From IMG/VR virus record IMGVR_UViG_3300031673_000338, positions 1 to 29,895 of that record: a stretch of DNA of 29,895 nt. One strand, 5' to 3'. The notes beneath the pieces are model-generated. The model made no database searches and was not told where the DNA came from. It worked only from the letters and a program-made list of their open reading frames with translations. The stretch is from a virus. Shown piece after piece: positions 1 through 29,895 of this stretch. Position numbers and translations under genes: made by a program. Numbering within the stretch: the first letter of the stretch is position 1; every line of letters begins with the position of its first letter.

Positions 1-140
1 GCCGTAGCCGCATTGGTCGATTGCGCGATGGTGTCGTTGCCACCGGCGAGGAATTTGAGGTTCTCTTCGATCTTGTTCAGGTGGACGTAATCAAGCCCGT
101 CCGCCGCAGCGCTGTCTATCTTCGGTGTAGTCCATGCCAT
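1..140 (-). CDS. Tail fibre-associated protein, N-terminal fragment (runs off left edge)
   Basis: Starts at ATG 140 with an AGGAG site about 8 bases upstream, 11 bases after the stop of the collar-type fibre gene. The visible 46 residues begin MAWTTPKIDSAAADGL and continue with DYVHLNKIEENLKFLAGG. This 'W-x-x-PK-x-D ... (D/N)xNxIExNxxxL' pattern is common at the N-terminus of small phage proteins encoded next to tail fibre or lysis genes; their function is not established. The gene is cut by the window edge. If the two ends of the window are joined, the frame stays open for about 20 more codons and stops just inside the XhlA-like gene, which is consistent with, but does not prove, a circular genome. 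Confidence 0.75.
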   Translation of the reverse strand, partial: MAWTTPKIDSAAADGLDYVHLNKIEENLKFLAGGNDTIAQSTNAAT

Positions 141-151
141 GTGTTGCGCTC

Positions 152-799
152 CTAATACTTGATGATGTAATTTACGCCTATGATCTTGCCGCGAGTCGTT
201 GTGCCGGTGCGGGGGGTGCCGTTGGTTCCGTCGGTAACTGCGTTGTCAGTATAAGACGTGAGATTAACGTTTGCATTTGTCATAGACGCGGCGGTAAAAC
301 CGGGCAAAGTGTATCCGGCTGCGCCGCCGTAATACGGGTACTTGCACCCCTGCCCCCGGTCATCCGCGAACGCCCCAAGCGCCAGAGCGTCGTGAGCTGT
401 GATAGCACCGTGAGTAGTACCCGTTACGGCGCTATAGGTTCCGGCTCCATATCCGCTGGACTCGCGTCTGTCGGGTACATTGAATGTGGTAGTGCCATTG
501 CCTACCCCCCATGTAGTTCCAATAACTGCGAACAAGTTGGCATATGTAGTTCGGCTTACCGCTTGCCCATTTAGTAAAAGCCAACCGGAAGGAGGCGTAG
601 CCGCGTACCATTCCATCCCTGCGCCTACGGGCGCTACTTGTGCCAGAGATTGCCCGCCCAGTAATGCCGCGTCGAGTCCGCCACCCGAGCCCGGGTGTAT
701 GCGTTTCGTGACTCCGCCCTGAACTATCGGGATTGAATCAGCCGACGCCGATGCCGTGGCTTCGGTCAGTGAGCTTATCTTTTTGGTAGGCTGTGCCAT
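152..799 (-). CDS. Tail fibre / phage tail collar-domain protein
   Basis: 215 aa. Residues about 55-110 match the phage tail collar domain: GMEWYAATPPSGWLLLNG, then TYANLFAVIGTTWG, then FNVPDRRE. The end of the protein (KIIGVNYIIKY) is the typical last strand of such fibres. Such proteins form trimeric distal tail fibre or collar tips that contact the host surface. The N-terminal 40 residues are low-complexity Ser/Ala/Thr, probably a linker to the baseplate. It lies 3 bases after the large baseplate gene and before the fragment at the left edge, so it is part of the late tail operon. The receptor cannot be read from the sequence. Confidence 0.85.
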   Translation of the reverse strand: MAQPTKKISSLTEATASASADSIPIVQGGVTKRIHPGSGGGLDAALLGGQSLAQVAPVGAGMEWYAATPPSGWLLLNGQAVSRTTYANLFAVIGTTWGVGNGTTTFNVPDRRESSGYGAGTYSAVTGTTHGAITAHDALALGAFADDRGQGCKYPYYGGAAGYTLPGFTAASMTNANVNLTSYTDNAVTDGTNGTPRTGTTTRGKIIGVNYIIKY

Positions 800-802
800 G
801 TT

Positions 803-2755
803 CTACTCCGTTTCCAGCAAGTATGAGTCTTCAGTCTCGATAAGATCGCCCGCCTCTGTACTCAATATATATTCGAGCGGTACAAGTGCTCCATCGTGCG
901 ACGCCCTGAATGTACCATCCCATGACAGCGTTTGTCTAATCAGCCAGAAATAATCCGTTACTGTCCGGCTTGCGTCTGTCGTGATCCTGTCGGACAATTC
1001 AAGTGCCGGATCTCCGCGCCATTCCTGCGATAGATCGCGCCGGGCGTTGGAATAGATTGACAACACTTGATTGGCAATCTTGAGCGCTACCTGTGCATCC
1101 TGAATCAATGGATTGTCGGGGAAGATGAAATACTTGGCTCCATATTCGACGATAGACGCTTCGTCTCTAACTTCGATAGTCTGCGATCCAGAGACGCGGA
1201 GCACGTTGGCATTGACGTTGATCTCGATTGTGTTGTCGATGGCGTTGGCATTCGTGACAGAGATATCCGCGCCCCAGCTATAGTACGTCGTCGCCGTTAT
1301 CGATACGCCGCCTGGCCCTGCGATGATGGAAGCGACAGCATTGATGCAAGGGCTATCGGAATATACCGCGTGTATGACTACCGTCTGCCCGGCTGGAATT
1401 ACAAGGGCATCATCTTCATAGACCTTGCTTGTCGCCGCGTCAGGTACGAGCGGCTGCGTCTTGACCTGCACGACATTGTTGACCGTCGAATATCTGGACG
1501 GATTCTTACGCGTGAAATACTCGCTCGACGTAATTGTCCGTTGCGACACCGCCGAATTATCGCGCAGATAGTTCGGCCCTTCGACATGGAGCACGCCGAG
1601 CCGGTTGACGAATACCGACGCGCTCCCGGCTTCGGTAGCCAGACGCAACGCTTCGCGGTGACTCACTTTGTCTATGCTGACGTATGGGATAATATCAACG
1701 TCTAAATCGGGATCGATGTAATATGTCCCAGCGAGCAACCCGAAATTCTGACATACCGACTCGATGATATCATAGAGCGTCTTGTTGACGAGGAATCCGG
1801 GAGTATAGGAAGTCTTCGCCATGAGCGACAGCAGATCATAGGCTACAGAGCTGGCGTATATATCATCGTCAGGTACGTCCCATTCCTGCGTCCAGAACTG
1901 GCCGAGCGGAATCCATTCCGTAGCACCGGCAACTCCAGCCGCCCCGATATACGGGACGATCTTCCGCATCGGCTTGATGAGGTTGGCGATTGCCGAGCCT
2001 GACCCATAATCGAATTGTCGCGCCTTGTTGTACAGCTTGAACGTGAGTTGGTTTGACGAGATATTGCCAACAGGTATGCTGGCGGTATCGGATTCGCGCT
2101 CCTCGAGCAATTCTAGGTTGAATATCTCGTCGGATAGATACGTGCGCTGGAGCGACGTGAAGAACTCGTACACCTTCGCGCATCGCCCGACGTGAGACCA
2201 TTTGGTTATCGACAACACCTGCTTGACCGCCAGGGGAACGGCAACAATCGCGGCCGTCCAATAGACGAGCGTGTTGCCCATCACCGTCTCGGTATGCAGC
2301 AACGTGTCGGCAGCGTCGTATATTTTTATCGTGAAGTCAACCGGGTATTCGAGCTTGATCGAATCGGATGCGACGAGAAGGCTCTCGATTGTCCGCGCTA
2401 CAAATGTGACGGTCAGTGTCTGCGGAGCGGCGAACGTACCGCCCGCGCCCGATGATTCGCCCGACCACCATCCAACCTGCATTGACAGGGCGGATATCAG
2501 ATCGGCAGTCGGAGGCATGAGCACGAACGTACCATCGAGCACGGCTGATCCATCAAGCGGAAACCAGTTGTGGGATGGATCATAGATACCGTCCGCGACC
2601 TGGCCTTTGTAGGACGCTGGACCTTCCGACGATACCGCTACGGTGATAGATTGATCTACAAACGGATCAGTATAGTTGACTTCGATCTTCGCGTATGTCT
2701 GGCGCTTCGTCCGCTTGGCGATGCTGACTTTGTACTCGGCGCTTGTCGCTATCAT
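803..2755 (-). CDS. Tail baseplate / tail-hub-like structural protein
   Basis: 650 aa, starting with an ATGA overlap with the upstream tail gene. The position right after the tape measure and a small distal-tail gene, and before the fibre, is that of the tail-associated hub and baseplate proteins of siphoviruses. A central segment (about residues 230-330) with NQLTFKLYNKARQFDYGSG, then a 'WIPLGQFWTQEWD' strand and 'VAYDLLSLM', resembles the phage tail-protein family in which a beta-rich hub domain describes its own coordinate 'geometry'. No lytic active site was recognised. The C-terminus repeats the near-duplicate strings DLIETEDSYLLETE, a short acidic tail. Hub assignment is by position and general resemblance. 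Confidence 0.65.
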   Translation of the reverse strand: MIATSAEYKVSIAKRTKRQTYAKIEVNYTDPFVDQSITVAVSSEGPASYKGQVADGIYDPSHNWFPLDGSAVLDGTFVLMPPTADLISALSMQVGWWSGESSGAGGTFAAPQTLTVTFVARTIESLLVASDSIKLEYPVDFTIKIYDAADTLLHTETVMGNTLVYWTAAIVAVPLAVKQVLSITKWSHVGRCAKVYEFFTSLQRTYLSDEIFNLELLEERESDTASIPVGNISSNQLTFKLYNKARQFDYGSGSAIANLIKPMRKIVPYIGAAGVAGATEWIPLGQFWTQEWDVPDDDIYASSVAYDLLSLMAKTSYTPGFLVNKTLYDIIESVCQNFGLLAGTYYIDPDLDVDIIPYVSIDKVSHREALRLATEAGSASVFVNRLGVLHVEGPNYLRDNSAVSQRTITSSEYFTRKNPSRYSTVNNVVQVKTQPLVPDAATSKVYEDDALVIPAGQTVVIHAVYSDSPCINAVASIIAGPGGVSITATTYYSWGADISVTNANAIDNTIEINVNANVLRVSGSQTIEVRDEASIVEYGAKYFIFPDNPLIQDAQVALKIANQVLSIYSNARRDLSQEWRGDPALELSDRITTDASRTVTDYFWLIRQTLSWDGTFRASHDGALVPLEYILSTEAGDLIETEDSYLLETE

Positions 2756-3123
2756 ACTTCATCCAAAATTATTTTTGCCCCTGACCATAGCCAGATATCA
2801 CGGATCATCTCGCGGGCTACCGACAGCGGGCGCATGACGACGGTATAGGTCGAGTCTGCCCCAGTCTCATTGTCAACGATCAATGATAGTTCGGCGTGGA
2901 GATCATAGAGCGCAAGGATGATATCGAGATTCGTTCCCGTCGTCATCGGATCGAATGACATTTCAAAATGGCGCTTCACCGCTCGCAGATCGGAGACGAG
3001 AGTACCGTCCGCCGTCCGCTGTTCATTCGTGATTTCAGAATCAGCGTAACTGAACCGCATCCCCGCGCGCGATATGGCGGACTCGGCCCCGAGCAATCCT
3101 ATTGATATATCGCCGATACTCAT
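2752..3123 (-). CDS. Small distal-tail structural protein
   Basis: 123 aa, overlapping both neighbours by ATGA, so tightly coupled translationally between tape measure and baseplate genes. Composition is beta-rich with no membrane segment or signal. The place directly after the tape measure is where siphoviruses encode the distal tail protein, but this protein is short for that family (usually 200 aa or more), so it may instead be a tail completion or adaptor subunit. A central stretch (VKRHFEMSFDPMTTGTNLD) looks like the edge of a tail-tube-like beta-sandwich. Family not recognised with certainty. Confidence 0.6.
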   Translation of the reverse strand: MSIGDISIGLLGAESAISRAGMRFSYADSEITNEQRTADGTLVSDLRAVKRHFEMSFDPMTTGTNLDIILALYDLHAELSLIVDNETGADSTYTVVMRPLSVAREMIRDIWLWSGAKIILDEV

Positions 3124-5003
3124 GCGCCCACCCTCACATCTTCCTGTAGCCCGAATCGTCGCAACGTCCGCTCAAGGGTACGCATCCCGGCGTCATCGGC
3201 AATCAATGTGCCGACATTCAGATTTACCGCGCTGGAATTGTTTATCGATGACGAACGCGCCGCCATGGCGTTTGATTCGTTGACCCCTGCCGGACGTGAC
3301 CGTGAAGCGAGCGCTCCTAGGATTCCGTTTGCAATGCCAGCGAATACGTCGGGCGACAATGGAGCGACCACTTCTGGGTATCGGGAGTTGTCTCCGATCA
3401 TGGCCAGGGTCGGAGAAGATGCGAGGCCACCTGTCGCCAATTTGACAGCGGACAACGCCGCACCTGCTGTCCATGCGGCAGCCGCCCCTCCGGCCAACAA
3501 TCCGGCGCTTGCGAACTCTCCGGGTGCAAGTAGAGCATATTTTATTGACGCCAAGTCCGCGAATGCTTCGACAAGTCTCGCCGCTGCCTTCGCAGCCAGC
3601 TGGTCTCCCATCGCCGATACTATCGCGCCGATTGAATTGATTGCCGCTGTCCCGAGTGATTTCCAGCTCAGTTCTTGCGTCGCCATATCTGTCCCGAGTT
3701 GGGAAAATATGGAACGGGTTACGTCGCGGACATTGTTCATCAGCGGTATGTATGATTCCGCATATCTCTGAGCCTCAAGTATCAGTGCATCGGTCTTTTC
3801 TTTTTCTTTCGCAATCAGATAATTCGCGCTCCAATTTGCCACGTCGGTATTCTGCTGCTGGATGTTTACCCATTCAAGGTTGGCGGCAAGCTCGGCATCG
3901 GAGAGTTCTTGCAGCTCTTTCTTTCTTTTTTCAGCTGCGGCAGTGGCAGCGTCTGCGGATATCTTGGCGGCTGCGGCGGCCTTGGCATCAGAGGCGGCCT
4001 TGTCTTTGGCTGCCTGCGTACCGAGTTTGTTCGCCTCCGATGCAGACGCCATGGCTATTGCCTGAGCACGTAGCGACTGCTCAAGAGCCTTGCTGGCGAC
4101 AATCTGTATTTCTAGTTCAGTTCTTTGCGCTTCGTATCCAGGCTCAAGGCTTGCAACCAATCCCTGCAACCTAGCAGTCTCTGCGGCTGTTCCACGGATT
4201 GCGGTAGTCAACTGCTCCTGAGTCATTTTGGAACCGCCGACAGCGGCCCTGTATGCGTCTAGTTCCTGCCGATATGAAACGGTCTTGTCAATGATAGCCT
4301 TGAACTGTAAAGCCAAATCCATTATAGCCGGAGCGAAATCATTTATGATTACGACCTTTGCGGCCTTCATTGATGTATTCAATGCAAGCATCGCATCGCC
4401 GAGAGCATCAGCTTTCGTTATCGTTTCTTTGTCAATTATTATACCAAGCCCGCGAGCCTCTTCCCGCATTGCATTGATACCTGCCTCGCCATCCTTGAGT
4501 ATAGGTATGAGGCTCTGAGCGGATCGACCGAGAAGCTTGAACGCCGCCGCATCACGGGCAGTTTCGTCTTTCATGCGCGAGAGGGTTAAAACCGTGTCGT
4601 TGAATATTTCAGTTGTAGACTTGAACGATCCATCGGCGTTCTTTGTCTCGATGCCCAAATCAGCAAAGGCTTGTTTGTTCGTCTCAAGCCCTCGAGTCAT
4701 CATTCCTACTGAGCCGGTTACCGCTTCAAGGGTAGTCCCGGCTTGCTCGGCTATGTACTTCCATTCCTGTATCGCGTCGGTTGATAATCCGGTGCGCTTC
4801 GATGCGTCGTCAATCACCGATCCATAGTCGGCATATTCTTTCGTAGCCTTGGCGAGTTGCTTGCCCATCTGAACAATCGCCGCAGTAATAGCCGCGACGT
4901 TCACGCTGAACGCCATCATCTTTTTTTGAGAATCTGTTAATGAATTGGATAGCCCGGAAGTATCTCCAACTATCTTTACAACCATGTCGCCGAGGGTAAT
5001 CAT
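3120..5003 (-). CDS. Tail tape measure protein
   Basis: 627 aa. The N-terminal 250 residues match the TP901-type tape measure core: GLSTDAIQEWKYIAEQAG, then TEIFNDTVLTLSRM and KLLGRSAQSLIPIL. A long Ala/Lys/Glu-rich coiled coil covers about residues 260-400, a hydrophobic segment (about 465-545) follows, and the C-terminus is a small globular tail. It fixes tail length, is threaded through the tube and is thought to help DNA pass the envelope. At roughly 0.15 nm per residue (family rule) the tail would be near 95 nm. The ATG directly abuts the stop of the frameshifted tail chaperone (TAAATG), and the stop overlaps the next gene. Confidence 0.92.
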   Translation of the reverse strand: MITLGDMVVKIVGDTSGLSNSLTDSQKKMMAFSVNVAAITAAIVQMGKQLAKATKEYADYGSVIDDASKRTGLSTDAIQEWKYIAEQAGTTLEAVTGSVGMMTRGLETNKQAFADLGIETKNADGSFKSTTEIFNDTVLTLSRMKDETARDAAAFKLLGRSAQSLIPILKDGEAGINAMREEARGLGIIIDKETITKADALGDAMLALNTSMKAAKVVIINDFAPAIMDLALQFKAIIDKTVSYRQELDAYRAAVGGSKMTQEQLTTAIRGTAAETARLQGLVASLEPGYEAQRTELEIQIVASKALEQSLRAQAIAMASASEANKLGTQAAKDKAASDAKAAAAAKISADAATAAAEKRKKELQELSDAELAANLEWVNIQQQNTDVANWSANYLIAKEKEKTDALILEAQRYAESYIPLMNNVRDVTRSIFSQLGTDMATQELSWKSLGTAAINSIGAIVSAMGDQLAAKAAARLVEAFADLASIKYALLAPGEFASAGLLAGGAAAAWTAGAALSAVKLATGGLASSPTLAMIGDNSRYPEVVAPLSPDVFAGIANGILGALASRSRPAGVNESNAMAARSSSINNSSAVNLNVGTLIADDAGMRTLERTLRRFGLQEDVRVGA

Positions 5004-5611
5004 TTAATTCTTATCCCCGATGCGCGCTTCGGCAGAGGCTATCCGGCTTTTCATGGTGTCGATATCCTCCCTGCTCATCGATGCTCGGCTCGGTACCGGG
5101 CGGCCATAGTGCTTCTCACATCCATAGTCATAGGCTGTCATCATCCAGGTGAACGGGGCGGCAAGCACGTACTCTATCGTCCACCCGTGCCACTCGCACA
5201 GGTCGGATATGATAGCGCCAGTTCTTATTTGCCCGCTTCCTCCGCTGCCGCCACCCCGTCTTGAGGGTTTGAATTGACGAATGAAATGATCGGTGCCATG
5301 GCGACCTCAAGCAACTTGACGCCTTGGATAATGGACAGATTGTCATAGAGAAAATCTACCGTCAATTCCTTGTCTGTCTGCTTGCCTATATCCTCGATAA
5401 CGCTAAGGATAAGCCGGAAGTCATTCTCGTTTATGTCCTCCGGCTTGGAACTCGTGAGCTTCTGGAACTCGTCCATGTGCGCCATCATGAACACGCTCGA
5501 ACGGAACGACATGAACGTCACGTCGAATAAATGTTTCTTTCCGGCGCGGTCCGTGAATTTTACCGACCGCGCCTCGGGTACGAAAACATCGAGGTCGATT
5601 ATCTCGGCCAT
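5004..5611 (-). CDS. Tail assembly chaperone, -1 frameshift product (GT-like)
   Basis: Reading 5611 to 5264, slipping back one base at 5264-5270 and continuing to the TAA at 5006-5004 gives about 202 aa. The -1 frame is open from well before the zero-frame stop to exactly the base before the tape measure ATG. It first encodes a Gly/Ser linker (GGGSGGSG) and then a compact domain with DLCEWHGWTIEYVL and APFTWMMTAYDYG, the 'W-G-W ... E-x-VL ... P' look of the T half of lambda-type chaperones. No good independent start or ribosome site serves this frame. A programmed -1 frameshift is the usual way this gene pair is expressed; the exact slip site is my inference. Confidence 0.72.
5225..5611 (-). 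CDS. Tail assembly chaperone, unshifted form (G-like)
   Basis: 128 aa, from ATG 5611, which overlaps the stop of the major tail protein (TAATG). An upstream extension of the same frame is a shadow of the tube gene, so the start is set at MAEIIDLDVFVPEARS. It has the size and position of lambda G-type chaperones, between tail tube and tape measure genes; these coat the tape measure during tail assembly and are absent from the virion. Its last codons (AAAEEAGK-stop) overlap an open -1 frame used by the longer product. Confidence 0.8.
   Translation of the reverse strand: MAEIIDLDVFVPEARSVKFTDRAGKKHLFDVTFMSFRSSVFMMAHMDEFQKLTSSKPEDINENDFRLILSVIEDIGKQTDKELTVDFLYDNLSIIQGVKLLEVAMAPIISFVNSNPQDGVAAAEEAGK
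5264..5270 (-). other. Candidate -1 ribosomal slippery heptamer (A AAC CCT)
   Basis: On the minus strand the zero-frame codons TCA AAC CCT contain AAACCCT, which fits X XXY YYZ in the correct phase for the tail chaperone. It precedes the zero-frame stop by 12 codons (36 bases), and the -1 frame stays open through this interval. It is not one of the strongest known heptamers, since CCC in the A site is less usual. The alternative G GGC AAA next to the stop would require a mismatch at the first position. Confidence 0.5.
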
Positions 5612-6486
5612 TACAGGATGCCCCGCTCCTGGTACCATTTCCACAGCTGCTTGCCGAGCGTGGCGACGGACGTATCGAGAATTCCGGTCACGGCAACGGC
5701 GTTGGGCACGATGGGATCCGCGTCGTCGTCCTTTTTGAACGACAGATCGTATCCGCCATCTATAGAGCATTTGTACAGCCAGAAGCGTACGAGCTTGCCG
5801 TTCTCGTCGGTGTTCGTGATGCGCGCCATGAAATACGGGATTGTGGTCTTTCCGCCCGAATAGATAGTCTGGCTGGCGTTCGGCGTGTAGTCGAATACGA
5901 TTGTAACGGACTGCGCCTCGGTCGTGACGGTGAGCGAATCGATTATGACGATGCCCCAGATACCTGATCCTGCTTCGCGCTCGACGATCACGAAATCCGT
6001 ATCGAGTACGATGGCACCGTCTACTCCGAGGGTTACCGAACCCGGGGTTATCTTCGACTTGTCTCCGTTCTGGTAATCAAACGGAATGAACTTGTTATAG
6101 TTCCATCCGCCCGAGCTTATTACGTAGCTGTGGTTGTTTACGATCGCCGCCGCTACCGGCGTACCGGACACGTCGAACGATCCGCGAAGTATTGCGCGCA
6201 CGTCCTCGCTGGCGGCCTCGCGCTGATTGAACGAAAGCGATATGGTCTGATCGCTCGCGTACTTTTCCTCTAGCGCGTTATCGCCCTTGAGCTGGGTCGC
6301 CGCGATATTTTCTTTGATCTTCAAGCCCTCGATAGAGCCTACGTTCTTCCACGACACCGAATCTGAAGCCGCCGTGCTGGCCGCGAGAGCTGCTACCGAT
6401 CCGGCGTCATAGGCCGCGATTTCCAATACTCCCGAACCCTTGAGCCGGGCTGCCAATTCCTGAACTGTACTCTGAAAAGCTGCCAT
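5611..6486 (-). CDS. Major tail (tube) protein
   Basis: 291 aa. Placed between the tail terminator and the frameshifted chaperones, which is the fixed position of the tail tube gene in siphoviruses. The sequence is beta-rich with a long central loop region. Phrases typical of tube proteins include SWKNVGSIEGLKIKEN near the N-terminus, an ISLSFNQREAASEDVRAILRG helix (about residues 80-100), and a C-terminal part with ITNTDENGKLVRFWLYKCS followed by a 'DGGYDLSFKKDDDADPI' strand, where tube subunits end with a hexamerising strand. The ATG has a GGGAGGCATATAAC leader giving a strong ribosome site. Confidence 0.85.
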   Translation of the reverse strand: MAAFQSTVQELAARLKGSGVLEIAAYDAGSVAALAASTAASDSVSWKNVGSIEGLKIKENIAATQLKGDNALEEKYASDQTISLSFNQREAASEDVRAILRGSFDVSGTPVAAAIVNNHSYVISSGGWNYNKFIPFDYQNGDKSKITPGSVTLGVDGAIVLDTDFVIVEREAGSGIWGIVIIDSLTVTTEAQSVTIVFDYTPNASQTIYSGGKTTIPYFMARITNTDENGKLVRFWLYKCSIDGGYDLSFKKDDDADPIVPNAVAVTGILDTSVATLGKQLWKWYQERGIL

Positions 6487-6487
6487 G

Positions 6488-6868
6488 TTATATGCCTCCC
6501 TCGTAATTGACTATGTACTCCGACGCGATTATATCCTCGCCGGTTGTTGAATCTGGTAACTCCACTGATCTCACGTATCCGATACAATGTATCTTCATCC
6601 CAGAATATATACCCTTTAGGCGTTGAATACCAGTGGCTATCGCGTCGGCTATCGCGCGCGCCCGATCCATGCCCGAACGTGTCACGATGGTGAATTGTTT
6701 ATTCGCCGAGATATAATCGTCTAGGATATTGGCCGATTCGGACACGCCAGACAATACGACATACTCGTCGATACCTGAAGGTACGCGGCCCCAGTATATC
6801 GGAGGTACCGGCGTCAAGGTTGCAAGTATCGGCGTTACGATTGCGCCTAATGCTGTCTCGATGCTCAT
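6488..6868 (-). CDS. Tail terminator / tail completion protein
   Basis: 126 aa, just upstream of the tube gene and overlapping the stopper gene by ATGA. The sequence has the alpha/beta pattern of phage tail terminators (DUF3168/gpU-like): an N-terminal helix (MSIETALGAIVTPILATL), a short strand with PIYWGRVPSGIDEYVVLSG, a strand FTIVTRSGMD, then a helix ARAIADAIATGIQRL and two C-terminal strands ending EYIVNYEGG. These proteins form a ring that stops tube growth and joins the tail to the head. Assignment rests on order plus this fold pattern. Confidence 0.75.
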   Translation of the reverse strand: MSIETALGAIVTPILATLTPVPPIYWGRVPSGIDEYVVLSGVSESANILDDYISANKQFTIVTRSGMDRARAIADAIATGIQRLKGIYSGMKIHCIGYVRSVELPDSTTGEDIIASEYIVNYEGGI

Positions 6869-7194
6869 AAGACTATCTCACAATCGACCGTTTGAAGATC
6901 GGTAGCCATCGAGCTAAACGACGACAAGGCTTGCGGATTAACGCCTTTTACCTTATAGCGCGTCGAACCTATCAACAGGAATTGGCCATAGACCGGCGTG
7001 ATATCTTTCGTCATGGCAACGCGATGAGTCGAGAATAGCGTAGGCTTGTCGATTGAAGCGCGCTCACGTTGTGACAGTACGCGGATATACCCCATGTTAT
7101 AACCGGACACGCTTGTATAGGTAGCCGCCCCGCCAAATGCGGTAGTCATATTCTGGATATATATTTCTGTGGTGAACCATTTAGCTATGCTCAT
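6865..7194 (-). CDS. Head-tail stopper / head closure protein
   Basis: 109 aa, rich in beta strands. It lies between the adaptor/neck group and the tail terminator, where SPP1 gp16-like stoppers are encoded. The segment TPVYGQFLLIGSTRYKVKGV resembles the conserved barrel strand of head-closure proteins ('...DgdvFeIdGkrYrV'). Such proteins form a dodecameric ring below the connector that keeps DNA in the filled head. It overlaps the small upstream gene by 14 bases and the terminator by 4. Confidence 0.65.
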   Translation of the reverse strand: MSIAKWFTTEIYIQNMTTAFGGAATYTSVSGYNMGYIRVLSQRERASIDKPTLFSTHRVAMTKDITPVYGQFLLIGSTRYKVKGVNPQALSSFSSMATDLQTVDCEIVL

Positions 7195-7441
7195 GCTTTT
7201 TATACTCTCTTATTATTGCTTCTTTCGCTATGCGCAAGTAGTATGGCCGTTCTTTGTCGGTAAAGTCTCCATCCCCTTGCGGCTTTATCATCAATATCTC
7301 TTCGCCTTCTTCGTCTATATAATTTACTGTGAATATCCCATGTCTGAGCCTTAAGTATCCAGCTTTGTTGCCATTTATGTATGCATCATACTGTTCTGGC
7401 ATGCTCATACAGGTTATTTCTAACTGCACTTCAATTTTCAT
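7181..7441 (-). CDS. Small protein of unknown function inside the neck gene cluster
   Basis: 86 aa, acidic and beta-rich (EVQLEITCMSMPEQYDAYI, then AGYLRLRHGIFTVNYIDEEGEEILM), with a C-terminal helix rich in Arg and Lys. Its ATG directly follows the stop of the gp10-like gene (TAAATG), and its end overlaps the stopper gene by 14 bases. Standard neck modules do not need a gene here. Base composition is more AT-rich than the flanking genes (many TTT/TAT codons), so it may be a later insertion. No family recognised. Confidence 0.6.
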   Translation of the reverse strand: MKIEVQLEITCMSMPEQYDAYINGNKAGYLRLRHGIFTVNYIDEEGEEILMIKPQGDGDFTDKERPYYLRIAKEAIIREYKKHEHS

Positions 7442-7852
7442 TTATTCCACCTTCTTGTATTCATTCGCTATGTTTATCGGGAGTTCTTTTTGAGCCTTTG
7501 GAATTGTCGGCCGTAGATACGGCTTACCGCCTGCCCGTGTTCTTATCCCGCCAGGAGGATCGGGAAGCGCTTCACCGGGCAAGAACTCTTGCCATATTGC
7601 GTAGCTCATAACGTCTACGTTGCTTTCGGGGTTGTTGGCCGTGTGCGCTCCGTATGCGCCTTCCATTTGGCCGTCCTTGTTTTTCTTCGATCCCTCTGGC
7701 CATATCGATCCTTGTAGGGTCGTGGTATCTAGATGTACTAGGCCTTTTGCCTCAATGGCTCCGTCGCTCGTCGTCTTGTCGATAGCCATCTGTAATGCGT
7801 GCTCGACTTTGGCCATGGCTTCCTTGCCGTGCCATTGCATCTCGACGGGCAT
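7442..7852 (-). CDS. Neck protein, HK97 gp10-like
   Basis: 136 aa. HK97 gp10-type proteins have an N-terminal helix that carries out head-tail joining, then a strand-rich part with an invitation to 'YA.wqEfG'. Here the equivalents are MAKVEHALQMAIDKTT, a GLVHLDTTTLQGSIWP segment, DVMSYAIWQEFLPG, and the conserved end RAGGKPYLRPTIPKAQKEL ('kpFLrPAl'). It joins the connector gene by a TAATG overlap. Function: joining of tail to completed head. The match in motif order and position is good. Confidence 0.8.
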   Translation of the reverse strand: MPVEMQWHGKEAMAKVEHALQMAIDKTTSDGAIEAKGLVHLDTTTLQGSIWPEGSKKNKDGQMEGAYGAHTANNPESNVDVMSYAIWQEFLPGEALPDPPGGIRTRAGGKPYLRPTIPKAQKELPINIANEYKKVE

Positions 7853-8655
7853 TACGCATACCCCCGCTGATTGCTCGAGAGCGTGGCGAATATCTTTTCT
7901 CGCTCTACGGATACGTCGCCCATGGTATAGCTGTATTCACCACCGCCAACGCTTTCTGACTTCATTCCGATATTGGTATTGATTGCCAGCTTGCAGAGAT
8001 TGATTAGCGCCATGACGCGCTTGGCATTTTCTGATACTGGCGCATAGGTAAGCGTGACACGATGGCCCCAGTCTTCGCGCGGGTGCGTACCCGTGGACAG
8101 ACGGCGCAGTTCTTTCGCTCCCGATACGATCTCATAATCGGTAGCGTCTAGCGTGGTCGTGGACTGGCCATATCCGCCGATAAATGTATCCGGCCATAGG
8201 ATCGTTTCGACTACGCTTGTGACCGTGAGGATTGAGCGCTTCGGGAAAAGCAACGTTCCCGGGACCTCTTGCTCAAACTCTTCGACCTGCGAAGCGTGTG
8301 GACCAAAGCGTGATATTATCTCTTCCTCTTCTGAATCTATTATTCGTTGAATTGCAATATCGGAAAGCGAGGTAGCTAGATGCTCTCGTACTGTTGCCGG
8401 TGTTATTAACGATGTCGCGCTTGCCCATATTGCATAGATGGTAGTGTCTGCCGCTATGGCGAATGTATCACCAGGCTCATATGCAGTTCCAGTACCATTG
8501 GCAGAGGTGTTCCACCCGTCAAAATTATATCCGGCATAATTGAGCGCGCCAGTATTACCCCTAACCGCTACCGTCGCGCCTACGGTATATGCGGTCGCGT
8601 CTACAGGTACAGCGCCCCCGGTTGCGCCATTTCGGTTATAGGTAATAGTGGCCAT
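7852..8655 (-). CDS. Head-tail connector (gp6-like adaptor) with N-terminal InlB-type repeat domain
   Basis: 267 aa, two parts. Residues 1-79 form one InlB B-repeat/Flg_new-type domain: TITYNRNGATGGAVP, a middle TVGATVAV strand, then AGYNFDGWNTSANGTGTAYEPG and the closing DTTIYAIWAS, with the diagnostic 'Y-x-F-x-GW ... T-x-YA-x-W' pattern. Residues 80-267 look like a helical connector adaptor: TPATVREHLATSLSD, DSEEEEIISRFG, then strands (RSILTVTSVVETILW) and a C-terminal helix (KRVMALINLCKLAINTNIG). Adaptors normally lack the first domain and are 90-190 aa. The fusion would display a host-surface-type beta-grasp domain on the neck. Adaptor assignment is by order and helix pattern. Confidence 0.72.
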   Translation of the reverse strand: MATITYNRNGATGGAVPVDATAYTVGATVAVRGNTGALNYAGYNFDGWNTSANGTGTAYEPGDTFAIAADTTIYAIWASATSLITPATVREHLATSLSDIAIQRIIDSEEEEIISRFGPHASQVEEFEQEVPGTLLFPKRSILTVTSVVETILWPDTFIGGYGQSTTTLDATDYEIVSGAKELRRLSTGTHPREDWGHRVTLTYAPVSENAKRVMALINLCKLAINTNIGMKSESVGGGEYSYTMGDVSVEREKIFATLSSNQRGYA

Positions 8656-8657
8656 GG

Positions 8658-8825
8658 TTATTTATTCTCTTCCGGCGTGCGCTTCTTGTAGGCGCGCTTC
8701 TCTTTCGGATCTTCCGAATTTCCAACGCGCGGGAAATCTTGCACCCCGTCCTCAACGGCGGGCAAGCCCATGCTTACGCGGAATGCCTTAATCTCTTCAT
8801 CGGTATGCTTCAATTCTCGCACCAT
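8658..8825 (-). CDS. Small hydrophilic protein, unknown
   Basis: 55 aa from ATG 8825, chosen because AAAGGGGAAATC precedes it; a longer form would need a TTG codon overlapping this ribosome site. Charged throughout (MVRELKHTDEEIKAFRVSMG, then an RVGNSEDPKEKRAYKKRTPE tail). Comparable short genes sit between major capsid and connector genes in many siphoviruses, without known function. It lies just after a strong hairpin (8844-8865). Confidence 0.6.
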   Translation of the reverse strand: MVRELKHTDEEIKAFRVSMGLPAVEDGVQDFPRVGNSEDPKEKRAYKKRTPEENK

Positions 8826-8843
8826 GATTTCCCCTTTCAAAGA

Positions 8844-8865
8844 GGCGGGGCAGCAATGCCCCGCC
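8844..8865 (-). terminator. Strong hairpin after decoration-like gene
   Basis: A perfect 9-bp GC-rich stem (GGCGGGGCA/TGCCCCGCC) with a 4-base loop, 6 bases after the stop of the 209-aa gene. On the minus strand it is followed by TCTTTG only, a poor U-tract, so it is more likely a partial terminator or mRNA-stabilising hairpin that sets the excess of capsid and decoration message than a full stop. Confidence 0.5.
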
Positions 8866-8871
8866 CGATGG

Positions 8872-9501
8872 TTATTTGTTTATGTAGGCGAACAGGGCGG
8901 ACAGGAAGAAACCCGTGGCTGTCGCGTTGTTCGACTGGATGACGCAAGGCTCGTCAAAGTCGGGCGTTATGAGCGCGGGCTCTCCTTCGATGGTCGTGGT
9001 CGCGCTGGCTCCGCAAGGCTCCTGCATGTTGAAACCGTCGGCCAGGATGCCGATGATGCGTACCTTGGCAAGAGCCGCCACAGACTTGGCGAGGTTGGTC
9101 GTGACCGTGATCGCCTTTACGGCTATCGAATCCACGACGTTGAACTCCCAGGTTCCATCCGTGCACTGGTACGCGATGATATCGCCAGACGCGGCGGCGT
9201 TTCCGGCGGGATCGGTCGGGGCGTTCGTCACGTTGATGACAGCCTGACCGGACGCGGCGAGCGCGGACGCGGTGTTCTTCGAGCCGAGCAACGTAGCGGC
9301 GGCGGGAGCGTGGCCCCCGTTGGAGGTCGCTGGGTAAAGGATCGAGAGCGTATGAGCCGTACCAGCGGCCGTATATTTGGCGCGCAAGAGCGCGGTACGG
9401 CATCCGGTCATAGGCGGAACGTTCTGCTGGATGATAGTACCGAACGCGACCGACTTATAGCCGAACGCTTTCATGCCCTGAACATAAGCGGGAATACCCA
9501 T
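8872..9501 (-). CDS. Probable head decoration / minor capsid protein
   Basis: 209 aa, directly downstream of the major capsid gene and framed by hairpins on both sides, which suggests strong expression. Composition is Ala/Thr/Gly-rich, without Lys/Arg clusters, like a secreted or exposed virion protein. Repeated beta strands (AVINVTNAPTD, DIIAYQCTDGTWEFNVVDSI, AVKAITVTTNLAK) suggest a beta-sandwich. The C-terminus ends ATATGFFLSALFAYINK. Capsid decoration proteins are often encoded here. No specific family recognised, and a capsid-spike or unknown virion protein is also possible. Confidence 0.55.
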   Translation of the reverse strand: MGIPAYVQGMKAFGYKSVAFGTIIQQNVPPMTGCRTALLRAKYTAAGTAHTLSILYPATSNGGHAPAAATLLGSKNTASALAASGQAVINVTNAPTDPAGNAAASGDIIAYQCTDGTWEFNVVDSIAVKAITVTTNLAKSVAALAKVRIIGILADGFNMQEPCGASATTTIEGEPALITPDFDEPCVIQSNNATATGFFLSALFAYINK

Positions 9502-9552
9502 GGTTGAACTCCTTGTTGTGTCTTCTCTTTGAGAAAACCATGCGCTAGAAAT

Positions 9553-9574
9553 ACCGGGGACATAAGCCCCCGGT
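9553..9574 (-). terminator. Hairpin after the major capsid gene
   Basis: Inverted repeat ACCGGGG ... CCCCGGT with an 8-base loop, just 3' of the major capsid stop, with no U-run. Same style as the hairpin at 8844-8865; both bracket the decoration-like gene. Likely a processing or stability element. Confidence 0.45.
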
Positions 9575-9580
9575 TACGAA

Positions 9581-10822
9581 TCAATGGACGTTCGTTATCT
9601 TGCAGAAAGCCGAGGGGCGCTTCCAGACAAACACGCCGCGAGTGTTGGCGCGGATGGCGTACTTGCCATAGATGAAATAGGTGTCATGGCTGTCGGTGAT
9701 CTCTACCGTGATGCCCTTGCGCTCGGCATAGAGCATTTTGGAGAAGTCACCCACGCCAGCGGTACCTTGCGCCACGCGGAACGTGGAGACAAGGCGGACG
9801 CCCCATACGCGCATGGGCCCGACATCGGCGGGATGGCCCCAGATATACTGGCCGTCGTCCGTCTTCATGAGCTGGACGGTTGACCAATCGGTGCCGTTGC
9901 AGAAGGCGATGTTCGGCTGTGCGAATCCGTTTTTCTGCACGTTGACGATGGCCTTGTAGAACGCGTCCATGGTCGGGATTGCAGCCGCGTCCTCGGTACC
10001 GATACCGGTAAGGGCGAGGAGGCCCTGAAGCGACGGGGTAGAGCCGGAGCCGTTATAGAGCTGGTAGTCGAGGCGCTCGCGGAGGCCGTCGCGGAGGTCG
10101 GTATCCACGATGCCGCGTATCTGGGGAACGTCTTCAAGCTGCGCGCCGGTGATCGGTATCCAGTGGCCGATGTCCTCGACGGTCTGCGATACCTGCTCCC
10201 AAGTGAAAGCGCTCTCGGCGTAGGCGGCGGTTTCGGCCTTCTCGGCGGCGGCCTGCGTGCGGAGATTCTGGCGCATAAACGTATACGCGGCCTGGCTGGT
10301 CATGCCTTTGGGGATGAGGTCGAACAGGCCGATGCTTTCGACGGGATAGCCTTCGACTTCGCCCGTGCGGACGACGGGAGGCGCGAATCCGGCGGCGGTC
10401 GTCATCAGCGTCTTGAGGTCATGCTCGCCGAAATTCATCTTGATATTATGGGCGTTGCCGCCCTCGGCAGCGAACGCCTTGAACTCCTTCGAGTCCACGA
10501 ACATCTCGCCGAGGCTCTTGATGCTCTTCGCCTGCGGATTGCCGTGAGCCATGCCGACGGGTTCGAGGGCGGGCTCGGTCTGGGGGTCGAACGCCTTGAG
10601 CGCTTCGACGAGGCCGTCGACTTCAGCGCCGAGCGCGTCCTGCTTGGTTTTCATGGTGCGCATATCGTTGACGCGCTTCTGGAGGTCGCCGTCGAGTCCG
10701 GTGGATTTCATCAGGTCGAAATCGCCACCTTCGACGAGACACTCTTCGCGTACTTTCTTGAGCTTGACGTTGAGCGCTTCCAACTCATTGCGCTTCTGTA
10801 CCAGATCCTGCTTGATAGCCAT
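9581..10822 (-). CDS. Major capsid protein, HK97 fold
   Basis: 413 aa from ATG 10822 (GAGGAG 8 bases upstream); a GTG three codons earlier lies inside the ribosome site. Residues 1-70 form a coiled-coil delta (scaffold) domain: KQDLVQKRNELEALNVKLKK. A linker (about 80-110) with NPQAKSIKSLGEMFVDSKEF precedes the capsid domain, and cleavage by the adjacent protease is expected here. The capsid part shows GAQLEDVPQIRGIVDTDLRD, then LDYQLYNGSGSTPSLQGLL, and a C-terminal strand KGITVEITDSHDTYFIYGKY, all characteristic of the HK97/phi-C31 capsid family. Stop of the protease and start of this gene are one base apart. Confidence 0.95.
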   Translation of the reverse strand: MAIKQDLVQKRNELEALNVKLKKVREECLVEGGDFDLMKSTGLDGDLQKRVNDMRTMKTKQDALGAEVDGLVEALKAFDPQTEPALEPVGMAHGNPQAKSIKSLGEMFVDSKEFKAFAAEGGNAHNIKMNFGEHDLKTLMTTAAGFAPPVVRTGEVEGYPVESIGLFDLIPKGMTSQAAYTFMRQNLRTQAAAEKAETAAYAESAFTWEQVSQTVEDIGHWIPITGAQLEDVPQIRGIVDTDLRDGLRERLDYQLYNGSGSTPSLQGLLALTGIGTEDAAAIPTMDAFYKAIVNVQKNGFAQPNIAFCNGTDWSTVQLMKTDDGQYIWGHPADVGPMRVWGVRLVSTFRVAQGTAGVGDFSKMLYAERKGITVEITDSHDTYFIYGKYAIRANTRGVFVWKRPSAFCKITNVH

Positions 10823-10823
10823 G

Positions 10824-11588
10824 CTATGCACTCCTCATGATTTCATTCGCTTCGATCTGCGACATGATGGCCGCAGCCTCTTTCCGCAACTTCAGCGCGT
10901 CCGCCTCGATGTCGGTTTCGGCTATGCGTTTCAGCTCGCTCGCCGCCTTGACCAATTCCGATGCGATTGACTTGAGTCCGTCGCGGTTCTTTGCGCTCGC
11001 CGGTTCCTTGCCCTTTCCCGCCCGTAGGTCTGCGATGCTTTGTGACCGCTTGACGAAATCGCCAATTGCCGCCAGAAGCGTCTCTGCGTGCTCCTGATAG
11101 GTCGTCGATTCCGCGCCGATGGCTTTCATATCGAGGGTTCGGGTAGCGATGCCTGCCCCTAGTAATACAGGGCTGACCTCGTAAACCGACATCTTCTTGA
11201 TTCGCCTATTCTCTATCCCGTTTGTAGGATCTATCGAATATTCTTTTTCTATCACGTCAAATCCGAACGACCATTCGCCTAGGTCATCAAGGTTCTTCAC
11301 GGTCTTGTAGGTATCGGCGGCGGCCTGTATGTCCATGAAGAATTGGCCGTCAAAGATAAGCTCATTGCCTATCTCCGATATCATGCCCTTGCCAACAGGC
11401 ATGGCATCGCCCCAGCTCTTGTGATTATATGCCGAGAGCCTGACCTTCTGGCCGTTGACTATGGAGCCGGGCATGATGATATCGCCGTCATGGTCAACGA
11501 CGCCGAGAGTTGCGAATACGGCCTTGACCGTTCCGGTTTCGGTTAGCGCCATCTCTTTGAGATGTACCTGTTTCAGTTCATGCGCCAT
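10824..11588 (-). CDS. Prohead maturation protease, HK97 family (S78-type)
   Basis: 254 aa. The family signature is clear: the early strand GTVKAVFATLGVVDHDGDII, catalytic His56 in AYNHKSWGDAMPVGKG, and catalytic Ser107 in LGEWSFGFDV. A third region (KKMSVYEVSPVLLGAG) is the conserved C-terminal strand of the protease domain. Residues about 160-254 are a charged helical tail that would target the protease into the prohead with the scaffold domain. Function: cleavage of the capsid delta domain during maturation. AGGAGGCGCTACAA precedes the ATG. Confidence 0.93.
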   Translation of the reverse strand: MAHELKQVHLKEMALTETGTVKAVFATLGVVDHDGDIIMPGSIVNGQKVRLSAYNHKSWGDAMPVGKGMISEIGNELIFDGQFFMDIQAAADTYKTVKNLDDLGEWSFGFDVIEKEYSIDPTNGIENRRIKKMSVYEVSPVLLGAGIATRTLDMKAIGAESTTYQEHAETLLAAIGDFVKRSQSIADLRAGKGKEPASAKNRDGLKSIASELVKAASELKRIAETDIEADALKLRKEAAAIMSQIEANEIMRSA

Positions 11589-11600
11589 TTGTAGCGCCTC

Positions 11601-13799
11601 CTAAATTATCGTAGGACTGAAAGATCGCGTCCCGTTCGGATGGTCGTCGTTATGCGCGTCGGCCTCGTCTATCGTCATGGTCTGCCCATTTATCTCGTCG
11701 CATTCCTCGTCAAATGATCCCTTTTGCGAATCGAATACGAGCATCGCGTTGAACGTTCCCGAACCGCGCGCCGTCTCTATGGTCGATACATTCTGCGCGT
11801 ACTTCGTTTCCGTCCTGGCGATTACCTCGGCCCGGTATTGCCTTGCCGCCTTATCTCCAGCTCCAGCCGCTTTGTCTGCGCTCCAACCCCGGATTATAGC
11901 ACGGTCATACGCCTCTTTGTAAACTCCCGGATACATGGCCTTGCCTTCAACCTCGGACCGGATAGCGCGAGCAATCTCACGCGGGCCTAGTCCAGCGCTT
12001 CGGCCTTCGGTGAGCGCTTTGAATACGGCGTCTTGTGTCTGTCGGCTAACGTCGACAAGGGCGATATGCTTCCCGCCCCTTGATAGGATTTCCCGCTGTA
12101 CCTGGTCGGGAAGATCAAGCGCAATGCCGAATATCCCGTTCATGTTTTCCAATGTCGATTTGGCTACGGCGATATAATGTGCTTTCCATGAGAGGTCATC
12201 GATAAGCGGAGTTGTTGAAGCGGCGGATACTATCTGCCCGGCTTCGACTGACGCTCCTATGCCATCGGGTGAAGTAGGGTCAATCGGATCGGCCTTGGTT
12301 TCCCCGGCTTCCCGTGCCCGAAGGTTGGTATTGTCGACGTATTGTTCATAGGCTTTGACGACCTTATCCGCAATCGTGGCGAATCCATCGGCTAATTCCG
12401 AAGCGTAGACGGCGCGATGGCGCTCCTCATACTTTTTCTGCAGGGCGTTGAATGCACGCTCGCGGATATGGTTGCGGCCCTTCGTTTCAGCATTGAGCCC
12501 CTTGGCCGGTACTGTCGTAGCCGCTGATATCGTAACTGGCAATTCAACCGGCAACGCCTCGCCCTCGTTGACTTCCGTAGTCGAGAACGGTACGCGCCTA
12601 ATCTCATCGGTTGGCAACGTGTCGAATCCGAGCGCCTGCTTGCCCTGCGCCCTGGAAATAAGCCCGCCGTTGAAAGCGTCGATGGTTCGCTTGTAAAGCG
12701 CGTCCTGGTCATCCTGCAAAACCCGGACTACGGACAAATCGTACTTAACCGTCCACTCATCGGGATTAGGTTCAAAGTCGTCGAGTAATTGCGTCTCAAG
12801 TTCCGGGCCGACAAGGCGCTGAATCGGAATGATGCCGTCCTCGTAGGCCATCTCCCGCAACTCCTTCATAGTCGCTCCAACTTTGGTCTGTGCCAATCCT
12901 GATCCGAATCCAACCACGGCGGCGGGGATGCCGGTAACGGCTGATACGCGCTCTTCGGGGATTCCTCGCAACGTGGACAAATCCATGGATTTAGGATCGA
13001 AGCCGAATTGCTGGAGCTTAGTCGGGCCTGAGAATACCATCGCTTCGCCGCGATTGTCGCCGGTTAGATGCTCTTTGATATACTTCTTAAGCTCGGTAGG
13101 GTCTCCCGTCTGCATTTGCGTCCCGCCCATGCCCGCATAATCCGGGGTAACGAGCAATCCGGGCACGCCCATATTGTGGAGCATCGAAGCCGCGAAGTTG
13201 TCGGCCTCCTCGTCGGTCACTGCACCGCGGGCGATTGATCGAAGCGGTGACATACCTTTGCGCTGGTTATACGGGTCGATGCCATAGCGAAGATGTACCA
13301 CGTCGGACGGATCGAGCTTGACGATAGGGCCGTTGCCGGGCGCGTACTGGTAGTAGTCGATAAACGCGGTTGACCCTGAATTGACCATCGGCTCGACCAT
13401 GAAGTGCGGGACGTACCAAAACTGTATAGGGGCAAGCGTGCGCTTGTTGCGTACTTTGATAATATACCCGTTGCCGTCCCATACGAGCGAAAGGATAGCG
13501 CCGAACCATAGCACGGTTCCGGAGTAGTTGGGGTTAGGGCGGTTGAGTAGCTTGAGCATGGGGTGCTCATAGATCGCATCGCCTTTGCCGTTCTCCAGGT
13601 AGAGCGGAGCTTCGGGCCATCGGCGGGTTATCCAAAGCAAGACGGCCATGATAAGGCTGGAGCTAGTCGGGTCGGTGAGCATGGCGGAGTAATCGCGCTT
13701 GGTACGATTAGAAAATGCGCCTATGAATTGGCTAAACAGAGAATGCGTCATCTCGCTTAATGCTTTTTTATTGCTTACAAACGGCGATCTTATCTGCAT
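11601..13799 (-). CDS. Portal protein fused to MuF-type head morphogenesis domain
   Basis: 732 aa from ATG 13799. This start is chosen because AAAGGCGG lies 5 bases upstream and an upstream promoter (13819-13847) overlaps any longer reading. Residues about 1-440 are an HK97-type portal: ITRRWPEAPLYLENG, YEHPMLKLLNRPNPNYSG, KLDPSDVVHLRYGIDP, KGMSPLRSIARG, and VSAVTGIPAAVVGFGSGLAQ. Residues about 480-732 are a MuF/SPP1 gp7-like domain ending in DEECDEINGQTMTIDEAD and HPNGTRSFSP. The portal ring is the DNA gate; MuF proteins enter the capsid in low copy. The two are separate genes in most phages. Confidence 0.92.
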   Translation of the reverse strand: MQIRSPFVSNKKALSEMTHSLFSQFIGAFSNRTKRDYSAMLTDPTSSSLIMAVLLWITRRWPEAPLYLENGKGDAIYEHPMLKLLNRPNPNYSGTVLWFGAILSLVWDGNGYIIKVRNKRTLAPIQFWYVPHFMVEPMVNSGSTAFIDYYQYAPGNGPIVKLDPSDVVHLRYGIDPYNQRKGMSPLRSIARGAVTDEEADNFAASMLHNMGVPGLLVTPDYAGMGGTQMQTGDPTELKKYIKEHLTGDNRGEAMVFSGPTKLQQFGFDPKSMDLSTLRGIPEERVSAVTGIPAAVVGFGSGLAQTKVGATMKELREMAYEDGIIPIQRLVGPELETQLLDDFEPNPDEWTVKYDLSVVRVLQDDQDALYKRTIDAFNGGLISRAQGKQALGFDTLPTDEIRRVPFSTTEVNEGEALPVELPVTISAATTVPAKGLNAETKGRNHIRERAFNALQKKYEERHRAVYASELADGFATIADKVVKAYEQYVDNTNLRAREAGETKADPIDPTSPDGIGASVEAGQIVSAASTTPLIDDLSWKAHYIAVAKSTLENMNGIFGIALDLPDQVQREILSRGGKHIALVDVSRQTQDAVFKALTEGRSAGLGPREIARAIRSEVEGKAMYPGVYKEAYDRAIIRGWSADKAAGAGDKAARQYRAEVIARTETKYAQNVSTIETARGSGTFNAMLVFDSQKGSFDEECDEINGQTMTIDEADAHNDDHPNGTRSFSPTII

Positions 13800-13818
13800 G
13801 GTACCGCCTTTAGTCCTG

Positions 13819-13847
13819 AACATAGCACCTAAAGGCAAATACGTCAA
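13819..13847 (-). promoter_or_regulatory. Sigma-70 promoter for the head/tail operon
   Basis: TTGACG, a 17-base spacer and TATGTT on the minus strand, followed about 12 bases after the likely start site by the portal ribosome site and ATG. It begins only 11 bases downstream of an intrinsic terminator, giving an independent transcription unit for the structural genes. Confidence 0.7.
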
Positions 13848-13857
13848 TGTGCTAAAT

Positions 13858-13881
13858 ATAAAAGGCCCCTTTCGGAGCCTT
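13858..13881 (-). terminator. Intrinsic terminator upstream of portal
   Basis: On the minus strand: stem AAGGCTCC/GGGGCCTT (8 bp, one T-G pair) with a GAAA tetraloop, then TTATATTTAG. It lies right after the repeat array and stops transcription from the 88-aa gene promoter (14373-14401) before the portal promoter. Confidence 0.75.
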
Positions 13882-13891
13882 GATTACTAGA

Positions 13892-14077
13892 TTACCCCGA
13901 CCGCGACCACGACCGCGACCGCGACCGCGCCCGCGACCACGACCGCGACCCCGACCCCGACCGCGACCACGACCACGACCCCGACCCCGACCCCGACCGC
14001 GACCACGACCACGACCACGACCGCGACCACGACCGCGACCACGACCGCGACGCACGCATCGCCATTCCGGCGGTCAT
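13892..14077 (-). CDS. Possible Ser-Arg/Ser-Trp dipeptide-repeat microprotein
   Basis: A 61-aa frame starting at an ATG that overlaps the previous stop (TAATG), with GAGGT upstream. After MTAGMAMRAS it is an alternation of Ser (TCG) with Arg, Trp or Gly (CGG, TGG, GGG), encoded by the hexamer array at 13898-14047, ending with TAA just before the terminator. In this frame the variable base of each hexamer changes the amino acid. In the neighbouring Gly-Arg frame (same strand) and the Arg-Pro frame (other strand) the variation is synonymous. So start context favours this frame, while the variation pattern favours the others. Whether any protein is made is unknown. Confidence 0.3.
   Translation of the reverse strand: MTAGMAMRASRSWSRSWSRSWSWSWSRSGSGSGSWSWSRSGSGSRSWSRARSRSRSWSRSG
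13898..14047. repeat. 25-unit hexanucleotide array (CGACCV)25
   Basis: Twenty-five back-to-back 6-base units on the plus strand, each CGACC followed by G, A or C, never T; one unit is CGCCCG. The order of the variable base is irregular. On the minus strand the frame GGT-CGN gives (Gly-Arg)n; it is the same frame as the preceding 88-aa gene, separated from it by TAA TGA and a few codons. On the plus strand CGA-CCN gives (Arg-Pro)n. In both frames all differences are silent. Confidence 0.97.
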
Positions 14078-14343
14078 TATTTTACCTCGCGCGGTAGTAT
14101 CTCGATTTCGGTGATATCGACGATAGCCGCCTTCATGACGATTACCGGACGAGGATAGGGTTCTACTTCGGAGAACACGCTTTTTTCTAGCGCTTCTGAA
14201 AAACGTCCGGTATCCGCGATCCATGCGGCCTTGTTGAGCTTCAGGAACTTGCTCGTTTCCTCGACGACTTCGCCCGTGTAGAACTTGGTCACGGTGCTGA
14301 TTAGCACTTTCTTGCCCTCTAAATCCATGCTGTTCTTTGCCAT
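14077..14343 (-). CDS. Small conserved-looking phage protein, beta-rich, function unknown
   Basis: 88 aa, with AAGGGG 7 bases before ATG 14343 and the strongest promoter of the window just upstream. The sequence is strand-rich: GKKVLISTVTKFYTGEVVEE, KLNKAAWIADTGRFSEAL, then PVIVMKAAIVDITEIE. The short 'GKKV-x-I-x-T-V-T-x-x-YTGEV ... FLxLxxAAWIADTGRF' pattern is, from memory, seen in small proteins of many phages; its strand order recalls an Sm-like barrel, but I cannot confirm that. It is its own transcription unit (promoter 14373-14401 to terminator 13858-13881), together with the repeat array. This suggests a regulatory or accessory role. Confidence 0.7.
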   Translation of the reverse strand: MAKNSMDLEGKKVLISTVTKFYTGEVVEETSKFLKLNKAAWIADTGRFSEALEKSVFSEVEPYPRPVIVMKAAIVDITEIEILPREVK

Positions 14344-14369
14344 TTCGTACCCCTTATAATCAAGATACT

Positions 14370-14401
14370 AGTATTATAATGCAATATATAAATGGCGTCA
14401 A
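14370..14401 (-). promoter_or_regulatory. Consensus sigma-70 promoter with shared 20-bp box
   Basis: TTGACG (14396-14401), 17-base spacer, perfect TATAAT (14373-14378), start site about 23 bases before the 88-aa gene. The spacer and -10 lie inside a 20-base block (14370-14389) that recurs with one mismatch at 23617-23636 near the leftward early promoter. The block contains a near-palindrome around TTGCAT, so it could be an operator that controls both promoters. Confidence 0.8.
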
Positions 14402-14424
14402 GCGCATATTGCACAATCCGTCAA

Positions 14425-15705
14425 TCACACCGGCCCCCACTTGAGGACTTGCGGGTTAAAATAGCATAGCAATAGCGCGTCCGCAAGGTCGGGAGACCGG
14501 CCATAGCGCTTCTTGAACTCGGCCTTGCTCTCGATCTGTTTTCGGTCGTCGCGGGTATAGCGGTACTTTCGCGCTGATAATTCCGCCATAAGTTCGGGAA
14601 CATCGGGAATATCCGCCAGGTCAATTGGGAACTCGAACCATTGCTCATCGGCGCTTGAGGTATATAGCTTCTTGTTCCCCGGCGCTCCGCCATTGTTGAC
14701 AGGTATCACTTGCGCGCCCATGTCGCGGAGCTTGTCGGTCACGCCTCCGCCTACGCCAGTGTCATCAACTTTTATCTTTACCCGTAGATTGCGCCCGGCC
14801 ATATCCCATGCTACCCGCGACAGCTCTTGAGTATCCAGTTTTGTGAATACGCGATGGTCTATTACTTTCATACCCTGGCGCTTGAATATCACCGAGCGAT
14901 CATCGCCGAATCGGGCAACGTCTATGCCTAGTTCGATATCCGCTTCGGGGTCTGTTTCTGTTTTGCGATCCATGGCCGCGCGGATTGCTCCCCGTGTCAT
15001 AACGGACCGCTCGCCCTGCATACGAGGCGCTCCGTTCCAGACGTGCTCCGCTAAATCGGGATCGCGCTTGAAATCCTCGTCCATCTCTTTTTGCAGCTCG
15101 GCGGTCCACCATGGATTATCAACCGGACCGGGCAAGAGGTCGAGCAATATCATGTCGTCGCGCTGGCTTCCCCATGTTCTGGCCACAATGGGGTCAATCT
15201 CTTCATCGGGATTCATGCCAAACCATATCTCGCTGCCGGGCTTTCTGATGGTCGGGAATAGGATATCAAGCGAGTGAGAAGAAACGCTTTGAGCTTCCTC
15301 GATGATGGCTATATCGAAATCCTCAAGCGATTTTATTTGATCGGCGCGAAGGTCTGAAAGCCCCCTAAAAATGATATGGCTACCCGTGCGCGGGCAGTCG
15401 ATATATTCTTTCGTGACTACCCATCCTGAATACCGCAGTCGCTCGATGGTATCGCGTACCAGCTTCCAAACTGACTCTTCAAGGGTAAGCTGTACCTCAC
15501 GCAAAAAGACAATCTGCGTCCGCTCTCGATGCGCACGCTGGACTGCTAGCGATATGATTGACCATGACTTTGCGCCTGCTCCTCGTCCGCCTCGGCAGCC
15601 TTTGATACGCGCGGGAGCGCGGAATGCTTCGAGCTTCGGAGACACGCGCTCGCGATCATCAAGTTCGAGCAACCTGATAAGCTCGATCTCTTGCGATGCG
15701 GTCAA
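14425..15705 (-). CDS. terL: Terminase large subunit
   Basis: 426 aa if started at TTG 15705, which overlaps the TerS stop (TTGA); a GTG at 15816 would add a 36-residue shadow of TerS. ATPase: Walker A GGRGAGAKS (39-47), Walker B DIAIIEEAQ (131-139), then a coupling region SEIWFGMNP. Nuclease: Asp262 in LGIDVARFGDDRS, Asp314-315 in KVDDTGVGGG, and Asp406/409 in RSPDLADALL, the three acidic sites of the RNase H-like fold. This is the PBSX-type motor that cuts concatemers and pumps DNA into the head through the portal. Length is usual for the family. The ribosome site for the TTG start is weak, so the start is the least certain point. Confidence 0.93.
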   Translation of the reverse strand: MTASQEIELIRLLELDDRERVSPKLEAFRAPARIKGCRGGRGAGAKSWSIISLAVQRAHRERTQIVFLREVQLTLEESVWKLVRDTIERLRYSGWVVTKEYIDCPRTGSHIIFRGLSDLRADQIKSLEDFDIAIIEEAQSVSSHSLDILFPTIRKPGSEIWFGMNPDEEIDPIVARTWGSQRDDMILLDLLPGPVDNPWWTAELQKEMDEDFKRDPDLAEHVWNGAPRMQGERSVMTRGAIRAAMDRKTETDPEADIELGIDVARFGDDRSVIFKRQGMKVIDHRVFTKLDTQELSRVAWDMAGRNLRVKIKVDDTGVGGGVTDKLRDMGAQVIPVNNGGAPGNKKLYTSSADEQWFEFPIDLADIPDVPELMAELSARKYRYTRDDRKQIESKAEFKKRYGRSPDLADALLLCYFNPQVLKWGPV

Positions 15706-16223
15706 TCCTTTTTCTCTTGAGTCAATTCCGCGATACGAGCCTTGCGCTGTTCGGAAGTCATCATCGATGGATCGTCGGGATTGACGGTCATGGCTATCTC
15801 TGACTTCTCGCGCCACCTATCCGGCCTTCTATTCTTTAACCAGAATATCTGCGCGGTCACGTCCGGGGCAACATGCTCTTCATACGGCGCATAGACCGGC
15901 TCTTCAGCATTGGCAGGCATGAATATCTTTACCGCATTCTTATTGATGTATCCGGTAGCCCGCTCGTACAAGGATCGCTCTACGGTATCGTCCGGCTCTT
16001 CCTTCCCGGCCTTTAGGGACGCTAAAAACTCGGGGTAGTCCTTTTTCCAGTTGGTAATCGTAGCCTCTGAAACGCCTATTTTTTCGGCCATTTGAGCATC
16101 AGTCCAACCAAGGCGCGAATATGCTTCGGCCACCATGCAATATTCAGGCTTGTATTTTGACGGCCTTCCGCCGGGATGTTTAGCCGGAGCCGTTTTCTCT
16201 ATCTTCGCTTTGCGTGTTGCCAT
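15702..16223 (-). CDS. terS: Terminase small subunit
   Basis: 173 aa. A basic N-terminus (HPGGRPSKYKPEY) is followed by a helix-turn-helix (residues about 35-60: GWTDAQMAEKIGVSEATITNWKK), the DNA-recognition part. The rest matches the phage TerS family strongly: VERSLYERATGY, KIFMPANAEEPVYAPYEEHV, then TAQIFWLKNRRPDRWREK. It binds pac or cos DNA and hands it to TerL. A weak promoter (16230-16258) is just upstream. Confidence 0.93.
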   Translation of the reverse strand: MATRKAKIEKTAPAKHPGGRPSKYKPEYCMVAEAYSRLGWTDAQMAEKIGVSEATITNWKKDYPEFLASLKAGKEEPDDTVERSLYERATGYINKNAVKIFMPANAEEPVYAPYEEHVAPDVTAQIFWLKNRRPDRWREKSEIAMTVNPDDPSMMTSEQRKARIAELTQEKKD

Positions 16224-16229
16224 ACGCTT

Positions 16230-16258
16230 ATACTACAACGATCCGGGGTTGTTTGCAA
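16230..16258 (-). promoter_or_regulatory. Weak candidate promoter for the terminase genes
   Basis: Minus strand TTGCAA (16253-16258), 17-base spacer, TAGTAT (16230-16235); each hexamer matches consensus at four of six positions. It sits between the unknown 77-aa gene and TerS, with the start point only a few bases before the TerS ATG, so it may be coincidental. Confidence 0.3.
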
Positions 16259-16261
16259 GGC

Positions 16262-16495
16262 TCAATCATCATACACCTGATAGAACTTGACATTATCAGC
16301 GGCAATCTTTGCCCTTACGATTTCATGATCGTCAGCGAGCTCCTCGTCAGTCCAGTCCTTGATAGGCTTGAATAGCGGATTGTCCTTGTACCATGGCGGC
16401 GGGGCGACTTGGCAAGTTCGGCGATTGCTGATTGTTTTGATTATTTTTTCATACCATGGAACGCCTTCAAGGATTATCTGCCCCATGAACTTCAT
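16262..16495 (-). CDS. Unknown small protein of the replication operon
   Basis: 77 aa, coupled by ATGA to the preceding gene. Contains a Pro/Trp-rich centre (APPPWYKDNPLFKPIKDWTDE) and an amphipathic C-terminal helix. No metal site, membrane segment or known domain seen. It is the last gene of the replication cluster before the terminases. Confidence 0.6.
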   Translation of the reverse strand: MKFMGQIILEGVPWYEKIIKTISNRRTCQVAPPPWYKDNPLFKPIKDWTDEELADDHEIVRAKIAADNVKFYQVYDD

Positions 16496-16830
16496 ATCCG
16501 GTTCCGATCTTTAAGCCACGATCCGAGGTTTTCGGCAATCTCGCTTGCGTCAATGTATTCGTTCCCGGCGGTGTCCGTGATTTCTTTGATGCTCAGGTCT
16601 GGTTCCTGTTCCAGTCTGTCCTGGATATCTCCGCGTAACTTCTCGAAAATGGATATGTCCGGGCACTTTCCGTACTGCGATGAAAAATACTTGAGCGTTT
16701 CTGCGAAGGTGTAGTCAAGCGCCCGCTCTGATCGATCAGACAAATACGTCACAATGAACGGCTTCTGTCCGGTGGAGTACTGCGCTCCGTAGTATGCTTC
16801 GACCTTGGTCATGAATTGTTGTAACGTCAA
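16492..16830 (-). CDS. Replication-associated protein, possible helicase-loader partner
   Basis: 112 aa. The TTG at 16830 overlaps the stop of the initiator gene (TTTTGA) and has GGAG 8 bases upstream; the alternative ATG is six codons later. The N-terminus (MTLQQFMTKVEAYYGAQY) resembles the short helical domain of phage replication partner proteins ('...xFxxxlxxYYgxY...') that follow initiator genes. A loader or adaptor role is inferred from gene order alone. Confidence 0.55.
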   Translation of the reverse strand: MTLQQFMTKVEAYYGAQYSTGQKPFIVTYLSDRSERALDYTFAETLKYFSSQYGKCPDISIFEKLRGDIQDRLEQEPDLSIKEITDTAGNEYIDASEIAENLGSWLKDRNRI

Positions 16831-17750
16831 AATGGTATCTCCATGGCTTCCTCGTATTCAGCATTTGACGGCTGCCTTGATATGTCAACCTCCCTTGCCA
16901 CGCGGTCAAGCAGCGAGGACATACCCGAAGGCGTGAAGGGCTGTTTATGCCAAAACTTGTCCGGGGATTCGGTCAGGGCATAATACTTTTCTATCAGCTT
17001 CCGAGCGGTATCGACCTGGTTATCAGGATCGCATCTTTCCGCGAACGCCTCTATTCGGTGGATGGCTTGCGCCTCTTTCGGGTAGTTCGAGAAGGTCGGG
17101 GTCTTGGATAGGAATGAGTCTTTGATGGCGTGGTATAGCGGGGTCGCTTGAGGTTTAACCGCTACGGCTTTCATTTGTACAGGCTTTGCAATTGGGAACT
17201 GGCTTATATTTTCTCCGCCAGCCGCGACAGCGGGTAGTGTTGTTCTCTCTTTCTTTTTGGTTTCAATTTCTATTTCATTTTCTATTTCTATTTCTATTTC
17301 TATTTGTGTACCAGCGTATACATTAAACGACAAGCAACGGGGTTTATTGCTTACATTAACCGGGATAATGTCGACATTAACTAGCAATAAGTTGGAATAG
17401 AATGTTATTTCATGTCTACGCTTTGATGCTTCAATATACCTTTTTTGTATCCCGCGCGAGGTCAAGACGCCGAGCTTCGCCTTGTCCTTGTCGAATATCG
17501 CTATCTTTATTGCGTACTCGATGATCGCATTTACTCGGTTAATGTCAACATTTATTCGGTGGGAGAATAGCAGTTGCTCGCGTTCGCCCCACGGATAGTA
17601 ATAGCCAAGCTCCTTATAAATATGAGACCATAACTTGATTATTACGGCATAACCTTCAATGCCATACTTGGCTTCCATAAGGTCTAGCTTGTCGTCGTTT
17701 TTGGTATCAAGCGGAAAGTAGTCCAGCCCGTCTTTTAATGGCCTGCCCAT
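16827..17750 (-). CDS. Phage replication initiator with Lin1244/Lin1753-type N-terminal domain
   Basis: 307 aa. The N-terminus (GLDYFPLDTKNDDKLDLMEA, then GIEGYAVIIKLWSHIYKELG and YYYPWGE) is the Lin1244/Lin1753 (DUF4373) winged-helix domain of phage replisome organisers. A Glu/Ile run (about residues 150-165) coded by an AT-rich hexamer microsatellite links it to a C-terminal helical region with RIEAFAERCDPDNQVDTARK and WHKQPFTPSGMSSLLDR, common in such initiators. The protein probably binds the origin and recruits the host helicase. Several copies of a GTTAATGT/ACATTAAC motif occur within the coding DNA, so the origin may be inside the gene, as in lambdoid initiator genes. Confidence 0.8.
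   Translation of the reverse strand: MGRPLKDGLDYFPLDTKNDDKLDLMEAKYGIEGYAVIIKLWSHIYKELGYYYPWGEREQLLFSHRINVDINRVNAIIEYAIKIAIFDKDKAKLGVLTSRGIQKRYIEASKRRHEITFYSNLLLVNVDIIPVNVSNKPRCLSFNVYAGTQIEIEIEIENEIEIETKKKERTTLPAVAAGGENISQFPIAKPVQMKAVAVKPQATPLYHAIKDSFLSKTPTFSNYPKEAQAIHRIEAFAERCDPDNQVDTARKLIEKYYALTESPDKFWHKQPFTPSGMSSLLDRVAREVDISRQPSNAEYEEAMEIPF
17266..17381. other. Candidate origin: microsatellite plus inverted ACATTAAC motifs in the initiator gene
   Basis: 17266-17306 is a TTTCTA-type hexamer run, pure AT/C, that would melt easily. 17353-17381 holds ACATTAACC, GATAATGTC and GACATTAAC; a further GGTTAATGTCAAC lies at 17537-17549. These repeat one core in both orientations and could be iterons for the initiator. 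The coding effect is a Glu-Ile repeat and repeated VNVDI strings. No experimental sign of origin function is visible. Confidence 0.35.
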
Positions 17751-17752
17751 GG

Positions 17753-18424
17753 CTATGCCCTTTCCAGCCGCGACAGGTTGCGCTTCTTGGCGACGACAGT
17801 GAACCGATTTAGCGCCTCGACTAGCTCCATGATCTTCTCAAGCGATGGTTCAGGGAGCCTGTTGTTCCCCGAGTCCGCGCCGATGTTGACCTGGACCGGC
17901 TCGCACCGCCTTATCAGCTCGACCATAGGTTCAAGGTCAAAATCCATGATCGGCTCGATGGTGACGTACTTGGGATACTTATCCATTTTCATCCCGAGTG
18001 TCCGTATTTCAGGACGTGGAGAATTCATCATTATCTCGGGATACCATCTGTTTGTTTCGATAGTGGTACAAACGACAACCTTATCTGGATTAATGTAATG
18101 ATCGTATAGAAAACACCCCATACCCATAGGATGCTTGCTCTGGAAAAGGTATCGGTTAGAATAGGCGTTGCATTTTTCAAGCGTGTCCACGATCCATTCG
18201 TTTTTGATTCCATCAGCGAACATATCGCACGACGACCCGACAAAGATGAAATTGCCTTCGCCGAGGTCGGTCTTTAATTCGCGCTTGTCGAAGTGTACAG
18301 GCTTCTGCTTTCCGAATCTCTTCATGTAGCAATATGAGCAATCGTGAGGGCAGGCACCTTTGACCGTGTTCCAGGTATGCGTCACGAAGTCGTACATATT
18401 CCCCTTGGCGATGTTCATTCCCAT
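17753..18424 (-). CDS. DUF5131 (phage Gp37/Gp68-type) radical SAM-like protein
   Basis: 223 aa, with GAAAGAGGT 6 bases before ATG 18424. A radical SAM cluster motif C25-x3-C29-x2-C32 is in GACPHDCSYCYM and would bind a 4Fe-4S cluster and S-adenosylmethionine. Further family marks: FIFVGSSCDMFADGI, the YLFQSKHP strand, and the late KYVTIEPIMDFDLEPMVELI strand. The family is common in phages and its reaction is unknown. The gene stands alone behind a candidate promoter and a leader that can fold as terminator or antiterminator. A second, unrelated radical SAM gene is on the plus strand (23831-25039). Confidence 0.85.
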   Translation of the reverse strand: MGMNIAKGNMYDFVTHTWNTVKGACPHDCSYCYMKRFGKQKPVHFDKRELKTDLGEGNFIFVGSSCDMFADGIKNEWIVDTLEKCNAYSNRYLFQSKHPMGMGCFLYDHYINPDKVVVCTTIETNRWYPEIMMNSPRPEIRTLGMKMDKYPKYVTIEPIMDFDLEPMVELIRRCEPVQVNIGADSGNNRLPEPSLEKIMELVEALNRFTVVAKKRNLSRLERA

Positions 18425-18441
18425 GGTGTACCTCTTTCAAA

Positions 18442-18550
18442 TAAAAAAGTCGTTTACGAACCCGCCCGGCAAGGCTTCTCAGGGTAGCAGGCCCCCGATA
18501 GGTTCGTAAACGACTCTATGATTATGCTCCCTGCTGGGCGCGTCGTCTAC
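18442..18550 (-). promoter_or_regulatory. Attenuator-like leader of the DUF5131 gene
   Basis: A perfect 15-bp inverted repeat (arms 18501-18515 and 18448-18462) with a 38-base loop is followed on the minus strand by TTTTTTATTT, i.e. an intrinsic terminator inside the leader. Upstream, GTAGACGAC (18542-18550) can pair along all 9 bases, with one G-T pair, to GTCGTTTAC in the first arm of the terminator stem (18506-18514). That gives two mutually exclusive folds, as in attenuators and transcriptional riboswitches. The sensed signal is unknown, and no known aptamer was recognised. Confidence 0.6.
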
Positions 18551-18574
18551 CGATTGCCGCCGGTTGACGGTTAC

Positions 18575-18604
18575 ATTCTAGCATAGATCGGCTATGCCGT
18601 GCAA
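18575..18604 (-). promoter_or_regulatory. Candidate promoter for DUF5131 leader
   Basis: TTGCAC (18599-18604), an 18-base spacer and TAGAAT (18575-18580) on the minus strand, overlapping the end of the 65-aa gene. The -10 is good, the -35 weak. It would begin a leader of roughly 140 bases containing the attenuator structure. Confidence 0.4.
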
Positions 18605-18789
18605 GGGACTTCCCACCCTAGTACGTCCTCAAGATAGCCGACGTCCTCTTCCCCGCATTGATCGCACTTGATTATAAGCACGGGACGGCCATCGCGCCAG
18701 TCCTCGTCCGTCTCGCGCCACAAGTGCCCGCCGCCGGTCGCGCATCGGTCGGCGGGGGAGATGCTAGAAGGGTATCGTGTCGCCATCAT
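18592..18789 (-). CDS. Small zinc-ribbon-like protein
   Basis: About 65 aa. Start is at one of two tandem ATGs (18789 or 18786) inside the end of the SSB-like gene, without its own ribosome site, so probably translated by coupling. It contains DRCATGGGHLW and a CDQC pair (IIKCDQCGEED), which together could bind one zinc. The rest is acidic. An upstream extension of the frame is a shadow of the preceding gene. No function assigned. Confidence 0.6.
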   Translation of the reverse strand: MMATRYPSSISPADRCATGGGHLWRETDEDWRDGRPVLIIKCDQCGEEDVGYLEDVLGWEVPCTA

Positions 18790-19103
18790 AGTCGAGCTGC
18801 GGGTTCGCCTTCCCGTCCGGGGCGTAGGGAGACTGCCTGCGCGGTTCTTCCTTGCCAGTCCTCGGAGTATCCTGCTGGCCGTCGCCCTTCGGCTCAAACA
18901 TCGAGACAAGGATCGTATTCCCCTTGCTCCCGTCGAACGGTATCCCCGCCGGGTTGAACGAGCGATCCAGGAGGATGAAACTTCCCGCCGTCATCCTTGA
19001 CAAGTACCACGCCGACATTCTGATAGCGGCTTTTCTCCGCTCCGGTTCCGTCGGTATAGTGCCCGACTACTACCGCGAGGTCATACGCCTTCTTTGTTGC
19101 CAT
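18764..19103 (-). CDS. SSB-like protein split by a +1 frameshift
   Basis: Two overlapping frames make one sensible protein of about 112 aa. The first (from ATG 19103, GGGGAGAAC upstream) runs to YQNVGVVLVKDDGGKF. The second (+1) continues with ILLDRSFNPAGIPFDGSKG and TILVSMFEPKGD, a Pro/Gln/Gly-rich linker, and ends DYDGDTIPF. An acidic tail ending in I-P-F is the protein-docking tip of single-stranded DNA-binding proteins. The join is at AAG TTT C ATC: skipping the C at 18977 restores the frame, and TTT-C is a spot where tRNA-Phe can re-pair at TTC. It could be programmed +1 shifting, a real mutation, or a sequencing error. SSB identity is inferred from the tail and context. Confidence 0.55.
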
Positions 19104-19104
19104 G

Positions 19105-19158
19105 TTCTCCCCTTTCAATCCACAATCGCCCCGGCTATGCTCGCGCTGGGATGATAAT
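19105..19158. repeat. 54-bp direct repeat, copy 1 (remnant 3' gene end plus leader)
   Basis: Matches 19711-19764 with one mismatch. It carries the last codons of the 80-aa gene at 19721-19963 (HP-x-ASIAGAIVD, stop) plus the ribosome site, now placed before the SSB-like gene. It is therefore a truncated copy of that gene's end. Confidence 0.9.
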
Positions 19159-19163
19159 GCGCT

Positions 19164-19406
19164 TCATGATTGCTTTGCCTCCAATTCGATTATTCTCGCT
19201 TCTAGTTCTAATATTTTTCTTGACAGCGATAATGTAATATCCATTTGCAAGATTGATTCTGGCGATACAATCCCTTCTGCTTCCTTGTCTCTAGAAAACG
19301 CTATAATATTATTTGCCAGTTCTTCATAGCGCTCAACGGATGATTTCGGCTCGACCTTAATCTTCGACACCGGAAACTGTGATATTGAATACGCTGTTCT
19401 TCGCAT
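19164..19406 (-). CDS. Small protein with C-terminal coiled coil, unknown
   Basis: 80 aa from ATG 19406 (GGGGGAGAAC upstream). The N-terminal third is RRTAYSISQFPVSKIKVEP, and the rest is helical, ending in a Leu/Ile heptad stretch (ITLSLSRKILELEARIIELE), a likely coiled coil. AT-richer than its neighbours. It lies within the segment bounded by the 54-bp direct repeats, so it may have come in with the next gene as a cassette. No family recognised. Confidence 0.6.
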   Translation of the reverse strand: MRRTAYSISQFPVSKIKVEPKSSVERYEELANNIIAFSRDKEAEGIVSPESILQMDITLSLSRKILELEARIIELEAKQS

Positions 19407-19448
19407 GTTCTCCCCCTTCAACTCTCCGGAATCTCCGGATAGTTCAAT

Positions 19449-19709
19449 CTATATTCCCATGTTATCAAGATATTCGTCTATCTCCTGTGCGCACTGCTCA
19501 TAGTCTGGAACAAATACCCTATCCCCATCTCCATCTATTTCCATGCCCCCACACATGCATATTCTATCAATCAACTTTATCTTTTCGTCTGTGATTATAT
19601 GCCCCGGCATATCAATCTTTGGATGGTCGAGCGCGTACTGAATACAATATGCTTCGCGCTCTTTAATGTGCCTTTCAACTGCGTCTAGGTAATCCTGAGA
19701 TAGACTCAT
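19449..19709 (-). CDS. Small acidic protein, unknown
   Basis: 86 aa from ATG 19709 (AAAGGGGAGAAT upstream); a longer frame is only read-through from the previous gene's other frame. Sequence features: DYLDAVERHIKEREAYCIQY helix, DRICMCGGMEIDGDGDRVFV with two Cys, and an acidic end (EQCAQEIDEYLDNMG). Not recognised. It shares an almost identical leader with the SSB-like gene because of the 54-bp repeat. Confidence 0.6.
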   Translation of the reverse strand: MSLSQDYLDAVERHIKEREAYCIQYALDHPKIDMPGHIITDEKIKLIDRICMCGGMEIDGDGDRVFVPDYEQCAQEIDEYLDNMGI

Positions 19710-19710
19710 A

Positions 19711-19764
19711 TTCTCCCCTTTCAATCCACAATCGCCCCGGCTATGCTCGCGCCGGGATGATAAT
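19711..19764. repeat. 54-bp direct repeat, copy 2 (intact gene end)
   Basis: The parental-looking copy: it covers the true C-terminal codons and stop of the 80-aa gene at 19721-19963 and the ribosome site of the next gene. Copies start 606 bp apart and flank two small genes. Confidence 0.9.
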
Positions 19765-19963
19765 AGTACCGCGATTCCTGATTGTCGATACATCGGAATT
19801 CGGCCCCGGACAGCGTGGCGTAGTCGTGACAATAGCCTAGCAAGGTGGCAGGATACGTCTTGCGCCCGGTGGCCTTCGCCATGTCCTGGAAAAGCTCCCA
19901 CCCGGAGATGAAGCCCGCCGGGTGATCGTCGAGGTAGGCGAACAGGGCTTGACGGATGCTCAT
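19721..19963 (-). CDS. Small protein, possible winged-helix fold
   Basis: 80 aa, starting with an ATGA overlap with the gene before it. The order helix (MSIRQALFAYLDDH), helix (GWELFQDMAKATG), 'RKTYPATLLGYCHDYA' recognition-like helix, then two strands (EFRCIDNQESRYYYHPG) resembles a small winged-helix DNA-binding domain. The 'YPATLLxxxxxYA...G' pattern is found in short phage proteins, but I cannot name a family. The last 15 codons are duplicated at 19105-19158. Confidence 0.6.
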   Translation of the reverse strand: MSIRQALFAYLDDHPAGFISGWELFQDMAKATGRKTYPATLLGYCHDYATLSGAEFRCIDNQESRYYYHPGASIAGAIVD

Positions 19964-20385
19964 TCAAAACCTCGTTCCTGCCGGTTGTGGTAGACGATTT
20001 TCACTTCACGCTTGCCGCGATGATGGCCAACTGCTTTGTTCGCCTTGGCCCGTTCTTCCCTCGCCTTCTTTTCCATCGCGTCCATGGCTTTCTTCTTGTC
20101 TCTGGCCGCCTCCGCTTCCAGCTTGCGCTCTTCGACCTTAGCATCTCGCACCTTGTCTTTTTCAATCTGCTCCGCTTCGATGGCGTCAAGTTCTTCAACG
20201 GTAAGATCCACGGCTTCATCCCTTCCTATCGTGGGGCTTACGGCATATTCTGGAGAGGTGATGCATAGCCACGCCGGACGGGATGGCACGGGGTCGCCTG
20301 ATTTCATGCGCTCTTTTTTATTGGCTCCGGGCGATAGTACCGGCTGCGGGGTATCGTTGGCGATACCCCAGTTTATTCCGGGCAC
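19960..20385 (-). CDS. Charged coiled-coil protein, unknown
   Basis: 141 aa, from GTG 20385 within the end of the upstream gene. The N-terminal 55 residues are Pro-rich and irregular. Residues about 60-125 are an uninterrupted highly charged helix (IEAEQIEKDKVRDAKVEERK, then ARDKKKAMDAMEKKAREE), surely a coiled coil. The C-terminus is basic (HHRGKREVKIVYHNRQERG). Probably a nucleic-acid- or protein-binding accessory factor; no family identified. Confidence 0.6.
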   Translation of the reverse strand: MPGINWGIANDTPQPVLSPGANKKERMKSGDPVPSRPAWLCITSPEYAVSPTIGRDEAVDLTVEELDAIEAEQIEKDKVRDAKVEERKLEAEAARDKKKAMDAMEKKAREERAKANKAVGHHRGKREVKIVYHNRQERGFE

Positions 20386-20624
20386 GGGTTGTCCCTCTCG
20401 GCGTTAGCAATGGCTGCCTTGGCCAATTCATCCGGGCAGATGCAGCAGTAGTTGTGCCCGCATGGCTTATCCCCGCGGAGTGCTTTTATAGCTATAAGCA
20501 ACTCGTCGCGCTGGGCCTTGAGGGCTAGATAAGCCCGTTCCATTATTTCCGCCCTTGTGTAATCTGAGCATAAACCATCAAAAGCCATTTCCAGTTCTGC
20601 CAATGTCGGCATACTATCGCTCAT
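20373..20624 (-). CDS. Small Cys/His protein, unknown
   Basis: 83 aa, overlapping neighbours by 4 and 13 bases. Mostly helical (TLAELEMAFDGLCSDYTRAE, MERAYLALKAQRDELLIAIK), with a compact metal-binding-like loop CGHNYCCICPDE near residue 55. May bind zinc. No known family. Confidence 0.6.
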   Translation of the reverse strand: MSDSMPTLAELEMAFDGLCSDYTRAEIMERAYLALKAQRDELLIAIKALRGDKPCGHNYCCICPDELAKAAIANAERDNPCPE

Positions 20625-20827
20625 TCCTTGGCCTCCTCTATCCGGCGCTTGACGGAGGCGGCACGCATGAGGCGCAACTGCGTCTTGGTAAGGGCTGGAG
20701 CCTCACCACTATCCGGCATGGTATACCCATCCCATCTGTAGCCAGGACAGTTGACGTTGCACGTCAACATGGTTGGGTTGTAGCCGCATGGTCGGCCCTG
20801 CCCGCATGATCGCTCGCCCCAGCTCAT
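20621..20827 (-). CDS. Small Cys-rich protein, unknown
   Basis: 68 aa from ATG 20827, preceded by GGAGGAAGAGCT. The N-terminal half has four Cys (RSCGQGRPCGYN, then LTCNVNCPGYRWDG), arranged C-x5-C ... C-x3-C, suited to one zinc site. The C-terminal half is a basic helix (LTKTQLRLMRAASVKRRIEE). Likely a small nucleic-acid-binding or adaptor protein. Confidence 0.6.
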   Translation of the reverse strand: MSWGERSCGQGRPCGYNPTMLTCNVNCPGYRWDGYTMPDSGEAPALTKTQLRLMRAASVKRRIEEAKE

Positions 20828-21663
20828 AGCTCTTCCTCCGGCAGTTCGCCGCATTCGTCATGGCATCCAGCTCCTAGCTGTTGCTTCAGGGCTAGCCGTT
20901 CGTCTTTGCTCTCATCGCTCTCCCCGGCCTCCGCCTTCCCATCGTCCTGCGCTGGCTCGGATGGAAATCCAGATATTTCAATAGTTCCACTACCTTCACA
21001 TTCATCGCATGAGATAAACCCAAACTTATACCCATCGGGGCCATGTGTATTGTTTCGCAACTTTCCGCGCCCATCGCATTTCCAACAGGTTTCCTCCCGC
21101 ACTGGCTTGGCGCCGAGGATGGCGGCATATAATTCAGCGGCTTGCTTATCTCTAAAGATTTTGAAGACTGGTATGTCGCGCTGGTTTGGGCTTGCGACCA
21201 TCTCTCTGAACTTCTTTTCACCCCTGCCCGCGCACTCACGCCTGATCGCATCGGGGTCTGCCAGGTGCTTGTCTATACCCATGGACAGGATATAATCCTG
21301 ATCCTCGCGGCTCATGTGGAGCATACGCTGGACAAAACCCTCGGGCGCTTCCGGTCGTCGCGCCATGGCCCACATGCGGGCGTTCTGCTCGTCGTACATC
21401 TTTCGAGCTTGGTTATGTGTTTCGGTAGCCCCAAGCCAATTTCGCTCCATCTCTTCGGCCTTGGCTTTCCACGATGGCCAGTGGTCAGGTTTGCCCTCGT
21501 GGTCGATGGTGGAGAGGGCGGCTTTATAAGCCATCATCCATATACCAAACCATAGATTGAGTCGAGGAGTTTGATATCCGCCGATTTTCTCATCATAATC
21601 TGCTGTAAAACCATTGGAGGCTAATTTCATCTCGAAAGCCTTGCGTATCGTTTTAACGTCCAT
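20824..21663 (-). CDS. Unknown protein with DnaJ-type CxxCxGxG zinc motifs
   Basis: 279 aa from ATG 21663 (AAAGGAG upstream). The first 90 residues contain 'Y-x-x-P-x-L-x-L-W-F-x-x-W' (GGYQTPRLNLWFGIWMMAYK), seen in several phage early proteins. Residues about 195-235 have CWKCDGRGKLRNN and CDECEGSGTIEI, two DnaJ-like CxxCxGxG units that form one zinc site. The C-terminus is acidic. No J domain is present, so it is not a full co-chaperone; the motif probably serves protein or nucleic-acid binding. Confidence 0.65.
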   Translation of the reverse strand: MDVKTIRKAFEMKLASNGFTADYDEKIGGYQTPRLNLWFGIWMMAYKAALSTIDHEGKPDHWPSWKAKAEEMERNWLGATETHNQARKMYDEQNARMWAMARRPEAPEGFVQRMLHMSREDQDYILSMGIDKHLADPDAIRRECAGRGEKKFREMVASPNQRDIPVFKIFRDKQAAELYAAILGAKPVREETCWKCDGRGKLRNNTHGPDGYKFGFISCDECEGSGTIEISGFPSEPAQDDGKAEAGESDESKDERLALKQQLGAGCHDECGELPEEEL

Positions 21664-21928
21664 AGTCAGCTCCTTTCGTGCCCATGATGGCGGAGCGATA
21701 TGCCCGTATATCATCTCGTTGTTCATCGCTAGCACGTTCGTTCAGTTTTTCCAGCGACATAGCCGGGAAGCCCCACCACTCGCGTTCCCAGTTATCCGCG
21801 CACTCCCGCCTGATCGCCTCGTCGTGGGCGAGGATGATAGCTACCGTGTCTTCGCGCTGATGGTGGTGGTTATTCCACGACAGTATGATGTGATGAAGTA
21901 AATCATCTGCCCGCTCTTCGTTTGTCAT
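21653..21928 (-). CDS. Unknown MTNEERA-family protein, copy 1
   Basis: 91 aa. Begins MTNEERADDLLHHI, has AHDEAIRRECADNW in the middle and ends SAIMGTKGADYG. The gene at 22980-23258 shares the start (MTNEERA), the (A/Y)xDEIRRE helix and the A-I-(M/V)-GTKG end, so the two are paralogs with a diverged core. They now flank the integron cassette array. A His-rich stretch (NNHHHQRED) is peculiar to this copy. Function unknown; GGAGGG precedes the ATG and directly abuts the half attC site. Confidence 0.65.
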   Translation of the reverse strand: MTNEERADDLLHHIILSWNNHHHQREDTVAIILAHDEAIRRECADNWEREWWGFPAMSLEKLNERASDEQRDDIRAYRSAIMGTKGADYGR

Positions 21929-21941
21929 AGTCCCTCCTTGT

Positions 21942-21963
21942 CAGGTTGAAGCAGTTGTTAGGC
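21942..21963 (-). other. Half attC site (R'' and L'' only), edge of the cassette array
   Basis: On the minus strand, directly after the stop of the 70-aa gene, GCCTAAC (21957-21963) and, further on, TTCAACCTG repeat the left arm of the two complete attC sites, including the extra C before the L box. The right arm is missing: phage sequence with the ribosome site of the next gene starts immediately after. This marks a truncated junction where the array was fused to the phage genome. Confidence 0.7.
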
Positions 21964-22176
21964 TTAAAATGCAAAGCCCTTCGCTTTTTCTCGGACTTCT
22001 TTTGCCACTGCCGGATTAACAACATCAAGCCGTAACACTGCTTTTTGCAACCCACTTTTGATTGCATCGTCGCCTTCCGCAGTGTCAATAAGATCGATAA
22101 TTTCTTGCGATTCTTCGTCATCACGCAGAGTGTCGAAGACCAACATACAAGCCTGTGAAATCCCTTCAAAGTTCAT
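21964..22176 (-). CDS. Integron cassette 3 protein, small acidic, unknown
   Basis: 70 aa from ATG 22176 with AAAGGAGGT 6-8 bases upstream. All-helical and acidic: NFEGISQACMLVFDTLRDDE, then TAEGDDAIKSGLQKAVLRLD and VREKAKGFAF. No family recognised. It is the gene of the third cassette: a core GTTAGGC (attC1) lies upstream, GCCTAAC follows the stop, and a 9-bp-stem hairpin sits in the leader. The gene strand equals the array direction, as in true cassettes. Confidence 0.7.
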   Translation of the reverse strand: MNFEGISQACMLVFDTLRDDEESQEIIDLIDTAEGDDAIKSGLQKAVLRLDVVNPAVAKEVREKAKGFAF

Positions 22177-22199
22177 ATAGAACCTCCTTTGCAAATTAT

Positions 22200-22226
22200 C
22201 CAGATAAGCGCATTTGGCTTATCTGG
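22200..22226 (-). other. Leader hairpin of cassette 3
   Basis: Perfect 9-bp inverted repeat CCAGATAAG / CTTATCTGG with a 9-base loop, between attC1 and the ribosome site of the 70-aa gene. No U-run. May be part of a cassette-borne control region. Confidence 0.6.
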
Positions 22227-22233
22227 TTGTTTG

Positions 22234-22461
22234 TCAGCCTAACATTGATTTAACCTGCAAAGCCGCAGGCTGAGTCAGGTTGAAATCTGTGTTAGGCGTC
22301 TTATTCCAATCAGCCTCAGCCTCTTCCGGCGTATCCCACCATGCGTCCCATGCGTCTAAATTAGCGCATCGGTAACGATAAGCTGGAGTCGGGTCGTCTC
22401 CACACGACCACTCTTCCAATTCAATTAAAGTCTCACCACACTTCGGACAAGCCCTTAACAT
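22234..22461 (-). CDS. Integron cassette 2 protein, Lar-like zinc ribbon
   Basis: 75 aa from ATG 22461 (GGGAGGAAAT upstream). The fold resembles Lar (restriction alleviation) proteins: ACPKCGETLIELEEWSC, YRYRCANLDAWDAWWDTP, then EEAEADWNK, with Cys5, Cys8, Cys20 and Cys32 as likely ligands and the family ending 'T-x-EEA-x-x-xWN'. The last 20 residues (from TPNTDF to SMLG) are encoded by the attC site itself, a usual trait of cassette genes. A role in modulating host restriction-modification is suggested by the family but not shown. Confidence 0.75.
   Translation of the reverse strand: MLRACPKCGETLIELEEWSCGDDPTPAYRYRCANLDAWDAWWDTPEEAEADWNKTPNTDFNLTQPAALQVKSMLG
22237..22297 (-). other. attC1: integron recombination site
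   Basis: 61 bp between cores GCCTAAC and GTTAGGC (RYYYAAC ... GTTRRRY). Arms pair through GATTT and the L box AACCTG/CAGGTT, with one unpaired C in the left arm on the gene strand (G on the other), the position of the extrahelical base in known attC sites. The centre folds as AGCC/GGCT. The left core is complementary to the leading core of the cassette it belongs to (GTTAGGC at 22519-22525). Confidence 0.85.
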
Positions 22462-22518
22462 ATTTCCTCCCGCGCGTTGTCCGCGCTTTTGCCGTAGGCG
22501 AAACGCGGCAGAGCGTAC

Positions 22519-22576
22519 GCCTAACATTGAGTTGACCTGCAATCTACTGATTGTCAGGTCGAACTCTGTGTTGGAT
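22519..22576 (-). other. attC2: integron recombination site
   Basis: 58 bp. On the gene strand the left core is ATCCAAC (22570-22576) and the right core GTTAGGC (22519-22525). Arms pair through GAGTT and GACCTG/CAGGTC with the same extra C, and the centre is a CAATC/GATTG hairpin. The cores do not match each other, but the left one matches the complement of GTTGGAT (22884-22890) at the start of the same cassette, exactly as expected when cassettes of different origin are inserted in series. Confidence 0.85.
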
Positions 22577-22814
22577 GCCGGGTCATGTAAGGGTTATGCT
22601 CAAGAGCAATGATGGTTTTGAAACCTGATCCGTACTCGGCGTCCATTGGAACTTCTATACATTCGGGGTAGTACTTTGTACCTCCGCGATATTCTTTTTC
22701 TTTCTGACCGGCTTTTTCTGCCTTGGTCTTTGTAGAATATACGCCGAGTACATACGAGTGACATTCCCGATCACCCCAGCGATACATAGTAACGACATAA
22801 AGCATCTTTTTCAT
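22554..22814 (-). CDS. Integron cassette 1 protein, DUF7336-like
   Basis: 86 aa from ATG 22814 with AAGGAGGTTTT upstream. The N-terminus (KKMLYVVTMYRWGDRECH) and VLGVYSTKTKAEKAGQKEKE recall short phage and plasmid proteins of the DUF7336 type ('VY-x-V ... x-x-GVFSTKEKAE-x'). Two more strands follow (YPECIEVPMDAEYGSG). The stop lies inside attC2. This family has no known function. First cassette of the array, preceded by a leader hairpin, a lone core site and a consensus -10 box. Confidence 0.7.
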   Translation of the reverse strand: MKKMLYVVTMYRWGDRECHSYVLGVYSTKTKAEKAGQKEKEYRGGTKYYPECIEVPMDAEYGSGFKTIIALEHNPYMTRHPTQSST

Positions 22815-22979
22815 AAAACCTCCTTGGCCCGGCTTGGTCGAGTGTCAGTCTAGTGCCGTAGGCGGTAGACTGCGACTCGATCCATCCAACAGTGATTATA
22901 CCTTTCGGCATAAAATCATAGATATTTTACTATGGTTGTATTTGCTCATACGAGCAGCCCCCTCGCCTCGCGTATCTCT
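22815..22979 (-). promoter_or_regulatory. Leader of the cassette array: -10 box, core site and hairpin
   Basis: Reading leftward: a TATAAT (22895-22900) without a clear -35; GTTGGAT (22884-22890), a GTTRRRY core where cassette 1 begins; then a long imperfect hairpin (22838-22880; arms TCGAGT and CAGTCTA paired with TAGACTG and ACTCGA, inner CCG/CGG), and the ribosome site of the 86-aa gene. No second core partner lies upstream, so this looks like an attI-like or residual site with a promoter for the array. Nothing else is visible in the rest of the gap. Confidence 0.5.
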
Positions 22980-23258
22980 TTACTGTCCATCGGAGGATCC
23001 TTTCGTGCCCACGATGGCGGCTTCGATCATCCTATCTTCGCAGTCCCATAGTGAGCCGTATTCGTGTTCCCATTCAGACCCGTATAAGCGCCGCTCTTTC
23101 ATAGCACGAAGGCACGTCTTCAATACATCTCGGAACAGGTTGCGTTGCTCCCGCCTGATCTCGTCGGCGTAGGCGAGGATTAGTTTTATTTGGGGTATTA
23201 TAGTCTCGACTTTTGATATGGCAAGCGCCAATCCCGTTGCCCGCTCTTCGTTTGTCAT
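22980..23258 (-). CDS. Unknown MTNEERA-family protein, copy 2
   Basis: 92 aa, GGAGGGGG before the ATG. Shares MTNEERA, YADEIRRE and AAIVGTKG with the gene at 21653-21928, while the region between differs (FRDVLKTCLRAMKERRLYGS). Mostly helical. The pair probably arose by duplication in the phage, and the cassette array now separates them. Function unknown. Confidence 0.65.
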   Translation of the reverse strand: MTNEERATGLALAISKVETIIPQIKLILAYADEIRREQRNLFRDVLKTCLRAMKERRLYGSEWEHEYGSLWDCEDRMIEAAIVGTKGSSDGQ

Positions 23259-23270
23259 TTCAGCCCCCTC

Positions 23271-23570
23271 CTACGCTTTCGGATTGTCCGCAGCGTGACG
23301 AGCTATCTGATTGTCCGCCTCGTCGAGCACCGATGTCTTGAGGACTTCGAGCAGGTCGTCATCGCTCTTGATGGCCCATAGCTCGGTATCGCCGTTGACA
23401 TCGATTTTGTACGTGACGGAGAAGGGCACCCCGGCATAGCGGAATGGCATGATCCGCGTCAGCCTCCCGCCATCGGCCAGTTTTGGCTCCTCTGGACCTT
23501 GGAATATCGCATCGAGTAGCTTACCCTGCGCCTTGATCGCGGCGAGCGTATTTTCCTCTTCTGGTGTCAT
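23271..23570 (-). CDS. First gene of the leftward early operon, unknown
   Basis: 99 aa from ATG 23570 (GGAGGACGAT upstream). N-terminal helix (TPEEENTLAAIKAQGKLLDA), a strand-rich middle (GRLTRIMPFRYAGVPFSVTY, then DVNGDTELWAIKSDD), and an acidic C-terminal helix. No domain recognised. As the promoter-proximal gene it may have an early regulatory or anti-host role, but this is only positional. Confidence 0.6.
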   Translation of the reverse strand: MTPEEENTLAAIKAQGKLLDAIFQGPEEPKLADGGRLTRIMPFRYAGVPFSVTYKIDVNGDTELWAIKSDDDLLEVLKTSVLDEADNQIARHAADNPKA

Positions 23571-23588
23571 ATCGTCCTCCATGCACAT

Positions 23589-23617
23589 ACTCTATACCCC
23601 TATTGCCATGGCGTCAA
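23589..23617 (-). promoter_or_regulatory. Leftward early promoter
   Basis: TTGACG (23612-23617), a 17-base spacer, TAGAGT (23589-23594); a TATAGA two bases nearer is an alternative -10. TTGACGCCAT is also the -35 region of the promoter at 14373-14401. It drives the minus-strand early genes. Confidence 0.65.
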
Positions 23618-23636
23618 GTATTATATTGCAATATAT
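23617..23636. promoter_or_regulatory. Shared box with TATATTGCAATATA palindrome (possible operator)
   Basis: Identical at 19 of 20 positions to 14370-14389. Contains a perfect 14-base palindrome (23622-23635). It lies between the leftward promoter and the rightward promoter at 23720-23748, the place for a switch operator. A related inverted repeat GCAATAT-4-ATATTGC is at 25455-25472. Confidence 0.5.
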
Positions 23637-23685
23637 TCATGTATAGTATAAACCGCTTAACATGGCCGAAATAATCGTCAAAAAA

Positions 23686-23830
23686 TCGTCTTTTTATTGC
23701 ATTTTAATGCTTTGCCCTCTTGTAATATGCACTACGCGGGTGTATACTCTATAGTATCAAGGTTAGGGAGGCACGATATGACCAAGGCAACCAGGACAGT
23801 AAACTGGACGATGGCTGACGGCAAGAGCAT
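23686..23830 (+). repeat. Duplicated promoter-leader segment, copy A
   Basis: About 145 bp, nearly identical to 25514-25658 up to the ATG and diverging within the first codons of the gene that follows. It contains the rightward promoter TTGTAA-17-TATACT (23720-23748), the ribosome site GGGAGGCACGAT and the first 17 or so codons of the 25606 gene. Confidence 0.9.
23720..23748 (+). promoter_or_regulatory. Rightward promoter A
   Basis: TTGTAA, 17-base spacer, TATACT; transcribes the leader peptide and radical SAM gene. Identical to promoter B at 25548-25576 because of the duplication. Confidence 0.65.
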
Positions 23831-23843
23831 ATGGCAAAAGTAG
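23778..23843 (+). CDS. 21-aa truncated leader ORF (5' copy of the 25606 gene)
   Basis: ATG with GGGAGG upstream; reads MTKATRTVNWTMADGKSIW and two more residues, then TAG. It equals the start of the 154-aa protein at 25606 (MTKATRTESWTMADGRSM) and is then cut by the radical SAM gene, whose ATG lies at 23831 in another frame inside it. Ribosomes finishing the leader would be placed on the radical SAM start, so it may serve as a translational coupler. Confidence 0.6.
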   Translation: MTKATRTVNWTMADGKSIWQK

Positions 23844-25039
23844 GGGTACTGTCATATTCCCAAGAGAAGGATAGGTGCGGTCAGCAGAAATGCAATTCCC
23901 TATTCTCTCTTCCCAAGGCGACGATAGGGTTTCAACGGATTATATCCGATGCATCAAAACTGCACGAAGTGCGGTATGTAGACATCACCGACACATGGGC
24001 TGATTTCTGGCTTGCATCTGTGGTCTCTTGGTATGATATATATAATCTAATCCGGGCTATTGGGACGACAAAACCCCATGCTCGCCTCGTTGTGGGCGGG
24101 CCGGGGATGCTTAATCCGTGGCCGCTACAAGATGTCATATGGGCCGCGGTGATAGGCAGGGGGGAGGGATTGATCAACAGGGTGATGGACCATGACTTGT
24201 CGGTATGCAACGCATGGTACAGCGATATCCCCGACAGAATAATCACCATAGGTCAGGCTACTGACCAGATATGCTCCGTTCGAGAGACAGAAGCCTCGAT
24301 AGGCTGCCCAAAAAAATGTTTTTTCTGCGAATATGGATGGAAATACAACTACAAGAATTGGAGCGGACAATATAGCGAATACGCCAACGGTGAAACATTT
24401 TTTAGGGACATCGATTTTGGAAAAGGAAGTGCAACTGCCGGGCTTGATGGAATAACGGAGAACGAGCGGTATGTAGTTAACAAGGCGCTGTCTTCGCAAG
24501 AGATTGTCAATACCTTGGCTCGACACACTATTCGGGACAATTTCCGGCTAAAATTATTCTGTGTTACTTCCTATCCTTTCACCTCTGGTTATAATTTCGA
24601 CGAGTGGGAATCGGTATTGGATCAAGCGGCAAGGGTTGTAAAAAAACCTATCACTATAATGCTGTCGTTATCGCACTTTTGCCCAATGCCGTTCACCCCC
24701 ATGGAGGAGGAGCGGGTACTGTTTTTTGACCGGATACAACAGGCTCCCAAAATGGCAGGGAAAATCAAGTGGATGACATACCTGCAAGGTACTACCGTAG
24801 CAAGCGCGGCCTATGAGTCAATGATTTTTAGGGCTCTCCCATCGGATAATATCAGAGGGCTCATACTGGGCAACAAGCCATGCGGCGATACAGCCAATGA
24901 GATTGGCAATATATTCCCCCACGTGATCGACGGAGGATATATTCCGGTCCCCTTGATCTCGCGTCCATATGACGTAGCGGCTGGGAAAAGAATATACCGA
25001 TCAAGGGTACTGGAAAAGTATGGGGAGAAGGCGATATGA
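23831..25039 (+). CDS. Radical SAM protein with B12-binding-like N-terminal region
   Basis: 402 aa. Residues 1-150 look like a Rossmann/B12-binding-type domain (MAKVGVLSYS, KPHARLVVGGPGML, then VIGRGEGLI), but no DxHxxG cobalamin motif is seen. The radical SAM motif C159-x3-C163-x2-C166 lies in IGCPKKCFFCEYGW. A barrel follows (FRLKLFCVTSYPFTSGYNFD, PITIMLSLSHFCPMPFTPME). Substrate unknown. The gene has no ribosome site of its own and starts inside the duplicated leader ORF, so it looks inserted. Its AT-richer codon use (ATA, AAA, TTT) differs from the GC-rich genes after 25606. ATGA-overlaps the next gene. Confidence 0.82.
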   Translation: MAKVGVLSYSQEKDRCGQQKCNSLFSLPKATIGFQRIISDASKLHEVRYVDITDTWADFWLASVVSWYDIYNLIRAIGTTKPHARLVVGGPGMLNPWPLQDVIWAAVIGRGEGLINRVMDHDLSVCNAWYSDIPDRIITIGQATDQICSVRETEASIGCPKKCFFCEYGWKYNYKNWSGQYSEYANGETFFRDIDFGKGSATAGLDGITENERYVVNKALSSQEIVNTLARHTIRDNFRLKLFCVTSYPFTSGYNFDEWESVLDQAARVVKKPITIMLSLSHFCPMPFTPMEEERVLFFDRIQQAPKMAGKIKWMTYLQGTTVASAAYESMIFRALPSDNIRGLILGNKPCGDTANEIGNIFPHVIDGGYIPVPLISRPYDVAAGKRIYRSRVLEKYGEKAI

Positions 25040-25206
25040 CGATCACATATGATACCAAGCGAGCGGTGGGGAAGCAGCGGAAAATGGCAGCTAGGACGAT
25101 GCGGGGACGCATCCTTGAAGAGATTTCTCCGGGAATATATCGGGTGCTGGCTAACGACGGGAAAATAGAATGTGTAATGGAGTCCCAGATATATGCTCGG
25201 GAATAA
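25036..25206 (+). CDS. Small basic protein coupled to radical SAM gene
   Basis: 56 aa starting at ATG 25036 in an ATGA overlap with the radical SAM stop. Basic N-terminal half (TKRAVGKQRKMAARTMRGRI), then a strand-like C-terminal half (GIYRVLANDGKIECVMESQI). The overlap suggests a joint function, for example a small partner or substrate, but nothing in the sequence proves this. It probably came in together with the radical SAM gene. Confidence 0.6.
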   Translation: MTITYDTKRAVGKQRKMAARTMRGRILEEISPGIYRVLANDGKIECVMESQIYARE

Positions 25207-25605
25207 TCGCTTTTTTAATGCCGTTAATTCCGCCTCGACACAGGCGATTTTAGCACCCCTCTATACTACCTATGGCATAGGTACTCCAACATTGCCATAT
25301 TATCCCGACCGCACGGGATATGAGTAGCGTATCTCTATATCCTACAATGAGATAAACGTCGCTAATAAAGGGCCTAATCAGGGTACCAGATATCGGCCCT
25401 CCCCATATATGCCTACGCCCCTGCTGACGCCATGGTGAAAATCCTTGGCAAGTGGCAATATATCCATATTGCTATACGCATGTGTAGTAGTAGTACAAAA
25501 TTTCGTAAAATATTCGTCTTTTTATTGCATTTTAATGCTTTACCCTCTTGTAATATGCACTACGCGGGTGTATACTCTATAGTATCAAGGTTAGGGAGGC
25601 ACGAT
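25207..25605. promoter_or_regulatory. 399-bp noncoding region rich in inverted repeats, with promoter B
   Basis: Contains a weak terminator-like stem CGCCT/AGGCG then ATTTT (25231-25250), a perfect 17-base palindrome TACCTATGGCATAGGTA (25267-25283), ATCCCG/CGGGAT around 25303, AGGGCC/GGCCCT (25369-25400), and GCAATAT-4-ATATTGC (25455-25472). From 25514 it is the duplicated promoter segment. An open frame from 25432 has no ribosome site. Probably a control region; an origin or recombination site is also possible. Confidence 0.5.
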
Positions 25606-25658
25606 ATGACCAAGGCGACGAGGACAGAGAGCTGGACAATGGCGGACGGCAGGAGCAT
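25514..25658 (+). repeat. Duplicated promoter-leader segment, copy B
   Basis: Parental-looking copy, followed by the full-length gene. Offset to copy A is exactly 1828 bases. Confidence 0.9.
25548..25576 (+). promoter_or_regulatory. Rightward promoter B
   Basis: TTGTAA-17-TATACT, about 29 bases before ATG 25606 with GGGAGGCACGAT as the ribosome site. Confidence 0.65.
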
Positions 25659-26070
25659 GGCGACGCTGACGGTGATCGTTGAGCGCGGGTATGGCATCGA
25701 GCAAAAGCGTGATTTTTGCGACGGCGACGTGCACGAGTACGATAAGCAGATCGTACTCGAACATACAAGCCTCAGCCTTGAGGCCAACGGCAAGACCTAT
25801 GCCGGGCTAGTTGACATGACCTCCGTCTACACCAAGCGCAACGAAATGCGCGGACAGACGATGATGCTGTCCGGCAACGACAATGTTTTGATAGGCGTAT
25901 CGGCCATCAATGCGCCGCTCGTCAAGGCCGCCATCGCCGAAGCGACCGCCGAGGCCGAGGTTGACCCTGAGTGGGCCGAGATCCTCGCCAAGAGGGCAGA
26001 GTCCAGGGCTTATGACGAGCACGCGCGCAAGGTAGAGCGGATGATGACTTTGGACGGGCATACGTACTGA
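25606..26070 (+). CDS. Unknown protein, first gene of the rightward operon
   Basis: 154 aa; start set at MTKATRTESW by the ribosome site and by the duplicated copy. The N-terminal half has strands (ATLTVIVERGYGIEQKRDFC, VLEHTSLSLEANGKTYAGLV), and the C-terminal half is an Ala/Glu-rich helical region (VKAAIAEATAEAEVDPEWAE, then RAYDEHARKVERMM). GC-rich codons. No domain recognised. Only its 5' end exists in a second copy upstream, now leading the radical SAM gene. Confidence 0.65.
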   Translation: MTKATRTESWTMADGRSMATLTVIVERGYGIEQKRDFCDGDVHEYDKQIVLEHTSLSLEANGKTYAGLVDMTSVYTKRNEMRGQTMMLSGNDNVLIGVSAINAPLVKAAIAEATAEAEVDPEWAEILAKRAESRAYDEHARKVERMMTLDGHTY

Positions 26071-26083
26071 TCGCCCTGATGAT

Positions 26084-26134
26084 GGCCGGGGCGGCTCCCC
26101 GGCCGAAACGCCTCCGGGCGTCGGCGATAGCCGA
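26084..26134 (+). other. Three consecutive RNA hairpins before the 104-aa gene
   Basis: GGCCGGGG/CCCCGGCC (8 bp, loop 5), CGCC-TCCG-GGCG and TCGGC-GATA-GCCGA, back to back with only 4 and 0 bases between them, ending at the ribosome site AAGGAGAA. No U-run. They could shape translation or RNA processing between the two genes. Confidence 0.6.
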
Positions 26135-26145
26135 AGGAGAACATC

Positions 26146-26460
26146 ATGAAAGCAATCATCAACGGATTCCGCTACGACACGGACAAGGCGATCAAGGTCG
26201 GATCGCACAGCTACGGATATGGCAACGACTTTTCCGCTTGGTCGGCGACGCTGTACGTAACCAAAACAGCTCGGCGCTACTTCCTCGCGGGATCTGGCGG
26301 CCCAATGAGTCGGTATGGCAGATCGACCGGGCAGAACGAGACATCGGGGGGCGAGCGCATTGACCCGATGACCAAAGAGGAAGCCCTCGCGTGGGCCGAG
26401 CAATACCTCGATGCTGACGAGATCGAGGCGGGATTCGCCGAAAATATCCAGGACGCATGA
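26146..26460 (+). CDS. Conserved-type small phage protein, unknown
   Basis: 104 aa with AAGGAGAACATC before the ATG. Pattern: MKAIINGFRYDTDKAIKVGS, a 'FSAWSATLYVTKTARRYFLA' strand pair, GGPMSRYG, GERIDPMTKEEALAWAEQYL. This 'W-x-x-x-LY-x-TK-x-x-x-YFL ... GG-x-x-S-x-Y ... EEA-x-x-WAE' arrangement is widespread in small phage and mobile-element proteins, without known function. Acidic C-terminus. Confidence 0.7.
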   Translation: MKAIINGFRYDTDKAIKVGSHSYGYGNDFSAWSATLYVTKTARRYFLAGSGGPMSRYGRSTGQNETSGGERIDPMTKEEALAWAEQYLDADEIEAGFAENIQDA

Positions 26461-26485
26461 TCGATGGCCGGGGTCTAAATAACTC

Positions 26486-26512
26486 TTGACTCCGGCTCGA
26501 TTGCACTATAAT
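26486..26512 (+). promoter_or_regulatory. Promoter for the beta-helix gene
   Basis: TTGACT (26486-26491) and a perfect TATAAT (26507-26512) with a 15-base spacer; TAATAT two bases later gives 17. About 15 bases later comes AGGAGG and the ATG at 26532. Confidence 0.6.
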
Positions 26513-26531
26513 ATCATGGCAGGAGGATCGT

Positions 26532-27395
26532 ATGCTTATAGACAAAGACTTTGCAGGTCTGAAATTCAACGGGTATTCCTACGAGTTTGAGGGCAATATC
26601 GAAAGCGCTGGCTCGATAGAGATCACCGTTCCGCTGATGGTTTCCGGGTGGATCGAGGCTGGCGGGTGGATCACGGCTGGCGAGTCGATCGATGCTGGCG
26701 AGTCGATCGAGGCTGGCGAGTCGATCAAGGCTGGCGGGTGGATCAAGGCTGGCGAGTGGATCAAGGCTGGCGAGTGGATCAAGGCTGGCGGGTGGATCAC
26801 GGCTGGCGAGTGGATCAAGGCTGGTGAGTCGATCGAGGCTGGCGGGTGGATCAAGGCTGGTGAGTGGATCAAGGCTGGCTGGTCGATCGAGGCTGGCGGG
26901 TCGATCACGGCTGGCGGGTGGATCACGGCTGGCAGGTGGATCACGGCTGGCGAGTCGATCAATGCTGGCGGGTGGATCACGGCTGGCGAGTCGATCGAGG
27001 CTGGCGAGTCGATCGAGGCTGGCGAGTCGATCAAGGCTGGCGAGTCGATCGAGGCTGGCGGGTCGATCGCGGCTGGCGGGTCGATCGCGGCTGGCGGGTG
27101 GATCAAGGCTGGCGAGTGGATCAAGGCTGGCGAGTGGATCAAGGCTGGCGGGTGGATCAAGGCTGGTGAGTCGATCAAAATGTATGGGATAGAAACAAAA
27201 CATCTTTATATTTTCCACGGGACTTTTGCTTTTACGGTCTGGGTTATGGACACGCATATAAAAGTTGGTTGCCAGTTAAAAAGCAAGGCCGAATGGAAAA
27301 CATGGCTTGACAACGCTGATAAAGACAAGGCAGCGCAACTCGGCGATGATGGCTCGATGTGGACGATACGCGAAGTGCTCGCGAGGTTTTTGTGA
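26532..27395 (+). CDS. Hexapeptide-repeat (probable beta-helix) protein
   Basis: 287 aa with a near-perfect AGGAGG site. Three parts: an N-terminal 40 residues (DKDFAGLKFNGYSYEFEGNI), 29 units of A-G-x-(S/W)-I-x (about residues 43-216), and a 70-residue C-terminal domain (HLYIFHGTFAFTVWVMDTHI, then KSKAEWKTWLDNADKDKAAQ). A hydrophobic residue every sixth position with small Ala-Gly pairs is the pattern of parallel beta-helices, as in hexapeptide or bactofilin-like folds. The x positions are E/G/W/R and E/K/T/N/D/A. No signal peptide. The role is unknown; such rods may be structural or bind ligands. Close relatives would be expected to vary in repeat number. Confidence 0.75.
   Translation: MLIDKDFAGLKFNGYSYEFEGNIESAGSIEITVPLMVSGWIEAGGWITAGESIDAGESIEAGESIKAGGWIKAGEWIKAGEWIKAGGWITAGEWIKAGESIEAGGWIKAGEWIKAGWSIEAGGSITAGGWITAGRWITAGESINAGGWITAGESIEAGESIEAGESIKAGESIEAGGSIAAGGSIAAGGWIKAGEWIKAGEWIKAGGWIKAGESIKMYGIETKHLYIFHGTFAFTVWVMDTHIKVGCQLKSKAEWKTWLDNADKDKAAQLGDDGSMWTIREVLARFL
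26658..27179 (+). repeat. 18-bp tandem repeat, 29 units, coding
   Basis: Unit GCTGGCGAGTCGATCGAG and variants. GCT-GGC and ATC are almost invariant in DNA, while codon 3 switches GAG/GGG (also TGG, AGG), codon 4 TCG/TGG, and codon 6 GAG/AAG/ACG/GCG/AAT/GAT. All changes between units are amino-acid changes, apart from a few GGC/GGT differences. Confidence 0.97.
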
Positions 27396-27508
27396 TGAAC
27401 TCGATCATGCGCCGAGCCGGGAACTGGTACGTCAAGAGCATCGGGCTATGGCACTTTGCCGGGAGCCTCGAACGGGCCGTTGAGATGGCGGAAAGGTCAA
27501 AGTCATGA
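27395..27508 (+). CDS. 37-aa protein, unknown
   Basis: ATG overlaps the beta-helix gene stop (TGATG) and its own stop overlaps the next ATG (ATGA), so it is in a coupled chain. Sequence: MNSIMRRAGNWYVKSIGLWH, then FAGSLERAVEMAERSKS. Short and amphipathic; too small for a domain call. Confidence 0.5.
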   Translation: MNSIMRRAGNWYVKSIGLWHFAGSLERAVEMAERSKS

Positions 27509-27789
27509 GCGATACGAAGTTTACGCCGGGGCCGTGGGAATTGTGGCCATTGGAAGATTCTGTTTCCGTGCGCATTTTTGCGGGGACGCATTATGTTGGC
27601 TCAATTGGAAACAGCGATGATGAGCCAAGCCAAACGCGTGCCAATGGGCACCTCATCGCCGCCGCGCCGGATATGTACGAGGCGCTGAAAAAAGTATTTG
27701 CACTACTTTTTGACGAGACTCACCCGGACATTGTTATTAGTCGTAATGATTTGCGCGACCTAATATCCAAAGCGGAGGGGGAAGTATGA
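27505..27789 (+). CDS. 'TPGPW' family phage protein, unknown function
   Basis: 94 aa. The start MSDTKFTPGPWELW and the later RANGHLIAAAPDMYEALKK are the marks of a very common small phage family ('TPGPW ... ANA-x-LIAAAPE-(L/M)-x-EAL'), whose role is unknown. A helical C-terminus (ISRNDLRDLISKAEGE) follows. Overlaps both neighbours by 4 bases. Confidence 0.75.
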   Translation: MSDTKFTPGPWELWPLEDSVSVRIFAGTHYVGSIGNSDDEPSQTRANGHLIAAAPDMYEALKKVFALLFDETHPDIVISRNDLRDLISKAEGEV

Positions 27790-27944
27790 GCGCCTGCATA
27801 TACTACCGCCATGGCCGGTGCGACAATGCCCAGAAATGCCAGTACAAGCTACTCGCGCAGAACGGGTCGAGACAGTGCCAGAAATCCGGCGACTTGCCCG
27901 ACATGGACAAGTCAAGCGAACACTTCAAGAAAGAGGAGGAGTAG
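27786..27944 (+). CDS. Small CCCH-like zinc protein
   Basis: 52 aa, ATGA-coupled. MSACIYYRHGRCDNAQKCQY gives Cys4-x7-Cys12-x5-Cys18, with a further Cys31 and His residues, like a single CCCH-type finger with unusual spacing. The C-terminal third is acidic and lysine-rich (HFKKEEE). May bind RNA or another small ligand; inference only. Confidence 0.55.
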   Translation: MSACIYYRHGRCDNAQKCQYKLLAQNGSRQCQKSGDLPDMDKSSEHFKKEEE

Positions 27945-27945
27945 C

Positions 27946-28266
27946 ATGGAAGCACTCGGGAGAAAGAGGGACAGGGCCAGGATCGAAGCGCGGACGCGAG
28001 CGACGACGGCGCGGCGAGTCCACTACGCATCGAGGCCGGAGCACGGCGCGGTGGTCATGTATCGGTCGAGGCTCGCGGGCATTCTCCACCGCGCTTGGAA
28101 CTGGCTCCGGGGTCTGTTCGGTCGCGGTGGCCTGACGGGTATCCCGATGCGGTGCTCCCGCAGCTACCACTACGACGGCCCGATCCGCGCCAAGGGTGAA
28201 AACGGCGACCGCTTCGGCGTGTACATGCGCCAGCGTGGCCGGAAGTACAAGAAGGCCTGCGCGTGA
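27946..28266 (+). CDS. Strongly basic protein, unknown
   Basis: 106 aa, AGGAGGAG before the ATG. Very Arg-rich at both ends (MEALGRKRDRARIEARTRAT, YMRQRGRKYKKACA) with a hydrophobic/aromatic centre (LAGILHRAWNWLRGLFGRGG) that could be a membrane-active helix. Likely nucleic-acid-binding or membrane-associated. Ends with GTGA overlapping the next gene. Confidence 0.6.
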   Translation: MEALGRKRDRARIEARTRATTARRVHYASRPEHGAVVMYRSRLAGILHRAWNWLRGLFGRGGLTGIPMRCSRSYHYDGPIRAKGENGDRFGVYMRQRGRKYKKACA

Positions 28267-28538
28267 GTTCAAAGCAATACCGGGCCGCCCGCTCCGCCGC
28301 ATGGCGCGAAGCCAACCGGGTCAAGCTTTTTCGTCAGGGCCACAACGAGCTGTATCGGACATGGAAGGCCAGGCTCAAGGCGTGGCTGTCCCCGAAAACA
28401 AAAGCCGTCTACGAGAAGATGCTCGGGACATGGTTCAAGCGCCAGATAAAAAGCTTCTCGCATCAGGCGTATGCTACCGTCCACGATCCCGACTGGAAGG
28501 AACTGCAGCGGGTACGGCGTAAGCTTAAGGTACGATGA
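28263..28538 (+). CDS. Basic helical protein, last gene of rightward operon
   Basis: 91 aa, GTG start in a GTGA overlap. Consists of charged and aromatic helices (SSKQYRAARSAAWREANRVK, NELYRTWKARLKAWLSPKTK, RQIKSFSHQAYATVHDPDWK). Twenty-odd Lys/Arg suggest DNA or RNA binding. Family not recognised. Followed by the operon terminator. Confidence 0.6.
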   Translation: MSSKQYRAARSAAWREANRVKLFRQGHNELYRTWKARLKAWLSPKTKAVYEKMLGTWFKRQIKSFSHQAYATVHDPDWKELQRVRRKLKVR

Positions 28539-28544
28539 ATCAAT

Positions 28545-28568
28545 GCCCGGCGTTGACCGGGCTTTTTT
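28545..28568 (+). terminator. Intrinsic terminator of the rightward operon
   Basis: GCCCGG-CGTTGA-CCGGGC stem-loop followed by six T's on the plus strand, 6 bases after the last gene. Opposes the leftward holin gene. Confidence 0.85.
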
Positions 28569-28570
28569 AT

Positions 28571-28636
28571 TCCCCCTGCCGGGATCGAACCGGCTGCCCC
28601 TGCGTCGATTTGACTGGCATGATGCACGGCGGGGGC
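28571..28636 (-). other. tRNA-like remnant with perfect T-arm; possible attachment site
   Basis: Minus strand: a perfect T-stem and loop GCCGG-TTCGATC-CCGGC (28578-28594) followed by AGGGGGA, like the 3' end of a tRNA gene. A GCCCCCG at 28630-28636 could pair with it over only 5 bp. The length is about 66 bases, no D-arm or anticodon arm folds, and no CCA is present. Best read as a degenerate tRNA or the tRNA-end part of an attP site, although no integrase gene is visible. Confidence 0.4.
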
Positions 28637-28643
28637 AAGCGGT

Positions 28644-29054
28644 TTAGTGATTACCGGATGTACCGGATTTTTTCTCGTATGTCCGCATCCCCGACAGCCC
28701 GAGAATACCAGTAATCACCGGCCAAAGGTCTGACATATCTGCCTCGACTATCGGAATCCCGAATGCCTTGAGGATCGGGTTGACAAGGTAGATCATGCCA
28801 ACCACTACCACGCCGAGCCAGCCAAATGCGGGCCGCCATCCCGCGACGAAGAAGCTCGCGCTTGACGCTTCGACCTTGTTTATCTCAGCCTGTGCGTTTC
28901 TGGCAGCGTTCTCGAATTCGACCATCTTTAGTTCAAGCTCTGCCTTTTTCTCGGCACTGATGTCTCCGGTGATCGCCGAGCGCATGTCACCAGCGAACTT
29001 TCCGGCCCCGGAGAAAATCTCGCCGATGCCCTTAAGATCAATTCCTATCCCCAT
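28644..29054 (-). CDS. Holin, GTA-type 3TM family
   Basis: 136 aa. An N-terminal amphipathic part (GIGEIFSGAGKFAGDM) and a coiled helix (KAELELKMVEFENAARNAQA) precede hydrophobic segments WRPAFGWLGVVVVGMIYLVN (about 75-95) and LWPVITGILGLSGM (about 109-122), ending RTYEKKSG. The 'RP-x-x-GW ... W-x-x-x-x-G-x-x-G-x-x-G-x-R-T-x-EK' pattern is that of 3TM holins used for release of gene transfer agents and phages. It permeabilises the inner membrane to free or activate the endolysin. Last gene of the lysis cluster. Confidence 0.85.
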   Translation of the reverse strand: MGIGIDLKGIGEIFSGAGKFAGDMRSAITGDISAEKKAELELKMVEFENAARNAQAEINKVEASSASFFVAGWRPAFGWLGVVVVGMIYLVNPILKAFGIPIVEADMSDLWPVITGILGLSGMRTYEKKSGTSGNH

Positions 29055-29063
29055 GATTTCCCC

Positions 29064-29525
29064 CTATGCTTCATAAGCGATCATGACGCAGTTCCCGTAT
29101 CCTATGTCGTTCTCCATGATCTTGACGACCTTCCCCGGCATCGAGCGGTTCCAGTGTATCTTAAAATGCTCGGCCGTCTGGTGGCGATCCTCAGGCACCA
29201 GGTCGAATCCGCAGTGGATTTTATTGTGGATTTTGAAGTATTCGATGTCGGCGTAGAACGTGGTTATGAAATAATCGACGCGGAATAGCTCCTTGTCGAT
29301 GAAAAGTACCGCCTGTTTCGCCGATGGCCGGGGGTTTCCGTTCGCCACGTCGTCAAGCGTGTACCGGCCTTTTTGCTCATCCTCCACCACGTCAAGGTGA
29401 AGATGCGCCCCGGACCCGCTCCCGGAGTTGCCCATGACGCCGATGATGTCGCCCCTGTGGATCGTCTGGCCCGGCCGCAGCGTCGTCTCGGCAAGGTGGG
29501 CGAAGCGGACGGTATAGGTCTTCAT
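29064..29525 (-). CDS. Circularly permuted M23 peptidoglycan endopeptidase
   Basis: 153 aa from ATG 29525, overlapping the XhlA-like stop (ATGA). All M23 (LytM) parts are present but rotated. Residues 1-50 carry what is normally the second half: RFAHLAETTLRPGQ (His10), GDIIGVMGNSGSGSG, and HLH at 41-43. A linker (SAKQAVLFIDKELF) follows, then the usual first half: VDYFITTFYADIEYFK, H104-x3-D108 in KIHCGFDLVP, MPGKVVKIMEN, and IGYGNCVMIAYEA at the end. Zinc ligands would be His104, Asp108 and His43. Expected role: cleavage of peptidoglycan peptide bonds at lysis. No signal peptide; release through the holin. Confidence 0.82.
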   Translation of the reverse strand: MKTYTVRFAHLAETTLRPGQTIHRGDIIGVMGNSGSGSGAHLHLDVVEDEQKGRYTLDDVANGNPRPSAKQAVLFIDKELFRVDYFITTFYADIEYFKIHNKIHCGFDLVPEDRHQTAEHFKIHWNRSMPGKVVKIMENDIGYGNCVMIAYEA

Positions 29526-29848
29526 TGTCCCCATATTTTCGACCCTATGTATAATATCGCTGCACCTACCAGCGCGGTTATCGCGGCACTAAGCGCCCCT
29601 TCCCACCGGCTGGCGATTTTTTGCGCTGGAGCCTGTGATAGAGTAGACAACTGCGAGGATAGCAAGGCCATCCCATCGCGTACCATAATCTCTAGTTCCC
29701 GAATCGTGGCTTTCAGCTCGTCGATCTTGTCATCGCGGTTTGTGGAGTCCGCTTCCAGCTTGACAACCCTTGCCTGCATATCGCGGTGCATCCCGTATAG
29801 CTCGCCGACATCTTCTCGCAGTCTGGTAACATCATCCTCGGTGCCCAT
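29522..29848 (-). CDS. XhlA-like lysis protein
   Basis: 108 aa, GAGGGGAATCC before the ATG. Residues 1-65 form a coiled coil (DVTRLREDVGELYGMHRDMQ, KIDELKATIRELEIMVRDGM), and a C-terminal segment (WEGALSAAITALVGAAILYIG) spans the membrane, the layout of XhlA haemolysin proteins that act with a holin and an endolysin. First gene of the lysis cluster. Confidence 0.75.
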   Translation of the reverse strand: MGTEDDVTRLREDVGELYGMHRDMQARVVKLEADSTNRDDKIDELKATIRELEIMVRDGMALLSSQLSTLSQAPAQKIASRWEGALSAAITALVGAAILYIGSKIWGQ

Positions 29849-29862
29849 GGATTCCCCTCAAT

Positions 29863-29888
29863 GGTATATTGCTACTGGATAATATACC
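29863..29888. promoter_or_regulatory. Inverted repeat upstream of lysis genes
   Basis: GGTATATT-10-AATATACC, 8-bp arms, starting 15 bases before the XhlA-like ATG. It may be an operator or a weak promoter region (TATATT). Cut off at 29895 by the window end. Confidence 0.4.
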
Positions 29889-29895
29889 CCTAATG

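Follow-up and report, generated by a model that had tools for sequence, protein, structure and literature searches.

Organisation of the cassette array

The window, i.e. the whole stretch of DNA analysed here, comes from IMG/VR, where it is recorded as a linear contig of 29.9 kb. It was identified as phage from its terminase large subunit, HK97-type portal and major head protein, all of them clear, and the nearest named relatives of the portal, from Microcystis and Sinorhizobium phages, are 33-34% identical. Elsewhere in the window are a 287-aa ORF (26532-27395, plus strand) that consists largely of 29.5 copies of an 18-bp tandem repeat (26648-27178) and encodes residues such as SIEAGESIKAGEW, 26 copies of the six-base tandem repeat ACCGCG between the portal and terminase genes (13894-14051), and two radical-SAM-like genes (17753-18424, minus strand, and 23831-25039, plus strand), one of which matches DUF5131.

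The array is flanked by two copies of a phage gene, MTNEER. Along the minus strand, the order is MTNEER copy b, head, cassette 1, attC site B, cassette 2, attC site A, cassette 3, half attC and MTNEER copy a:

22980..23258, minus strand: MTNEER copy b, phage gene upstream of the array
22884..22926, minus strand: attI-like array head, 43 nt, first core GTTGGAT (22884-22890) included
22895-22913, minus strand: palindrome of the head, TTATGCCGAAAGGTATAAT, followed by CACT and then by G/TT
22525..22890, minus strand: cassette 1, lead core GTTGGAT, ending at the crossover point of attC site B; own R'' box ATCCAAC
22554..22814, minus strand: ORF of cassette 1, 86 aa, DUF7336 / phrog_3002 (PF24024 and PHROG profiles)
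22519..22576, minus strand: attC site B, ATCCAAC...GTTAGGC, recognised by covariance model R1, fold and identity with phage TJE1
22243..22525, minus strand: cassette 2, lead core GTTAGGC, own R'' box GCCTAAC
22234..22461, minus strand: ORF of cassette 2, 75 aa, zinc-ribbon protein with some resemblance to Lar (see below), extending into attC site A
22237..22297, minus strand: attC site A, GCCTAAC...GTTAGGC, recognised by covariance model R1 and fold
21940..22243, minus strand: cassette 3, lead core GTTAGGC, terminating in a half attC (R'' box GCCTAAC)
21964..22176, minus strand: ORF of cassette 3, 70 aa, ATG start with a Shine-Dalgarno sequence
21940..21963, minus strand: half attC, R'' and L'' arm only, GCCTAACAACTGCTTCAACCTGAC, joined to the ribosome binding site of the next phage gene
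21653..21928, minus strand: MTNEER copy a, phage gene immediately downstream of the array

The likeliest starts of the ORFs of cassettes 2 and 3, at 22461 and 22176, both combine an ATG with a Shine-Dalgarno sequence. The original prediction had placed here two complete attC sites, a half site, the lead core GTTGGAT and three co-directional cassette ORFs, and all are present; apart from the two ORF starts, the extent of the half site, given as 21942-21963, has to be corrected to 21940-21963.

The attC sites

The window attC sites contain the R'' and R' cores RYYYAAC...GTTRRRY and, as had been proposed, the left core of each site exactly complements the lead core of its own cassette (ATCCAAC with GTTGGAT, and GCCTAAC with GTTAGGC twice). 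The rule thus holds in three of three cassettes, the R'' box of cassette 3 being that of the half site, and it is mostly exact across the viral arrays. The L boxes carry one extra base in L'', an extrahelical G of the bottom strand that appears as an unpaired G in the plus-strand fold of both sites.

The sites were searched with a covariance model of our own, R1, distinct from that of IntegronFinder and built from an alignment (A1) of 36 attC sites of cellular genomes; these training sites were gathered through an L-box pattern taken from the window, so that R1 is not fully independent of it. On the gene strand, R1 detects site A with 63.4 bits (E 9e-18) and site B with 52.6 bits (E 2.8e-14), and gives the half site only 12 bits (E 0.37). 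Folding of the bottom-strand DNA yields z-scores of -6.2 for site A and -7.4 for site B, with none of 200 shuffles equally good, and the half site is without a fold (z +0.7). In a structural scan that ignores the L-box sequence, site A passes (2 matches in 300 dinucleotide shuffles) and site B falls below the strict cut because its R' box is part of the next cassette. No Rfam family matched at its gathering score, the matches by E-value being at chance level, and a plasmid search returned no match to the array or to site B.

Lone hairpins are common, and loose structural rules give 22 matches in 30 shuffled windows, which would be in line with chance inverted repeats or another kind of phage repeat. 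That reading is already refuted, and we give it practically no weight, in view of the R1 E-values (9e-18 and 3e-14), the core rule and the related viral loci, which hold over 100 sites. With at least two attC sites and, within the linear contig, no integron integrase nearby, the array has the composition of a CALIN, and the data support the reading of its cassettes as true ones carried by a phage.

Relatives of the attC sites

The best match of site B in a named phage is found in Tetrasphaera phage TJE1 (1020-1080, 87% identical over 61 bp), one of the phages with integrase-less arrays described by Qi et al. 2023 (PMC9892861). Two adjacent attC sites of TJE1 are reported there to recombine with attI1 via IntI1 in vivo (PMC9892861). 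R1 detects three sites in TJE1, and as the middle one (1016-1075) is that related to site B, we infer that it must be among the two adjacent sites assayed.

Over 100 additional attC sites, on dozens of contigs, came from pattern scans of IMG/VR. The exact two-half attC subtype of sites A and B is present in the window and in seven fetched IMG/VR contigs, TJE1 included, and had no match in 84,980 cellular genomes (GTDB). A wider attC pattern was therefore used, and in GTDB genomes this wider type belongs mostly to Treponema and other spirochaetes, plus scattered MAG contigs. Proteobacterial intI loci contained only four clear attC sites, too few for a model. Two loci considered as Fibrobacter and Oscillospiraceae integrons (L108 and L112) were dropped, being short MAG contigs that are maybe misbinned phage DNA.

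These results bear on the proposal that the phage took up cassettes from a host integron and could carry them between hosts. The cassettes in the phage are true ones, but their uptake from a host integron, or a recent capture from a host chromosome, is not supported: the two-half subtype was found in several other viral contigs and had no match in the cellular genomes searched, where the wider type does occur, above all in Treponema. Carriage between hosts is plausible, and movement between unrelated phages is seen at the sequence level.

A conserved head at the start of phage arrays

In plain blastn the window head is 78% identical over 54 bp to the leader of the viral locus L060, and homologous leaders are also found by nhmmer; both L060 arrays (contig G021) begin with the same leader. 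In each viral array, a sequence complementary to the R'' box of the first attC was sought upstream of that site, and a second covariance model, R2, was then applied. The same kind of head was found in about 22 distinct viral contigs besides the window, and the head-bearing contigs are mostly unrelated, with a GC content of 34-57%. The consensus reads TTA[TG][AG]C-NGANNR-...TAA, then a short fixed spacer and GTTRRRY, the palindrome being at a fixed distance from the first GTT with 4 nt to G/TT; the TJE1 head is one base shorter and spans the start of the record.

In an alignment of 20 heads (A3), pairwise identity is 0.68 within the palindrome versus 0.31 in the 13 nt upstream, and the two arms covary (score 0.253, versus 0.139 when shuffled and at most 0.083 when slid). 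R2 gives 37.7 bits to the window head, a copy that belongs to its training set. Its viral matches up to E 0.002 are array heads, and three heads from outside the training set (L049, L051 and L056) each have an attC or attC-like sequence downstream. The head pattern, run over all of IMG/VR, gave five sites in four contigs, all of them array starts already known through attC. As regards the attI character of the head, two cassettes are joined to it at G/TTRRRY in related phages. No promoter above chance was found near the window head; a minus-strand TATAAT within the head has no good -35.

A palindrome could also be a transcription terminator or an operator instead of a recombination site. PMC9892861 annotates the TJE1 copy, where an inverted GTTRRRY palindrome opens the array, as a putative terminator, and several spirochaete intI genes are closely followed by a similar palindrome. 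However, no T run follows the head, the terminator scan of the window does not list it, its 4-nt spacing to G/TT is fixed and cassettes are joined to it at the core, which makes this explanation very improbable. An array that begins with an attI-like head recurring in phages supports the view that the phage carries a cassette platform, and not just trapped cassettes.

Cassettes shared between unrelated phages

Contigs G010 and G019 share a cassette, the third of G010 (97 aa) and the first of G019, with 97% identity over 383 bp. By tblastn they have no other gene in common, and blastn adds only two short matches of 36-73 bp. The shared cassette lies behind an attC in one contig and directly behind the head in the other, with similarity from TGTT on. 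A cassette common to L006 and L049 (82% over 273 bp) shows the same switch of position between attC and head. As far as sequence comparison can tell, such a change of position with its boundary at the core is the trace left by integron-integrase integration at an attI. The G010 and G019 copies of this first cassette have kept R'' and L'' but have different attC centres, a difference that is not expected from pure IntI exchange and points to extra homologous exchange via the attC arms.

Cassette 3 of the window is nearly identical in L060 / G021 (352 bp at 98.9%); the window and G021 have only this module in common, and their portal types differ. The two arrays of L060 carry different cassettes behind the same head. 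In IMG/VR there were no close relatives of cassette 1 or of the 303-aa neighbour gene, and a search with cassette 2 matched only its attC-encoded tail; the window cassette proteins had no tblastn match among named phages.

The half site as a fixed end

The junction of the half attC with the next gene, CTAACAACTGCTTCAACCTGACAAGGAGGGACTATGACAAACGAAGAG, is identical in the window, both L060 arrays and L062, and the half attC is followed by AAGGAGGGACTATGACAAACGAAGAG in these same arrays (window, L060 twice, L062) with three different last cassettes. Judged by these junctions, the half site is a recurrent fixed end. A one-off deletion had been considered and was dropped, as the same junction recurs in L060 and L062. 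Because a half attC cannot fold, the last cassette should be locked. In array 1 of L060 the half-site core mismatches its cassette.

MTNEER paralogs come after the half site in L060 (10773-12229) and in L062 (8344-8604), and copy b of the window is 94.7% identical to G021 over 227 bp. The family is multi-copy, mosaic between otherwise unrelated phages and found beside each of these arrays; it may itself be a recombination hotspot.

An alternative is that cassettes spread mainly by homologous recombination through the attC arms of about 20-25 bp and the repeated MTNEER genes, an integrase having acted only when the cassettes were first made. The retention of R'' and L'' around another attC centre in the G010/G019 cassette, the invariant half-site junction and the mosaic MTNEER genes would all agree with it. 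Against this, the left boundaries fall at the core behind different sequences (attC or head) in two independent pairs, and the head is conserved without the cassettes. We consider homologous recombination as the main route unlikely.

Cargo and missing integrase

Among 44 cassette proteins scanned, we found three Dam, three N6/N4 methylases, three Lar restriction alleviation proteins, one Mom and one RtcB; phage cassettes encode an RtcB RNA ligase in L005 (4328-5437) and a Mom-like DNA modification protein in L048 (2816-3520). In the window, the cassette 1 protein matches PF24024 (DUF7336) with 27.5 bits, for a cut-off of 25, and phrog_3002 at 1.8e-7. The cassette 2 protein matches Zn_ribbon_8 at E 0.018; its resemblance to Lar is by eye only and not significant in Pfam. 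The longer form of the cassette 3 protein (21964-22194) has no Pfam or PHROG match.

The window was said to lack an integron integrase, and indeed a search for tyrosine recombinases (PF00589) in this linear 29.9-kb contig was empty; an integrase may lie elsewhere in the phage. None of 35 viral contigs, some of which are fragments, had an integron integrase above the cut-off, and ten head-bearing contigs had no PF00589 match. The intI gene that defines a complete integron was not found in the window or in the related contigs searched, so that no intI was seen to adjoin the head there either. A terminase of one large family is encoded in at least 15 of 31 contigs, so these contigs are phages. 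The only host hint comes from a viral contig (L047/L074) that sits in a Spirochaetales MAG having its own intI.

The missing integrase in the window and the broken last attC would fit a frozen relic, i.e. a piece of host integron with its attI, acquired once by illegitimate recombination and now inactive. Yet neither cores nor folds show damage, mostly unrelated phages carry conserved heads, the same cassettes occupy different positions and different cassettes stand behind the same head, as partly seen in the two arrays of L060; a relic is accordingly improbable.

Comparison of the head with cellular attI sites

R2 gave no match at E 0.01 over 296 spirochaete genomes; the motif is too short for whole genomes, and intI-anchored loci were therefore searched instead. 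In those of spirochaetes, R2 has 22 matches, 16 of which fall on the intI strand in the first 400 bp downstream of the gene, a zone that makes up about 5% of the locus sequence searched. This is also where attI is located in Treponema, whose intI is transcribed in its direction (PMC3607928). In a control phylum R2 matches were fewer, yet a few were near intI too. Many cellular matches consist of an attI core, at about 125 bp, and lack the full palindrome; the closest, L132, reads GGAACGGTATAATCAATG/TTAGCC against CGAAAGGTATAATCACTG/TTGGAT in the window. As the cellular attI matches each score weakly (E 0.014 to about 4), it is by position that the head appears to resemble the sequence downstream of spirochaete intI genes.

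The palindrome of phage heads (e.g. TTATACGGATCAGTATAA) also occurs in several spirochaete integrons (L169 20-53, L171 1418-1459, L177 2444-2481 and L183 1061-1102), at 8-60 bp past the intI match and separate from the putative attI core, which lies at about 125 bp.

Discussion

Cassettes without an integrase in phages have been known since 2023, and this kind of array is already published (PMC9892861); what the original prediction missed is the attI-like head, the occurrence of the same cassettes in different phages and the fixed end. The CALIN of TJE1 likewise has attC sites without an integrase and cassettes in one direction, and the available text of that report neither recognises the palindrome as a conserved head common to phages nor mentions a half-attC end or one cassette recurring in unrelated phages. 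It also describes a CALIN with its own attI in the Shewanella prophage M16-3, where an attI likewise opens an array in phage sequence; that attI is of the Shewanella type, however, and the inactive prophage also holds a complete integron (PMC9892861). The chromosomal integrons of Treponema (PMC3607928) share the attC type of the window and an attI downstream of intI, with R2 matches there, but they have an intI, and their attI is not the full covarying palindrome of phage heads. Finally, a class 1 mobile integron follows the same logic of attI, cassettes and attC, whereas the window array is phage-borne and comes with no intI, no shown Pc and no resistance cargo seen. In the literature searched, which excluded preprints and most subscription papers, we found no description of a conserved attI-like head, of cassette exchange between unrelated phages or of a locked end.

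We favour, with a probability of roughly 0.68, an integrase-less integron platform of a tailed phage that is served in trans by the IntI of its host. The parts of the platform would be the attI-like head, two full cassettes and a third whose attC is cut to half and fused to a phage gene. The phage would enter a cell having an integron integrase of the spirochaete type, and this enzyme could act in trans on the head and on attC sites folded from the bottom strand, so that new cassettes enter at the head and existing ones are shuffled. The half attC, unable to fold, would hold the last cassette and the next phage gene in place, and the cargo would supply exchangeable accessory functions, anti-restriction being prominent. 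The host enzyme thus probably swaps genes in and out of phages.

On a wider scale, the balance leans slightly towards unrelated phages having a common dock, made of a covarying attI-like head, attC cassettes and sometimes a locked half-attC end, together with a cassette pool rich in anti-restriction genes and a reliance on host integron integrases: a parasitic, modular counter-defence platform. Phage-borne cassette arrays have so far been known as scattered cases. If true, a conserved docking site and the same cassettes in unrelated phages would amount to a standing platform that exploits host integrases, would explain how small anti-restriction genes are exchanged one at a time among phages, and would tie integron biology to phage counter-defence, with the head as a short DNA signature for finding such platforms.
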